A stretch of DNA of 58,724 bases from an uncultured Bacteroidaceae bacterium (GTDB lineage: Bacteria; Bacteroidota; Bacteroidia; Bacteroidales; Bacteroidaceae), in assembly GCA_905233285.1 (NCBI GenBank), contig CAJODY010000003.1, positions 1 through 58,724 on the forward strand. The letters are read 5' to 3'. This document shows, piece by piece, positions 1-58,724 of this stretch. The notes below the pieces were generated by a model. That model did no database searches. It saw only the letters and a program-made list of their open reading frames with translations, and had not been told where the DNA came from. How positions within the stretch are numbered: the stretch's first letter is position 1; each line of letters opens with the position of its first letter. The translations under genes and the position numbers were made by a program.

Positions 1-1191
1 AAGCATTTCGCGTGGAGCATTAAGAACAGACTTAGCGGTTTCGAGTCCGATAGCCTTGATGGCATCGATGATCCACTCGTCAACCTCGTCCTTGAATTCA
101 TCCAGGTAGATATCCTCCTCGTCAGGTTCGCTGCCGTCGAGTTCGCGGAATACGTCGATTGTATAACCTGTGAGCATACTTGCCAGTTTGATGTTCTGAC
201 CGTTCTTACCGATGGCAAGACTTACCTGGTCGGGCTGCAGATATACTTCAGCCTTCTTTGCATCCTCGTTGAGCACGATGCTTGAAACATGTGCAGGAGA
301 GAGGGCACGCTGGATGAACAGTTTTGTATTGCTTGTATAGTTGATTACGTCGATATTCTCGTTGTGGAGTTCGCGTACGATTCCGTGGATACGGCTACCC
401 TTCACACCTACGCAGGCACCTACAGGGTCGATGCGTTCGTTGTAACTCTCAACGGCAATCTTGGCACGTTCGCCAGGGATGCGGGCAATCTTACGGATGG
501 TGATGAGTCCGTCGTTGATTTCAGGTACTTCGTTTTCGAGCAGACGCTGCAGGAATTCAGGAGCTGTACGGCTGAGGATAATCTTCGGATTGTTGTTCTG
601 GTTATCCACACGCAGAACGACAGCACGAGCCGGTTCGCGCTTACGGAAGTAGTCGGTAGGAATCTGTTCGCTCTTCGGCAGGAGGAGTTCGTTGCCGTCG
701 TCGTCGAGCAGAAGCACTTCGCGCTTCCAAATCTGATAAACCTCAGCACTTACTATCTGACCTATCTTCTCTACATATTTATTATAGAGGTTGTCGTGCT
801 CGAGGTCGAGAATCTTGCTTGCCATAGTCTGACGCAGAGTCAGGATGGCACGGCGTCCGAAGTCGTTGAAGTGTACTTTCTCCGAAACTTCCTCACCGAG
901 TTCGTAGTCCTCGTCAATCTTCTGTGCCTCGCTGAGTGTGATTTCCGTGTTAGGGTTCTTCACCTCACCATCGGCAACGACGGTACGGTTACGATAGATT
1001 TCGAAGTCACCTTTGTCGGGATTGACGATGACATCGAAATTCTCGTCTGAACCATAAGTCTTCTGCAACACACTACGGAACGAATCTTCCAACACGCTTA
1101 TAAGTGTTGTACGGTCAATGTTCTTGGTCTCCTTGAAATCCTTGAACGTGTCAATCAAGTTGACCTGATCAGTTTTTTTCTTAATTGCCAT
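1..1191 (-). CDS. nusA: Transcription termination/antitermination factor NusA (partial, 3' end outside window)
   Basis: NusA binds RNA polymerase and modulates pausing, intrinsic termination and antitermination in the cytoplasm. The frame runs off the left edge, so about 397 N-terminal residues are visible. It begins MAIKKKTDQ at the ATG ending at 1191, 15 bases after rimP stops. Visible parts are the polymerase-binding N-terminal domain (about residues 1-130), an S1 domain, and KH domains with the loops GACVGVKGSRIHG and SLAIGKNGQNIKLA. rimP upstream is the usual partner, and the pair is probably co-transcribed. The C-terminal end cannot be judged. Confidence 0.95.
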   Translation of the reverse strand, partial: MAIKKKTDQVNLIDTFKDFKETKNIDRTTLISVLEDSFRSVLQKTYGSDENFDVIVNPDKGDFEIYRNRTVVADGEVKNPNTEITLSEAQKIDEDYELGEEVSEKVHFNDFGRRAILTLRQTMASKILDLEHDNLYNKYVEKIGQIVSAEVYQIWKREVLLLDDDGNELLLPKSEQIPTDYFRKREPARAVVLRVDNQNNNPKIILSRTAPEFLQRLLENEVPEINDGLITIRKIARIPGERAKIAVESYNERIDPVGACVGVKGSRIHGIVRELHNENIDVINYTSNTKLFIQRALSPAHVSSIVLNEDAKKAEVYLQPDQVSLAIGKNGQNIKLASMLTGYTIDVFRELDGSEPDEEDIYLDEFKDEVDEWIIDAIKAIGLETAKSVLNAPREML

Positions 1192-1206
1192 AATTATATA
1201 TTGTTA

Positions 1207-1674
1207 TTATTTGAAATCAATGATACTCTTCACCCACTTCACGTCGTCATAGCCGAATTTCTTCTCCACTTCAACGAGGACAGGACGCTTCTTGCCTTCC
1301 ACCTTCTGCTTTTCAGCAACGACGACTGTGAAGCCATCCTCTGTGGCATCTTTCATCTCACCTTCCATCTTCTTGCCGTCGGCAGTCATCAGTTCCACGT
1401 CGTAACCAATGGAATTCTTATATTGCTGCAGTACCTTGAAGGGCTGTCCGATGCCGGCACTACCCACTTCAAGCTCGAAATCTTCCTGGTCGCGGTCAAG
1501 ATGTTCCTCGATGAACTTGCTCAGTTCGCAGCAGTCCTCAATCCATACTCCATCCTTATGGTCTATCTCGACCGTAATCTTATTCTGGTTATCCACATTG
1601 GTTTCAACAAGGAAATACTCCTTTCCCTGAAGCCATTCGTTTACCAAATCTTTTACAAAATTCTTGTCTATCAT
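1207..1674 (-). CDS. rimP: Ribosome maturation factor RimP
   Basis: RimP assists maturation of the 30S ribosomal subunit in the cytoplasm. The protein is 155 residues from MIDKNFVKDLV; an in-frame ATG seven codons upstream (1695) lies against the upstream terminator hairpin and is less likely. The middle carries the family core EDCCELSKFIEEHLD followed by LEVGSAGIGQPF (family form: LEVSSPGxxRPL), and the C-terminal half is the SH3-like domain. Length and position before nusA match the family. The two genes form a short operon read leftwards. Confidence 0.92.
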   Translation of the reverse strand: MIDKNFVKDLVNEWLQGKEYFLVETNVDNQNKITVEIDHKDGVWIEDCCELSKFIEEHLDRDQEDFELEVGSAGIGQPFKVLQQYKNSIGYDVELMTADGKKMEGEMKDATEDGFTVVVAEKQKVEGKKRPVLVEVEKKFGYDDVKWVKSIIDFK

Positions 1675-1696
1675 ACTTCGATATATATAAAACAAA

Positions 1697-1718
1697 GAGG
1701 GTACCTTTCGGTCCCCTC
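1697..1718 (-). terminator. Intrinsic terminator between the MATE gene and rimP
   Basis: Read on the minus strand there is a 9-bp stem (GAGGGGACC / GGTACCCTC, one mismatch) closed by a GAAA tetraloop and followed by TTTGTTTTATAT. It lies 36 bases past the MATE stop codon and just before rimP, so it should end the ligase-tadA-MATE transcript and separate it from rimP-nusA. Confidence 0.65.
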
Positions 1719-1753
1719 ATTATACGCAAACAGAAAAATAATTCCGCACTTTT

Positions 1754-3088
1754 TTAGCTTACCAGCCTTTTCTTCAACCGTTGATATATGAAATAGAACG
1801 CAGGGAAGAGGAACAGGTTAGCAGCCACCCATGCCGTAGGGTCACCCACGCAGACACCAAGGAACCCCAGCGAAGGCACCACCAGCAGACTGACCATTGC
1901 ACGGGCTATCAGTTCGCTCACTCCGCTCCACATAGCCAGACGGGTGTAACCCAGTCCCTGAAGTGTGTAACGGAAAATGACGAGTGTGCCGAGGAAGAAA
2001 TAGCACACACAAGAGATATGCATGAACAGCTCGCTGTAGTCGAGTATCTGCGTTTCGCTACGGTAGATGAATATAGCCGATATGTCGCGTGCAAACGGCA
2101 GCAGTATTGCCATGGTGACAATCCAATATACAAACATCATCGCCATCGCATCCTTTATGCCGGCAATGATACGGTCGAGTTTCCGTGCCCCCAGATTCTG
2201 TCCGCAATACGTTGCCATAGCCACACCCAGATTCTCAAAAGCACAGATGAAGAACATCTTTATTCGCATGGCAGCAGTAAACGCCGTAGCACAGGCCGTA
2301 CCAAGTGCATTATTTGCTGCCTGGAGCATCATCGAACCGATAGCCGTTATGGAGAACTGCAAGCCGAACGGAATACCGAACCCGAGCATTATCCATACAT
2401 CATATATATTAAACTGCGACATCTCACCCTTCAGGATAGGGAAACTGCGTTTCATGTACCACACACATACAAAGATGCTGATTGTCTGGGCCAACGCAGT
2501 AGCAAGGGCTGCACCACCCACTCCCATGTTGAATGCCATGATGAAAAGCAAGTCGAGTACGATATTCAGACCACTGGCAAGCACAAGGAAGTAGAAAGGT
2601 GTCTTGCTGTCGCCCAAGGCACGTATAACGCTGGCAAGCAGGTTATAGACAAGGTTGCACGGAATGGTTATGAACGTGATGAGCAGGTAGGTATATGCAT
2701 CGCCGAAAATCTCCTCCGGAGTCTGCATCCACCTGAGGATATGTCCGCATAGCAACGAACAAGTCAGGGCAAGCAGGATGGACATGATTATTCCGGCATA
2801 ATACCCCACCCGAACATAACGTCGCATCTGGAGGTAGTCCTCAGCTCCGAAAGCCTGGGCAATGGGTATTCCGAATCCGCTGGCACATCCGCTGCTGAAA
2901 CCGATGATAAGAAACAGCACACTACTGCTGGCTCCGACACCTGCCAGAGCATTCATGCCGAGATACTGCCCTACGATGGCAGCATCAACCAGACTGTAGA
3001 ATTGCTGTAACATGTTGCCCAGCAGCAATGGCCAGGCAAACTGAAGGATCAACCAGAAAGGCTGACCCTTTGTCATATCTTTTATCAC
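1754..3088 (-). CDS. MATE family multidrug/cation efflux transporter
   Basis: Inner-membrane MATE-type antiporter that exports cationic drugs or metabolites using a Na+ or H+ gradient. It has 444 residues with about 12 hydrophobic segments in two MatE halves; the N-terminal signature MTKGQPFWLILQFAWPLL and LLQFYSLVDAAIVG are typical. The chosen start is GTG at 3088, giving MIKDMTKG as in related proteins; an ATG at 3076 is the alternative. The GTG overlaps the ancestral tadA stop (GTGA, 3085-3088), suggesting translational coupling to tadA. Substrate cannot be told from sequence. Confidence 0.88.
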   Translation of the reverse strand: MIKDMTKGQPFWLILQFAWPLLLGNMLQQFYSLVDAAIVGQYLGMNALAGVGASSSVLFLIIGFSSGCASGFGIPIAQAFGAEDYLQMRRYVRVGYYAGIIMSILLALTCSLLCGHILRWMQTPEEIFGDAYTYLLITFITIPCNLVYNLLASVIRALGDSKTPFYFLVLASGLNIVLDLLFIMAFNMGVGGAALATALAQTISIFVCVWYMKRSFPILKGEMSQFNIYDVWIMLGFGIPFGLQFSITAIGSMMLQAANNALGTACATAFTAAMRIKMFFICAFENLGVAMATYCGQNLGARKLDRIIAGIKDAMAMMFVYWIVTMAILLPFARDISAIFIYRSETQILDYSELFMHISCVCYFFLGTLVIFRYTLQGLGYTRLAMWSGVSELIARAMVSLLVVPSLGFLGVCVGDPTAWVAANLFLFPAFYFIYQRLKKRLVS

Positions 3089-3091
3089 CTT

Positions 3092-3502
3092 TTAGCCTTG
3101 AAAAAATCTGTCATGCATCACTCCCTCCGTCACCTCTGCTTTCGGATGCAATGCCCTCGGCGCATAAGTCTGAAAACCGCGTTTGGGGTCAGCCGTTCCA
3201 TAGACTACTCTCTTCATCTGACTCCATCCCAATGCTCCAGCACACATCACACACGGCTCCACCGTTACGTATAGCGTACAATCATTCAGATACTTGCCTC
3301 CCAGATACTCCTCTGCTGCGGTGATTGCCTGCATCTCTGCATGAGCAGTCACATCGCTGAGAGTCTCCGTCAGGTTATGTCCCCTGCCGATGATACGTCC
3401 TCCGGCAACTACGACGGCTCCAATCGGCACCTCACCGGCATCCAAAGCGGCACGTGCCTCGGCAAGAGCCTCCTTCATGAATCGCTCGTCGTCAGTCATC
3501 AC
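3092..3502 (-). CDS. tadA: tRNA-specific adenosine deaminase TadA, C-terminus altered by a frameshift
   Basis: TadA deaminates A34 to inosine in tRNA-Arg(ACG), and in some species other tRNAs. The catalytic core is intact: HAE at residues 54-56 and PCVMC with Zn ligands C84 and C87. The C-terminus is abnormal. After '...VTEGVMHD' the frame reads RFFQG then stop, whereas the usual ending DFFKAKR-stop is present in the +1 frame at 3085-3108. This fits a deletion of about 20 bases that removed most of the final helix. The start overlaps the upstream ligase by 4 bases (ATGA). The enzyme may still work, since only the last helix is affected, but this is not certain. Confidence 0.88.
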   Translation of the reverse strand: MMTDDERFMKEALAEARAALDAGEVPIGAVVVAGGRIIGRGHNLTETLSDVTAHAEMQAITAAEEYLGGKYLNDCTLYVTVEPCVMCAGALGWSQMKRVVYGTADPKRGFQTYAPRALHPKAEVTEGVMHDRFFQG

Positions 3503-5103
3503 TTATACAGGTAGCGTCTGATGCTGCGTTTCGGAGTCTTTTCAAACTCTTCGTCCTGTATCTCGATAGCGCTGATGGCAGCAAACTTAGGTACTTTCTC
3601 GTTTATGCGCTTGCGATAGTTGTCGAGATGAGCCTCCAAGTGTTCACGAGTCAGGTTCATCTGTTCCATCGTCTTCTCGCTGATATATACCAATGCCACG
3701 AGTTTTTCGCCACGCTGCACAACTACACACTCTTCAAAATGTGTAAGAGTAAGTATCTGGTCTTCAATTTCTTCCGGATATACATTCTGACCATTTGCAC
3801 CTAACAACATGGTCTTCTTTCGACCTCGTATAAATAAGTACCCGTCCTTATCTATCACTCCGAGGTCGCCAGTATGCAGCCATCCGCCGTTGGCCATAGC
3901 CTCTTCGGTCTCTTCCGGATTCTTGTAGTAGCCCAGCATGGTGTTCATACCCTTTGCCAGAATCTCGCCCGGCACATTCTGCGGGTCGGGACTGTCAACA
4001 CGAATTTCCATATTCGGCAGAACACGTCCACACGAACCCTTCCTCATCGACTTGTAATTATCGAAACAGATGAGCGGAGCACACTCCGTCATACCGTAGC
4101 CGATACTGTATGGGAAATGTATCTTTGCAAGGAAAGCATCGACCTCCTGATTCAGGGCAGCGCCTCCGATGACAGCCTGGATAATGTTTCCGCCGAATGC
4201 CTTATACAGCTTACGCTTTATCTGCCAATGGATGAAGTCCCTTATCACAGGCACCTTCAGCCACAGACGGAACGTCTTGGTACGTATCAGCGGGAACACC
4301 TTGCTCTGCACAATCTTCTCGATGACCAGCGGCACACATACAATCATCCTCGGCTTAATCTCACCGAATGCCTGCAGCACAATCTTCGGACTGGGCACCT
4401 TCGTGAGGAAGTGGGAATGGGTACCGATGCAAGTGCCGTACATATATTCGAAAGCAAAACCGTACATGTGGCTCATCGGCAGCAATGGCAGCAGGTCGTC
4501 GCCACGTTTCAGGTCGAACACATAATCCACATCCTTGGCATTGCCCCATATAGCCCTGTATGGCAGCATCACACCCTTCGAGTGTCCTGTCGAACCGCTA
4601 GTATAGCTGATAAGAGCCAAATCCTCGGGGTTCTCACGGAAGAATTTCACATCCTTCTTCTTCAGGTTCTTGAACTTCTCGATTGAGACAGTAGCACGTC
4701 CGTCGAAAAATGAGAAATCGCCCACGTCCATACCCTTGGGGAATATCTCTTTCAGTTTCGCGTCACAAATCATCAGCGACGACTCCGAATGCTCATAGAT
4801 ATTCTGAATCTGCTCCGGACTGAAATCATGGAGCACAGGAACGAGTACAGCACCATAGGTCGTCACACTCAGGGCTGCAATAGCCCATCGGCTGCTGTTC
4901 TTGGCACACAGACAAATCTTGTCGCCCTGGGCTATTCCCAGTTCCTTAAATATATAATGTAGGCGAGCCATCTGCTTGGCAACGTCTCCATACGTAAAAC
5001 AAGTGTCTGTGCCGTAGTCGCTGTAAGCAGGCAACTTCCAGTTCTTCTTAATCGAGTCCTCCAGAACCTCCAGCAACGATTGTTTCTTAATATTATCAGC
5101 CAT
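3499..5103 (-). CDS. AMP-dependent acyl-CoA/acyl-ACP synthetase (ligase B)
   Basis: Adenylate-forming ligase that activates a carboxylic acid, probably a long-chain fatty acid, with ATP and transfers it to CoA or ACP. It has 534 residues and carries the P-loop-like motif SYTSGSTGHSKGVML, the GYGMTECAP motif, GWLHTGDLG and the C-terminal KTPKRSIRRYLYK end with the late catalytic lysine region. It closely resembles the upstream ligase along its full length, so the pair is a tandem duplication that has diverged. Expected in the cytoplasm or at the inner membrane. Overlaps tadA by 4 bases. Confidence 0.88.
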   Translation of the reverse strand: MADNIKKQSLLEVLEDSIKKNWKLPAYSDYGTDTCFTYGDVAKQMARLHYIFKELGIAQGDKICLCAKNSSRWAIAALSVTTYGAVLVPVLHDFSPEQIQNIYEHSESSLMICDAKLKEIFPKGMDVGDFSFFDGRATVSIEKFKNLKKKDVKFFRENPEDLALISYTSGSTGHSKGVMLPYRAIWGNAKDVDYVFDLKRGDDLLPLLPMSHMYGFAFEYMYGTCIGTHSHFLTKVPSPKIVLQAFGEIKPRMIVCVPLVIEKIVQSKVFPLIRTKTFRLWLKVPVIRDFIHWQIKRKLYKAFGGNIIQAVIGGAALNQEVDAFLAKIHFPYSIGYGMTECAPLICFDNYKSMRKGSCGRVLPNMEIRVDSPDPQNVPGEILAKGMNTMLGYYKNPEETEEAMANGGWLHTGDLGVIDKDGYLFIRGRKKTMLLGANGQNVYPEEIEDQILTLTHFEECVVVQRGEKLVALVYISEKTMEQMNLTREHLEAHLDNYRKRINEKVPKFAAISAIEIQDEEFEKTPKRSIRRYLYK

Positions 5104-5136
5104 ATATGTTTTTATTGTTCATTTTTAATTTATGTT

Positions 5137-5156
5137 CCTCCCCATCATGGGGGAGG
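5137..5156. repeat. GC-rich hairpin between the two ligase genes
   Basis: CCTCCCC (5137-5143) pairs perfectly with GGGGAGG (5150-5156) around a short AT-containing loop, in the 66-base gap between ligase A and ligase B. No clear U-tract follows on the minus strand, so it looks more like a processing or expression-tuning hairpin than a terminator. Confidence 0.4.
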
Positions 5157-5169
5157 TTAGGTAGGGGCC

Positions 5170-6786
5170 TTAACTATACAGATATCTTCTTATGCTGCGC
5201 TTCGGAGTCTTCTCGAAAGGCTCGTCCTGCAGTTCCATTCCCGACAGGTTGGCAAACTTAGGCAGCATCTTGTTCAGATGACCGCGATACCTGTTCAGGT
5301 CGCCCTTCACTCCTTCGCGAGTCATACCCCTCTGCGCCATCTCCTCGTCCGACACATATACCAGAGCCACAAGCTTTTCACCACGCTGCACAACCACACA
5401 TTCCTCGAAGTACGAATTGCTCAGGATGACATCCTCAATCTCCTCCGGATACACATTCTGTCCGTTTGCACCCAGCAGCATCGTCTTCTTCCTTCCACGG
5501 ATAAAGATATTGCCGTGCCTATCCATTGTGCCAAGGTCACCGGTATGCAGCCATCCGTCCCCTGTCAGAGCCTCAGCCGTATCAGCCTCGTTCTTATAGT
5601 ATCCGAGCATCACGTTCATACCCTTTACCAGAATCTCACCCGGCACGTTTCTCGGGTCTTCCGAGTCGATTTGCACCTCCAGTCGAGGGGCGGTCTTACC
5701 ACACGAACCCTTGACGAAGCGCTTCCAGTCTTCATATCCGATGATAGGTCCGCATTCGGTCATGCCATAACCTACAGTATAAGGGAAATGGATATCGGCA
5801 AGCAGGTTCTCCACATCCTTGTTGAATGCAGCTCCACCTACTATCAGTTCGTAGAACTCACCTCCGAATGCCTTTATCAGCTGCTCTCTGATTCGTTTGT
5901 AAATCACACCCTTCATAAACGGAATCTTCATCAGCAGCTTAATCCTCGGAGTCCGCAGTATAGGGAACACCTTTCCCTGAACTATCTTCTCGATAATCAG
6001 CGGAACGGCAATGACCAGCTTCGGTTTCACATCGCCGAAAGCCTGCAGTATGATGGCCGGCGATGGAATCTTAGTAAGGAAATGTACGTGACAGGTGATG
6101 CAGAACTCATACAGGAAATCGAACGCCATGCCATACATGTGAGCCATAGGCAGCAGAGCCATAGTGTTCTGTCCGCGTTTCATTCCCAGCACCTCGTCGG
6201 CAAACATCACGTTCGACCACAACGACCTGTATGGCAGCATCACACCCTTCGAGTGTCCTGTCGAACCGCTCGTATAGCTTATCAGAGCCACGTCTTCGGG
6301 GTTCTCGCTGAAATACTTCACATCCGTCGCCTTCAGGAAACTGAAATCATAATCCCCAACGCTTCTGTAGCCCTTCACCATGTGCCAGTCGGCAAGGTTG
6401 AGCAACGGCTCCACTGGCAGGTCAGCCCTGCCTATCATCAGCTTCGAATCCGAATGCTTGAAGATATTCTTTATCTGGTCTTGATTGAAATCTGAAAGAA
6501 TAGGTACAACCACAGCACCATACGTCAGCACAGCCAGGTAGCTTATAGCCCAGTTACTGCTATTCTTGTCGCACAGCGCAATCTTATCCCCCTTCTTTAT
6601 GTCAAGGTCGCGAAACAAACTATGCAGCGCAGCTATTTTCCGTGCCACATCTGCATATGTATATTTCACATCTGTTCCATAGTCGCTATATGCCGGCATA
6701 TCCCATCCATGCTTGATGGACGACTCAATCATTCCGATGATTGAAGTGTCGGCAGCAGTAAACATACGCGAATATTTTTCGCTCAT
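5170..6786 (-). CDS. AMP-dependent acyl-CoA/acyl-ACP synthetase (ligase A)
   Basis: Paralogue of the next gene, 538 residues from MSEKYSRMFTAADTS. It has SYTSGSTGHSKGVML, GYGMTECGP, GWLHTGDLG and the ending KTPKRSIRRYLYS. A longer in-frame start at 6807 is rejected because it lies inside the -7 promoter box. It probably activates fatty acids; the partner (CoA or ACP) cannot be decided. It is the first gene of a leftward operon: ligase A, ligase B, tadA, MATE. Having two ligases side by side suggests different chain-length preferences, which is inference. Confidence 0.88.
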   Translation of the reverse strand: MSEKYSRMFTAADTSIIGMIESSIKHGWDMPAYSDYGTDVKYTYADVARKIAALHSLFRDLDIKKGDKIALCDKNSSNWAISYLAVLTYGAVVVPILSDFNQDQIKNIFKHSDSKLMIGRADLPVEPLLNLADWHMVKGYRSVGDYDFSFLKATDVKYFSENPEDVALISYTSGSTGHSKGVMLPYRSLWSNVMFADEVLGMKRGQNTMALLPMAHMYGMAFDFLYEFCITCHVHFLTKIPSPAIILQAFGDVKPKLVIAVPLIIEKIVQGKVFPILRTPRIKLLMKIPFMKGVIYKRIREQLIKAFGGEFYELIVGGAAFNKDVENLLADIHFPYTVGYGMTECGPIIGYEDWKRFVKGSCGKTAPRLEVQIDSEDPRNVPGEILVKGMNVMLGYYKNEADTAEALTGDGWLHTGDLGTMDRHGNIFIRGRKKTMLLGANGQNVYPEEIEDVILSNSYFEECVVVQRGEKLVALVYVSDEEMAQRGMTREGVKGDLNRYRGHLNKMLPKFANLSGMELQDEPFEKTPKRSIRRYLYS

Positions 6787-6804
6787 TTTCTCTCTTTTTG
6801 TGCA

Positions 6805-6834
6805 CAAAGGTACGGTTTTTTTCTTTGTACCAAA
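6805..6834 (-). promoter_or_regulatory. Bacteroidetes-type promoter of the ligase-tadA-MATE operon
   Basis: On the minus strand TACCTTTG (6805-6812) fits the -7 consensus TAnnTTTG, with TTTG at 6831-6834, 18 bases upstream. Transcription should start near 6798, 12 bases before the ATG at 6786. Confidence 0.65.
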
Positions 6835-6941
6835 CGAATATTACCACTTTTTTACACATATTCTATATAAAGTGCGCAAAAATCGAACGATTTTTTTATT
6901 AACGTACACCCACTTAATTATTCCTTTGATAAAGAAACAGC

Positions 6942-7322
6942 AAGGTGCACCAAATTGGCGCACCTTACAATTACATAACCAACCTTCCAAGCGCTTCACA
7001 GCGCAACGGGGGTTTTAACTAACTAAACTTTATTCTATGAAATACTACTTGTGTCTCACGACACTACTTTTTCCTTGATTATAAGAATGTTAATGCCTAT
7101 GCATTATCTGTATATAAAAATCACCAAAGTTCATTTGATATCTGTTCGGAATAGCCATCCGACTCAATGATTTATAATAAATTGTTTTTAAGTTTTCAAA
7201 GTTTTTGCTTCCTGGAAGTTACGGAGGAGTTTTTGTTTCAACTTCTCCATAACTTCAGAAAGCTGAATAATAGGTAAATATAGATAGGTGTGTTTCGATT
7301 TCTTTTTTCCGCTGCAAAGATA
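6942..7322 (-). repeat. Direct-repeat element, copy 1 (partner at 9506-9866)
   Basis: About 380 bp shared with 9506-9866. Read on the minus strand it contains, in order: a -7 box TATCTTTG (7315-7322); a decayed small ORF (7121-7250); a hairpin GTGTC-GTGA-GACAC (7051-7064); a hairpin GCGCT-GTGA-AGCGC (6991-7004); and a terminator-like stem AAGGTGCGCC/GGTGCACCTT (6942-6966). Both small hairpins have GNRA loops on this strand only, which suggests that the minus strand is transcribed as a structured RNA. Stems are identical in the two copies while loops differ. Confidence 0.7.
7121..7250 (-). pseudogene. Decayed small-peptide gene, copy 1
   Basis: A start ATG at 7250 opens MEKLKQKLLRNFQEAK, then a one-base indel relative to copy 2 brings a stop at 7188. 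The downstream remnant still reads ...SDGYSEQISNELW-stop, ending at 7121, with a further in-frame TAA. Comparison with 9667-9795 shows mainly synonymous or conservative change in the last codons (SNELW / SDELW), so the locus was probably once coding for about 42 residues. Function unknown. Confidence 0.5.
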
Positions 7323-7470
7323 CGGACTACCAACGAGGGCAGACATGGCATTGTGTCCGATTAATCCGACACGGAGTGCTAAAGCACAAAACCCGCTGTC
7401 CAAAAAGGAGACTTTCCGTCCAAACGTAAAATTTTATTCATAAAATTATGGCGAATTCATCGCATTAAAG

Positions 7471-7478
7471 TATCTTTG
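7471..7478 (+). promoter_or_regulatory. -7 promoter box of the propeller/AraC regulator gene
   Basis: TATCTTTG matches TAnnTTTG and lies 20 bases before the ATG at 7499. No convincing -33 TTTG was seen at the right distance. Confidence 0.5.
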
Positions 7479-7498
7479 CCGCAAAATAAGCAAAAGAC

Positions 7499-9484
7499 AT
7501 GAAAAACCTGCTCGTCACAGCCCTCCTTCTTTGGACATCTACATCGATGGCGCAGACGCTCCATTTCCGCCAACTGTCTGTAAAAGACGGGTTACCCCAT
7601 AATTCAGTAAACGCATTGGGAGAAGACTCAGAAGGACTTCTTTGGGTTGCAACGTCAAGCGGAATGTGCTACACGGATGGTGAGCAGTTCTTCCCCATAT
7701 CGGTCGATAACCTGCCCGATAAACGTGTAGATAGAATCAATCGCGACAGCAAAGGGACTATGTGGGTACAATGCTACGAGCATCACCAGCAAGTGAGTCG
7801 TTTCGACACCCTTACCCACACCTTCGTGACCTATAATGCAGAAGACCTACCCGACTCTGTCCGCCAAGAGGCTATAAGACCCCTGAATCGCAAGTTTACC
7901 GACCCCTATTCTCCACGTGTATGGGATGTGGAGAAACGTATGTTGTGGCAGTCGGACACACTGAGACCCGACACAAAGTTCTTCTATAGCGGACAGATTG
8001 CCATCGATGCCGGACTGAAAGACGAGACCATCTTCTCGCTCCTACTCGACAGCCGTGGCATCCTCTGGGTCGGCACCGGCAACAACGGACTCTTCTTTGC
8101 CGACACACGCCAGAGCCGGTATATCCGCTTGGTGTGCCAAGGAAATCCATTGGCACGTGCCGTATGCAAAGACGCGGAAGGAACCCTGTGGTTCGCCACC
8201 AGCTATCAGGGGCCGAACACCCTTCCCCTTGGCGAGAAAGAATACTCGCCGGTAAGCTACCCGCTGACAGACTCGATTGAGGGACTGCGCATCCGTCCTC
8301 TCATTCTCGACAGCAAGAAACGTCTCTGGATGGGCACCTTCGACGGACTCTACATGAAACCGGCAGACAGCGACACCTTCGAGAAGATATCCTTTATGGA
8401 CACCCTGACGCATGCCATATACGCACTTTTTGAGGATGAAAAGCACCAGTTGTGGATAGGTGCCGAAAGAGGACTCTATATGGCCGACCTGAACGGCCGA
8501 CATCCTCAGCCCCTGCTTGCCGACGGCACACTAAGCCATATCATCGACATAAACATCAGTAAGGATGAGCGCTGGATAGCTACCAACGGTGGTCTGTTCA
8601 AACTGACCGAATCAGGCAACGAACAATGGTGCGACATAGAGGCCCACTCAGTCGTTACCGATGCCCTGGGGCAGACATGGGTAGGAACCGACTACGGGAT
8701 TTGTCTTGCCGCCGACCATCGCCTGCAGCCTTTCCCATCGCCAGCCGACGGACATATCGTGAAAGACCTGCTGCTCTGGCGCGACTTCCTGTGGTGCAGC
8801 TACGACCAAGGCATCTGCTGCATCAACATCTACACAGGGAAAGCCACGCACCTGCGTACAGAATACAACGAATACATAGAGAGCGCATCATATATCGACC
8901 CGCAGTCCGGACACGTCTATTTCGGAGGCACACAAGGCATCGACTGCTTCTCACTTGACAGCCTCGACAGTCAGTTGCGCACCTCACCCCGTCATCTGTG
9001 GCTCGACGAAGTAACCATTGAGCTCTCCCCGAAAGAGTCAGCCGACAGCGCCAGCTCCCTTTGGATATACATCTGCATCCTTCTGGCTGTCGTCATAGCC
9101 GTCAGCACCTTCTTAGTCCTTCGCCACAGGCAGAAACCGTCCGAGGTCTCCGAGCAGGAAGCAGAGGAAGCTCCCCTGTCATCGTTCGAACTGCAGGCCG
9201 CAGCCATAGTGAAGGCCCACATGGCCGATGCCGACTTCACAGCCGACCAGATGGCACGTGAGATGGCCATGAGTCGTTCGAAGCTGTTCACCCTGATGAA
9301 GCAGCACACAGGCAAGGCAGTCATGGAGTTTGTACGCGACATACGTCTCGACTATGCAGCCGAACGCCTGAAGGCAGGTACCACCGTCGCAGATATTGCT
9401 GAAGCGTGTGGCTTCAGCGATGCCAGCAGCTTCCGTCGTTCGTTCGTCCGCAAGTTCGGCGTCACACCGTCCCAATACCGCTAG
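7499..9484 (+). CDS. One-component transmembrane regulator: beta-propeller sensor, single TM, AraC-type HTH
   Basis: 661 residues. A signal peptide (MKNLLVTALLLWTSTSMAQ) precedes repeated two-component-propeller blades, for example GLPHNSVNALGEDSEGLLWVAT and DSRGILWVGTGNNGLF, to about residue 490. One membrane helix follows (about 519-541, WIYICILLAVVIAVSTFLV), then a cytoplasmic AraC/XylS HTH (about 565-661, with MAREMAMSRSKLFTLMKQ and IAEACGFSDASSFRRSF). Compared with classical hybrid two-component systems it lacks the Y_Y_Y domain, HisKA, HATPase and receiver domains, so signal passes directly from periplasm to DNA-binding domain. The adjacent sialate O-acetylesterase is a possible target; that is inference from position. 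Confidence 0.85.
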   Translation: MKNLLVTALLLWTSTSMAQTLHFRQLSVKDGLPHNSVNALGEDSEGLLWVATSSGMCYTDGEQFFPISVDNLPDKRVDRINRDSKGTMWVQCYEHHQQVSRFDTLTHTFVTYNAEDLPDSVRQEAIRPLNRKFTDPYSPRVWDVEKRMLWQSDTLRPDTKFFYSGQIAIDAGLKDETIFSLLLDSRGILWVGTGNNGLFFADTRQSRYIRLVCQGNPLARAVCKDAEGTLWFATSYQGPNTLPLGEKEYSPVSYPLTDSIEGLRIRPLILDSKKRLWMGTFDGLYMKPADSDTFEKISFMDTLTHAIYALFEDEKHQLWIGAERGLYMADLNGRHPQPLLADGTLSHIIDINISKDERWIATNGGLFKLTESGNEQWCDIEAHSVVTDALGQTWVGTDYGICLAADHRLQPFPSPADGHIVKDLLLWRDFLWCSYDQGICCINIYTGKATHLRTEYNEYIESASYIDPQSGHVYFGGTQGIDCFSLDSLDSQLRTSPRHLWLDEVTIELSPKESADSASSLWIYICILLAVVIAVSTFLVLRHRQKPSEVSEQEAEEAPLSSFELQAAAIVKAHMADADFTADQMAREMAMSRSKLFTLMKQHTGKAVMEFVRDIRLDYAAERLKAGTTVADIAEACGFSDASSFRRSFVRKFGVTPSQYR

Positions 9485-9505
9485 GACAATCAATAAACAA
9501 AAAGC

Positions 9506-9866
9506 AAGGTGCACCAACATTTTGGCGCACCTTACAATTACATAACCAACCTTCCTCGCGCTTCCCAGCGCAACGGGGTTTAACTAACTAAACTTTATTC
9601 TATGAAATACTACTTGTGTCTCACGACACTCTTTATATAATGCATAATGCAGAATTATCTTAAATCTTACCAGAGTTCGTCTGATACATCCCCGTCACAT
9701 TCATCCGCCTCCGACAATCGTAGTAAACATCTGCAAGTTTTCTCAAACTTTGCTTCCTGGAAGTTACGGAGGAGTTATTGTTTAAACTTCTCCATAACTT
9801 CAGAAAGCTGATTAATAGGTAAATATAGATAGATGTGTTTCGATGTCCTTTTCCGCTGCAAAGTTC
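9506..9866 (-). repeat. Direct-repeat element, copy 2 (partner at 6942-7322)
   Basis: Same order of parts as copy 1. The -7 position is degraded to GAACTTTG (9859-9866), the small ORF is 9667-9795, hairpin GTGTC-GTGA-GACAC is at 9616-9629, hairpin GCGCT-GGGA-AGCGC is at 9558-9571, and stem AAGGTGCGCC/GGTGCACCTT spans 9506-9533 followed on the minus strand by GCTTTTTG. Loops differ from copy 1 but stay GNRA-type and the stems are unchanged. The two copies bracket the regulator gene. Confidence 0.7.
9667..9795 (-). pseudogene. Decayed small-peptide gene, copy 2
   Basis: The frame begins MEKFKQ and has an in-frame TAA at codon 7, after which the same frame continues LLRNFQEAKFEKT, CRCLLRLSEADECDG and DVSDELW-stop, 42 codons in total counting the internal stop. 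The point mutation (AAA to TAA relative to copy 1) and the intact remainder mark it as a recently broken gene for a peptide with an acidic, tryptophan-ended tail. Confidence 0.5.
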
Positions 9867-10060
9867 AGAAGAATATCCGAGCATGAGGGGTGTGTTTTGT
9901 ATCAAAAAGAGGCAAAAACGTACCATTTTACACTCTACGCCCCACATATATAAAAACTTAAATTAGGAAAAACAGGCGATTTAATCGGGATAATCAGCAA
10001 AATCTCCACTATTAATCACAACTACAATCTTTTTCAAAAAACGGCTTGTGTATTAGCTGA

Positions 10061-10327
10061 AATGTTCGTTTGTTACAATGTTCGAACCACTTTTCAACCA
10101 TGTTGTTGCTTCTCTGCTTGAGCATGCCCCTGCCATGAAGTGAAAAAACAGAGACGCTGAGACTTCGCTGCGCCCGCGTGCCACACCCGCCCTATATATA
10201 GTATATATTACTTACAGTAAGAACATAATGATATGTAACCATCATATATCAGTAAGTTAATCTATAAAGCGCGAGGATTTGGGTGAAAAAGTGCGCGAAC
10301 ATTGTAACAAACGAACAAACGAACATT
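10061..10327. mobile_element. MITE-like element with ~37-bp terminal inverted repeats
   Basis: The left arm 10061-10100 and right arm 10281-10327 are imperfect inverted repeats sharing ATGTTCGTTTGTTACAATGT, TCG and CACTTTT. The right arm carries an extra 8-base tandem copy (AAACGAAC). The ~180-base interior has no ORF but holds further short inverted repeats (for example ACTTACAGTAAGT-like at about 10207-10260). No target-site duplication is clear. The structure suggests a non-autonomous transposable element or a large cruciform-forming repeat. With the rest of 9867-10440 it makes up a stretch in which no gene was seen. Confidence 0.5.
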
Positions 10328-10440
10328 CTGTCTGACTAATTCAAAATAAATCTTGCACTTTTATCACCACATTACTTATTAATGATCCGCAACTTACGTC
10401 GTAAAACTCAAATATTCAGAATGAAGTACTCCTAAAACTA

Positions 10441-10471
10441 TTGCACAGAACAGGAATTATGCGTAACTTTG
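10441..10471 (+). promoter_or_regulatory. Promoter of the sialate O-acetylesterase gene
   Basis: TAACTTTG (10464-10471) fits the -7 consensus; TTGC at 10441-10444 sits 19 bases upstream as a -33 element. The ATG at 10495 follows a leader of about 17 bases. Confidence 0.6.
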
Positions 10472-10494
10472 ACAAAAAATAAAGGAACACTAAT

Positions 10495-11901
10495 ATGAAA
10501 TCTGTTTTAATCACAATTCTATTTCTCATGTCGGCAGCGGCAAACGCTGTAGTAAAGACGGCTGAGGTATTCAGCAGCAATATGGTGCTGCAACAGGAAA
10601 AGAACATCCGAGTATGGGGCACTGCCGAGGGCGGCGAAAAGGTGAAGGTGGCGCTGGGCAAGCAGAAGGCAACTGCCATAGCCGACAGCGACGGACGCTG
10701 GATGGTGGAACTGCAACCTATGAAGGCTACCGCTAAGCCTCTGACTATGACCGTCAGCGGAAAGAAGAACAAGGTGGTGCTGAAGAACCTGCTCGTAGGC
10801 GAGGTGTGGCTGGCATCAGGGCAGTCGAACATGGAATACTCGATGGGAGCACACCCGAAGTATGCAAGGCCGAAGAAGGGTGACCCCGAATATCTGCAGC
10901 ACGAGTGGGAGAAGGCCAAGAACCCGAATATCCGACTGCTCTACGTAGAAAAGAACGTACGATGCGACACTCTGCCCACGCAGGGCTGGCAGGAGGTAAC
11001 GCAGGAGTCGCTGAAACAGTTCTCCGCTGCTGCATGGTTCTTCGCCGAGATGATTCAAGACTCGCTGCAAGTACCCGTAGGCATCATCAGCACGTCGTGG
11101 GGCGGCACATACATCGAGGAATGGATGGACGGAGCAAGTCCGTTCCCCCACATGGCACGACTGAACAGACCAGAGGGCAGACTATACGAGAAGATGCTGA
11201 AACCCATGGCCCCACTCAGCATTCGCGGATTCCTATGGTATCAGGGGGAGTCGAACCTGCTAGACGGCGACACGGACATATACACAGAGAAGCAGCAATA
11301 TATGGTAGGTCAGTGGCGCAAGGCTTTCATGGACGAGAACCTGCCGTTCTACTACGTACAGATTTCTCCATACATATATTCTACGCGCAGAGACTGGGTG
11401 GCAAAGACATGGATGGACCTGCCCCGCTTCTGGGATGCCCAGACACGATGCATGGACGTGATTCCGAATACAGGCATGGTGGTAACAACCGACATACCTG
11501 AAAACCTGAACGACATACACCCGCCATATAAATGGATTGTAGGTCGCCGACTGGCCCGCTGGGCATTGCACGAAGTGTATGGCTACAAGGAAGTGGAGTG
11601 CCGCAGTCCGCGCATACGCTCGGCAGAGAGACAGGGAGATAAGGTCACATTGACCTTCGACCACTGCGAGGGCGGACTCACCACGGCTGACGGAAATGCC
11701 CCGACCTGGTTCCAGTATTACAACAAAACGAGGGAACGATACGAGAAGGGCAAAGCTGTAATCGACGGCAACAAGGTAATTATAAATGTGGGCGAGGTGA
11801 AGTGTCCTCTCGTCAGCTTCGGATTTGACGAGGTAGCTCAACCGAACCTTTGCAATAAGGCCGGACTGCCTGCCATTCCATTCGAAGTGAAACTTCAATG
11901 A
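10495..11901 (+). CDS. Sialate O-acetylesterase family protein (SGNH fold)
   Basis: Removes O-acetyl groups from sialic acid or other acetylated glycans, most likely in the periplasm, as a signal peptide is present (MKSVLITILFLMSAAANA). It has 468 residues. The nucleophile motif ASGQSNME (Ser111), the block STSWGGTYIEEWM, GFLWYQGESN, and the catalytic D-x-H in NDIHPP (Asp340, His342) are all visible, so the active site looks intact. An N-terminal beta-rich region (about 19-100) comes before the SGNH domain. It stands alone with its own promoter and terminator. Confidence 0.87.
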   Translation: MKSVLITILFLMSAAANAVVKTAEVFSSNMVLQQEKNIRVWGTAEGGEKVKVALGKQKATAIADSDGRWMVELQPMKATAKPLTMTVSGKKNKVVLKNLLVGEVWLASGQSNMEYSMGAHPKYARPKKGDPEYLQHEWEKAKNPNIRLLYVEKNVRCDTLPTQGWQEVTQESLKQFSAAAWFFAEMIQDSLQVPVGIISTSWGGTYIEEWMDGASPFPHMARLNRPEGRLYEKMLKPMAPLSIRGFLWYQGESNLLDGDTDIYTEKQQYMVGQWRKAFMDENLPFYYVQISPYIYSTRRDWVAKTWMDLPRFWDAQTRCMDVIPNTGMVVTTDIPENLNDIHPPYKWIVGRRLARWALHEVYGYKEVECRSPRIRSAERQGDKVTLTFDHCEGGLTTADGNAPTWFQYYNKTRERYEKGKAVIDGNKVIINVGEVKCPLVSFGFDEVAQPNLCNKAGLPAIPFEVKLQ

Positions 11902-11929
11902 TTAAAGGTAAAAACAGGCGAAAAACAAG

Positions 11930-11959
11930 CACATAGTAAAAATATGTGGCTTATTTTTT
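11930..11959 (+). terminator. Intrinsic terminator after the acetylesterase gene
   Basis: CACATA (11930-11935) pairs with TATGTG (11943-11948), followed by GCTTATTTTTT. Located about 30 bases past the stop codon. Confidence 0.55.
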
Positions 11960-11977
11960 AAAAAAACTTAAAAAATA

Positions 11978-12010
11978 TTTGCAAGTTCTCATTTATATCC
12001 TTTATTTTTG
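11978..12010 (+). promoter_or_regulatory. Promoter of ribF
   Basis: TATTTTTG (12003-12010) fits the -7 consensus, with TTTG at 11978-11981, 21 bases upstream. The box overlaps an in-frame TTG at 12008, ruling that codon out as the start. Confidence 0.55.
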
Positions 12011-12028
12011 CAACCTAAAACTGAAACA

Positions 12029-12976
12029 ATGACAAAATCAAACACAAAAGGGTTCGTAGCCACCATCGGTTTTTTCGATGGTGTACACCTTGGTCACCGC
12101 TTTCTCATCGACTATGTCATCGAGACAGCTAAGAAGAGCAAGATGCAGTCGATGGTTGTAACTTTCCCGGAGCATCCACGCAAAGTGCTCCACACCGACT
12201 TCCAACCCATGTTGTTGACAACGAAGGATGAGAAACTCCGACTGCTGAAGGGTACGGGTATAGATGAGATTACTATGCTCGACTTCACTAAGGAACTCTC
12301 CGAGATGCCGGCAAAGGATTTCATGCAGATGCTCTACGACCAGTATAACGTACGTGCTCTCGTAGTCGGATATGACCACCGCTTCGGACATGGCCGTGCC
12401 GAGGTGTTTGACGACTACCACAAGTATGGCGACGAGATGGGCATGCGTGTCATCAAGTGTCCGCATTTCAAACTGCCAAAAGGTTATGGCAGCGGACTCA
12501 GCCTCTCCTCCACATCTATTCGCAAGTCGCTCGCTGCAGGCAAACTGAAGACTGCCAACGACCTGCTCGGTCATCGTTTCATCCTCAGTGGAGAGGTAGT
12601 TCACGGATTCCATAACGGCACCGACCTCGGATATCCTACTGCCAACATATCGGTGGAACCAGGCAAACTGATTCCGATGGAGGGAGTTTATCTGGTATGT
12701 ATCGTAGCCAGTGACGGAACTAAGCGCAAGAAGGTGTTCGGAATGCTCAACATAGGCAGCCGCCCAACTATGGACAACGGCGAGCAGCAGAGCATCGAGG
12801 TACATATATTCGACTGTACAGGCGACCTCTACGGCAACCGCCTCGAAGTAGAACTCATCGAGTTCCTGCGCAAGGAGAAGAAATTCGACGACATAGAAAG
12901 TCTCAAGGCTCAGTTGCAGACCGACGAGCAGCAGTGCCGTCTCATTCTGAAGAGCGAAGAACTGAAAAGAGACTAA
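12029..12976 (+). CDS. ribF: Bifunctional riboflavin kinase / FAD synthetase
   Basis: Makes FMN and then FAD from riboflavin in the cytoplasm. It has 315 residues from [18 protein letters not shown]. The N-terminal nucleotidyltransferase domain shows HLGH (residues 20-23) and the SLSSTSIRK motif; the C-terminal flavokinase domain shows the [11 protein letters not shown] motif and the GVYLV strand. The start is the ATG at 12029, since the longer frame begins inside the promoter. rsgA follows after 16 bases. Confidence 0.95.
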
Positions 12977-12992
12977 TCCCCTACCCCTGCCG

Positions 12993-13955
12993 ATGCTTGG
13001 ACTCGTCATCAGGAATACAGGCTACAGCTATACGGTAAAGCCCATAGACTCCGCGCCCGATGAAGGCTCCGGAGTCTTCTCGTTATATGAGTGTAAGGTA
13101 AAGGGCAACTTCCGCATCCGAGGCATACGCACCACCAACCCCATAGCCATAGGCGACCGAGTGCAGTTCACACCACTCAAGGAGGAGAACGCCGGACTCA
13201 TCACCGACCTCGAAGAGCGAAAGAACTACATCATACGCAAATCAATCAACCTGTCAAAGCAGTCGCACATCATCGCTGCAAACGTAGATCAGTGTTTCCT
13301 AATCGTCACCATTCAGCAACCAGAGACATCTCTCACGTTCATCGACCGTTTCCTCGCATCGGCTGAAGCCTATCGAATACCTGTCACCATCGTCATCAAC
13401 AAGATTGACCTCATCACCCCAGAATGGCAGGAATACCTCGATGGAATCGTCAATCTTTACACCACAATCGGCTATCCGTGCCACCGCATCTCGTCGGTCA
13501 CCGGTGAAGGCGTAGAAGCCTTGCGTGGCGAATTGAACGGGAAAATCACCCTCCTCTCAGGAAACAGCGGTGTGGGCAAATCGACTCTCATCAACGCCCT
13601 TTTCCCTCACCTCAACCTACGTGTCAGCGAGATATCAGATACATACGGCACAGGTAAGCATACCACTACCTTCAGCGAGATGTACCCCATAGCCGATGAT
13701 GCCTATATCATCGACACCCCCGGCATCAAGGGATTCGGTACGTTCGACATGAACCGCAACGAAATAGGGCATTACTTCCGCGAGATATTCCGCTACTCTG
13801 CCGACTGCCGGTTCAACAACTGCACACATACCCACGAACCCCATTGTGCCGTGCTGCAGGCTGTTGCCGACCATAACATCAGCCAGTCGCGCTATAACTC
13901 CTACCTATCCATGCTTGACGATGAAAACGAAGATAAATATCGCCCTGCGTTTTAG
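12993..13955 (+). CDS. rsgA: Ribosome small-subunit-dependent GTPase RsgA
   Basis: Circularly permuted GTPase that checks late 30S subunit assembly. It has 320 residues: an N-terminal OB fold (with RVQFTPL), then motifs in permuted order NKIDL (G4), GNSGVGKST (G1, about residues 190-198), and DTPGIKGFG (G3), then a C-terminal zinc site in [14 protein letters not shown]. It lies between ribF and a TPR gene; its last 35 bases overlap the TPR gene start, which suggests coupled translation. Confidence 0.93.
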
Positions 13956-14766
13956 TTTACTGCTTACGGTTTACAGCTTACTGCCGGTCACGGCATCTGC
14001 CCAGAGCTATGAGCAGTATGTCGAGGCAGGCATCAAGGCTGCCGACCATCAGGCATACGCCGAAGCAGAGGAGTGTTTCCGTCAGGCTCTGCGGCTTTCA
14101 CCCGACGATTATCGCAATGCCCTGCTCTTTGCCAATATGGCAAGGGTGCAGCAGGAGCAGGGAAAGAAACAGAAAGCCCTGGAAAGCTACGACAGGGCAC
14201 TCTCCATCGCACCACTCAACCTGCCCATACTCCATTCGCGTGCCGACCTCTACTTCGAAATGGGTAACTACAAGAAGGCTCTTATCGACTACGGCAACAT
14301 ACTCGACAAAGACCCTGACAACACAGCTGCCCTGCAGGCTTGCGGATATATATACCAGCAACTTGAAAACCACGAACAGGCACAACAGTATTTCGACCAT
14401 CTGCTACGCATCGACCCCGACAACTACACGGCTCTGCTCGGCATAGCACTCATAGAGCAAAGCCTTCACCACACATCGGAAGCCCTGGCACGTCTGACAC
14501 GTCTCATCGAACAACACGCAGACAGAGCTGAACTCTACACCATACGTGCCGAGATTGAAGCCGAGAACCGCCAACCCGAACTCGCCATCATGGACTTGGA
14601 CAAAGCCATCGAACTGGAACCCGGTAATGCAAACACCGTCCTGACTCGTGCCTATCTGTACAAACTGACAGGCAACAAAAGGCTGGCTCATCACGACTTC
14701 GAACGTGCCATCGAACTGGGTGTGCCTCGCAGCAGCCTCAAGCGAGAACTCAAGGAAACAAAATAG
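13921..14766 (+). CDS. Exported tetratricopeptide-repeat protein
   Basis: 281 residues with a signal peptide ([20 protein letters not shown], cleaved near SAQ) followed by about seven TPR units from residue 30 to the C-terminus, for example [19 protein letters not shown] and [18 protein letters not shown]. TPRs act as protein-binding scaffolds; the partner is unknown and a periplasmic location is inferred. The ATG at 13921 lies inside the end of rsgA. An upstream frame extension to 13846 is not needed and has no signal sequence at its start. Confidence 0.8.
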
Positions 14767-14803
14767 ACAACGATTTTTAACGGTTATTTTTTCGTCTTTT
14801 TCT

Positions 14804-14833
14804 TTTGAGTTTGAAGAATAAACAATATCTTTG
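14804..14833 (+). promoter_or_regulatory. Promoter of the fumarase-frr-VTC gene run
   Basis: TATCTTTG (14826-14833) with TTTG at 14804-14807, 18 bases upstream. Start ATG at 14865. No other clear promoter box was seen between here and 20314, so it may drive seven genes. Confidence 0.6.
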
Positions 14834-14864
14834 CGAGGAAATAACATTAAATCGGAAATATACT

Positions 14865-16517
14865 ATGGCACAGGCTCCAGATTTCAAGTATGCTCCTATG
14901 TTCCAGCTGGGAAAGGACGACACTGAGTATTATCTGCTTACAAAGGAAGGTGTAAGCGTAAGTGAATTTGAAGGAACACCTATTCTGAAGGTCAGCAAAG
15001 AGGCACTGACGAAGATGGCTAATGCTGCGTTCAGGGACGTGAGTTTCCTGCTGCGCAGAAGTCATAACCTGCAGGTTGCAAAGATTCTGCGCGACCCGGA
15101 GGCTTCGGCTAACGACAAGTATGTGGCTCTGACATTCCTCCGCAATGCCGAAGTGGCTGCCAAGGGTCAGCTGCCGCTGTGTCAGGACACCGGTACTGCC
15201 ATCATCCACGGTGAGAAGGGTCAGCAGGTGTGGACTAACTTCTGCGACGAGGAGGCACTGGCAAAGGGTGTTTATAAGACTTACACAGAGGAGAACCTGC
15301 GCTACTCGCAGAATGCTCCGCTCGACATGTATAACGAGGTGAACACGAAGTGTAACCTGCCCGCTCAGATTGACATCGAGGCTACAGAGGGTATGGAGTA
15401 CAGGTTCCTGATGGTGACGAAGGGTGGCGGTAGTGCCAACAAGACTTACCTGTATCAGGAGACAAAGGCAAGAATACAGAATCCGGGTACTCTGATTCCG
15501 TTCCTCGTAGAGAAGATGAAGAGTCTGGGTACGGCTGCCTGTCCGCCATATCACATCGCAATAGTCATCGGTGGCACATCGGCAGAAAAGAACCTGCTTA
15601 CTGTGAAGCTGGCTTCGACCCACTACTACGACTCACTGCCTACGACTGGCGACGAGACCGGACGTGCTTTCCGCGACATAGAACTGGAGAAGCAACTGCT
15701 ACAGGAGGCTTACAAGATTGGTCTGGGAGCTCAATTCGGAGGTAAGTATATGGCTCACGACGTACGTGTAGTCCGTCTGCCTCGTCACGGAGCTAGTTGT
15801 CCGATTGGTCTGGGCGTGAGCTGCTCTGCCGACCGCAATATCAAGGCTAAGATAAACAAGGACGGAATCTGGATTGAGAAGATGGACGACAAACCATACG
15901 AACTGATTCCTGAAGAACTGAGAAACGCAGGTGAGGGCGACGTAGTGAAGATTGACCTGAACCAGCCAATGGACGAGGTGTGCAAGATTCTGTCGAAGTA
16001 TCCTGTAAGCACACGTCTGAGTCTGAACGGAACTATCATCGTGGGGCGTGACATCGCTCACGCAAAGATTAAGGCTCGTCTGGATGCCGGCGAAGAGATG
16101 CCACAGTACCTGAAAGACCATCCTATCTACTATGCAGGACCGGCAAAGACTCCGGCTGGAATGGCTTGCGGTTCGATGGGACCGACCACTGCCGGACGTA
16201 TGGACCCGTATGTTTACGAATTCCAAGACCACGGAGGCAGTCGCATCATGCTGGCTAAGGGTAACCGCTCGATTGACGTCACCAACGCATGTAAGGACCA
16301 CAAGGGCTTCTACCTCGGTTCAATCGGTGGACCTGCTGCCATCCTGGCTCAGAACAATATCAAGAGTATAGAATGTGTAGAGTATCCGGAACTGGGCATG
16401 GAGGCTATCTGGAAGATTGAAGTGGAAGACTTCCCTGCTTTCATCCTCGTGGACGATAAGGGCAACGATTTTTTCAAGCAGCTTAAACCTTGCGAAGGTT
16501 GCACCATTCTAAGTTAA
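14865..16517 (+). CDS. fumA: Fumarate hydratase, class I (iron-sulfur)
   Basis: Interconverts fumarate and malate in the cytoplasm. It has 550 residues from [15 protein letters not shown], the length of the fused single-chain class I enzymes. It shows the N-terminal Fe-S region ([46 protein letters not shown]) and the C-terminal half with [14 protein letters not shown] and the catalytic [16 protein letters not shown]. It fits with sdhB at the right edge of the window in a fumarate-respiring anaerobe. The symbol fumA versus fumB is not distinguishable here. Confidence 0.93.
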
Positions 16518-16532
16518 AAAAAGTAGCCGGAT

Positions 16533-17345
16533 ATGAAAAAGACAATAATCATGGCTGTAGCAGCTCTGCTGATGGCAGGAGCAGCAATGGCACAGCAGGA
16601 GAACCCACGCGGTCTGTATAAGCTGCAGAAGTTTATATATGACGACGGCAAGGAACAGATTCCTCCGTTCAACCAATATAAATACCTCACCGACGATTTG
16701 TCGGTTCAGATTGAATTTGCAGAAAACGAAGTATTGGCTGCCTTCAGAATGGTGAACCAGGACAAGCATCCGCTGAATTATACCGGCAAGGTGCCTGTAG
16801 GAGAAGACGGACAGGGAATTCAGATTTACGACAGCAACAAGGAGAAGTTCACCCTGCGCTGGTACAACAACTTCGCACCAAACGCTGCGTTATTCCCATT
16901 CAATGCTTTCATAAGCGAGGAATACAGTTCTAAGAAGGGTATTTCGGAAACGATGAAGGAAATTATCGACATCATAGGTATGAAGGCAAAGGTGAAGAAA
17001 ACGAATAAGTTCACCGGAGTGTGGAAACGTCGCGGTATGTCGGACAGGGTTGACGGCAAGGGACAGCTCTTTGAAATGCCTACAATGTATAAAATCTATA
17101 CGGACACGAAGATGCTGATGCTGGAAGGCGACTTGGAGAAGGCCCCGACAATGGCAGTTGTGGGACGTCTGTGGCCATGCACGTTCTATACCGACCGTCT
17201 GATAACTGAGGGGCAGAACAGCTGTATGATTACATGGATTAACGACAACACGTTCACTCTCATCTGGATAAGCGGTGGCTACCCCGCTGTGGAGATATGG
17301 GACAAGACCGAACTGCCCGAACTGATGCAGAATATATTCAAATAA
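16533..17345 (+). CDS. DUF4488-type exported protein
   Basis: 270 residues with a signal peptide (MKKTIIMAVAALLMAGAAMAQ). The rest is beta-rich, with two similar halves of the type '...GLYKLQKFIYDDG...KYLTDD' and 'GVWKRRG...YKIYTDTKMLMLEGD', which I recognise as the Bacteroidales DUF4488 family, probably a lipocalin-like fold. Function unknown. It sits 15 bases after fumarase and 11 bases before frr and is probably co-transcribed with both. The family assignment is from memory. Confidence 0.7.
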   Translation: MKKTIIMAVAALLMAGAAMAQQENPRGLYKLQKFIYDDGKEQIPPFNQYKYLTDDLSVQIEFAENEVLAAFRMVNQDKHPLNYTGKVPVGEDGQGIQIYDSNKEKFTLRWYNNFAPNAALFPFNAFISEEYSSKKGISETMKEIIDIIGMKAKVKKTNKFTGVWKRRGMSDRVDGKGQLFEMPTMYKIYTDTKMLMLEGDLEKAPTMAVVGRLWPCTFYTDRLITEGQNSCMITWINDNTFTLIWISGGYPAVEIWDKTELPELMQNIFK

Positions 17346-17356
17346 AAAACAACAAT

Positions 17357-17917
17357 ATGGAAGACGTAAAAGTTTATATCAACGATGCAGAGGAGTCGAT
17401 GGAAATGGCTGTGATGCATCTGGAAGAGACTCTGTCACGTATCCGTGCCGGCAGAGCAAACGTACACATCCTCGACGAAGTACGTGTGGATTCGTATGGC
17501 AGCAAAGTGCCGTTGAACAACGTGAGCAGTATCACTACTCCCGATGCACGCACTATTGCTATCAAGCCTTGGGACAAGAATATGTTCAAACCCATCGAGA
17601 AGGCAATCATCGATTCAAACGTTGGTATCATGCCTGAAAACAACGGTGAAATCATCCGTCTGGGTATTCCACCATTGACAGAGGAACGCCGTAAGGAACT
17701 GACGAAGCAGTGCTCGAAAGAGGCTGAAAATGCGAAGGTAAGTGTGAGAAATGCACGTCGCGATGCCATCGAAAAACTGAAGAAATCAGTAAAGAACGGT
17801 GTACCCGAGGACGTGGAGAAGGATTCGGAGGAGTCGGTTCAGAAAATCCACGACAAGTATATCAAGCAGATTGACGGAATGCTGGAGGCGAAGAATAAGG
17901 AAATCATGACTGTTTAA
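17357..17917 (+). CDS. frr: Ribosome recycling factor
   Basis: Splits post-termination ribosomes together with EF-G. It has 186 residues from MEDVKVYINDAEESME, typical length. Diagnostic motifs are the N-terminal helix with LSRIRAGRANVHILD, the IKPWDKN loop, IRLGIPPLTEERRKEL and VRNARRDAIEKLKK. A longer frame from 17297 overlaps the preceding gene and is rejected. It is unusual in lying between a DUF4488 gene and the VTC polymerase cassette. Confidence 0.95.
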   Translation: MEDVKVYINDAEESMEMAVMHLEETLSRIRAGRANVHILDEVRVDSYGSKVPLNNVSSITTPDARTIAIKPWDKNMFKPIEKAIIDSNVGIMPENNGEIIRLGIPPLTEERRKELTKQCSKEAENAKVSVRNARRDAIEKLKKSVKNGVPEDVEKDSEESVQKIHDKYIKQIDGMLEAKNKEIMTV

Positions 17918-17928
17918 TACACGCCCCT

Positions 17929-18717
17929 ATGGACGTAGATGGTCAGATAACCGAACTTCTCAACTCGATGACTCCCATCAAGCTGGAGGAGATGACAGGC
18001 ATCAAACTGATGAATCGCCTGGACACGAAGTATGTGGCATCGAAAAGCCAGCTGGTGCAGTTGCTGAACCTCGTACAGGACAAGTATTTTGTACAAGAAA
18101 CATTGTGCAATAGGGTCATCCCCTATTGCACAACTTATTATGATACGGAAGACCATGTGATGTACATGATGCATCACAACAAGCATGCACGAAGGAAGAA
18201 GGTGAGGGTAAGGACTTACGTAGCCAGCAACCTGACATTCCTCGAAGTAAAGAACAAGAACAACCACGGACGCACTAAGAAGAAACGCATCGAAGTGCCC
18301 AGTCAAGACGATTTCCGCACGACAGAAGGGGCACACGAACTGATAATGCGTAAGACAGGACTCGACCTGGACAGACTGGAAGCTGTGGTGCGCAATAGGT
18401 TTGACCGTGTAACCTTAGTAAACAAAGGGAAGACGGAACGACTTACTATAGATTTCAACGTGAGTTTCCATAATTTTGAGACGAACCACGACCATGGCAC
18501 TGACCAACTCGTGATTATCGAACTGAAACGTGACGGAAATGTATTCTCACCTGTGGTGAATATCCTGCACGACATACATATCCACCCGACAGGATTCTCA
18601 AAATGCTGTATAGGAATGGCACTGACCGACCCTATGCTGAAACAGAATAATTTCAAACCAAAACTAATGAACCTGCAGAAGATAAACGGCAGACGATTCA
18701 TCGACCATGAACTATAA
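17929..18717 (+). CDS. VTC-domain polyphosphate polymerase
   Basis: Predicted polyphosphate polymerase of the VTC tunnel family, using ATP to build polyphosphate. It has 262 residues. Charged strands typical of the VTC4 catalytic tunnel are present: NRLDTKYVAS, RKKVRVRTYV, LEVKNKNNHGRTKKKRIEV, RLTIDFNVSF and the acidic strand VIIELKRDGN. No SPX domain and no membrane helix are seen, so it is a stand-alone catalytic domain, probably brought to the membrane by the DUF4956 protein next door. It starts 11 bases after frr. The activity is known for the family but inferred here. Confidence 0.85.
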   Translation: MDVDGQITELLNSMTPIKLEEMTGIKLMNRLDTKYVASKSQLVQLLNLVQDKYFVQETLCNRVIPYCTTYYDTEDHVMYMMHHNKHARRKKVRVRTYVASNLTFLEVKNKNNHGRTKKKRIEVPSQDDFRTTEGAHELIMRKTGLDLDRLEAVVRNRFDRVTLVNKGKTERLTIDFNVSFHNFETNHDHGTDQLVIIELKRDGNVFSPVVNILHDIHIHPTGFSKCCIGMALTDPMLKQNNFKPKLMNLQKINGRRFIDHEL

Positions 18718-18731
18718 AACAACAACTATAA

Positions 18732-19433
18732 ATGATGGAAGCATTTAATGACTTTTTGACTGTATTGTCAAACGACCTGTGTCGAATTCTCGACCTGATT
18801 ATGCGTCTGGTTATCAACACTGTGTTTACGGTAATCATAGCCCGAGCATTCTATTTCCCAAAGGCACGCAGGAAGGACTTTTTCTTTACCTACATTCTGG
18901 TAGGCTTCTGTATCTTCATGCTCATACACCTGATGGGCGATGCAAAGATAAAGACAGGTATAGCAATGGGACTGTTTGCCATCTTCTGCATTATGCGCTA
19001 CAGAACGGAGAGTGTGCCTATCCGCGAGATGACCTACCTGTTCCTTATTATCTCGCTGGCTGCAATAAACGGTCTGGCATGGGCTGCCGACATCTCACCG
19101 AAGCATCCCGACTGGGGCGGTCCGCTGCTCACATCGCTGGGCGAGCTGCTGCTCACCGACATCATCTTCATTTCGGGAGTGTGGATGGCAGAGATGAATA
19201 TGTTTGTGAAGAGTCTGTCGTCGAAGTATATCAAGTATGACAAGATTGACCTTATCAAACCCGAAATGAGAAACGAGCTCATCGACGATTTGAAGGCTCG
19301 TACGGGACTGGACATCACACACGTAAGTATCGGTTCCATCGACTTCTTGAAGGATATGGCTCTCATCAAAATCTATTACAATACCGACGAAGAGGACGAC
19401 AACGCGCTGAAGATGCCAAAGATTTTCGGATGA
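18732..19433 (+). CDS. DUF4956 inner-membrane protein
   Basis: 233 residues with about four membrane helices in the first 140 (for example LVINTVFTVIIARAFYF, FFFTYILVGFCIFMLIHLM, TYLFLIISLAAINGL, LLLTDIIFISGVWM), then a soluble C-terminal domain of about 80 residues. The motif GIAMGLFAIFCIMRYRTE is the DUF4956 signature as I remember it. This family repeatedly neighbours VTC polymerases, so it probably anchors or controls polyphosphate synthesis. It overlaps the next gene by 4 bases (ATGA). An ATG one codon later is equally possible as start. Confidence 0.8.
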   Translation: MMEAFNDFLTVLSNDLCRILDLIMRLVINTVFTVIIARAFYFPKARRKDFFFTYILVGFCIFMLIHLMGDAKIKTGIAMGLFAIFCIMRYRTESVPIREMTYLFLIISLAAINGLAWAADISPKHPDWGGPLLTSLGELLLTDIIFISGVWMAEMNMFVKSLSSKYIKYDKIDLIKPEMRNELIDDLKARTGLDITHVSIGSIDFLKDMALIKIYYNTDEEDDNALKMPKIFG

Positions 19434-20311
19434 TGAAAGGACGTATCAGCACTACATACAAGTTTCTGCTGGTCTGCGCCGTAGCACTGACAACGATTGT
19501 CACCACGGCAAGAGGTGACGACTTCGGAATGGATTTCAGTGTAGAAGCAAACAAGAAACTGATGGAGAACCGACTGACACTGGGGTTGAGTCTGGACGCA
19601 CGTACTCAGGACAACACCAGTCAGATGGAGCGTTATGGCATTGAGTTGGGCGGCAACTACAAGCTGATTGACACCAAACGGCATACGCTGAAAGCGGGAG
19701 TCACGTTCGAACAGATGTGGATGAAGAATCTGCCGGAAACCAAGGACACGTACAAGGTAAAGTATTATACGGATAAGTTCGACTATCTGGGCAATGGAGA
19801 GTTCGGACCGATAGAGAAAGGATATAATGTAGGACAGAACTACGACGCTTCGTTCTGGCGAGGCCGAAGCCGACTGAACATGAGTGTGGCGTATTCAATC
19901 AAATTGTTCAAACGTCTGACCGTGACCCTGAAAGAAACGGTACAATATAACCACTTCTATCAGGCTACTACCGAGCGCACGAAATACAGGACAAAGTACA
20001 GGTATAATGCAGCTCCGACCGACACGGTCTATACGGCAGAAGAAATAAAATACTGCAAGAACCGTTGGATGCTCCGCTCAAAACTGACATTGCAGTATAG
20101 CAGAAAAAGAAGTCCATGGGAACCGTACGTGGCGGTAGATTACGGATGCGGATTGGGTAACGATGCTTATAAGTGGAAGTTCATAGCAGGTACAGAGTAC
20201 AAAATTACGAAGCAGCACACTCTGAATGTGTTCTACAGGTATCAAACAGAAAACGATTATGACGAACCCAATGGGCATATCGTCGGTTTAGGTTACAGTT
20301 TCAAATTCTGA
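19430..20311 (+). CDS. Predicted outer-membrane beta-barrel protein (DUF2490-like)
   Basis: 293 residues, with a signal sequence ending near TTARG, followed by alternating amphipathic strands (LTLGLSLDARTQD, YGIELGGNYKLID, HTLKAGVTFEQMW, LTVTLKETVQYNHFY, LTLQYSRKRSPWEPY) and a terminal aromatic strand GHIVGLGYSFKF, as expected for a small outer-membrane barrel. It resembles DUF2490 proteins in length and strand pattern. Its position, overlapping the DUF4956 gene and 2 bases from the lipoprotein gene, suggests a role in the same cassette; what passes through or binds to it is unknown. Confidence 0.65.
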   Translation: MMKGRISTTYKFLLVCAVALTTIVTTARGDDFGMDFSVEANKKLMENRLTLGLSLDARTQDNTSQMERYGIELGGNYKLIDTKRHTLKAGVTFEQMWMKNLPETKDTYKVKYYTDKFDYLGNGEFGPIEKGYNVGQNYDASFWRGRSRLNMSVAYSIKLFKRLTVTLKETVQYNHFYQATTERTKYRTKYRYNAAPTDTVYTAEEIKYCKNRWMLRSKLTLQYSRKRSPWEPYVAVDYGCGLGNDAYKWKFIAGTEYKITKQHTLNVFYRYQTENDYDEPNGHIVGLGYSFKF

Positions 20312-20313
20312 TT

Positions 20314-21504
20314 ATGCAAAAGTTTCGGTTCTTATATATTATAATATGTATAGCTGCCCTGTCGGCTTGTAACGACGAGAGTTACTTGAACGACCTCGAA
20401 AACGAGGACACTATACCAAAGCCCGTTTTCATCGATATTACGTACAATGGAGGAACGGCAAATGTATCGATTCCATCGACGGCTGTAGGTGTAAGTTGTG
20501 CGTCAGGAACAAATACCGACGTCGTACTTACTTTGGACGATGCCGTGCTGACAGAATATATTTACAGGGTAAAGGGTTCGTCGGCAAGCGGTTCACTGAC
20601 CATCAACAGCAACTATAAACTGACTCTACTGCTGGCTGGAGTGGATTTGACAAGTACGGCTGTCACACCAGCCATGCATATAAACTGTGGAAAGCGCGTA
20701 TCGGTGATTCTGCAGGAAGGGACGGAAAACAGTTTTACGGATAATGCCTCGAACGACAAGAAAGGAGCGTTCTATACGAAAGGACACATGGAGATTGAAG
20801 GTGGCGGTACGCTGAACGTGACCGGCAAAGCGAGACATGCCCTGTGTTCAAAGGAATATATGCAACTGAAGAAAACTACCGGAACCATCAACATTGTCGG
20901 TTCGGTGGGTGACGGTATTCACTGCGGAAAGGGCGACCAAGACCCTCTGAATAATTATTTCAAGATGAGCGGAGGCACATTGAATTTTTCCGACATAAAA
21001 GGCGACCTCATCGACTGCGACGACTATGGGAATGCATATATCAGCGGTGGCACGCTGAACCTGACCGTTGACGGCTCAGACGTAAAAGGACTGAAAGCCG
21101 ACTCTATAGTGGAAATCAGCGGAGGTACACTGAACATTGACGTGTCAGGCATGAATGCAATTGGCATACAAAGTAATTATGCCACATACTGTTCAGGAGG
21201 TACAATAACAGGAACCGTAAGCGGTACGAACGCTATAGGATTGAAGTCGAATATCAGTTCGAGTTCTTATGTAATGGAAATAGATGACGAAGCGGGATTG
21301 ATAGGCTGCATGTTTCTGTCGGGTATAAATATAGACCTGAATGTGACTGGCAGTGGTAGTCGGGGGATACGGACAGACAAGGATCTGACTGCCACAGGAG
21401 GAGTCATCGCACTGAGAGGATTGTCTGCGAACAGTCCTGGATACAAGGTTAAGGGAACATTCAGTGGTTCAGACTACTTCTCATGGACAAGTACCGATGA
21501 GTGA
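20314..21504 (+). CDS. Cthe_2159-type carbohydrate-binding lipoprotein
   Basis: 396 residues with a lipoprotein signal (LSACNDES, lipid Cys19). From about residue 100 it is built of right-handed beta-helix-like turns with repeated ISGGTLNL/ISGGTLNI and GDLIDCDDYGNAYISGG, the pattern of the Cthe_2159 polysaccharide-binding family. Members bind acidic polysaccharides such as pectate and often occur beside VTC and DUF4956 genes. Here it ends the cassette. Its last 31 bases overlap the convergent dus gene. It is expected on the periplasmic or outer face of the outer membrane. Confidence 0.75.
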   Translation: MQKFRFLYIIICIAALSACNDESYLNDLENEDTIPKPVFIDITYNGGTANVSIPSTAVGVSCASGTNTDVVLTLDDAVLTEYIYRVKGSSASGSLTINSNYKLTLLLAGVDLTSTAVTPAMHINCGKRVSVILQEGTENSFTDNASNDKKGAFYTKGHMEIEGGGTLNVTGKARHALCSKEYMQLKKTTGTINIVGSVGDGIHCGKGDQDPLNNYFKMSGGTLNFSDIKGDLIDCDDYGNAYISGGTLNLTVDGSDVKGLKADSIVEISGGTLNIDVSGMNAIGIQSNYATYCSGGTITGTVSGTNAIGLKSNISSSSYVMEIDDEAGLIGCMFLSGINIDLNVTGSGSRGIRTDKDLTATGGVIALRGLSANSPGYKVKGTFSGSDYFSWTSTDE

Positions 21505-22565
21505 ACTATAAAATCGTGAGCCTCGTCGAGAAGGGAAAAGAGTTCGGACTGACTTTCAGCCCTCAGGATGCGAATGCGGAGTTCACGGAAATTAGGAATA
21601 CCCTTGAATAAAGGTGAACTGGCAAGATGGCGACGTACATGGATGATACCTCCAAGTTCGGTTCGCCTTCTTTCTTTCATCCCGTTGTCGGAACGCAGAC
21701 TATAGGCAACGGACTGCTCAATCTGCCTACGAAGCACGGAGAATTTCCAATCGATGGTCATGGAGGCATCATGAGAGCCTGTGTCGAGGAATGTACGTAT
21801 GTCGCGGAATAGCCAAGGTTGCCCCAGACTGGCACGCCCAATCATAATAGCATCGACTCCATAACGGTCAAAAGCATCGCGACATTGCTCGGCTGTGCAT
21901 ATATCACCGTTTCCAATTATTGGTATGTGAATACTCGGACTGTTCTTCACTTCCCCTATCAATGTCCAATCAGCTTCACCCTGATACATCTGTGAACGAG
22001 TCCTGCCATGTATGGTAAGAGCAGCAATGCCACAATCCTGCAGGCGTTCCGCCAACTCAAGTATATAGGCTTTGCCATGGGGCGCATCGGGAAGGAAAAG
22101 GGAAGCATCGTGCATAGTTGCCACATCCCAACCGAGACGGGTCTTGACGGTAACAGGAGTATGAACGGCATTAACGACTGCACGGGTAATGTCGAGAAGA
22201 AGTTGAGGAGTGCGCAACATGCCAGAACCTGCACCTTTGCTCGCAATCTTTTTAACAGGACAACCAAAGTTTATGTCAATAATGTCGGGGTGAACCTCTG
22301 ACTCAACGATACGAGCTGCCTCGACCATACTGTCAACATCACGACCATAAATCTGTATGGCTACCGGACGCTCCACTTCTTCGATTCGAATTTTCTCGAG
22401 CGAACGCTGTACGGAACGAATCAAAGCATCGGCACTGACAAACTCAGAATAGACCATCGATGCCCCGAACTCACGGCAAAGAATGCGAAAGGCCTGATCG
22501 GTCACATCCTCCATAGGAGCAAGCAGCACAGGACGAGTGCCGAGATTTATGTCTGAGATTTCCAC
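21474..22565 (-). CDS. dus: tRNA-dihydrouridine synthase
   Basis: FMN enzyme reducing uridine to dihydrouridine in tRNA D-loops. It has 363 residues. Motifs: VLLAPMEDVTDQAF, DINFGCPVKKIASKGAGSGM with the catalytic cysteine, VTVKTRLGW, LTIHGRTRSQMYQGEADW, GNGDICTAEQC and IGRASLGQPW. The start is taken as GTG at 22565. The longer frame would begin with a TTG at 22595, but this lies in the -7 box, and the family N-terminus aligns with the GTG. DusB-like, but the exact subfamily is not assigned. Confidence 0.9.
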   Translation of the reverse strand: MEISDINLGTRPVLLAPMEDVTDQAFRILCREFGASMVYSEFVSADALIRSVQRSLEKIRIEEVERPVAIQIYGRDVDSMVEAARIVESEVHPDIIDINFGCPVKKIASKGAGSGMLRTPQLLLDITRAVVNAVHTPVTVKTRLGWDVATMHDASLFLPDAPHGKAYILELAERLQDCGIAALTIHGRTRSQMYQGEADWTLIGEVKNSPSIHIPIIGNGDICTAEQCRDAFDRYGVDAIMIGRASLGQPWLFRDIRTFLDTGSHDASMTIDWKFSVLRRQIEQSVAYSLRSDNGMKERRRTELGGIIHVRRHLASSPLFKGIPNFRELRIRILRAESQSELFSLLDEAHDFIVHSSVLVHEK

Positions 22566-22592
22566 TTTGTCAGTTTTTTTGTCTTGTTTGTG

Positions 22593-22600
22593 CAAAAGTA
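22593..22600 (-). promoter_or_regulatory. -7 promoter box of dus
   Basis: TACTTTTG on the minus strand fits TAnnTTTG. Transcription would start near 22586, leaving about 20 bases before the GTG start. Confidence 0.5.
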
Positions 22601-22643
22601 TGATTTTTTTTCAAAAAAATAGATGTGTAAGACAAAATCTTCG

Positions 22644-22651
22644 TATCTTCG
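22644..22651 (+). promoter_or_regulatory. -7-like box of the tandem kinase gene
   Basis: TATCTTCG, one base from TAnnTTTG, 23 bases before the ATG at 22675. Divergent from the dus promoter. Confidence 0.4.
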
Positions 22652-22674
22652 CAATTGTAACCTCCAAGAAACAC

Positions 22675-25600
22675 ATGAGAAATACTATACGATTATACCT
22701 ATATGTGGCATTATTTATTGCAACAGGTGGATTCTTTGTATCATGCGGAGAAGGTAGCTCAAGAGCTGATGTGCACAGTATTGTAGTACTCCACTCATGG
22801 GATGCCAGCGGTGAGGAGGGTGAATACTTCCAGAAAACGATGAAGGAAGAATTTCACAAGGCTGGTCTAAAAACCGAGATTCACCATATCTATGCAAACC
22901 TGCTCCACAGACCTCTTCACATGTTTACGACCGAGGACTGGCCTGTGTATCTGGATTCAATACGGACTTGGAAACCTGACATAATCCTGATAAACGACGA
23001 CCCTGCTCTGTCATGGGTGTTCAAGGAGAGACCATGCGATTCCTTATTCTTTAATATTCCTATTGTTTTTGCCGGTATAAACGGACTGATACGTGACTCC
23101 GTGATGCATTATCCTTTAATGACGGGATTCGGCAATAATATAAACCTACCTAGATGTATCGAAATGATGTACACCGTGACAGGTGAACACATGGCATATG
23201 TAGAGTTGGACAACACTCCGTATGAGATGGAACTGAGAAGGAAATTCTACGGACAGTTGTCAGATACGACACGCTTCGTGAACAACAACATAGAACACTT
23301 GCCGACACTAGACAAAGATTATATCAAGAAGAAATACCCTTCGAAAACAGTAATAGACTTCGTATCGTTTGCAAACCCAGAAGAAAATGCTCATGGCAAA
23401 CATGCCAAGAGTGCAGGCGAGAAGAAACTGCAACAATCTTTGCAAAACGCAAAGAACGCTTGCCATATACAGGTTAAGTATGATATCTATTCAAATGCAC
23501 TGCTCGACTTCACTCCAACCCCTCAATTCACATGTATAAGGGCACAATTCAACGACCCCAAGAAAATCAGGTTCCTGGGTGGTTTCTTCACCTCGACTGA
23601 GGTACAAATAAAAGACCAAGTTGACTATGCAGCAAGAATACTCAAGGGAACGTCCCCTACAGCACTGAACACAACTGTGCACATGAGCGATTTCTATATG
23701 GACTACAATGCCATGAAGAAGTATCATCCAGTGCTTAAGTATGAAGATTTCGCCGGGAAATATCATATAATAAATGCCCCAATGGCATTGGAAAGTCCCA
23801 TTTACTATCACCTCGTCATTGCTGTGGTAGCAACCATTGTGTTCCTGATTATCATCTTCATGGCACAACTTCTTTACCGATGGAGACAGAAAGGACAAAG
23901 AGCATTGCTGGACGACCTGCTTTATGAAGACAAAATGCATGATTTGATTTTCTCTAACAGCGACGACACACTGTGGCATATAAACGGACAGAATATTACA
24001 TTCTCAAAGGAGTTTGCAGTTAAGCATAATATGGACAACAACACCATGTTGCTACGCAACTTCGAAAACATGGTTCACAATGATAGTCAATTATCGCTAC
24101 GACTGCTGGAAGATTTCCGAAACCAACGAGGGAAGAAGACGCTGCGATTTCGACTCACATTCAATGAAGGACAAACATGGTCGTGGCACGAAATGACCTA
24201 TACCATAACAGATGAAGCTATCAATAGCGGCTACCTTTATGGAATCATGCTTAACATAGACAAGAAGAAGGCGGTGGAAGACACACTGGCCGACGCACAA
24301 ATGAAAGCAAGCGAGGTTGCTCTGAAAGAAAACTTCCTTGCAAACATAAGTCACGACCTACGTACTCCGCTCAATGCCATAACAGGATTCTCGATGCTTC
24401 TTACAAACAAAGACATGACCTTTGAAGAGGGAGAACGAGAAGAATACGGCAAGATTATCCATCAGAACACCGACATGATTCTGAATATGATTGACAGCGT
24501 GATGAAGAAAGCACAACTGGAAACCGGAGAACTCGAGTTGATTATGAAACCGGCAGACATCGGCGAAGTAGTGCAGAAAGTATATCTGACAAACAAAATC
24601 ATAGCACCAACCCATCTGAATTTCGAACTTGTGCCATCCCAAGGAGAATTCATCGTGAACATTGACACCACACGAACCATGCAGGTGATAAACAATTTCC
24701 TGAGCAACGCCTTCAAATTCACAGCCGAAGGCTCGGTAACGCTCGGTTGGCACCGACTCGACGAGGGTAACACGGTTGAAGTATATGTAAAGGACACCGG
24801 CATCGGAGTTGATGAGGAAGGGCAAAAACACCTGTTCGACCGCTACTATAAAGAAAAGGAGAACGATAAGGGTACGGGTCTGGGACTGAACATCAGTAAG
24901 ACTATCATAGAAAAGCAAGGAGGAAGTGTAGGTATAGAAAGTAAACTGGGTGTGGGTAGTAAATTTTTCTTCAGGTTGCCACGCTATATACAGTGCCTGT
25001 TACTCTTCCTGGGATTAGGAATTGGCACTGGACTGTTCTCTTCGTGTACTAGAAACACCGAACTGCCCCCTCAAAACAATGTACTCGTCTTTCATGGCTA
25101 CTCAAACACATTCTTCAGTTTTTCGAAGTTTGATGAGTGTCTGCAGGCAACCTTACGACGCCAAGGTATCAATGCAGACATCAAGAACGTGTATATGGGA
25201 CTGGAAAATCCTACCAACAGCAGCGACAAAGCTATAGAGGCCATGCTCGACTCCATACACAAAATACACTGGCGACCCGACATCATCATCGCCGAGGGTG
25301 ACCGAGCTGTCAACGACATAATGAAAAGCAACAACAAAGAACTTATAGCTTTCATCGACACACTGCCGATAGTGTTTGGAGGTCTTCACCACCCCAACTG
25401 GAACCTGCTGCGTGAGCACAAAAACATTGTCGTTTTCTACGATCCTATCGACTACCCTGCAAACATAAACCTCGCAGTGGAACTGACTGGTAAGAACGTA
25501 ATAAACATCGAACTCGATCACTTCCAGCAAGACACCATCATCCGTAAAGAGTTGGCTCAGACTATAGCCCGTCCACCCTATGTAAACCGAATCGGACAGT

Positions 25601-27270
25601 CACCCGACATCAGCGACATAGAGCGCATATCCACCCACTTCAACGACAGCATATTCATCTACACCACCTCAGCCGTAAGAATGAAGCAGTACATCAACGA
25701 CAGTGGAATACACGATACCGACCTCGTGATAGAAAATAACGAAACAGAGATGTACATGCATGCTTGGATGTTCCCACAGCTCTCCGTCAAAATGGACTTG
25801 TTTGCAAATGCAGTCATCGACAAAACCAATCGCCCTCAGTTTACAGCTGTCAAAGCAGGATTTGGCGACGGAAGAGGACGATATCTGGCTGGGTACTTTG
25901 CAAGTCATCAGACTGTAGCGACCGACATCGCAAACACAGCATCTAAAATACTGCACGGAGAATTTTCAAGCGACCTCTCAGGAAAACAACATGAGAAACG
26001 CTACTATATGGATTATCAAGCCATGCAGCGCCTAGGGTTGAACTACTACGACTACTCAAACCGATTTAATATCGTCAATGCCCCCATCCGTTACCGCTAC
26101 CCTCTACTTTACTACTCCGAATATCTTATACTCTTCATTTTCGGTGCTGCATTAGTGATGATATGGCTCGCACTCATTAATTATTGGCGCGAACGTTCCG
26201 ATCAAGTCTTGATATCAAATATCCGACAAAAAGCCAATCTGCGCATCCTATCGCTCAACGGAGCCGACAGCAGACCTTTGAGAAACGAGGAGGGCGTGAG
26301 GAATGTTTTAGATCATATCCATCCGGAACACAAGGAGAATATTCAGTTCATCGGACAATCTCTGCAAATAGAGGGTGCTCACCAGTATGACATTTACGCT
26401 GATGTAGATGAAGACGGACAATACGAATGGTGGCAACTGCGTTTTGTTGTGTTCAAAACCAAGGGCAACAAAAAACGTATAGACGGACTTGTCATCAACA
26501 TCAATGAATCAAAGAAATATGAGGAAGAAATGAAGATGGCAATAAAATTGTCGGAAGAGGCAAAACGCAAAGAAGACTTCCTTATGACCATAAGCCACGA
26601 GATTCGTACCCCACTCAATGCCGTTGTGGGTTTCAGTGATGTAATTATATCTCTGCCTCCCGACTCATTGTCTCAACAAGAACTTGATGAAATCAGTTTC
26701 TATATAAACGAGAATAACACTAAACTTGCTTCAATGATAGAGGATATATTAATGTTCTCGCGTATAGAAAGCGGGAGACTGAAATTTGTCAATTCCGAAT
26801 TTAATGCCTCAGAATTGCTTCAAGAGATACAAAACGACTGGCGTGATAAAGTTCCTAAGGGAGTTAGTTTTTCTGTATCTAACACACACAATGACATATA
26901 TCTAAATACCGATAGAGTGCGTGTGAAATATATCCTTAACCAACTTGTAAGCAATGCAGTGAAGTTTACAGAGAGCGGAACAATATTAATAACGGCATTC
27001 TACCACTACAAAGATAAAAAAGTGGAATTCCGAGTAGAAGACTCCGGCTGTGGCATCTCACTAGAAAAACAAACTGCCGTATTCAATCTTTTCTGGAAAG
27101 ATAATGAATTTGTACCAGGACTTGGTCTTGGCCTGAACGTTGCCAATAAACTGGCAGAAGGAATGAATGCAAAACTAAAAGTGGATAGCAGCGAAGGTGA
27201 CGGTTCTGTATTTAGTTTGCTCCTTGATGCCACCATCAAAAAAAATCCGAAGATTGACGAACAAGCATAG
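22675..27270 (+). CDS. Tandem fused sensor histidine kinase (two complete kinases in one chain)
   Basis: 1531 residues. Module 1: lipoprotein-like signal (FFVSC, Cys24), a periplasmic ABC-substrate-binding-like sensor, a TM (about 377-402), a PAS-like linker, HisKA with ISHDLRTPLN (His560), and HATPase with NNFLSNAFKF, DTGIGV and GTGLGLN, ending near Pro769. Module 2 follows without break: a hydrophobic stretch with FSSC (771-791), a second similar sensor (VLVFHGYSN...), a TM (about 1149-1172), HisKA with ISHEIRTPLN (His1308), and HATPase with NQLVSNAVKF, DSGCGI and GLGLGLN. Topology is self-consistent: both sensors periplasmic, both kinases cytoplasmic. There is no receiver domain, and no response regulator lies in the window. 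It probably arose by fusion of two neighbouring duplicated genes. Confidence 0.85.
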   Translation: MRNTIRLYLYVALFIATGGFFVSCGEGSSRADVHSIVVLHSWDASGEEGEYFQKTMKEEFHKAGLKTEIHHIYANLLHRPLHMFTTEDWPVYLDSIRTWKPDIILINDDPALSWVFKERPCDSLFFNIPIVFAGINGLIRDSVMHYPLMTGFGNNINLPRCIEMMYTVTGEHMAYVELDNTPYEMELRRKFYGQLSDTTRFVNNNIEHLPTLDKDYIKKKYPSKTVIDFVSFANPEENAHGKHAKSAGEKKLQQSLQNAKNACHIQVKYDIYSNALLDFTPTPQFTCIRAQFNDPKKIRFLGGFFTSTEVQIKDQVDYAARILKGTSPTALNTTVHMSDFYMDYNAMKKYHPVLKYEDFAGKYHIINAPMALESPIYYHLVIAVVATIVFLIIIFMAQLLYRWRQKGQRALLDDLLYEDKMHDLIFSNSDDTLWHINGQNITFSKEFAVKHNMDNNTMLLRNFENMVHNDSQLSLRLLEDFRNQRGKKTLRFRLTFNEGQTWSWHEMTYTITDEAINSGYLYGIMLNIDKKKAVEDTLADAQMKASEVALKENFLANISHDLRTPLNAITGFSMLLTNKDMTFEEGEREEYGKIIHQNTDMILNMIDSVMKKAQLETGELELIMKPADIGEVVQKVYLTNKIIAPTHLNFELVPSQGEFIVNIDTTRTMQVINNFLSNAFKFTAEGSVTLGWHRLDEGNTVEVYVKDTGIGVDEEGQKHLFDRYYKEKENDKGTGLGLNISKTIIEKQGGSVGIESKLGVGSKFFFRLPRYIQCLLLFLGLGIGTGLFSSCTRNTELPPQNNVLVFHGYSNTFFSFSKFDECLQATLRRQGINADIKNVYMGLENPTNSSDKAIEAMLDSIHKIHWRPDIIIAEGDRAVNDIMKSNNKELIAFIDTLPIVFGGLHHPNWNLLREHKNIVVFYDPIDYPANINLAVELTGKNVINIELDHFQQDTIIRKELAQTIARPPYVNRIGQSPDISDIERISTHFNDSIFIYTTSAVRMKQYINDSGIHDTDLVIENNETEMYMHAWMFPQLSVKMDLFANAVIDKTNRPQFTAVKAGFGDGRGRYLAGYFASHQTVATDIANTASKILHGEFSSDLSGKQHEKRYYMDYQAMQRLGLNYYDYSNRFNIVNAPIRYRYPLLYYSEYLILFIFGAALVMIWLALINYWRERSDQVLISNIRQKANLRILSLNGADSRPLRNEEGVRNVLDHIHPEHKENIQFIGQSLQIEGAHQYDIYADVDEDGQYEWWQLRFVVFKTKGNKKRIDGLVININESKKYEEEMKMAIKLSEEAKRKEDFLMTISHEIRTPLNAVVGFSDVIISLPPDSLSQQELDEISFYINENNTKLASMIEDILMFSRIESGRLKFVNSEFNASELLQEIQNDWRDKVPKGVSFSVSNTHNDIYLNTDRVRVKYILNQLVSNAVKFTESGTILITAFYHYKDKKVEFRVEDSGCGISLEKQTAVFNLFWKDNEFVPGLGLGLNVANKLAEGMNAKLKVDSSEGDGSVFSLLLDATIKKNPKIDEQA

Positions 27271-27419
27271 TATTACACATTATTACACATTATATATTAT
27301 AATAAGTATATATTCACTCTAATGTAATACTATATCGTGGCTTATCACGCACTTTTTTTGCCTAGTTTTTATAGGAAAAACAGCTCACATCATCAAAACG
27401 TCTAAAAATAGGCCTGTGC

Positions 27420-27452
27420 GGGCACACAAAAGGGCAAAAACACTGTGTGCCC
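27420..27452 (+). repeat. Inverted repeat downstream of the kinase gene
   Basis: GGGCACAC (27420-27427) and GTGTGCCC (27445-27452) form a perfect 8-bp stem around a 17-base loop. No U-tract follows, so termination is uncertain. The surrounding 27271-27510 holds a duplicated TATTACACAT and no gene. Confidence 0.4.
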
Positions 27453-27514
27453 CCACACATCTATTGATATACATCATTATTTTTCGTAAAAAGTGCTCTT
27501 TTCCTTATAAAATA

Positions 27515-27545
27515 TTTGCCACATGTGAAAAGCACCGTACCTTTG
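27515..27545 (+). promoter_or_regulatory. Promoter of the 25-residue peptide gene
   Basis: TACCTTTG (27538-27545) with TTTG at 27515-27518, exactly 19 bases upstream. The leader to 27762 is about 210 bases and contains four GGTTA(G) repeats at 27590, 27605, 27622 and 27634. Confidence 0.65.
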
Positions 27546-27762
27546 CATCGTCAAAAGACAAGAAAAGAAATAAACGATAGTAGAAAAAAGGTTAAAGACA
27601 TAAAGGTTAGTTAAAGAAAAAGGTTAGTTTAAAGGTTAGTAAAAAGATTGTGTTTCGATAAGTAGGAGTTTTAGGTAAAAGATTTGATTGTAGGAAGGAT
27701 AACAGGGTTCGCCCTATTTAAGTATTAAAAATTAAAGTAAAAAAAAGAAAGGAGACTGTATT

Positions 27763-27840
27763 ATGGCAACAATGACAATTATCGCTGCAGTTCTCGTAGC
27801 AGTAGCAGCAATCGTGGCCAACATTTCTATTTTGAAATAA
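27763..27840 (+). CDS. 25-residue hydrophobic membrane peptide
   Basis: A short ORF reading MATMTIIAAVLVAVAAIV then ANISILK-stop: one predicted membrane helix with a lysine end. Support comes from its own consensus promoter, a strong AAGGAG ribosome-binding site 9 bases before the ATG (rare in Bacteroidales), and a terminator downstream. Function unknown; a small membrane regulator or a type I-like toxin peptide is possible, but no antisense RNA was recognised. It is the only coding feature in the 27271-28016 gap. Confidence 0.6.
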   Translation: MATMTIIAAVLVAVAAIVANISILK

Positions 27841-27911
27841 TAAGGCATGTAAAAGTCTCACATTTTATGAGACAACAAAAAAGAAAAAGGTTTTAGTTAG
27901 ATAATATGTCA

Positions 27912-27957
27912 GGCGACACTTGCAAGTTTTTACTTCAGGTGTCGCCGAAGTTTTTAT
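27912..27957 (+). terminator. Intrinsic terminator of the 25-residue peptide transcript
   Basis: GGCGACAC (27912-27919) pairs perfectly with GTGTCGCC (27939-27946), followed by GAAGTTTTTATTTAATTT. A smaller hairpin GTCTCA/TGAGAC lies just upstream (about 27854-27872). Confidence 0.7.
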
Positions 27958-27966
27958 TTAATTTAT

Positions 27967-27997
27967 TTTGTTCTGCACTCACTTAATCGTACCTTTG
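27967..27997 (+). promoter_or_regulatory. Promoter of hisS
   Basis: TACCTTTG (27990-27997) with TTTG at 27967-27970, 19 bases upstream; ATG at 28017. Confidence 0.65.
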
Positions 27998-28016
27998 CAC
28001 TCATATTTATAAAAAC

Positions 28017-29369
28017 ATGGCACAAAAACCAAGCATACCCAAAGGAACAAGAGACTTTTCGCCTCTTGAGATGGCAAAACGTAATTACATTTTCAATACA
28101 ATCAAGGAAGTATATGCCCTATATGGTTTTCAGCCGATAGAGACTCCAGCAATGGAGAATCTATCAACCTTGATGGGTAAATACGGCGAAGAAGGAGACA
28201 AACTTCTGTTCAAGATTCTGAACAGCGGTGATTTCCTGAAAGGTGCTCCTCTGTCACCGGCCGATGGAAACCCCAATATCTTGGCTGCCAAGATTTGCGA
28301 AAAAGGACTGAGATACGACCTAACCGTACCATTTGCACGATATGTGGTGCAGCATCGCGAAGAACTAACGCTTCCGTTCAAGCGCTATCAGATACAGCCC
28401 GTATGGAGAGCTGACCGTCCGCAAAAAGGACGTTACAGGGAATTTTATCAATGTGATGCCGATGTCGTAGGTAGCGACAGCCTTCTCAACGAGGTTGAAC
28501 TAATGCAGATTATCGACACAGTATTCACACGTTTCGGCATCAGGGTTTGTATAAAAATAAACAACCGTAAGATTCTCAGCGGTATAGCCGAGATAATAGG
28601 TCAGGCCGACAAGATTGTCGATATAACTGTAGCTATCGACAAACTTGACAAGATAGGGCTCGACAACGTAAATGCCGAACTGGCAGCAAACGGAATTCCA
28701 GCTGAGGCAATTGAAACTCTGCAGCCCATCATAAACCTGAAAGGCACAAACTGCGAGAAACTTGCAACCATGCGTCGTGTTCTGGCTAACAGTGAAACAG
28801 GACTGAAGGGCATAGAAGAATGCGAATACATAATATCAAAACTGAACGGACTAAACAACGAAGTGGAGCTTGACCTCACACTTGCACGCGGTCTCAATTA
28901 CTACACCGGTGCCATATTCGAGGTAAAAGCTCTTGATGTGGAAATGGGAAGCATAACCGGTGGCGGACGTTACGACAACCTGACCGGAATTTTCGGTATG
29001 CCAGGACTCTCCGGAGTAGGTATTTCGTTTGGAGCTGACAGAATTTTTGACGTACTTAACCAACTTGACCTCTATCCAAAGGATGCCGTTAGCACAACAA
29101 AGATATTGTTTGTAAACTTTGGCGAGAAAGAGATGGATTTCTGTCTGCCTATCATTGCCAAGATAAGGGCTGCAGGCATCAGTGCCGAGATTTATCCTGA
29201 CTCAGCAAAAATGAAGAAACAGATGGCTTATGCCAACACCAAGAACATACCGTATGTAGCCATTGTGGGCGAAACGGAAATGGCAGCAGGAAAAGTGACG
29301 GTGAAGAACATGGAAACAGGCGAGCAACAGATGATGAGCGCCGATGAGATAGCTGACATTCAATTCTAA
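28017..29369 (+). CDS. hisS: Histidyl-tRNA synthetase
   Basis: Class II synthetase that charges tRNA-His. It has 450 residues. The start region [27 protein letters not shown], motif 2 ([25 protein letters not shown]), the histidine-binding [15 protein letters not shown], and motif 3 [10 protein letters not shown] are all present, with the C-terminal anticodon-binding domain from about residue 345. It belongs to the bacterial/eukaryote-like variant with a slightly longer insertion. purL follows after 25 bases and is probably co-transcribed. Confidence 0.95.
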
Positions 29370-29394
29370 TTTGAAAAACAAGAAAAAGCATAAT

Positions 29395-32300
29395 ATGATC
29401 TACTTTTTTCAGACACCCAACAAAAGCATTTTAGCTACAAGCGTTGACCACACCCTCAGTTCGCAGGAGATTGACTCTCTCTGCTGGCTTTACAACGAAG
29501 CGATACTGCTAGATAAGCAAGTATTGGAAGGTTATTTCGTAGGACCCCGTCGCGAGATGATTACTCCATGGAGTACGAATGCCGTAGAAATCACTCAGAA
29601 TATGGCACTCAAAGGAGTAAGCCGAATCGAAGAGTATTTCCCTGTAAAAGATGAGAACGCAGATTTCGACCCTATGCTTCAACGCATGTATAAAGGGCTT
29701 AATCAGGATATTTTCACTGTCAACATTCAGCCTGCCTCCATTATATCTGTAGAAAACCTCGAAGAATACAACGAGCAGGAGGGTCTGGCACTTTCTCCCG
29801 AAGAAATAGAATACCTTCACAAGGTTGAAGGACAGCTGGGCAGAAAACTCACAGACTCAGAAGTATTTGGTTTTGCGCAAATTAACTCTGAACACTGCCG
29901 ACATAAGATATTTGGTGGAACATTCATTATCGACGGTGAAGAGAAAGAAAGTTCGCTGTTCCAGATGATTAAAAAGACAACCCAGGAGAATCCGAATAAG
30001 ATACTTTCTGCATATAAAGACAACGTAGCATTCAGCCAGGGACCCGTCGTAGAGCAATTCGCTCCGAAAGATCACTCCACAAGTGACTACTTTGTAGTTA
30101 AGGATATCGAATCGGTCATTTCGCTGAAAGCAGAAACACATAACTTCCCGACTACAGTCGAGCCATTCAACGGTGCTGCCACAGGCACTGGTGGCGAGAT
30201 CCGCGACCGTATGGGAGGTGGAGTAGGCAGCTGGCCAATTGCCGGTACCGCTGTTTATATGACATCCTATCCACGCAACCATGCTGGCTGCGAACATGAA
30301 TGGGAGAAAATCCTGCCCGTACGCAAATGGCTCTACCAGACACCCGAACAGATTCTCATAAAAGCCAGCAATGGTGCCAGCGACTTCGGAAATAAATTCG
30401 GACAACCACTCATCTGTGGTTCTGTACTTACGTTCGAACACTCTGAGAACAACGAAAACTATGGTTACGACAAGGTTATCATGCTGGCAGGAGGTGTTGG
30501 CTATGGTACAAAGCGCGACTGTCTGAAAGGTACACCCGAGAAAGGAAATAAGATAGTAGTAGTAGGTGGTGACAACTACCGCATCGGACTCGGTGGTGGC
30601 TCCGTCAGTTCGGTAGATACAGGTCGTTACTCAAGCGGCATAGAACTTAATGCTGTACAGCGTGCCAACCCTGAGATGCAGAAGAGAGCAAACAACCTCG
30701 TTCGTGCTCTCTGCGAGGAAGATGTCAACCCTGTTGTTTCTATCCACGACCATGGTAGTGCAGGACACGTAAACTGCCTGTCAGAGTTGGTAGAGGAGTG
30801 CGGTGGTCTTATCGACATGACCAAACTGCCAATCGGCGACCAGACCCTTTCGAGCAAGGAAATCATTGCGAACGAGAGTCAGGAACGTATGGGTCTTCTT
30901 ATTGATGAAAAACATATCGACCACGTACGCAAGATAGCAGAACGCGAACGTGCGCCGCTGTACGTAGTAGGTGAAACCACAGGTGATGCACACTTTGCCT
31001 TTGAGCAGGGCGATGGAGTACGTCCGTTCGATCTCGACGTGGCACAAATGTTCGGTCACTCTCCTAAGACATATATGAGAGACGAAACTGTAGAACGGAA
31101 ATACGAAGACGTCACCTATTCATATAACGACATAGAGCAATACCTAGAAAACGTACTGCAGCTGGAAGCCGTAGCTTGTAAAGACTGGCTCACGAACAAG
31201 GTGGATCGTAGTGTGACCGGTAAAATAGCACACCAACAGTGTCAAGGTGAAATCCAATTGCCACTCAGCGACTGTGGAGTGGTAGCTCTTGACTACCGTG
31301 GAGAGAAAGGTATTGCTACAGCTATAGGTCATGCACCGCAGGCAGGACTTGCCGACCCCGCAGCAGGTAGCGTGCTTTCTGTTGCCGAGTCGCTTACCAA
31401 TATTGTTTGGGCTCCAATGGCCGACGGACTCGATTCAGTCAGCCTCTCCGCTAACTGGATGTGGCCGTGCCGTAGCCAGAAAGGTGAGGATGCACGTCTA
31501 TATGCTGGCGTAAAAGCACTCTCCGACTTCTGCTGCGAACTGCAAGTAAACGTGCCTACAGGAAAAGACTCCCTCTCAATGACACAAAAATACCCCGACG
31601 GCAGCAAGATTGTCAGTCCTGGTACGGTCATCGTCAGTTCCGGTGGCGAAGTGAGCGACATACGCAAAGTCGTTTCTCCTGTTCTTGTGAACAACTGCAA
31701 CACCACCCTTCTACATATCGACTTCAGTTTCGACACACTCAAGCTCGGCGGCAGCGCTTTTGCCCAAAGTCTTGGAAAGGTGGGCAGCGACGTACCGACA
31801 GTGAAGAATGCGGAATACTTCCGTGATGCTTTCCTTGCAGTCAACGAACTGGTAAAAGATGGCCTTCTGCTCGCAGGGCACGATATATCAGCCGGTGGAC
31901 TCATCACTTGTCTGCTCGAGATGACATTTGCCAACCAAAAGGGCGGTATCGAAGCCAATCTCAACGGCATAAACGAAAAAGACCCTGTAAAGCTCCTATT
32001 TGCTGAAAATCCGGGAGTAGTCGTACAGATAAAGAACTCCGACAAGGCAACCGTTGAGAAGATGCTTGACAACGCCGGTGTAGGCTTCGTTGAAATCGGC
32101 CATCCAATCAAGGAACGTCAGATTGTAGTGAAGAAAGACAGCCGTACACGTCGTTTCGACATCGATGCCCTTCGCGACGTCTGGTACTCCACATCTTTCC
32201 GTCTCGACACAAAGCAAAGTTTCAACGGCATGGCCGAAGAGCGTTTCCGCAATTATAAGAATCAGCCCATCGAACATAAGTTCAACGCCGATTTCACCGG

Positions 32301-33159
32301 TAAAATGGTACAATACGGCATCGACCTTGAAGCACACAAAACTGAGAGAAACACCAATCGCCCAAAGGCAGCTATCATCCGCGAGAAAGGCACCAACGGC
32401 GAGCGTGAAATGGCATACTCGCTTTATCTTGCAGGTTTTGATGTCAAGGACGTTATGATGACCGACCTTGTCAGTGGACGTGAAACCCTCGATGAAATCA
32501 ATATGATTGTATTCTGCGGCGGTTTCTCCAACTCCGACGTACTCGGCAGTGCAAAAGGTTGGGCTGGAGCATTCCTTTTCAATCCAAAGGCAAAAGCCGC
32601 ACTCGACAAGTTCTATAACCGTAAAGACACTTTGTCGCTTGGTATATGTAACGGTTGTCAGCTTATGATTGAACTTGGGCTCATCAACAGTCAAGAAGTG
32701 TCCGACAATCTACTCGATGCACAGCGTCTGCTTGACTACAAACATAACTATGCTCGCATGGATCACAACGTAAGCCATAAGTTCGAAAGCGAATTCGTCA
32801 CACTTCAGATTCCACAGAACCGGTCAGTTATGTTTGGTAGCCTTTCGGGCAACAAACTCGGCATCTGGGTAGCTCATGGCGAGGGTAACTTCCGTTTACC
32901 GAAGGCAGAAAACGAATACAACATCGTAGCAAAATACAACTACTCGGGCTATCCTGCCAATCCCAACGGCTCAACCTACGACGTGGCAGGTCTGGCATCA
33001 GCCGACGGACGCCATCTGGCTATGATGCCTCACCTCGAACGAGCTATCTTCCCATGGCAACAGGCATACTATCCTGCCGACCGTCGCGGTGACGAAATCA
33101 CACCTTGGGTCGAGGCTTTCGTCAATGCACGAAAATGGATTGAGAAGAACAAGTTGTAA
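29395..33159 (+). CDS. purL: Phosphoribosylformylglycinamidine synthase (large, single chain)
   Basis: Purine biosynthesis: converts FGAR to FGAM with ATP and glutamine. It has 1254 residues, the long form that fuses the PurL and PurQ functions. Seen: EHCRHKIFGG, ETHNFPTTVEPFNGAATGTGGEIRD, the second AIRS-like half (HDISAGGLITCLLEM), and a C-terminal glutamine amidotransferase with the nucleophile motif GICNGCQLMIEL and the closing HGEGNFRLP. The start is ATG 29395; a TTG eight codons earlier is possible but less likely. Confidence 0.95.
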   Translation: MIYFFQTPNKSILATSVDHTLSSQEIDSLCWLYNEAILLDKQVLEGYFVGPRREMITPWSTNAVEITQNMALKGVSRIEEYFPVKDENADFDPMLQRMYKGLNQDIFTVNIQPASIISVENLEEYNEQEGLALSPEEIEYLHKVEGQLGRKLTDSEVFGFAQINSEHCRHKIFGGTFIIDGEEKESSLFQMIKKTTQENPNKILSAYKDNVAFSQGPVVEQFAPKDHSTSDYFVVKDIESVISLKAETHNFPTTVEPFNGAATGTGGEIRDRMGGGVGSWPIAGTAVYMTSYPRNHAGCEHEWEKILPVRKWLYQTPEQILIKASNGASDFGNKFGQPLICGSVLTFEHSENNENYGYDKVIMLAGGVGYGTKRDCLKGTPEKGNKIVVVGGDNYRIGLGGGSVSSVDTGRYSSGIELNAVQRANPEMQKRANNLVRALCEEDVNPVVSIHDHGSAGHVNCLSELVEECGGLIDMTKLPIGDQTLSSKEIIANESQERMGLLIDEKHIDHVRKIAERERAPLYVVGETTGDAHFAFEQGDGVRPFDLDVAQMFGHSPKTYMRDETVERKYEDVTYSYNDIEQYLENVLQLEAVACKDWLTNKVDRSVTGKIAHQQCQGEIQLPLSDCGVVALDYRGEKGIATAIGHAPQAGLADPAAGSVLSVAESLTNIVWAPMADGLDSVSLSANWMWPCRSQKGEDARLYAGVKALSDFCCELQVNVPTGKDSLSMTQKYPDGSKIVSPGTVIVSSGGEVSDIRKVVSPVLVNNCNTTLLHIDFSFDTLKLGGSAFAQSLGKVGSDVPTVKNAEYFRDAFLAVNELVKDGLLLAGHDISAGGLITCLLEMTFANQKGGIEANLNGINEKDPVKLLFAENPGVVVQIKNSDKATVEKMLDNAGVGFVEIGHPIKERQIVVKKDSRTRRFDIDALRDVWYSTSFRLDTKQSFNGMAEERFRNYKNQPIEHKFNADFTGKMVQYGIDLEAHKTERNTNRPKAAIIREKGTNGEREMAYSLYLAGFDVKDVMMTDLVSGRETLDEINMIVFCGGFSNSDVLGSAKGWAGAFLFNPKAKAALDKFYNRKDTLSLGICNGCQLMIELGLINSQEVSDNLLDAQRLLDYKHNYARMDHNVSHKFESEFVTLQIPQNRSVMFGSLSGNKLGIWVAHGEGNFRLPKAENEYNIVAKYNYSGYPANPNGSTYDVAGLASADGRHLAMMPHLERAIFPWQQAYYPADRRGDEITPWVEAFVNARKWIEKNKL

Positions 33160-33214
33160 ATAAAAGCACACCACTTGCAGACTGACAACAGACACACAAG
33201 AACCATATAAAGCG

Positions 33215-33412
33215 ATGGCTACGACAATATTATTCGTATTGCTCGGAATCTTTATCATGAGGGTAGTCCCAATATGGATTAAATTTCCAATTAAGTGGCT
33301 CAATACAGTACTTAAGACACTGTGTTATGTTGTCGGTCTCTTCTTTGTGGTTTACTTCATCTGTTCGATGATTTACAATACTCCTCAGATATTCAACGTG
33401 CTGTTATATTAG
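33215..33412 (+). CDS. Small membrane protein of unknown function
   Basis: 65 residues with two predicted membrane helices (TILFVLLGIFIMRVVPIW and YVVGLFFVVYFICSMIY). It lies 55 bases after purL and before a 140-base gap, probably the last gene of the hisS-purL transcript. No family is recognised. Coding is supported by the composition and clean start, but not by any motif. Confidence 0.5.
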   Translation: MATTILFVLLGIFIMRVVPIWIKFPIKWLNTVLKTLCYVVGLFFVVYFICSMIYNTPQIFNVLLY

Positions 33413-33481
33413 CTTAGAAATCACGTCTTTCACGTCTTGACGCAGAAAAAATCAGAAAAAAGTGAAAAAAAACCACCAACT

Positions 33482-33513
33482 TTTGCTTGTTTATTGAATA
33501 TTAACTAATTTTG
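33482..33513 (+). promoter_or_regulatory. Promoter of the OmpA-like gene
   Basis: TAATTTTG (33506-33513) with TTTG at 33482-33485, 20 bases upstream; ATG at 33553. Confidence 0.55.
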
Positions 33514-33552
33514 ACGCGCTTTTACTATCAAAAACATCAAATATCTATCATT

Positions 33553-34710
33553 ATGCGTAATCTTAAATCTATCATCGCTACAGTTGTACTAGGCATGATT
33601 GCCCTGACTGCCACAGCGCAGAATTCTGAAGCAATTGCCGAAGCACAGGCGCTTGGTTACAAGCCACAGCCCTACACATTCATCCAGGTGCAAGGTGGTG
33701 TAAACAAAGTTTTCTCACCCGGCAGCAAATTCAATCCAACGTTCAGTATCGCCGTCGGTAGTATGTTTTCCAACGTCATTGGAGCACGACTGCATTTCAA
33801 CGGATATGAAACCAAGAACGGATTGAATTCAATCGGTGTCAAGTATAAGTTCAAATACATCACTGGCGATATTGATGTGATGGTAAACATCTTCAATATC
33901 TTCAAGGCAAGAAACAACCGTCCTGTCGATCTTTACTTCATTGGAGGTATAGGTGCCAACTATGCATGGGACAATAACGAGTTTGCTGACCTGGTCAGCG
34001 CAAACCGTGCAGCCGTTTCTGCAGGTACAGCAACACCTATTCAGGAAGACATCTCAAATGCTTGGGGTCAAGGAAAGGCTCGCAAAGAGCTTATTAGCCA
34101 CAATCTACGTGTGGGTCTGCTTGCCGATTTCAACATTAGCCGTCACTGGAGCGTCGGTGTGGAAGCTGACTTAAACAACGTGTCAGACCGATTCAATTCC
34201 AAGTATAGCAACTCTAACGACTGGCTTTTCACAGCACAGCTGTCTATCACATACAAATTCGGACAGAAGAAACCGGACAAGATTGTTGCAGCATCTGTTG
34301 CTACCGTTGCCGACTTTGGTACAAGCGACTCCGATATGGATAAAGAGAATGCGAACCAAGGAATTGCAATTGCCATTTCAGCAGAACCAATCAACGAAGT
34401 TCTTTTCTTTAAGGACCCAAGAGAAACACACATCAATGCTGAAAGACAGGAAATCATAAACAAGGTGGCAGAATGGTGCAAAAACAATCCTGACAAGATT
34501 GTCACAATCGATGGTTATGCCGACCGTGGCACTGGTAATCCGCGTGTCAATAAGATATATGCGAAGGAGCGTGCTGATAACGTAGCTGCGGCCTTGATGC
34601 AATTAGGTGTTCCCGCATCTCAGCTCAAGGTTGACTCTCACGGAGATACTACCCAGCCGTTCACAGATGACAACGACAAGAACCGTTGTACAATCGTTGT
34701 TGGTAAATAA
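33553..34710 (+). CDS. OmpA family outer-membrane protein
   Basis: 385 residues with a signal peptide (MRNLKSIIATVVLGMIALTA, cleaved after ATAQ). An N-terminal beta-barrel (strands such as FIQVQGGVNKVFSPG, GARLHFNGYET, HWSVGVEADLNN, LFTAQLSITYKF) is joined to a C-terminal OmpA peptidoglycan-binding domain from about residue 280 (IVTIDGYADRGTGNPRVNKIY ... KERADNVAAALMQLGV ... KNRCTIVV). It anchors the outer membrane to the cell wall. A strong terminator directly follows, and the CHASE2 cassette lies behind it. A longer frame from 33511 starts at the promoter and is rejected. Confidence 0.88.
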   Translation: MRNLKSIIATVVLGMIALTATAQNSEAIAEAQALGYKPQPYTFIQVQGGVNKVFSPGSKFNPTFSIAVGSMFSNVIGARLHFNGYETKNGLNSIGVKYKFKYITGDIDVMVNIFNIFKARNNRPVDLYFIGGIGANYAWDNNEFADLVSANRAAVSAGTATPIQEDISNAWGQGKARKELISHNLRVGLLADFNISRHWSVGVEADLNNVSDRFNSKYSNSNDWLFTAQLSITYKFGQKKPDKIVAASVATVADFGTSDSDMDKENANQGIAIAISAEPINEVLFFKDPRETHINAERQEIINKVAEWCKNNPDKIVTIDGYADRGTGNPRVNKIYAKERADNVAAALMQLGVPASQLKVDSHGDTTQPFTDDNDKNRCTIVVGK

Positions 34711-34725
34711 TATAACTATAAATGT

Positions 34726-34759
34726 GGCTACCTCTGTATAATAGGGGTGGCCCTTTTTT
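34726..34759 (+). terminator. Terminator/attenuator between the OmpA gene and the CHASE2 cassette
   Basis: GGCTACCTC (34726-34734) pairs with GGGGTGGCC (34744-34752) as a 9-bp stem with two G-U pairs, followed by six T residues (34754-34759). The CHASE2 ATG at 34767 lies only 8 bases beyond, leaving no room for a separate promoter. Confidence 0.7.
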
Positions 34760-34766
34760 GTATATA

Positions 34767-35948
34767 ATGAAGAGACTATTCAATAAAGACCACTACATTC
34801 TGGCTTTCCTCGCGATGGTAATATTAAGCATCTTCGCGCTGTTAGCCCTGAACCTTACATTCTTCAATCCCGTCCAGAGAGTAATTTACAACTTCTCGCT
34901 CTCCGATGTCTATTATCAGATAATGCAAGACACTGGTAACGCCCATAAAAGCGAGCTCATAACCATTGTCGATGCCACACAGTTGTACGATCGCCGTGAG
35001 ATTGGCGACCTAATGGAAGAAGTCAGCAAATGCGAACCTGCTGTAGTCGGTGTCGATTGCATTTATGAAGGATTCCGAGGGGACACATTAGGTAGCAACA
35101 GACTTGCCGAGGGTGTGTTCAGTCTGAAAAATGCAATCTATGCATTCAAACTCGTAAATTTCGACTATGAAGAGGATGAATTCAAAGGAGCACGTCACTC
35201 ATTCTTTACAATTGCTGATGGCCTCACCGAGGGATACTCCAACATACGCTACGACCGCGCTGGGATGACAGTACGAAAGATGATGACCCAGATGAAGGTC
35301 AATGGCGACACGGTTCATTCACTACCATACATGGTTGCCCGCGCCTATTCCCCTGACGTAGAAGATTTTAACAACTCGGAGGAACACCTCATCGACTTCA
35401 CCCCTACCGAATTCCCTGTTGTGCCATGCGACTCCGTAGCCGAATATGCACATCTCCTTAAGGATAGAATAGTATATATCGGCGCCACGCATGACGACAC
35501 AGATATGCAGTTCTGTCCATACGGACGCACACCAGGTACAATCATTCAGGCATACGCCACACAGACCATCCTCGAACACCATCGCACCATTCAGGTGCCC
35601 AGATGGATTGTACTCATCATATCCTTCTTCATCGTCGTACTTACTGACATAATGCAGACCGAACTGGCCATGTGGACCAAACGACAGAAGAACATCTGGG
35701 TACGTGTAGTGTTCAGCACAGTATTGTTTAAGAACATCGTCAACCTCATCTGGATTCTGGTTCTCATCTACTTGAACTTCATGTTGTTCTACCTGTACGA
35801 ACTCTATTTCGATCCGACTATCTTGCTCTTCAGCATTGCATTGCTTGTCGATGCACGTCTCTTCTACGATTCCGCAAAAGAAGCATACAAGACTCACTAT
35901 CTTAAAAAGCAACAAAAACAACAGAAACAACAGAAACAACAACCATAA
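34767..35948 (+). CDS. CHASE2 domain membrane protein without an output domain
   Basis: CHASE2 is an extracytoplasmic sensor domain. This 393-residue protein has one N-terminal membrane helix (ILAFLAMVILSIFALLALNL), a periplasmic CHASE2 region (about 35-275: ITIVDATQLYDRREIG, VVGVDCIYEG, LLKDRIVYIGAT, GTIIQAYATQTIL), then two or three membrane helices (WIVLIISFFIVVLTDIM; IVNLIWILVLIYLNFMLF; ILLFSIALLVDARLF) and a short cytoplasmic tail of KQQ repeats. No kinase, cyclase or other effector follows, so it must act through partners, probably the genes behind it. The tail is encoded by a 9-base tandem repeat that could vary in length. Confidence 0.82.
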   Translation: MKRLFNKDHYILAFLAMVILSIFALLALNLTFFNPVQRVIYNFSLSDVYYQIMQDTGNAHKSELITIVDATQLYDRREIGDLMEEVSKCEPAVVGVDCIYEGFRGDTLGSNRLAEGVFSLKNAIYAFKLVNFDYEEDEFKGARHSFFTIADGLTEGYSNIRYDRAGMTVRKMMTQMKVNGDTVHSLPYMVARAYSPDVEDFNNSEEHLIDFTPTEFPVVPCDSVAEYAHLLKDRIVYIGATHDDTDMQFCPYGRTPGTIIQAYATQTILEHHRTIQVPRWIVLIISFFIVVLTDIMQTELAMWTKRQKNIWVRVVFSTVLFKNIVNLIWILVLIYLNFMLFYLYELYFDPTILLFSIALLVDARLFYDSAKEAYKTHYLKKQQKQQKQQKQQP

Positions 35949-35960
35949 AACCTTATCAAT

Positions 35961-36419
35961 ATGAAAAAGAAGACACTTATCACATTATTATTTCTCATCC
36001 TTGCATTACCGAATGTAAATGCTCAAGAATACTACGTTTACTCCGTCATTGGCGACGTAAAAGAAGTGAAAGGCAAAATTGCATCCGAGCTGACTGTTCG
36101 TCAGACACTTACTCCGCAATCAGTCATCTCTGTCGGTAAAAGTTCCAATCTCGTCATAATCGACCCGGTGAACAGCAAACAGCACACCATATCAGATCAT
36201 GGCACTACCACACTGGCCCGTTTCCTCAACAAGTCAGCAAGCACCACAAAGGAGCTTACAAAGATGTATCTCAGCTACATCATGAAACAGATTCGAGGCA
36301 AAGGAGTGCTGACCTCACAGCGTGCCATCAACGAGGTCGGTGGTGCTATCGAACGCGATGTCGAGGACTCACTCTTCGTCGATTTCGAACTGCCCGACTC
36401 AGTATTAGAGAAAGAATAA
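35961..36419 (+). CDS. Exported protein of unknown function, possibly FecR-like
   Basis: 152 residues with a signal peptide (MKKKTLITLLFLILALPNVN, cleaved near AQ). The N-terminal half reads YVYSVIGDVKEVKGKIASELTVRQTLTPQSVISVGKSSNL in pieces reminiscent of a FecR/SH3-like beta domain; the C-terminal part is helical and acidic (VEDSLFVDFELPD). It lies 12 bases after the CHASE2 gene and 31 before the CHAT gene, so it is part of that cassette. I do not recognise a defined family with certainty. Confidence 0.65.
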   Translation: MKKKTLITLLFLILALPNVNAQEYYVYSVIGDVKEVKGKIASELTVRQTLTPQSVISVGKSSNLVIIDPVNSKQHTISDHGTTTLARFLNKSASTTKELTKMYLSYIMKQIRGKGVLTSQRAINEVGGAIERDVEDSLFVDFELPDSVLEKE

Positions 36420-36450
36420 AAACCTCACCTCGTACCAACTCGTACGCAAT

Positions 36451-39400
36451 ATGAAAATACACCTATGCCGACAAGTCACCTTCTTGTCCTTCCTATTTAT
36501 TATAATATGTGTAAATAAGTTATCCGCTCAGACTGCCGAGGAGTTGGATTTGCTTGTTACATCAGCAAATGCAGCCTATCGAAGCGGCAATATGTCCGAA
36601 GCCATACGTCTGCACAAAGAGGAGATTGAAATGCGCAAAGAACTGAAGCAGCATTACAATCTCATTGGTAACGCCATACACGAACTTGCCATAGTATATT
36701 CCTCCTACGGCAAACCAGAGAAGGCCATCGAAACAGAGATGGAGGCAATGGAGACATACCGCAAAATGCGTCCGGTCGATAAAGACCTGATAGGAACCAG
36801 CTACGGCAGTATAGCTACGTTCTACTACATGATGGGAGGTACCGAAGGAGTGCAGAAAGCCATCGAGAATGCAGAGTTGTCGCTGAAGACCTCGACAAAG
36901 AAGACCGAGAACTACGTCAACACAGCCAACCTGCTCATCGTATGCTACTCACAGACAGGTCAAAGTGCAAAAGCAGAAAAACTCAACAAAGACATATTTA
37001 AGTTGGGACGTAAAGTGTTTGGCGAGAAAAACACCAAATACGCTCAGATTCTTTCGAACCATGCACTCCAGCTTGCCAAAAACAAGAACCTCAAAGAAGC
37101 CCTCGTTTTTGCAAACGAGAGTATGGACATCTATCAGGAAGCTGAAGACACAGTAAACCTGTTCTTCTCAAAACTGCTGATGCACACGGCCACCATTCAC
37201 CGCGACAGCGAAAACTACACAGAAGCCATTGGCTTGCTGGAGAGAGCCAAAAGCATCCTCACCGATGTTGAGGGAGTCTCAGGCATCAGCTATCAGCAAT
37301 GTATTGGCGAATTGTCGTCACTTTATGCAAAAGTCGGTAATCTGGAACGTTCCAACGACCTCCTGTATAGTATGAGAAACGTAGAGGTAAGCAAGAAGAG
37401 TAACCTCAATGCCATCTCCCTCACAAAACAGGCACAGACCTACGCAGCCAGCGGAAACTATTCACAAGGCATCTCCATTCTGAACGAAGCAGTGAAGATA
37501 TACGAGGAACATCACGACTCCATTGGTATAGCCAACGCATACATAACTATGTCTAGCTATTATCATCGTAGCAAAAAGACAGCAAAGGCAATCGAAACAT
37601 GTAATCAGGCCATAAGCATTCTCGAGAACCGTCCCAACGAGCAGGACGTTATGGCACGTGCCTACAACAACCTTGCCATCTTCAAACGTGCCACCGGCAG
37701 CACATCGGAAGCCATCGACTACTGTCTTAAAGCCCTGGAGTGCAGTACAGCCATTGGCGATACTCTCTCCACCGACTATGCTGATTTGTTGGGCAACCTT
37801 GCAATCTACTATTTCGAATCAGGTGATACCGACAAGGCACTCAGCTACGGACTCCATTCCTATGAACTGAAAAAGAAAATGCTTGGCGATAAACACCCCG
37901 ACCATGCACTTTCGCTCTACAACCTTTCAAACTATTACTTCAAGAAGGGCGACAGAGCCCAAGCATACAAATACTACCACGAAGCCTTCATTGCACAGTC
38001 GGAAATTGTCCGGAAGAACTTCACCCACATGTCCACAAACGGACGTGAGAACTATTGGAACACGAAGAAATTCGTGTACACCATGGCTCCCGTGTATGTA
38101 TATGGTGCACAGAAATCCGACTCGCTCATACTCAACGATGCATACAACGCACAGCTCTTTACCAAAGGTATCCTGCTAAATTCGGAGATAGACTTCAAGA
38201 CCCTCCTCCTGCGCTCAGGCAACCAGACGCTTCTCGACCAGTACAACCAGCTGACTAAGTTGCACGACGAGATAGACGAACTCTACAATAAAGGTACAGT
38301 TGAGGATGCCAAGATAGCGGAAGACAAAGTGAGAGAATCCATCATTCTCGAACGTAACATAATCCGCAATAGTAAGGAATATGGCGACTACACCTCCAAC
38401 ATGTACATCTCGGCCGTCAAGATAGCACAAAGTCTGAAAGACGACGAGGTGGCAGTCGAACTCTACGAAATACCCAACAGTACCGGAGGTAACGCCTACT
38501 TTGCCCTCTATCTGCGCAAAGACTGGACAGCCCCCCGTTTCGTACATCTTTTCCTGTCTAAGAATCTTGAAAGCGTCGAGTTCGAAGGCCAGAACTTCTT
38601 CCAGATGCTCAAAAAGCGTAACGGAGTCAACCACATATTCAATAACGATGCCGTAGGTCGTCTCGTGTGGGATCCCCTCATCCGTGCATGGAAAAACGAT
38701 GGCAGCACAGCAGAAGTACGCAACATATACTTCTCGCCCGTTGGCATGTTCTACAAGTGGGGCATCGAATATCTTAAAATCAACGATACACAACGCATCT
38801 GCGACCTCTACAACGTCTATCGTCTGTCATCTACGAAACAGCTCACACAGCGTAGCACCCAGCAGCCTATCGCAAATGCCACACTCTTCGGTGGAATCGA
38901 CTATTCCATCAGTACCGACTCCATGCGTATGCTCCATGCTATGGGCACAATCGACTATAAAGCCACATACATGACCTACGACGTCGATCTCGAACGCGAC
39001 ATCGCACAGAATGTAACTCCCGCAAACGACAACGTACGCTCCATCCTTGGCGACGACGATGAGAACAGCGACGACACAGACTTCAAGGGCGAAGACCTTC
39101 GTGCCGGTGTCTCACCCCTCAGTGGCACTTTTGAAGAAGTGCAAGCCATCGGCGAACAACTCCTGCAGCGCAACATACCTGCAAACATTCTGACCCATTA
39201 CGTAGCCACCGAGGAAAACTTTAAGGCACTAAGCGGGCAGGAACAGTCGCTCGTCCACATTGCCACCCACGGATTCAGCTTCAACGAAGGGTCGAAGTCG
39301 CGCAAGGCACTCTCCTATCTGCTCGGACGCAACAACGCGGCCAAGGACAACCCGATGCACTACTCCGGACTGCTCTTTGCCGGAGCCAATAACGTGTTCG

Positions 39401-39771
39401 GCAAGCACATGAAGATGCCTAAAGACATCGAAGACGGAATAGTCACCGCTTCCGAAATCTCAGCTCTCGACCTCCGTGGTCTCGACCTCGTAGTTCTGTC
39501 TGCCTGTCAGACTGGTCTGGGCGACGTGAAAGACGACGGAGTGTTCGGACTCCAGCGTGGATTCAAGAAAGCAGGTGCACATACCATCCTCATGAGTCTT
39601 TGGAGTGTCAGCGACAAAGCCACTCGTATCATGATGACAAACTTCTACACAGCCCTCATGAACGGCAGCAACCGTCACGACGCCCTGCGCTATGCCCAAC
39701 AGCAAGTGCGCAACGCAGGATTTACCGACCCCTACTACTGGGCAGCATTCATCATGCTCGACGACATTTAG
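36451..39771 (+). CDS. TPR-CHAT caspase-like protease, exported
   Basis: CHAT domains are caspase-like cysteine peptidases. It has 1106 residues: a signal peptide (VTFLSFLFIIICVNKLSAQ), about a dozen TPR units (residues 30-530, for example GNMSEAIRLHKEEIEMRKEL and GDTDKALSYGLHSYELKKKM), a helical linker (to about 690), and a C-terminal CHAT domain. The catalytic dyad is intact: His940 in HIATHGF and Cys1019 in LSACQTGLGD; LMSLWSVSD and the ending YYWAAFIML are also typical. Export means it acts in the periplasm, unlike well-studied cytoplasmic TPR-CHAT proteins such as the type III-E effector. Its activator and substrate are unknown. Confidence 0.85.
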   Translation: MKIHLCRQVTFLSFLFIIICVNKLSAQTAEELDLLVTSANAAYRSGNMSEAIRLHKEEIEMRKELKQHYNLIGNAIHELAIVYSSYGKPEKAIETEMEAMETYRKMRPVDKDLIGTSYGSIATFYYMMGGTEGVQKAIENAELSLKTSTKKTENYVNTANLLIVCYSQTGQSAKAEKLNKDIFKLGRKVFGEKNTKYAQILSNHALQLAKNKNLKEALVFANESMDIYQEAEDTVNLFFSKLLMHTATIHRDSENYTEAIGLLERAKSILTDVEGVSGISYQQCIGELSSLYAKVGNLERSNDLLYSMRNVEVSKKSNLNAISLTKQAQTYAASGNYSQGISILNEAVKIYEEHHDSIGIANAYITMSSYYHRSKKTAKAIETCNQAISILENRPNEQDVMARAYNNLAIFKRATGSTSEAIDYCLKALECSTAIGDTLSTDYADLLGNLAIYYFESGDTDKALSYGLHSYELKKKMLGDKHPDHALSLYNLSNYYFKKGDRAQAYKYYHEAFIAQSEIVRKNFTHMSTNGRENYWNTKKFVYTMAPVYVYGAQKSDSLILNDAYNAQLFTKGILLNSEIDFKTLLLRSGNQTLLDQYNQLTKLHDEIDELYNKGTVEDAKIAEDKVRESIILERNIIRNSKEYGDYTSNMYISAVKIAQSLKDDEVAVELYEIPNSTGGNAYFALYLRKDWTAPRFVHLFLSKNLESVEFEGQNFFQMLKKRNGVNHIFNNDAVGRLVWDPLIRAWKNDGSTAEVRNIYFSPVGMFYKWGIEYLKINDTQRICDLYNVYRLSSTKQLTQRSTQQPIANATLFGGIDYSISTDSMRMLHAMGTIDYKATYMTYDVDLERDIAQNVTPANDNVRSILGDDDENSDDTDFKGEDLRAGVSPLSGTFEEVQAIGEQLLQRNIPANILTHYVATEENFKALSGQEQSLVHIATHGFSFNEGSKSRKALSYLLGRNNAAKDNPMHYSGLLFAGANNVFGKHMKMPKDIEDGIVTASEISALDLRGLDLVVLSACQTGLGDVKDDGVFGLQRGFKKAGAHTILMSLWSVSDKATRIMMTNFYTALMNGSNRHDALRYAQQQVRNAGFTDPYYWAAFIMLDDI

Positions 39772-39792
39772 ACAATCGAGCGAACACATACG

Positions 39793-39830
39793 AAGAGGAC
39801 CTCCCCACTCGGAAGGTCCTCTTCTCTTTA
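39793..39830 (+). terminator. Intrinsic terminator after the CHAT gene
   Basis: AAGAGGACCT (39793-39802) pairs perfectly with AGGTCCTCTT (39814-39823), then CTCTTTAT. It ends the CHASE2-CHAT transcript before the convergent metG. Confidence 0.7.
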
Positions 39831-39860
39831 TCTATAAACTAAAAGCTAGAAACTGAAAAA

Positions 39861-41927
39861 CTAACAAACCACGCTTCCGCCCTTTACTGCATGTTCCACG
39901 GTGGTTACGCTAAGCGTACCGTCCCAGTTCTCGGCTGAGAGAATCATGCCCTCGCTCACCAGTCCGTTCTTGAACTCGCGTGGAGCCAGATTGGCGATGA
40001 AGAGTACCTGCTTGCCTACCAGCTGTTCTGGTTCGTAATACTGAGCTATACCGCTCACGATGGTGCGACCTTTTGCTGTGCCGTCGTCAATCTTGAACTT
40101 CAGCAGTTTCTTCATCTTCGGCACACGTTCACACTCCACAACCGTTCCAACACGGATATCCACCTTCTGGAAATCCTCGAACGAAACGGTTTCCTTCACC
40201 GGCACAGCCTCAACGTTTGCTTCTTCGTTTGCCTTTATCGTAGCCTCCAGTTTGTCCATCTGGAACTTAATCACATCGTCCTCAATCTTCGAGAACAGCA
40301 GCGATGGCTTGCCCAGTTGCTTTCCTGCAGGCAGAATATCGGTCTTGCCCAGATCTTCCCAGTTCACCGTCGGCATATTAATCATATCCCTCAGTTTTGC
40401 CGATGAGAACGGCAGGAACGGTTCGAAAGCGATAGCCAGATTGGCAGTCAGCTGCAGGGAGATGTAGATTACTGTCTTCACCCTCTCAGGGTCGGTCTTG
40501 ATGACCTTCCAGGGTTCCTCGTCAGCGATATATTTATTTCCGATGCGGGCCAGGTTCATTGCTTCTTTCTGAGCCTCACGGAACTTGAAATTCTCCAGCA
40601 GAGCCTCCACCTTGTCCTTCACGGTTACGAACTCGGCAATCGTCTGCTTGTCTGTTTCTGTCAGTTCTCCGCACTCAGGTACCACGCCGTTGTAGTATTT
40701 CTGAGTCAGCTGCAACGCACGGTTCACGAAGTTGCCATACACAGCTACCAGCTCATTATTGCAGCGAGCCTGGAAGTCAGCCCATGTAAAGTCGTTATCC
40801 TTCGTTTCCGGAGCATTGGCAGTGAGCACATACCTCAGTTCGTCCTGTCTGCCCGGCAGTTCCTCCAGATATTCGTTGAGCCATACGGCATAATTCTTCG
40901 AAGTGGAAATCTTGTTTCCCTCCAGATTCAGGAACTCATTCGAAGGCACATTGTCAGGCAGGATATAATCGCCGTGGGCCTTCAGCATCGTCGGGAATAC
41001 GATACAGTGGAAAACGATATTGTCCTTACCGATGAAATGTATCAGTCGGCTGTCCTCGTCCTGCCACCACTTCTGCCATGTTCCCCACTTCTCCGGCTCC
41101 TTCTCGCACAATTCCTTCGTATTGCTTATGTAACCGATTGGGGCATCGAACCATACGTACAGCACCTTGCCTTCAGCACCCTCAACCGGCACAGGAATAC
41201 CCCAGTCCAGGTCGCGAGTCACAGCCCTCGGCTTCAGTCCGCCGTCGAGCCAGCTCTTGCATTGTCCATACACATTGCTGCGCCATTCCTGATGGTCCTT
41301 CAGAATCCACTGCTCCAGCCACTCCTGATAATCGTTCAGCGGCAGATACCAGTGCTTCGTAGCCTTCTTCACCAGCGGATTGCCGTTTATAGCATTCACC
41401 GGATTAATCAGCTCCTCGGGCGACAGCGTCGCACCACACTTCTCACACTGGTCGCCGTAAGCACCTTCCGAGTGGCAGCGTGGGCACTCACCCTTGATGT
41501 TTCTGTCCGTCAGAAACTGCTTCGTTTCCTCGTCGTAGAACTGCTCAGTCGTCTGCTCCACAAACTTCCCCTCGTCATACAGCTTGCGGAAGAAGTCTGC
41601 TGCAAACTTATGGTGCGTATCGCTTGTCGTACGTGAATACACGTCGAACGAAATACCAAAATCCTCGAACGACTTCTTGATGATGCCATGATACCTGTCC
41701 ACCACGTCCTGCACCGTACATCCCTCCTTCTTCGCTCTGATAGTCACAGGCACACCATGCTCGTCGCTTCCGCCTATAAACATCACCTCCCTGCCCTTCA
41801 GTCGGAGGTATCTCACATAGATGTCAGCCGGCACATACACACCTGCCAAGTGCCCTATGTGAACAGGACCATTGGCATAAGGCAGAGCCGAAGTCACAGT
41901 CGTTCTCTTATAGTTTTTTCTTTCCAT
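39861..41927 (-). CDS. metG: Methionyl-tRNA synthetase
   Basis: Class I synthetase charging tRNA-Met. It has 688 residues. The HIGH motif (HIGH, residues 23-26), four-cysteine zinc knuckle ([17 protein letters not shown]), the KMSKS-loop equivalent KISTS, and a C-terminal EMAP/Trbp-type tRNA-binding OB domain ([18 protein letters not shown] ... [16 protein letters not shown]) are present. Its promoter diverges from that of the GT9 gene. Confidence 0.95.
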
Positions 41928-41952
41928 ACATTATTTATTTATAAAAACTGCG

Positions 41953-41960
41953 CAAAGTTA
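41953..41960 (-). promoter_or_regulatory. -7 promoter box of metG
   Basis: TAACTTTG on the minus strand, 26 bases before the metG ATG. Confidence 0.55.
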
Positions 41961-41983
41961 CGAGTTTTTCTATTTAAAACCCT

Positions 41984-41991
41984 TACTTTTG
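41984..41991 (+). promoter_or_regulatory. -7 promoter box of the GT9 gene
   Basis: TACTTTTG, 20 bases before the ATG at 42011. It shares the 83-base gap with the metG promoter. Confidence 0.55.
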
Positions 41992-42010
41992 CACAGAATT
42001 GTCAAATAAC

Positions 42011-43084
42011 ATGAAACAGGAACCGACAAAAGAAATAAAGCGCCTGCTCGTAATCCGCTTCTCAGCCATGGGCGACGTAGCCATGACCGTACCCGTCGTC
42101 ACCCTTCTTGCCCGTCAGCATCCCAACCTGCGCATCACCATGCTCACACGTCGCAAGTTCGTTCCCCTCTTCGAGTGGGTACCCTCCAACGTCGAAGTGC
42201 GTGGCATCGACCTCAACAACTACAAGGGACTGCTCGGACTCGAACGGCTCTTCTCCGAACTGCGTCGTCAGGACTTCAATGCCGTAGCCGACCTCCACGA
42301 CGTGCTTCGTACCAAATACCTCCACAGCCGGTTCCGCATGACCCATGCCCAGGTGGCAGTTATCGACAAGGAGCGCAAGCAGAAACGTGCCTTCCTTGGT
42401 CACGCACTCGACCACGAGCCCCTGCGTCCCATGTTCGAGCGCTACGCCGACGTCTTCCGCAACCTCGGTTTCAGCCTCACCCTCGACACCTCCAGACCCC
42501 TCTTCGACCTCCGCAACGAAGACTACATCCCCATCCATCAGTTTGCCGGACGCAAAGCCAAAGGCGAGCGCTGGATAGGCATTGCCCCCTTCGCAGCCCA
42601 CAGTCCGAAAGTATATCCCCTCGAACGCATGCAGGAGATAGTCAACACCTGTGCCGACTACGGCTACCGCGTCTTCCTCTTCGGAGCCGGTGAACGCGAG
42701 AAAACAGAAATGGAAATGTGGGAGACCGAAGGCATCCAGAGCGTCTGTGGCCGTCTGGGCGGACTGCATAACGAACTCCTGCTCATCTCCCAGCTCGACC
42801 TCATGCTCTGCATGGACTCCGCCAACATGCACCTCGCAGCCATGCTTCATGTTCCTACCCTCAGCATCTGGGGAGCTACCCACCCCTCAGCCGGCTTCAT
42901 GGCCTGGGGTACCACAAGCGATGACATCATCCAAGTCAACGACCTCCCCTGCCGTCCATGCTCCATCTACGGCAGCCGTCCATGCAAACTGAACGACTTC
43001 CGCTGCATGCTAGATCTGCAGCCCGAATCCATCATGCAGCGAATCGAAGCCCGTCTCAGCGACGCAAACACCCCATTCGCATAG
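42011..43084 (+). CDS. Glycosyltransferase family 9 (heptosyltransferase-like)
   Basis: Transfers a heptose or related sugar to lipid A-core or another surface glycan from the cytoplasmic face. It has 357 residues from MKQEPTKEIKRLLVIRFSAMGD. The N-terminal LLVIRFSAMGDVAMTVPV, central GIAPFAAHSPKVYPLERM, and donor-site CMDSANMHLAAMLHVPTLSIWGATHP are GT9 signatures. The C-terminus contains the conserved CRPCSIYGSRPCK cysteine pattern. The exact acceptor is not predictable. Confidence 0.88.
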   Translation: MKQEPTKEIKRLLVIRFSAMGDVAMTVPVVTLLARQHPNLRITMLTRRKFVPLFEWVPSNVEVRGIDLNNYKGLLGLERLFSELRRQDFNAVADLHDVLRTKYLHSRFRMTHAQVAVIDKERKQKRAFLGHALDHEPLRPMFERYADVFRNLGFSLTLDTSRPLFDLRNEDYIPIHQFAGRKAKGERWIGIAPFAAHSPKVYPLERMQEIVNTCADYGYRVFLFGAGEREKTEMEMWETEGIQSVCGRLGGLHNELLLISQLDLMLCMDSANMHLAAMLHVPTLSIWGATHPSAGFMAWGTTSDDIIQVNDLPCRPCSIYGSRPCKLNDFRCMLDLQPESIMQRIEARLSDANTPFA

Positions 43085-43096
43085 AAAATCCTTCCA

Positions 43097-43220
43097 ACGT
43101 CTCAGTAATTCCATTTTCACGCCTCAGTAAAATCTACGTTTGCGGTCTGCAAATATACATTTGCGGGCTAGAAATATATGTTTGCGGTACCACAAACATA
43201 CATTTGCAGGCTGCAAACGT
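43097..43220. repeat. 21-22-nt phased array of short palindromes, array 1
   Basis: Two copies of ACGYCTCAGT (43097, 43119) are followed by four TTTGC-headed units at 43139, 43160, 43181 and 43203, spaced 21, 21 and 22 bases; most are self-complementary (TTTGC...GCAAA). The flanks ACGTTTGC (43136-43143) and GCAAACGT (43213-43220) close it as a larger inverted repeat. It lies 13 bases past the GT9 gene. A related array is at 57089-57231. The rest of 43221-43460 shows no gene. Confidence 0.55.
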
Positions 43221-43463
43221 AACAAATCCTTCGGCGCAACAAACATGCTACAGCAGGAGTGAAAAATTGCGCCCGACCGAAACATTCGTTTAGCCCTACC
43301 GAACTTCTCATTGCGCCGTCACGAAACATTCAACGCTTAGCACAGATCCTGACAAACAAGAACCAAAAGCGCAACGAACGGCAGGCACTTGATTTTTAGA
43401 AGCCCATATTCATAGGACTATGGGGCTATGAGCACCTTATAGGTGTGGAAAAATGCAAAAATA

Positions 43464-43495
43464 TTTGTTTGAATGCTCATTTAATCGTACTTTTG
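43464..43495 (+). promoter_or_regulatory. Promoter of the structured RNA / secreted-protein leader
   Basis: TACTTTTG (43488-43495) with TTTG at 43464-43467, 20 bases upstream. The next ORF starts at 43840, so the leader is about 340 bases long. Confidence 0.6.
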
Positions 43496-43501
43496 CGCCG
43501 A

Positions 43502-43726
43502 TTTTGTGCGTAATCGATACGTGGCGAATCAGACATTTGGGTTAAAATAGAGAAGCTAAAGCTTCGTCTTGTCCGTTGAAACCTAGGAAATTTCAAAGCA
43601 CGCAAGATGAAAGTGAGCATCTCCACGCGCCAGCGTGGGATTGTTGTATCACTATATCTTCGTGCAATGGTTATCCTAGGACCTCAATGGGGAGATGTAG
43701 AAAGAAAGCAATTCTACGCCTTTTTT
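43502..43726 (+). ncRNA. Structured RNA (leader riboswitch-like element or small RNA) with predicted pseudoknot
   Basis: Predicted helices: GAAGC/GCTTC (about 43552-43565, UAAA loop); GTCTTG/CAAGAT enclosing TTGAAA/TTTCAA with loop CCTAGGAAA; CATCTCC (43618-43624) with GGAGATG (43691-43697); and CCACGC-GCCA-GCGTGG inside it (about 43623-43638). The self-complementary CCTAGG in the first loop (43582-43587) can pair with CCTAGG at 43675-43680, giving a long-range pseudoknot. The RNA ends in a terminator and lies upstream of the secreted protein gene. It does not match tmRNA, RNase P RNA or SRP RNA. No known class was recognised. Confidence 0.55.
43697..43726 (+). terminator. Intrinsic terminator at the end of the structured RNA
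   Basis: GTAGAA (43697-43702) pairs with TTCTAC (43712-43717), then GCC and TTTTTT (43721-43726). The stem abuts the GGAGATG helix, so folding of the RNA could influence termination. Confidence 0.65.
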
Positions 43727-43839
43727 GCGTCCCATTATATATATAATGTGTAACGCTGAGGGCAGCCCACGACTCGAAGCATGTGCTATATACACATTAT
43801 ATTACTAATTTTTTAACAATTTAATTTATTTTACTAATC

Positions 43840-46080
43840 ATGAGAAAATTTACTTTTTCTTTCAAGTCGCTTCTCGTGGCTGCAGGGCTAATTATGGGAA
43901 GCGCAAGTGCGTGGGGTGCAACAAAAACACTTTATTCGCAGAATTTTAATTCGGAGTCCGGTGTTCCTACAGGATGGATACAAGCCAGTGGTACACTTAG
44001 CCTTGAAGTAAGTGGTGGTAACAAGTGGTTGAGAGAAACTACTGCTGGTACTGGTTCACGTAGTGCATGGTATACAGGTATGGACATCAAGAATGCGATA
44101 AGCACATATACATCCTATGTTTTAGAATTTGATTGTCTCATTAAAGAAGGTACATATACAACGAACTATAGTCAAGGTGTATGGGTGACTGGTAGTAATT
44201 TAGATCACAGTTGGGGTGCTCCTACAGGTTATGCAATAGGTGTAAAAAAAGGTTCTAATGAGACCACGTATACTATTCAGGCTAATGCCGCGAGCACATC
44301 AGAGACTGTTAATTTAACAACAAACACGTGGTATCACTATGTTTGTGCATACGATCATACGACAAAGAAAATAACATTCTCAATACTTAGTCAAGACCAA
44401 ACCTCTACCATCTATGCAGCCCATGAGTTCGATTATGATTATTCTGGCGATGGAAAGGGGGTTTTCCAAAGCATTCATTTCCAATCTGGACGTGGTGATG
44501 GTTACACAGAATTAGATAATATCCTCTTGACCACAGAAGTGAACGAAGAAGTAGTCTCTGACCCAAGCATTGCCCTCACTGCAGTTAGTGGTGACAACCG
44601 CATTGTAACAATTACAGGAGGAACTTCTTCTGACGGTACAGCTACTGTTACTACATATTATACTACTGACGGTTCTGACCCAACATCATCTAGTTCAGTT
44701 TATTCTTCAGCTCTTACCATTACAGAAAATAGTACAGTAAAAGCTATTTCTATCAGTGACAAGGGAGGAGTATCCAACATATCGAGCCTTGCTGTAACAA
44801 CGGGAGCCGTTACTTTGAATGCGCCTACATACACAAAAACTGCATACTCTGCAGGTGTTAGCGCTGTTACTCTTTCATGCAATCAGAGTGATATAACACT
44901 TTCGCCAACAGCAACAATTCATTGGTCGGCAGGTGCAAACAGTGGTGATGTTGCAAGCGGCACATCTGTCAATGTAAACGATGGTGAGACATTGGAGGCA
45001 TATTGTGTAGCTGATGGATATGCTAATTCATCAACTTTATCTGTAACAGCTACACCTTATGTTGGCGCTACTGTTTGGACAGAAAACTATACTGGAATTA
45101 ATGGAGGAAAAATAACTCTTGGAGATGAGATAGAAACAGGGCTTTATAAAATGCTTGCAAGTGATGGTACTATTATAGTTTCTGAATATCTCTTGACATA
45201 CAATGTTAATATAGATAATTATTTCTTGCTTCGTAATTCTACTTGCCCAGGTATATATAGCGGAAGTGGACGCTCATATGCCATAACAGGTCTTGCTGCA
45301 GGGCAACATGTTGTTATAACTACCAATAATGGATCTGAAACAGCAACGGTTAATGCAGGAACCAATCTTACGAAGGATGTATGGGAAACATGGCCTGGTC
45401 ATTTTGCGTTCGATGTAACAGCAAATGGAACAGCTACATTCTCTATTAATAGATATTGTTCAGTAGCAAGTGTAACAGTCTATTCTTCAATTCTCCCAGT
45501 TGAAATCTCTGCTGCAGGTTGGGCAACATTCTCATCTGATTATGCTCTCGACCTTGATAATATGGAAGGTGGTAGTGCATTTATCGTTGAAGCAGGTGCT
45601 GCCGACGCAGTTGACGGTTATATTACACTCACAACTCAGACTGGAACGGTTGCAGCACATACCGGTCTTATCCTTAAGAGCGAAGGCGGTGCTGAAGGTC
45701 CTATTACTATCCCTGTTGTAGCATCTGGTACAGATATCAGCAGTACAAACAAACTCGTTGCAGTTACAGCAAATAGTACTGCCGTAGCTATAAACGACTA
45801 CATTCTCGGATGTGATAATGAGTATAAGAACGTTGGTCTTTACAAGCTCGATGAAGCAACTACTTTGAATAAGGGTCAGGCATATCTGCCAGCTGGTTTC
45901 AATAATGCTAAGGCTCTTCGCTTCGTACTCCCAGGTGAGACACCGACTAAGGTCGTTGCTCCTGAAGTAGCAGACGTAGAAGAGGAAGAAGTTCTCTACA
46001 ATATGGCAGGCGTTCGGGTTGACAAGAACTTCAAAGGATTTGTAGTTAACCAGAAGGGCGAGAAGCGTTTCAACAAGTAA
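43840..46080 (+). CDS. Large secreted protein with chitobiase C-terminal-like domains
   Basis: 746 residues with a signal peptide (FKSLLVAAGLIMGSASAWGA). Residues 20-235 look like a jelly-roll/LamG-like region (SQNFNSESGVPTGWIQ, VLEFDCLI). Then come CHB_HEX_C-type repeats (TYYTTDGSDPTSSSSVYSS at about 265, IHWSAGANSGDVASG at about 360), a further beta region, and the Prevotella-type end with YNMAGVRVDKNFKGFVV. It is probably surface-exposed and glycan- or protein-binding; no catalytic motif was seen. Base and codon use are clearly more AT-rich than in neighbouring genes, hinting at different origin or selection. It is preceded by the structured leader RNA. Confidence 0.75.
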   Translation: MRKFTFSFKSLLVAAGLIMGSASAWGATKTLYSQNFNSESGVPTGWIQASGTLSLEVSGGNKWLRETTAGTGSRSAWYTGMDIKNAISTYTSYVLEFDCLIKEGTYTTNYSQGVWVTGSNLDHSWGAPTGYAIGVKKGSNETTYTIQANAASTSETVNLTTNTWYHYVCAYDHTTKKITFSILSQDQTSTIYAAHEFDYDYSGDGKGVFQSIHFQSGRGDGYTELDNILLTTEVNEEVVSDPSIALTAVSGDNRIVTITGGTSSDGTATVTTYYTTDGSDPTSSSSVYSSALTITENSTVKAISISDKGGVSNISSLAVTTGAVTLNAPTYTKTAYSAGVSAVTLSCNQSDITLSPTATIHWSAGANSGDVASGTSVNVNDGETLEAYCVADGYANSSTLSVTATPYVGATVWTENYTGINGGKITLGDEIETGLYKMLASDGTIIVSEYLLTYNVNIDNYFLLRNSTCPGIYSGSGRSYAITGLAAGQHVVITTNNGSETATVNAGTNLTKDVWETWPGHFAFDVTANGTATFSINRYCSVASVTVYSSILPVEISAAGWATFSSDYALDLDNMEGGSAFIVEAGAADAVDGYITLTTQTGTVAAHTGLILKSEGGAEGPITIPVVASGTDISSTNKLVAVTANSTAVAINDYILGCDNEYKNVGLYKLDEATTLNKGQAYLPAGFNNAKALRFVLPGETPTKVVAPEVADVEEEEVLYNMAGVRVDKNFKGFVVNQKGEKRFNK

Positions 46081-46112
46081 TAAACCTTAAAGCAAAGAAA
46101 GGAAACAGAACA

Positions 46113-46265
46113 ATGAAAAAGATATATAAAGCCCCACTCACAAAAGTGGTAAAGATAAATGCAGAGAAGATGATCTGCGACTCGTATATAAAATCTTATA
46201 CAGGCACACCAGACGTAAAATTGTCAAAAGACAATGATTACGACGAAGAGGACGACCTCTGGTAA
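46113..46265 (+). CDS. 50-residue acidic-tailed small protein
   Basis: MKKIYKAPLTKVVKINAEKM, then a Cys-containing middle (ICDSY) and the tail NDYDEEDDLW-stop. It is 32 bases after the secreted protein gene and is probably co-transcribed. The pattern (Lys-rich start, PxxxVVxIN, acidic tail ending in W) is a common Bacteroidales small-protein type as I remember it; function unknown. The DDLW end resembles the SDELW end of the two decayed peptides at 7121 and 9667. Confidence 0.65.
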   Translation: MKKIYKAPLTKVVKINAEKMICDSYIKSYTGTPDVKLSKDNDYDEEDDLW

Positions 46266-46274
46266 GACACTTAT

Positions 46275-46339
46275 GGTTCATGGTTCACTATTAGTGGTGA
46301 ACCATGAACCTCTCAATATAGCCGACTTCCGGGTCGGCT
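46275..46339 (+). terminator. Two hairpins after the small acidic protein gene
   Basis: A perfect 14-bp stem GGTTCATGGTTCAC / GTGAACCATGAACC (46275-46288, 46297-46310), then AGCCGAC / GTCGGCT (46320-46326, 46333-46339) followed by TATATAATG. They probably end or stabilise the transcript; the U-tract is weak. Confidence 0.5.
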
Positions 46340-46361
46340 TATATAATGTTAAAAAATAGTC

Positions 46362-46396
46362 GAGCACATAAACGTGTCGTGAGATACAAAGTGCTC
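46362..46396 (+). repeat. Hairpin related to the 7.05/9.62-kb element hairpin
   Basis: GTGTC-GTGA-GATAC (46374-46387) has the same GNRA-loop hairpin as the minus strand of the repeated elements; one pair is changed to a G-U wobble. An outer stem GAGCAC/GTGCTC (46362-46367, 46391-46396) encloses it. Further hairpins follow: GGTTGC-TTGA-GCAACC within a TTTGTA/TACAAA stem (about 46410-46437) and CCTTCGCA-GCGA-TGCGAGGG (about 46450-46470). Confidence 0.45.
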
Positions 46397-46522
46397 ATGT
46401 AATTAGCAATTTGTAGGTTGCTTGAGCAACCATACAAAACTACAGGTTTCCTTCGCAGCGATGCGAGGGAATCTTTTTTCTCAGCTGCCTGAATTCATGC
46501 GAGAAGAAGGCTGCTACAAAAA

Positions 46523-46556
46523 AAGAAGAATGAAACCCGCAGGTTTCATTCTTCTT
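46523..46556. terminator. Bidirectional terminator adjoining the SGNH gene
   Basis: A perfect 15-bp stem AAGAAGAATGAAACC / GGTTTCATTCTTCTT around CGCA. On the minus strand it is followed by a run of T, ending the SGNH hydrolase transcript one base after its stop codon. Confidence 0.75.
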
Positions 46557-46557
46557 G

Positions 46558-47214
46558 TCATTTCATATACTTGTCGAACCACTCGGTGGCTACTGGAAGG
46601 AACAGGTCGTGTCCATCGCTGTTCAGGTGAGCTGTGTCATTCGGTCCCTGGAAGTATTTCTTCCTGAAGTCGGCATCACGCACCTTGATGACGCATTTAG
46701 GGGTGTAATTCCAAAGTACGGGTATCTTGTGACGCTTGCACACCTTCTTAATCGTAGCACATACCTCTTTGAATCCCGGACGGTCCACATACCAAGGAGT
46801 GACGTAACCTATCCGTGCCTTCGGACACAACTGCTCGATGCCGGTAAGGAACACCTCCAGCGAGTCGCTGAACATAGCCAAAGAATCCTTGTTCAAGCCC
46901 ACCTTGCCCGCATCGTTATGTCCTGCAATGATGATGACGTAGTCTGCCTCGGGGTCCATCGCCGTGTAGCGTTGCCACATGGCCGGACCGAAATTATACT
47001 TGCCGTCGTGAGTGCGGTCGAATGCAACACACGAGCCGTTCTTGCCGTAGTTGTTGTACTTGTAGCCACGCTGCTGTGCCAACTTGTAGTGCCACGCCTC
47101 CTCCTTCGGACGGCGGTGATTAGCCACATACGAGTCGCCAATCACATTCATTACTTCCTGTGCCATAGCCGAAGCGGAAATGCAAAGCGACGCTAAAAAC
47201 AGTTTAAGTTTCAT
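46558..47214 (-). CDS. SGNH/GDSL hydrolase, exported
   Basis: Predicted periplasmic esterase or deacetylase. It has 218 residues with a signal peptide (MKLKLFLASLCISASAMAQ). Block I GDSYV (nucleophile Ser28), block II GKNG, block III AGHNDAG, and block V DTAHLNSDGH with the Asp/His pair are all present, so the active site looks complete. Substrate unknown, probably acetylated glycan. FKBP lies 33 bases upstream in the same direction. Confidence 0.83.
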   Translation of the reverse strand: MKLKLFLASLCISASAMAQEVMNVIGDSYVANHRRPKEEAWHYKLAQQRGYKYNNYGKNGSCVAFDRTHDGKYNFGPAMWQRYTAMDPEADYVIIIAGHNDAGKVGLNKDSLAMFSDSLEVFLTGIEQLCPKARIGYVTPWYVDRPGFKEVCATIKKVCKRHKIPVLWNYTPKCVIKVRDADFRKKYFQGPNDTAHLNSDGHDLFLPVATEWFDKYMK

Positions 47215-47247
47215 ACTTCAAGATTCAGGTTTTAATGGTCAATGTCT

Positions 47248-47856
47248 TTACAGCACCTTTATCAGTTCTACGTCGAATACCAAGGCAGCGAATGGAGGAA
47301 TAGATGCACCTGCACCACCTTCGCCGTATGCCAGCATATAAGGTATATAGAAACGGAACTTCGAACCTTCTTTCATCAGCTGCACGCCTTCAGTCCATCC
47401 GGCAATCACCTGCTGCAGACCGAAGTCAGCCGGTTGGTTGCGCTTATATGACGAATCGAATACGGTGCCGTCAATCAGTCTGCCTTCATAGTGGCAACGA
47501 ACGGTGTCAGTAGCCTTTGGCTGCTTACCCGTACCCTCAGTCAGAACCTCATACTGCAAGCCCGACTTTGTTACCGTGATGCCTGGCTTCTTAGCATTCT
47601 CAGCCAAGAACTTCTCACCTTCAGTCTTAGCAGCCTTGCCTGCTTCAGCCTGCTGGGCACGCTGCTTAGCCTCCTGTTCAGCAAAGAAGCTGTTCACTAT
47701 CTGCTGTGCCTCCTGATGGTTTACCTTCAGAGCATTTCCTTTCAGCACATCGGTAATCGATGCTGCAAAGTCCTCTACTACCAGACTGTCCTTCAGCCCC
47801 ATTTGCAGGAGCTGCTGTCCTATACCTAATCCCAATGAATACGAAAGTTTATCCAT
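47248..47856 (-). CDS. FKBP-type peptidyl-prolyl cis-trans isomerase
   Basis: Proline isomerase and folding helper. It has 202 residues: an N-terminal helical dimerisation domain (MDKLSYSLGLGIGQQLLQMG) and a long helix (EAQQIVNSFFAEQEAKQRAQ) as in FklB/Mip, then the FKBP domain (about 95-202: SGLQYEVLTEGTG, VRCHYEGRLIDGTVFDSSY, VIAGWTEGVQLMKEGSKFRFYIP, IPPFAALVFDVELI). No signal peptide, so probably cytoplasmic. Confidence 0.9.
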   Translation of the reverse strand: MDKLSYSLGLGIGQQLLQMGLKDSLVVEDFAASITDVLKGNALKVNHQEAQQIVNSFFAEQEAKQRAQQAEAGKAAKTEGEKFLAENAKKPGITVTKSGLQYEVLTEGTGKQPKATDTVRCHYEGRLIDGTVFDSSYKRNQPADFGLQQVIAGWTEGVQLMKEGSKFRFYIPYMLAYGEGGAGASIPPFAALVFDVELIKVL

Positions 47857-47868
47857 AAAAAATATGAT

Positions 47869-48372
47869 TTATAATTTAAGTTTCAATAACACAAATCCTC
47901 CTACTACCTGCAGCAGCAGTCCCGGCCATCCGATAACGAAATCTGCAACCGTCATGGCGATGCCGCCAGTCAGCAGGAATTCAGCCATTCCACCGAGCAT
48001 TTCCGCTCCAAGTACGACTGCCATCAATAACAGAACCGTCACTTTCTTCATCCGTTGAGCTACCAGTCCGGCAACCAGAGCAAGAATCATCAGTTTTACT
48101 GTCATCACCGGCAGAATACCCCACGCAGGCATTCCTGTCAGCAGGTGGTTCACCAGCGGTGACACGACGGCAGCCAGCACGGCAGCCTTCCATCCGAACT
48201 TATATGCTCCTACCAGCATTACCAGCGACAGCGGAGCCAGAATGACGCCGCCCTGTGGCAACAAGTGGCACAACTGTGGCAGCAATAGGTTTGCCAGTAC
48301 AAACAGAGCGCTCACCCCATAAGTGCGCACCTCATTGTAATTCAGCGAATATAGCCTAATGTTCGATTCCAT
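47869..48372 (-). CDS. ECF-type transporter S-component-like membrane protein
   Basis: 167 residues from MESNIRLYSLNYNEVRTYG with about five membrane helices (VSALFVLANLLLPQLC, VILAPLSLVMLVGAYKFG, AAVLAAVVSPLVNHLLTGM, ILPVMTVKLMILALVAGLVA, VTVLLLMAVVLGAEMLGG). Length and helix pattern resemble vitamin-uptake S components. No ATPase or T component is in the window, so it would rely on a shared module elsewhere. The upstream frame extension to 48429 overlaps a TATCTTCG -7-like box (48401-48408) and is rejected. Substrate unknown. Confidence 0.6.
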   Translation of the reverse strand: MESNIRLYSLNYNEVRTYGVSALFVLANLLLPQLCHLLPQGGVILAPLSLVMLVGAYKFGWKAAVLAAVVSPLVNHLLTGMPAWGILPVMTVKLMILALVAGLVAQRMKKVTVLLLMAVVLGAEMLGGMAEFLLTGGIAMTVADFVIGWPGLLLQVVGGFVLLKLKL

Positions 48373-48563
48373 AACTCGTCCTTTTTTCTGATTAACGGCG
48401 CGAAGATACGGAAAAAATGTGACTCGCAAATTAATGCAAAACTACTTTTTTTCATTTTTTCTCGACTGATTATTGGATTTCTCATTTACTTTGTTTTTCT
48501 TTGCATAACGAAAAGAATTCATCAGAATGAACGAAACTTTCTAAAACCTTAATATCAATTACT

Positions 48564-48779
48564 ATGGAAAAAGCAAAAATTGGTGAGAACGCTGGAATCA
48601 TCTGGCGCATTCTAGAGTCTAAAGGTGGTCTCTCTTTTGAGGAGTTGGTAACAGAGACGGGGCTCGACTCCACTGAAATACTTACTGCCATCGGATGGCT
48701 CGCACGAGAAGACAAGATTTGTTTCAATAAGCAGAACGGCGTAACTTCCGTCCGCCTGTTCCAGGAAATATATTACTAA
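48564..48779 (+). CDS. Small winged-helix protein
   Basis: 71 residues: [20 protein letters not shown], then [30 protein letters not shown], a complete winged helix of the Bacteroidales small wHTH type (DUF2582-like as remembered). It probably binds DNA or another macromolecule; its target is unknown. It lies 13 bases before the alpha-glucan phosphorylase gene, so a link to glycogen metabolism is possible by position only. Confidence 0.75.
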
Positions 48780-48792
48780 AACACGTTATATT

Positions 48793-51369
48793 ATGAAGAT
48801 TAAAGCAGACTATGCAAATGCTCCTCAGTGGAAGGTTTTGACCGTGAAGTCAAGCCTGCCCAAAGAACTGAAGTGTTTGAACGAGATTGCCCACAATATG
48901 TGGTGGGTATGGAATTTTGAGGCTCGTGACCTGTTCCGCGACCTCGACCCAGAGATTTATCACGACGTGAAGCACAATCCGGTGATGCTTCTGGAACGTC
49001 TGACCTTCGAGCGAAAGGAACAAATCATCAAAGACAAGGCTCTGATGCAGCGCATCAAGGACGTTTATGATGCGTTCCGCAAGTATATGGACGTGAAGCC
49101 CGACACAACTCGTCCATCGGTTGCTTATTTCTGTATGGAATACGGTATCCACTCGGCTCTGAAGATTTACAGCGGTGGTCTGGGTATGCTGGCAGGCGAC
49201 TATGTGAAAGAGGCCAGCGACTCGAATGTGGACATGTGTGCCGTCGGTTTCCTGTACCGTTTCGGTTACTTCACCCAGAGTCTGTCAATGGAAGGACAGC
49301 AGATTGCCAACTATGAGGCTCAGAACTTCGGTTCGCTGCCTATTGAGCGTCAGATGGACGAAGACGGCAACCCCATGGTAGTCGATGTGCCTTACAATAA
49401 TTATCAAGTACACGCATACGTATGGCGTGTGAACGTAGGCCGTGTAAAGCTCTACCTGCTCGACACGGACAACGAGATGAACTCGGAATATGACAAGCCT
49501 ATCACCCACTCGCTCTACGGTGGCGACTGGGAGAACCGTCTGAAGCAGGAGATTCTGCTCGGTATCGGAGGTATGCTGCTGCTGAAGAAACTGGGTATCA
49601 AGAAGGATATCTACCACTGCAACGAGGGTCATGCTGCCCTGTGTAACCTTCAGCGTCTGTGCGATTATATCGATGAGGGTCTGACATTCAACCAGGCAAT
49701 GGAACTGGTACGCGCATCTTCGCTTTACACCGTTCACACTCCTGTGCCAGCCGGACACGACTACTTCGAAGAGGGACTCTTCGGTAAGTACATGGGCGGT
49801 TACCCGGCTAAGCTCGGTATCACATGGGACGAATTCATCGGCATGGGACGTACCAATCCGGACGATCACGGTGAGAAGTTCTGTATGAGTACGTTCGCTT
49901 GCAACACTTGTCAGGAAGTCAACGGTGTGTCGTGGCTCCACGGTAAGGTGTCGCAGAAGATGTTTGCCAACATCTGGGCAGGCTACTATCCAGAGGAGAA
50001 CCACGTGGGTTATGTGACCAACGGTGTACACTTCCCGACATGGGCTGCTGCCGAGTGGCTTAAAATCTATAACAAGTATTTCGACCCGAGCTTCATAAAA
50101 GATCAGTCGAACGAGAAGATTTGGCACGGCATCTATCAATGTCCGGACGAGGAAATTTGGGAAACACGTATGGCGCTGAAGGAGAAACTCTTCGAGTATC
50201 TCACTATTCAGTATCAGGAAACATGGCTGAAGAATCAGGGAGACCCGAAGCGTCTGACCAAACTGCTGGAACGCTTCCAACCAGATGCTCTGGTCATCGG
50301 ATTCTGTCGTCGTTTCGCTACATATAAGCGTGCTCACCTGCTCTTCAAGGACTTGGACCGTCTGTCAAAGATTGTCAACAATCCTGATAAGCCTGTCATC
50401 TTCCTATTCGCAGGAAAGGCTCATCCAGCCGATGGTGCAGGTCAGGGACTCATCAAGATGATTTATGAGATTTCACAGCGCGAGGAGTTCCAGGGAAAGA
50501 TTATCTTCGTAGAGGACTACGACTTCCTGTTGGCTCGCCGACTGGTTTCAGGTGTGGACATCTGGATGAACACTCCAACACGTCCGTTGGAAGCTTCTGG
50601 TACATCAGGCGAGAAGGCAGAGATGAACGGTGTTGTAAACCTGAGTGTGAAGGACGGCTGGTGGCTGGAAGGCTATCGCGAAGGTGCCGGATGGGCTCTC
50701 ACAGAAAAGCGTACATACCAGAATCAGGATTTCCAGGATCAGCTCGATGCTGCTACCATCTACACACTGCTGGAGAGAGAAATCGTACCTCTTTACTTCA
50801 ACAAGGATAAGAACGGAGTATCGAAGGGATGGATTCAGGTAATAAAGAACTCAATAGCACAGATTGCTCCGCATTACACAATGAAGCGTCAGCTCGACGA
50901 CTACTACAGCAAGTTCTACGAGAAGCAGGCTAAGCGATTCAAGGAACTGGCAAAGAACAACTACCGTCTGGCAAAGGATATCGCAATCTGGAAGGAAGCC
51001 GTAGCCGAGCGCTGGGACAAAATCAGCGTAGTCAGCAGCGAATGGACATTCCCTGCAACAGGCGTAGAGGCTGGTGTACAATACCACCTGAAGTATGTCA
51101 TCAACGAACAAGGTCTCGACGACGTTGTAGGACTGGAGAAGGTGAACATCGCCACCGATAAGGACGGCAACGATAAGGTATTTAACGTTGAACCGTTGGA
51201 AGTTACAGGACACGAAGGCAACAACTTCACATTCGAGGGTGACTGGGCTCCACATCAGTTCGGACAGTACAAGAGCGCAATCCGTATGTACCCGAAGAAC
51301 AAGAATCTGCCTCACCGTCAGGACTTCTGCTACATCAAGTGGCTGGAGTTGCCTCCGTTCAACAACTAA
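48793..51369 (+). CDS. glgP: Alpha-glucan (glycogen/maltodextrin) phosphorylase
   Basis: PLP enzyme that releases glucose-1-phosphate from glycogen or maltodextrin in the cytoplasm. It has 858 residues, the compact bacterial form with an N-terminal DUF3417 domain ([19 protein letters not shown]). Other motifs: [66 protein letters not shown] and the PLP-lysine region [20 protein letters not shown]. Compared with the usual GTSGMKAAMNG this has GEKAEMNG; the lysine is kept. Confidence 0.92.
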
Positions 51370-51429
51370 ACAGACAAAAAGAAAATATGAAAGGAGTAAG
51401 ACCGCGAGTCTTACTCCTTTTTCTGTGCG

Positions 51430-51484
51430 CTTCAGGATGGGCTTGAACCAACGACCCCATGATTAACAGTCATGTGCTCTAACC
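51430..51484 (-). pseudogene. tRNA-Asn(GTT) remnant, 5' part missing
   Basis: On the minus strand GGTTAGAGCAC, the anticodon arm CATGA-CTGTTAA-TCATG (anticodon GTT), the variable loop and the T-loop GGTTCAAGC are recognisable, ending in CCTGAAG (51430-51436). The matching 5' acceptor strand CTTCAGG and the 5' half of the D-stem are absent: upstream reads ACCACAGAAAGCCAT. The 3' T-stem also appears two bases short. A -7 box TACCTTTG (51500-51507) still lies in front. It is probably a deletion remnant or an integration scar. Confidence 0.6.
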
Positions 51485-51581
51485 ATGGCTTTCTGTGGTC
51501 AAAGGTACGTGATTTTCAATAAAATCACCAAACGAAAGAGGAAAAAAATGTGCGGAGGACTGAAAATAGTGGAAAAGTGCG

Positions 51582-51589
51582 TAACTTCG
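51582..51589 (+). promoter_or_regulatory. -7-like box of the glycosyltransferase pair
   Basis: TAACTTCG, one base from TAnnTTTG, 20 bases before the ATG at 51609. Confidence 0.4.
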
Positions 51590-51608
51590 CGCCGTAAAAC
51601 GAATAGGA

Positions 51609-52871
51609 ATGAGAGTTCTACTTATAAACACTTCGGAACGGACGGGCGGCGCTGCCATAGCATGCAACCGACTGATGATGGCTCTGAAGAAGCAGGGGGT
51701 GAGGGCAAAGATGTTGGTGAGAGACAAGCAGACAGACCGCATTTCGGTGGTAGCCCTGAAACCGAGCATCTGGCTGCCCATTAAGTTCCTGTGGGAACGC
51801 TTCATCATATTCGTGAACAACCGACTGAAACGCAAGGGCATCTTCCTGGTGGACATAGCAAACGTAGGCACAGATATCACGAAGATGAGGGAGTTCGAGA
51901 GGGCTGATGTCATCCACCTGCATTGGACAAATCAGGGATTCCTGTCGCTAAAGGTTATGGAACGGATAGTGAGGAGTGGCAAACCGGTTGTGATTACTAT
52001 GCACGACATGTGGTACTTCACGGGCATCTGCCATTATTCATCGGGCTGCGAGAAGTACAAGACACTTTGTGAGAAGTGCGAGCAGTTGGGCGAAGGAAGA
52101 AGTCTGACGGACTTAGCTAAGAGTGTATTTGAAAAGAAACGCAAGATTTACAGCCAGGCGCATATCACATTCGTTGGTTGTAGCCGATGGATGGCTGACC
52201 TGGCAAAGCAGAGCCGTCTGACCGAGGGGCATACAGTTGTGAACATACCCAACGCTATTGATATGGAGGTATTCCGGCCGACTAGCAAAGAGAGTGCACG
52301 AGAGGCCCTCGGAGTGAGGCTGGACAAGAAGGTTATCCTGTTCGGTGCCCAGCGAATAACTGACGAAAGAAAAGGTTTCCGATACTTGGTGAATGCCTGC
52401 CGACTGATAAAAGAGACAAATCCCGAACTAGCCGATAAAATCGTGATTATGGTAGTGGGAGGCGACTCCACAAAGATACAGAGACAACTACCGATGGAGA
52501 TAAAGTCGATAAGATATGTGAGGGAGGAGCAGCAGATGGTAAACCTGTACAACGCCGCCGACCTGTATGTAACTCCATCGCTGCAGGATAACCTGCCGAA
52601 CACAATCGTGGAAGCGATGGCATGCGGCGTGCCGTGTGTGGGATTCAACGTAGGCGGTATTCCTGAGATGATTGACCACAAACAGAACGGCTATGTGGCA
52701 GAGATGAAGAATGCAAAGGATTTTGCTGATGGTATAGAGTGGACTCTGACTGCCGACTACGACACTCTGTCGGAAGCTGCTCACCGGAAGGCTCTGGAAA
52801 TGTATTCAGAGGAGGCTGTCGCAAAGAAATATATGGAAGTGTATGATAACGCTTGTAACGGTAACGTATAA
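51609..52871 (+). CDS. Glycosyltransferase family 4
   Basis: Predicted polysaccharide or lipopolysaccharide glycosyltransferase with a GT-B fold, cytoplasmic. It has 420 residues: the N-terminal acceptor domain (RVLLINTSERTGGAAIACNRL, VIHLHWTNQGFLS, VITMHDMWYFTGICHY), then the donor domain (VILFGAQRITDERKG, YVTPSLQDNLPNTIVEAMACGVPCVGFNVGGIPEM) with the E-x7-E-like motif of GT4. A cysteine cluster (CHYSSGCEKYKTLCEKC) is typical of the subgroup often found with WcaA-like enzymes. The end overlaps the GT2 gene by 29 bases. Confidence 0.87.
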   Translation: MRVLLINTSERTGGAAIACNRLMMALKKQGVRAKMLVRDKQTDRISVVALKPSIWLPIKFLWERFIIFVNNRLKRKGIFLVDIANVGTDITKMREFERADVIHLHWTNQGFLSLKVMERIVRSGKPVVITMHDMWYFTGICHYSSGCEKYKTLCEKCEQLGEGRSLTDLAKSVFEKKRKIYSQAHITFVGCSRWMADLAKQSRLTEGHTVVNIPNAIDMEVFRPTSKESAREALGVRLDKKVILFGAQRITDERKGFRYLVNACRLIKETNPELADKIVIMVVGGDSTKIQRQLPMEIKSIRYVREEQQMVNLYNAADLYVTPSLQDNLPNTIVEAMACGVPCVGFNVGGIPEMIDHKQNGYVAEMKNAKDFADGIEWTLTADYDTLSEAAHRKALEMYSEEAVAKKYMEVYDNACNGNV

Positions 52872-53595
52872 CGCAGAAAAGGAACTGGAACGCACACTCA
52901 AGAGTGTGAAGGGGCAGACCTACGGGGACTATGAGCACCTCATCATTGATGGTGCTTCGACCGATGGAACCGTAGATATGGCTCTAAAGTACAGGGACGA
53001 AGCAAGGAAAGGACAAGTCGTCGTTATCTCCGAGAAGGATAATGGACTGTACGACGCGATGAATAAGGCCTTGGACATGGCGAAGGGCGACTTCATCTGT
53101 TTCCTTAATGCAGGCGATACACTTCACTCCGTCGATACGCTGCAACACGTAGCCGATGCAGCGAAAGGTAAAGAAGAAAAGGTGGGAGTAATTTACGGAC
53201 ATACGGATATTGTCGATGAAACGGGACATTTCCTGCGTAGCAGACGACTACAACCGCCTGCACGACTGACGTGGAGGAGTTTCAAGGAGGGCATGCTCGT
53301 GTGCCATCAGTCGTTTTATGTAAACAAGGCGATAGCACAGAAGTACGACCTCGGCTACAGGTTTTCAGCCGACATCGACTGGTGTATCCGCTGCATGAAG
53401 GAAGGGGAGAAGAGAGGAATGGATAATGTGTTTGTAGCCGAACCGCTGAGCGACTTCCTGGCTGCGGGTATGACGACCAGAAACCACAAGGCTTCGCTTG
53501 CTGAACGGTTCAGGATAATGCAGAAGCACTACGGACTCACGACCACCATAGCCATGCATCTTTGGTTCGTGGCGAGAGCCGTTCTGAAGAAATAA
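52843..53595 (+). CDS. Glycosyltransferase family 2 (WcaA-like)
   Basis: 250 residues with a GT-A fold: LVTVTYNAEKELERTLKSV, LIIDGASTDGT, the donor site EKDNGLYDAMNKALDMAKGDFICFLNAGD (DxD-like AGD), and the acceptor region CHQSFYVNK. It resembles exopolysaccharide transferases of the colanic acid type. Translation is coupled to the preceding GT4 gene (29-base overlap), so both probably add neighbouring sugars of one surface glycan; the rest of that gene cluster is not in the window. Confidence 0.87.
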   Translation: MITLVTVTYNAEKELERTLKSVKGQTYGDYEHLIIDGASTDGTVDMALKYRDEARKGQVVVISEKDNGLYDAMNKALDMAKGDFICFLNAGDTLHSVDTLQHVADAAKGKEEKVGVIYGHTDIVDETGHFLRSRRLQPPARLTWRSFKEGMLVCHQSFYVNKAIAQKYDLGYRFSADIDWCIRCMKEGEKRGMDNVFVAEPLSDFLAAGMTTRNHKASLAERFRIMQKHYGLTTTIAMHLWFVARAVLKK

Positions 53596-53653
53596 GCCAC
53601 AAGGCCCAATCACCCCATTAACCCCAATAAGCTCATAAATTCAAAACAACATA

Positions 53654-55336
53654 ATGAAACATCCGTCATTCAAGCCGGAGCTGTTCTATTCGCTCCTCAA
53701 CTACGACAAACAGAAATTTTCGGCTGACCTCATGGCTGGCATCATCGTGGGCATCGTGGCTCTGCCACTTGCCATAGCCTTTGGTATCGCCAGTGGAGTA
53801 ACTCCGGAAAAGGGTATCATAACCGCTATCGTTGCCGGACTTGCCATAAGTCTGTTCGGTGGTAGCCGAGTGCAGATAGGTGGTCCTACCGGTGCCTTCA
53901 TCATAATCATCTACGGCATCATTCAGCAGTACGGACTGGAAGGACTAGCCATCGCTACGGTTCTTGCAGGTATATTCCTCATTCTGCTGGGAGCGTTCCG
54001 TCTGGGCACAATCATCAGTTACATTCCTTACCCCATAGTGGTGGGATTCACCAGCGGTATCGCCCTCACTATCTTCACCACGCAGATAAAGGACCTGTTC
54101 GGACTGACCATAAGCGGAGGCGTACCTGCCGACTTCATATCGAAATGGATTGTGTATGCACAGAACTTCTCCAGCATCGACCTGCCTACGGCTCTGTTCG
54201 GCATCATTTCCGTAATAATCATATTCTCGACTCCAATGATTTCTAAGAAGATACCGGGAGCGTTCGTTGCCATCGTGATTATGACGATAGCAGGAGTGGT
54301 GATGACAAACTATTTCGGCATTCATGTCGATACGATTGGCGACCGGTTCAAGATTGACCCATCGATGCCCGAACCTGTGGTACCTGACCTGACTTGGGAA
54401 GCAGCAAAAGGACTGGTTTCACCGGCCATTACGATTGCCGTACTCGGAGCCATCGAGTCGCTGCTCTCGGCTACGGTTGCCGACGGTGTCATCGGACATA
54501 AGCACAACAGCAACCAGGAACTCATCGGACAAGGTATTGCCAACATCCTGTCGCCCATCTTCGGAGGTATTCCGGCTACAGGTGCCATAGCACGTACGAT
54601 GACAAACATAAACAACGGAGGTAAGACTCCTGTTGCCGGTGTCATCCACGCAGTCATACTCCTGCTCATATATTTCTTCCTCATGCCGCTGGCTGCCTAC
54701 ATTCCGATGGCGTGTCTGGCAGGTGTACTGGTAGTGGTGAGCTACAACATGTCGGGATGGCGTACCGTGAAACAGCTGATGAAGAATCCTAAGAGCGACA
54801 TCACCGTCCTTTGGCTCACATTCATTCTGACTGTTGTGTTCGACCTCACGATTGCTATCGAGGTAGGACTCATTCTGGCTTGTCTACTCTGCATGCGACG
54901 CATGGCTGAGACTACTCAGGTCAGCGTACTTACCGACGAAGACGACATAGACCCGAATACCGATACCGATATCAACAATCCTAATATCGAGCACCTCACC
55001 ATTCCGAAACGTGTTGAAGTATATGAAATCAACGGTCCTTACTTCTTCGGTATGGCGAGCAAATTTGAGGATATGATGAATAGGATGCGCGAACGTCCGA
55101 AGGTACGTATCATCCGAATGAGAAAGGTGCCGTTCATCGATTCCACGGGTATGCACAACCTACAGAACCTTATCGAGATGTCAGAGCGCAACGGTATAAC
55201 CGTCATCCTGTCGGGAGTGAACGAGAAGGTTCGTAAGGTATTGGAACGTAACGGTTTCTTCCAACTTCTGGGTGAAGAACATATCTGTCCGAACATCAAC
55301 GAGGCTCTGGAGAAAGCAAACAAGATAATCAAATAA
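53654..55336 (+). CDS. SulP family anion transporter with STAS domain
   Basis: Inner-membrane carrier for sulfate, bicarbonate or a dicarboxylate. It has 560 residues with 10-14 hydrophobic segments beginning FSADLMAGIIVGIVALPLAIAFGIASG, the conserved GGPTGAFIIIIYGI, FGGIPATGAIARTMTNINNGGKTPVAG, and a C-terminal STAS domain from about residue 445 (VEVYEINGPYFFGMA ... VRIIRMRKVPFIDSTGMHNL). Substrate cannot be assigned. Confidence 0.92.
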   Translation: MKHPSFKPELFYSLLNYDKQKFSADLMAGIIVGIVALPLAIAFGIASGVTPEKGIITAIVAGLAISLFGGSRVQIGGPTGAFIIIIYGIIQQYGLEGLAIATVLAGIFLILLGAFRLGTIISYIPYPIVVGFTSGIALTIFTTQIKDLFGLTISGGVPADFISKWIVYAQNFSSIDLPTALFGIISVIIIFSTPMISKKIPGAFVAIVIMTIAGVVMTNYFGIHVDTIGDRFKIDPSMPEPVVPDLTWEAAKGLVSPAITIAVLGAIESLLSATVADGVIGHKHNSNQELIGQGIANILSPIFGGIPATGAIARTMTNINNGGKTPVAGVIHAVILLLIYFFLMPLAAYIPMACLAGVLVVVSYNMSGWRTVKQLMKNPKSDITVLWLTFILTVVFDLTIAIEVGLILACLLCMRRMAETTQVSVLTDEDDIDPNTDTDINNPNIEHLTIPKRVEVYEINGPYFFGMASKFEDMMNRMRERPKVRIIRMRKVPFIDSTGMHNLQNLIEMSERNGITVILSGVNEKVRKVLERNGFFQLLGEEHICPNINEALEKANKIIK

Positions 55337-55340
55337 TAAC

Positions 55341-55359
55341 AGCCCCCACCAAGGGGGCT
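55341..55359 (+). terminator. Hairpin after the SulP gene
   Basis: AGCCCCC (55341-55347) pairs with GGGGGCT (55353-55359), followed by TTAACTT. It probably ends the SulP transcript just before the flavoprotein gene. Confidence 0.5.
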
Positions 55360-55375
55360 TTAACTTCCGAATACT

Positions 55376-56569
55376 ATCTACGATTCAGTTCCACAGAAGG
55401 TTGCAATAGTAGGCGGCGGAGCAGCAGGTTTCTTCTGCGCTATCCGCCTGAAGGAACTGTGTCGACAAACCGAGGTTACCATATTCGAGAAGAGCCGGAA
55501 GCTGCTAGCAAAGGTCGCCATATCGGGTGGTGGCAGGTGTAACTGCACGAATACATTTGCCGAGATAACAGACCTCAGTCAGGCTTATCCCCGTGGGGCA
55601 ACCCTGATGAAACGTCTGTTCAAGCAGTTCTCGCCACAAGACACTTTCCGTTGGTTTGAAGAACACGGAGTGCCCCTCGTCATTCAGGAAGACCAATGCA
55701 TATTTCCTAAGGCGCAGGACAGCAAAGCCATCATCGACTGCTTCATGAACGAAGCACGAAAGTACGGCATCCATATCGAGACCGGTTGTCGGATTGAAGA
55801 CCTTACGGAACTACTGAATGATTTTACGGACGTAGTAGTGACGGTAGGAGGACTGCAACACACATCGCTCCATCTGCCCACACCACTCACGGAATGTGTT
55901 CCATCCCTGTTTACGTTCAATATCGACGACACCCGTCTGCATCAGTTAATGGGCATCGTAGTAGAAAATGCTGCAACGAGTATACCCGGCACAAAACTGA
56001 AAGCTGAGGGGCCACTCCTCATCACCCATTGGGGAATGAGCGGACCAGCCATCCTGAAACTGTCGTCGTATGCTGCACGCCACCTGGCCGAGAAGGATTA
56101 TAAGTCGCCCTTGGCCGTAAACTGGACAGGCGAGACAAATGCCGACAAGGTACGCGAACACATTATTAATATAATAGAGAGCAACGCAAAGACGCGGCTC
56201 ATCGATAATGTGCGGCCCTTTGGACTGAACACACGCCTGTGGGATTACCTGCTCCAGAAGACAGGTCTCGATGGTAAACCTCTTGGCGACATAGGGAAGA
56301 AGAATGTGAACCGGCTCGTTGAAGTGCTCACCAACGACCAATACACGATTTCATCGCGCTGTCAGTATAAGGACGAATTCGTCACATGTGGCGGAGTACC
56401 CCTCGACAGCATAGATAAACACACGATGGAATCGCTACATACGCCCCATCTTTACTTTGCCGGCGAGGTACTCGACATCGACGGAATAACTGGTGGATTC
56501 AACTTCCAGGCTGCTTGGACCACTGCCGATGCCGCAGCCCGTGGAATCACTCGCCAAGTATCTGCTTAG
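55376..56569 (+). CDS. BaiN/HI0933-type NAD(P)/FAD-dependent oxidoreductase with no ordinary start codon
   Basis: Flavoprotein of the HI0933/BaiN/RdsA family. The open frame runs from 55364 and shows the FAD-binding KVAIVGGGAAGFFCAIRL and EKSRKLLAKVAISGGGRCNCTN, later THWGMSGPAILKLSS and the C-terminal ITGGFNFQAAWTTADAAARG. Between the upstream stop (TAA 55361-55363) and the Rossmann motif there is no ATG, GTG or TTG; I place the start at the ATC 55376, which fits family length, but this is a guess. The first ATG is 55607, which would remove the FAD site. Either a rare start is used or a start-codon mutation has inactivated the gene. Its end overlaps bcp by 23 bases. Confidence 0.75.
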   Translation: MYDSVPQKVAIVGGGAAGFFCAIRLKELCRQTEVTIFEKSRKLLAKVAISGGGRCNCTNTFAEITDLSQAYPRGATLMKRLFKQFSPQDTFRWFEEHGVPLVIQEDQCIFPKAQDSKAIIDCFMNEARKYGIHIETGCRIEDLTELLNDFTDVVVTVGGLQHTSLHLPTPLTECVPSLFTFNIDDTRLHQLMGIVVENAATSIPGTKLKAEGPLLITHWGMSGPAILKLSSYAARHLAEKDYKSPLAVNWTGETNADKVREHIINIIESNAKTRLIDNVRPFGLNTRLWDYLLQKTGLDGKPLGDIGKKNVNRLVEVLTNDQYTISSRCQYKDEFVTCGGVPLDSIDKHTMESLHTPHLYFAGEVLDIDGITGGFNFQAAWTTADAAARGITRQVSA

Positions 56570-56999
56570 CGTGTTCTTTTGTATTCACCTGCTTGCCAGC
56601 GAAAATCTGTTCGATGATTCCCTCTTCGTTTATTATGAATGTGGTACGGATGGTACCCATCGTCTTCTTACCGTACATTGTCTTTTCGCCCCACGCGCCC
56701 ATTGCCTCCAGAAGTGTCTTGTCCACATCGGCAATCAGCGGGAACGGCAACGAATGTTTCTCCTTGAACTTAACATGTGACGCAACACTGTCCTTGCTCA
56801 CGCCCACCACTTCATATCCGGCGCCCTGCAAGTCGCCAAACCGGTCTCTCAGACTGCAAGCCTCAGCCGTACATCCACTCGTATTATCCTTCGGATAGAA
56901 GTACAGCACCAGCTTCCTTCCCTTATAATCACTCAGACGGATGTCCCGTCCTTGTTCGTCCTTGCCCAATACCTCGGGCGCCTTGTCTCCGACTTTCAT
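56547..56999 (-). CDS. bcp: Thioredoxin-dependent thiol peroxidase (Bcp/PrxQ)
   Basis: Reduces hydrogen peroxide and organic peroxides using thioredoxin. It has 150 residues with the peroxidatic cysteine Cys43 and resolving Cys48 in DNTSGCTAEAC, plus YFYPKDNTSG and RTTFIINEEG. Complete and typical in length. It is convergent with the flavoprotein gene, overlapping it by 23 bases. A -7 box TACTTTTG is at 57027-57034 on the minus strand. Confidence 0.93.
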   Translation of the reverse strand: MKVGDKAPEVLGKDEQGRDIRLSDYKGRKLVLYFYPKDNTSGCTAEACSLRDRFGDLQGAGYEVVGVSKDSVASHVKFKEKHSLPFPLIADVDKTLLEAMGAWGEKTMYGKKTMGTIRTTFIINEEGIIEQIFAGKQVNTKEHAKQILGE

Positions 57000-57088
57000 A
57001 TCGTTATCAGTTTAATATCGTTGGGACAAAAGTACACCATTCTGCTGAAATGTACAAATTTTTCGTTCAACAACACATAAAAATTGAC

Positions 57089-57231
57089 ACGACTCAGTCA
57101 AAATCTTCTAGCATCAAAGAAAATACTTTTTCACGTCTCAGTCTTAAAAGAAAATCCCTTGGGTATTTTTAAAAATCCCATAGGGAATAATAAAAATCGC
57201 GACGGGATTTTTATTATTCCCCTCGCGATTT
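57089..57231. repeat. 21-22-nt phased array of short palindromes, array 2
   Basis: ACGACTCAGT (57089) and ACGTCTCAGT (57133), 44 bases apart, are followed by AAATCCC at 57152 and 57173 and AAATCGC at 57194 (spacing 21, 21), with mirrored GGGATTT at 57204 and GCGATTT at 57225 (spacing 21). Two exclusive stems are possible: a perfect 16-bp one (57183-57198 with 57206-57221) and ATCGCGA/TCGCGAT (57196-57202 with 57223-57229). The 57000-57345 gap holds no gene otherwise. Confidence 0.55.
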
Positions 57232-57345
57232 ATTTTTGTTCCTTCGGATACAAAATATCAAAATTGTGGAAAGAAAGATGGGGCTTACAATTATCATTAT
57301 GCAAGCCCACGGGACGCAATGTCAACTTCTGTATGTATCTATCAT

Positions 57346-57780
57346 TTATTTATTGTATCTGACATAGGTACCCGTTAGATTATATGTGCCAGAAGATTTA
57401 CCGATGAAGGTTATGGAGTTTTTATCTTCGCTGAGGCTAAATTGAGAAGAGAAAGCTAACGAGCCATCGGGCTCATACACGCTAAACACATTGTCGGTAA
57501 CAGTCCATCTTCCACCGGTGTCGTAATTCCAATCTGGTTCTTCATTGTAATTCCATTCAAAGTAGGAAACATTTCCATTGGCATCGAGTTTGAAACCTAA
57601 ATAATAACGAAGTATAGATGTCGTATGTTCTTGTGCCCAAACACCAACTAATGAACTCGAAATGCCATGACGATTACTACTATTATTACCATTACCACCA
57701 TCGTCACCGCACGATACAAAACATACACTTGCCAAAGCAATCATAGCTATTGACATCAAATTAAATAGATTCTTTTTCAT
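57346..57780 (-). CDS. Lipoprotein, lipocalin-like, unknown function
   Basis: 144 residues with a lipoprotein signal (ALASVCFVSC, lipid Cys24) and a Gly/Asn/Ser linker (GDDGGNGNNSSN). The rest is beta-rich (SLVGVWAQEH, YYLGFKLDANGNVSYFEWNY, GGRWTVTDNVFSVYEPDG, NLTGTYVRY), similar to the small lipocalin-like domains common in Bacteroidales lipoproteins. No catalytic motif. It appears to be a single-gene unit. Confidence 0.75.
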   Translation of the reverse strand: MKKNLFNLMSIAMIALASVCFVSCGDDGGNGNNSSNRHGISSSLVGVWAQEHTTSILRYYLGFKLDANGNVSYFEWNYNEEPDWNYDTGGRWTVTDNVFSVYEPDGSLAFSSQFSLSEDKNSITFIGKSSGTYNLTGTYVRYNK

Positions 57781-57946
57781 GTCACTTGTAATATTAAAAA
57801 AACGTTAAATTCCATACTTATTTCACCTCTGGTGCCACTACGCCAGGCAAACCTTTGATGAATAACAAGAGCAAAAGCTCAATATCTATGTATAAGTTCG
57901 AACAGAAACGCTATTCTGTAAGTTAATAGTATATAAATAATGTGTA

Positions 57947-57986
57947 ACACCCTAACCCACGCAACAAGGCGGATGGGTTAGGGTGT
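57947..57986 (-). terminator. Terminator after sdhB
   Basis: A perfect 13-bp stem ACACCCTAACCCA / TGGGTTAGGGTGT (57947-57959, 57974-57986), followed on the minus strand by TACACATTATTTATA. It begins 11 bases past the sdhB stop. Confidence 0.65.
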
Positions 57987-57997
57987 AAATGAGAGTA

Positions 57998-58724
57998 TTA
58001 GTCAGCAAGTTTTGCCTTGATGAACTCGCGGTTGAGACGGGCGATGTTGGCGATGGTTTCGCACTTAGGACATACTGCCTCGCAGGCACGTGTGTTGGTA
58101 CAGTTACCAAATCCTAGTTCGTCCATCTTGGCTACCATTGCCTTTGCACGGCGTGCAGCCTCAACGCGACCCTGAGGAAGGAGTGCGAGCTGGCTTACCT
58201 TCGAGCTAACGAAGAGCATAGCCGAACCGTTCTTACATGCTGCTACGCAGGCACCGCAACCGATACAGCTGGCGCAGTCCATTGCCTCGTCGGCATCCTC
58301 TTTCGGAATGAGGATGGCGTTGGCATCCTGCGGAGCTCCTGTGCGAACTGTGGTGTAACCACCTGCCTGGATAATCTTGTCGAAGGCGGTACGGTCAACC
58401 ATACAGTCTTTGATGACAGGGAATCCGGCTGAACGCCAGGGTTCGATAGTGATAACGTCGCCATCATTGAACTTACGCATGTAGAGCTGACAGGTAGTGG
58501 CTCCGCGCTCGGTCTTTCCATGTGGAGTACCGTTGATGTAGAGCGAGCACATACCGCAGATACCTTCGCGGCAGTCGTGGTCAAACACGAAGGGTTCCTT
58601 GCCTTCTTCGATGAGCTGCTCGTTTAGGATGTCGAGCATCTCGAGGAACGAAGTATCACCAGGGATGTCCTTCATTACTTTCTCTTCAAAATGAGCATTA
58701 GTGTCCTTAGGACCGTTCTGCTTC
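57998..58724 (-). CDS. sdhB: Succinate dehydrogenase/fumarate reductase iron-sulfur subunit (partial, 5' end outside window)
   Basis: Electron-transfer subunit of complex II, passing electrons between the flavoprotein and membrane subunits; in anaerobic Bacteroidales it mainly serves fumarate reduction. About 242 residues are visible, with [20 protein letters not shown] at the edge. The [2Fe-2S] ligands lie in CREGICGMC with the later C of TTC. The ferredoxin-like part has [14 protein letters not shown] and CEAVCPKC for the [4Fe-4S] and [3Fe-4S] clusters. The true start lies beyond 58724; an internal ATG at 58675 is not the start. sdhA and sdhC should lie to the right. Confidence 0.93.

Follow-up and report, generated by a model that had tools for sequence, protein, structure and literature searches.

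This locus raises the question of how a single polypeptide comes to carry two entire sensor histidine kinases, and what such a chain might do. Within the window (the whole stretch of 58,724 nucleotides that was analysed, from an uncultured Bacteroidaceae bacterium), positions 22675..27270 of the forward strand form one open frame, running from the ATG at 22675 to the stop at 27270 with no internal stop, and encode a chain of 1531 amino acids comprising two complete sensor histidine kinases. Pfam listed two HisKA and two HATPase_c stretches in this chain; the two domains together, bearing H, N, D and G motifs, define a HisKA-type sensor kinase, and this combination occurs twice. No receiver (Response_reg), the domain that would make the chain a hybrid histidine kinase, was listed at E values up to 1. 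An earlier note had described two full kinases in one unbroken protein lacking a receiver, with phospho-acceptors at His560 and His1308, and frame and Pfam searches agreed with it on each of these points.

Hydrophobic segments were seen at four places along the chain. As read from the sequence, module 1 opens with an N-terminal lipoprotein-type signal (22675..22746) ending in the lipobox residue Cys24. This is followed by periplasmic sensor 1 (22747..23808), a transmembrane segment recognised as a hydrophobic run (23812..23865), a PAS-like domain (23962..24258, ends approximate), HisKA (24325..24525, from Pfam and reading of the frame), with His560 at 24352-24354, and the Pfam-defined HATPase_c (24664..24984). 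The PAS-like assignment was drawn from the secondary structure of a model (mean pLDDT 57) and from Foldseek matches to sensor-kinase structures. A junction hydrophobic segment (24994..25047) then leads to an internal, lipobox-like Ser-Cys, its cysteine being Cys791 at 25045-25047. Module 2 continues with periplasmic sensor 2 (25048..26121), a transmembrane segment, again a hydrophobic run (26122..26178), a more tentative PAS-like domain (26296..26487; PAS_3 at E 0.18, below cut-off, and alignment with module 1), HisKA (26569..26769; counted by Pfam, with limits set by comparison with module 1), with His1308 at 26596-26598, and HATPase_c (26911..27231, Pfam). The domain order proposed earlier was correct as far as it went but had left out the PAS-like domain lying between membrane segment and HisKA in each half.

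Of the 45 genomes searched across the genus, 35 carry the chain at full length, down to 47% identity, which rules out an assembly or sequencing error and upholds the earlier view that the fusion is genuine. Thirty-four of these carriers were reported to be stop-free; the remaining one, G695, was flagged with a TGA, yet its frame is open for 1567 amino acids. Across the junction, both frames other than the coding one carry several stops. In an alignment of all 35 carriers (rows L037 and L038 being genomes G708 and G262), the H, N and D residues and one G2 glycine were invariant in both modules, as were both lipobox cysteines, Cys24 and Cys791 (35/35), and both halves were complete in every carrier. 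Values of dN/dS ranged from 0.019 to 0.119 in the 5 of 14 comparisons where they could be computed, all of module 1 or the junction; synonymous change in module 2 was saturated, and for this module conservation alone is claimed. When 393 genomes from across the order were searched at E 1e-60, a threshold that weaker relatives would escape, only the window and one single-module kinase came up. Rfam gave no match within 20000-30000.

As the two sensors share only about 24% identity, the halves are old paralogues. Module 1 belongs to one family (A) and module 2 to another (B), the two being old partner families. In a tree of 86 modules, a quick build that warns of long branches, the 43 A rows and the 43 B rows were split with an SH-aLRT of 100 and their subtrees broadly mirrored each other; this split rules out a recent tandem duplication. 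The earlier description of fused tandem duplicates is therefore right in that the kinases are tandem and ultimately duplicated, but the duplication is old. Sister genera mostly encode A and B in separate neighbouring genes. Separate genes in relatives had been named beforehand as an outcome that would speak against the fusion, and they do exist in sister genera, but all 35 carriers found in the genus itself are fused, so the split form points to gene history and not to error. Read by eye, fused rows fall at three places of the tree with split relatives close to each. In L045, as in four g21 arrays out of five, a single in-frame stop separates A2 from B2.

Histidine kinases are usually regarded as homodimers, and the chain could simply consist of two independent homodimerising kinases joined by loss of a stop, with little gain beyond co-expression. 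The completeness of both halves throughout the genus is in keeping with this, and the lone stop between A2 and B2 places fusion one step away. The occurrence of fused forms at three points in the tree and the retention of the fusion by the genus argue against it, as does the state of the partner genes in relatives. When 43 A/B pairs were scored at eight catalytic columns, both partners were complete in 27, whereas in 16 a partner lacked the phospho-histidine or the ATPase domain, exactly one partner being complete in 12 of those 16. Opposite a complete B, the A partner retained its histidine but had no ATPase domain in five pairs and lacked both in two; opposite a complete A, the B partner had lost the histidine while keeping its ATPase motifs in four pairs and was degenerate in one; in the other four, neither partner had the histidine. 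Pfam agreed on the absent domains in the A1 proteins tested. These 16 degenerate pairs represent few lineages and few independent events, most being held by five g21 genomes, and in pair 2 of four g21 genomes the histidine is absent from both partners. A protein of family B that keeps its ATPase site but has no histidine can act only on another protein, and degeneration of this kind implies dependence between partners, which makes the passive joining of independent kinases quite improbable. The division of labour is visible in the relatives only, because both halves are complete throughout the genus.

The A/B heteromer is thus most likely the working unit, a reading that fits because partners in relatives have lost the histidine or the ATPase domain; on the same evidence, the heterodimer-like unit envisaged in the earlier note stands as the best reading. 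The periplasmic sensors of A and B would lie side by side, reading different ligands or states, and the PAS-HisKA-HATPase halves would come together in the cytoplasm, each phosphorylating or gating the other, their ratio being fixed at 1:1 by the fusion. Phosphoryl groups would probably pass to a single-domain CheY-like regulator, an orphan whose gene lies elsewhere. Ligand sensing, cross-phosphorylation and phosphotransfer to such a regulator are the activities we infer, and the complete proposal, an A/B fusion acting as a heteromer with phosphoryl output to that protein, is favoured at somewhat better than an even chance.

Given the lipobox-like end of the junction segment, it is also conceivable that the chain is a polyprotein, processed by Lgt and signal peptidase II at Cys791 into two lipoprotein kinases in a 1:1 ratio, possibly still pairing. 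The junction Ser-Cys was invariant in 35/35 carriers within the genus amid variable flanks, a cysteine also ends the junction segment in two other fusions (L045 and L046), and separate B proteins start, as judged by eye, with lipoprotein-like signals. However, the strict PROSITE-like lipobox pattern over the last five positions was found at the junction in just 16 of 35 carriers, whereas the N-terminal signal fits it in 32 of 35, and proline occupies position -3 in 19 of 35 junctions but in only 2 of 110 sequences of a rough N-terminal lipobox survey, one of which is this junction. The junction segment would be expected to be shorter than membrane segments if it were a signal peptide; at 19 residues, it is no shorter than the window's true ones (18 and 19). 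A signal placed after a cytoplasmic domain of 770 residues would, moreover, be unusual. Such processing is accordingly considered unlikely, though worth keeping in view, and the fuller scheme of a natural polyprotein receptor, in which a signal peptidase II cut would yield obligate heteromer kinases signalling to a detached CheY-like regulator, less probable again. In 32 of 35 carriers, 31 residues separate the junction from HATPase 1. An internal start at the junction was rejected as a general rule: the sole in-frame start codon seen near the window's junction is a TTG (24976..24978, forward strand), and a methionine 12-24 residues before the inner cysteine occurs in 19 of 35 carriers, in which internal initiation may take place.

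For the sensors of the favoured heteromer, Pfam gave no ABC_sub_bind match in the window's sensor 1, while among 48 sensors 5 matched with an E of 0.1 or lower, the best at 1.4e-4. L061 scored 22.0 bits, short of the cut-off (25.9). A profile search of the sensor against PDB sequences reached a best E of 0.089. With the sensor model (mean pLDDT 50.6), Foldseek returned zero matches at E 0.001 or below; its best E was 0.0039, and the rows shown were mostly periplasmic-binding-type folds. NCBIfam matches were confined to the kinase core, all below cut-off. The ABC_sub_bind matches and the model give a weak hint that sensor 1 may have a type-1 periplasmic-binding-like fold.

The candidate regulator is a single-domain CheY-like protein encoded at G000 C11:34984-35397. 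Within the genus, it was present at at least 65% identity in 35/35 carriers versus 4/10 non-carriers (Fisher 2.6e-5, the threshold having been chosen after the list was seen) and at E 1e-20 in 35/35 versus 6/10 (p 0.0014), statistics that are weakened by shared descent and incomplete genomes. In a family sample of 301 genomes, 29 of 33 carriers had it at at least 59% identity, and in all six g24 genomes with a split A/B pair it lies about 1.8 kb from the pair on the opposite strand. The regulator occurs without the kinase in G042, G294, G693 and G705 of the genus and in G187 and G288 outside it, and the kinase without the regulator in G241, G265, G073 and G090. It was absent from the vicinity of the fused gene at all 10 genus loci scanned, and no receiver was present in the window or at the nine further loci; in g2 and g21, regulator and kinases are on different contigs. 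The second pair of G119 had no receiver within the stretch scanned, and four g21 loci have a hybrid regulator near the array instead. From its co-occurrence with the kinase and its closeness to the g24 pairs, this orphan protein is the likely output of the fused kinase.

One bacterial family with split, half-crippled and fused pairs makes the question of an obligate heterodimer directly testable and allows the contribution required of each kinase half to be tested, while the invariant junction Ser-Cys offers a clean test of maturation from a fused precursor. Fungal dual histidine kinases exist. Among bacteria, TodS of Pseudomonas putida is a double sensor kinase with two sensor and autokinase modules in one chain (PMC4861429), so doubling as such is already known, although the earlier note knew of no characterised doubled full kinase. 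The module pair is shared, but TodS has a receiver between its modules and no transmembrane region, whereas the fused kinase lacks a receiver and has, besides membrane segments and a signal-like junction, a periplasmic sensor in each module. Two autokinase modules per chain, as in TodS, would suggest an internal phosphorelay in which kinase 1 feeds kinase 2, but no receiver was found at E up to 1 to link one histidine with the other, and such a relay is scarcely credible. What sets the fused kinase apart is that it spans the membrane, has no receiver and carries a signal-like segment where its modules join; titles and abstract openings among the matches listed from open-licence literature named no membrane-bound fused kinase pair. 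Single-module relatives (L061 and L062) have the same order of sensor, PAS-like domain, HisKA and HATPase and 27-31% identity to module 1 proteins, but one module per gene (751-783 amino acids). The Corynebacterium ChrS variant, a histidine kinase in pseudokinase form, is reported to have a biological effect, with neither a fusion nor an A/B pair family mentioned. In GacS/RetS, one sensor kinase is reported to act on another, but the two are encoded by separate genes, not fused, and RetS is a hybrid kinase.

Translation of the window gave an uninterrupted frame of 1531 residues at positions 22675-27270 of the forward strand, in which Pfam found HisKA and HATPase_c twice each, bearing out the claim of the earlier note that two complete kinases are joined in one chain. 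The phospho-acceptor histidines that it had named, 560 in module 1 and 1308 in module 2, were upheld, as was its statement that the chain carries no receiver domain, none being found among the Pfam matches up to E 1. Each half consisted, in order, of a lipoprotein-type signal, a periplasmic sensor of ~350 residues, a membrane segment, a PAS-like domain, HisKA and HATPase. Both alternative frames over the junction, a hydrophobic segment at 24994-25047 that ends in Ser-Cys791, were interrupted by stops, and TTG at 24976 was the sole in-frame start codon seen nearby. In a Foldseek comparison, a predicted structure of the module 1 cytoplasmic part (mean pLDDT 57) matched WalK and LOV-kinase structures over the greater part of the model, the lowest E being 7.5e-23; the overall superposition was poor (query TM 0.3-0.4). 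It also matched the HK853 core, at a target TM of ~0.74. The suggested search for the architecture in relatives recovered the full chain, at 47-100% identity, from 35 of the 45 genomes of the window's genus (g1); in one of these carriers (G695) a TGA was flagged, yet the frame reads open over 1567 aa. In an alignment of all 35 carriers, L037 and L038 among the rows, the H, the N-box N, the G1 D and one G2 Gly were invariant in both modules, as were the Cys of the N-terminal lipobox and the Ser-Cys pair at the junction. Values of dN/dS were 0.019-0.119, computable in five of 14 comparisons, all of module 1 or the junction. The double histidine kinase encoded at 22675-27270 is real and conserved; it spans the membrane and lacks a receiver.

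The ~750 bases between the fused gene and a histidyl-tRNA-synthetase-like gene (27271-28016) held no listed ORF of at least 100 aa and no Rfam match. Among other g1 members, an SSF symporter lay 3' of the fused gene in at least 14 loci and a MatE transporter upstream in at least 12 genomes (for example L056, 7512-8810 and 13581-14999); neither adjoined it in the window, L037 or L038.

When sensor-bearing homologues were counted in a family sample of 301 genomes, lower-scoring core-only matches being left aside, they were present in 33: 18 of g1 and four, five and six of the sister genera g2, g21 and g24. In g24 the module 1 (A) and module 2 (B) families were separate genes with abutting or overlapping frames; in six of seven g24 loci (L050-L055) two further genes followed the pair, one for a ~440-aa protein that matched TPR weakly and one for a small, ~150-aa protein (L051, 9641-11379; L055, 9471-11224). 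Four consecutive genes, A1 B1 A2 B2, were found in g21, A2 and B2 sharing a frame with one stop between them in four of five arrays. In four of the five genomes with these arrays (L040-L044), both second-pair partners lacked the phospho-histidine and retained ATPase motifs. The four g2 genomes carried, respectively, four separate genes, an A1-B1 fusion (1372 aa) with A2 and B2 split, a different fusion (1503 aa) plus a split pair elsewhere, and a split pair. Single-module relatives were found in other genera, and an order-wide sample of 393 genomes at E 1e-60 matched the window and one single-module kinase. A tree of 86 modules, built by a quick method that gave long-branch warnings, separated A from B 43 to 43 (SH-aLRT 100), with fused rows at three positions and split relatives close by. 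Read by eye, this would suggest three separate fusions, an older fusion with more fissions being a possible alternative.

Loss of catalytic parts in the partners was assessed by scoring 43 pairs at eight catalytic columns of the alignment. Both halves were complete in 27. A retained His and lacked the ATPase domain in g21 pair 1 (five pairs) and lacked both in g2 pair 1 (two pairs), B being complete in each case; in the A1 proteins of L041, L043 and L047, Pfam recognised neither HisKA nor HATPase. Conversely, A was complete and B lacked His with its ATPase motifs kept in four pairs (g2 pair 2 twice, L040 pair 2 and L048), B was degenerate beside a complete A in L046, and His was absent from both partners in g21 pair 2 (four pairs). 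These His losses in B rest on the alignment, Pfam still reporting HisKA in those proteins; in the fused L045 pair it found a single HisKA/HATPase set. The 16 degenerate pairs represent few independent events. A B that lost its His while its ATPase site stayed conserved would be understandable if it acted on a partner. This is the main argument for the best reading of the fused protein, as an A/B heteromer, and it is drawn from relatives, both halves being complete in g1. That two independently homodimerising kinases were simply joined by stop loss was judged improbable.

A further possibility, considered unlikely, is that the internal signal-like segment is cleaved at the junction Cys to yield two lipoprotein kinases. 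The invariance of the junction Ser-Cys amid variable flanks in the 35 g1 genes, and a terminal Cys in the junction segment of both other fusions, speak for such cleavage; however, a strict lipobox was present at the junction in just 16 of 35 genes, as against 32 at the N-terminus, 19 had Pro at -3, and the segment is not shorter than the window's membrane segments. By eye, ~5 residues separate it from the last strand of the first HATPase. Of the 35 genes, 32 have a spacing of 31 residues from a GSKF motif (GSTF in two genes) to the junction Cys; in the others it is 30 (one gene) or 28 (two genes). A second cysteine at the start of the segment (Cys774, 24994-24996) was kept in 31 of 35.

Of the five receivers above cut-off in the window's genome, two adjoined kinases, one was PorX-like and one REC-PP2C-like; a further match, below cut-off and split over two frames beside AraC-like sequence (C50:23203-23522), may be a hybrid regulator that has been disrupted. 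The fifth receiver above cut-off, an orphan CheY-like protein with a single domain (C11:34984-35397), is likely the output of the fused kinase. At 65% identity or more, a threshold chosen after the list was seen, it was present in 35/35 g1 carriers and 4/10 non-carriers (Fisher 2.6e-5); with the limit of the search itself, E 1e-20, the counts were 35/35 and 6/10 (p 0.0014). In the family sample it occurred at 59% identity or more in 29 of 33 kinase carriers, the exceptions being G241, G265, G073 and G090; G042, G294, G187 and G288 had the regulator without the kinase. In all six g24 genomes with an A/B pair it lay ~1.8 kb from a pair, on the opposite strand, adjoined by a second receiver and, in L055, also by an AraC-type protein. 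Against this link, the stretch fetched around the second pair of G119 held no receiver, g2 and g21 carried the regulator on different contigs from the kinases, none of ten g1 loci scanned had a receiver near the fusion, and a hybrid regulator lay near the array in four of five g21 loci. The fuller scheme, in which the internal lipoprotein signal is cut and the partners form an obligate heteromer signalling to the detached regulator, seems improbable.

As to the sensors, ABC_sub_bind matched weakly in five of 48, the window's sensor 1 not among them (L061 matched below cut-off), and a poor model had binding-protein-type folds as structural neighbours (E 0.0039 and worse); a Venus-flytrap type would be a guess.

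Described kinases considered for comparison included GacS/RetS, in which one sensor kinase reportedly acts on another, and a pseudokinase version of ChrS reported from Corynebacterium. The closest described double kinase is TodS, which comprises two PAS-plus-kinase modules with a receiver between them and no transmembrane region (PMC4861429). The window's protein shares the two modules; unlike TodS, it lacks a receiver and spans the membrane, and it was therefore not classed as TodS-like.
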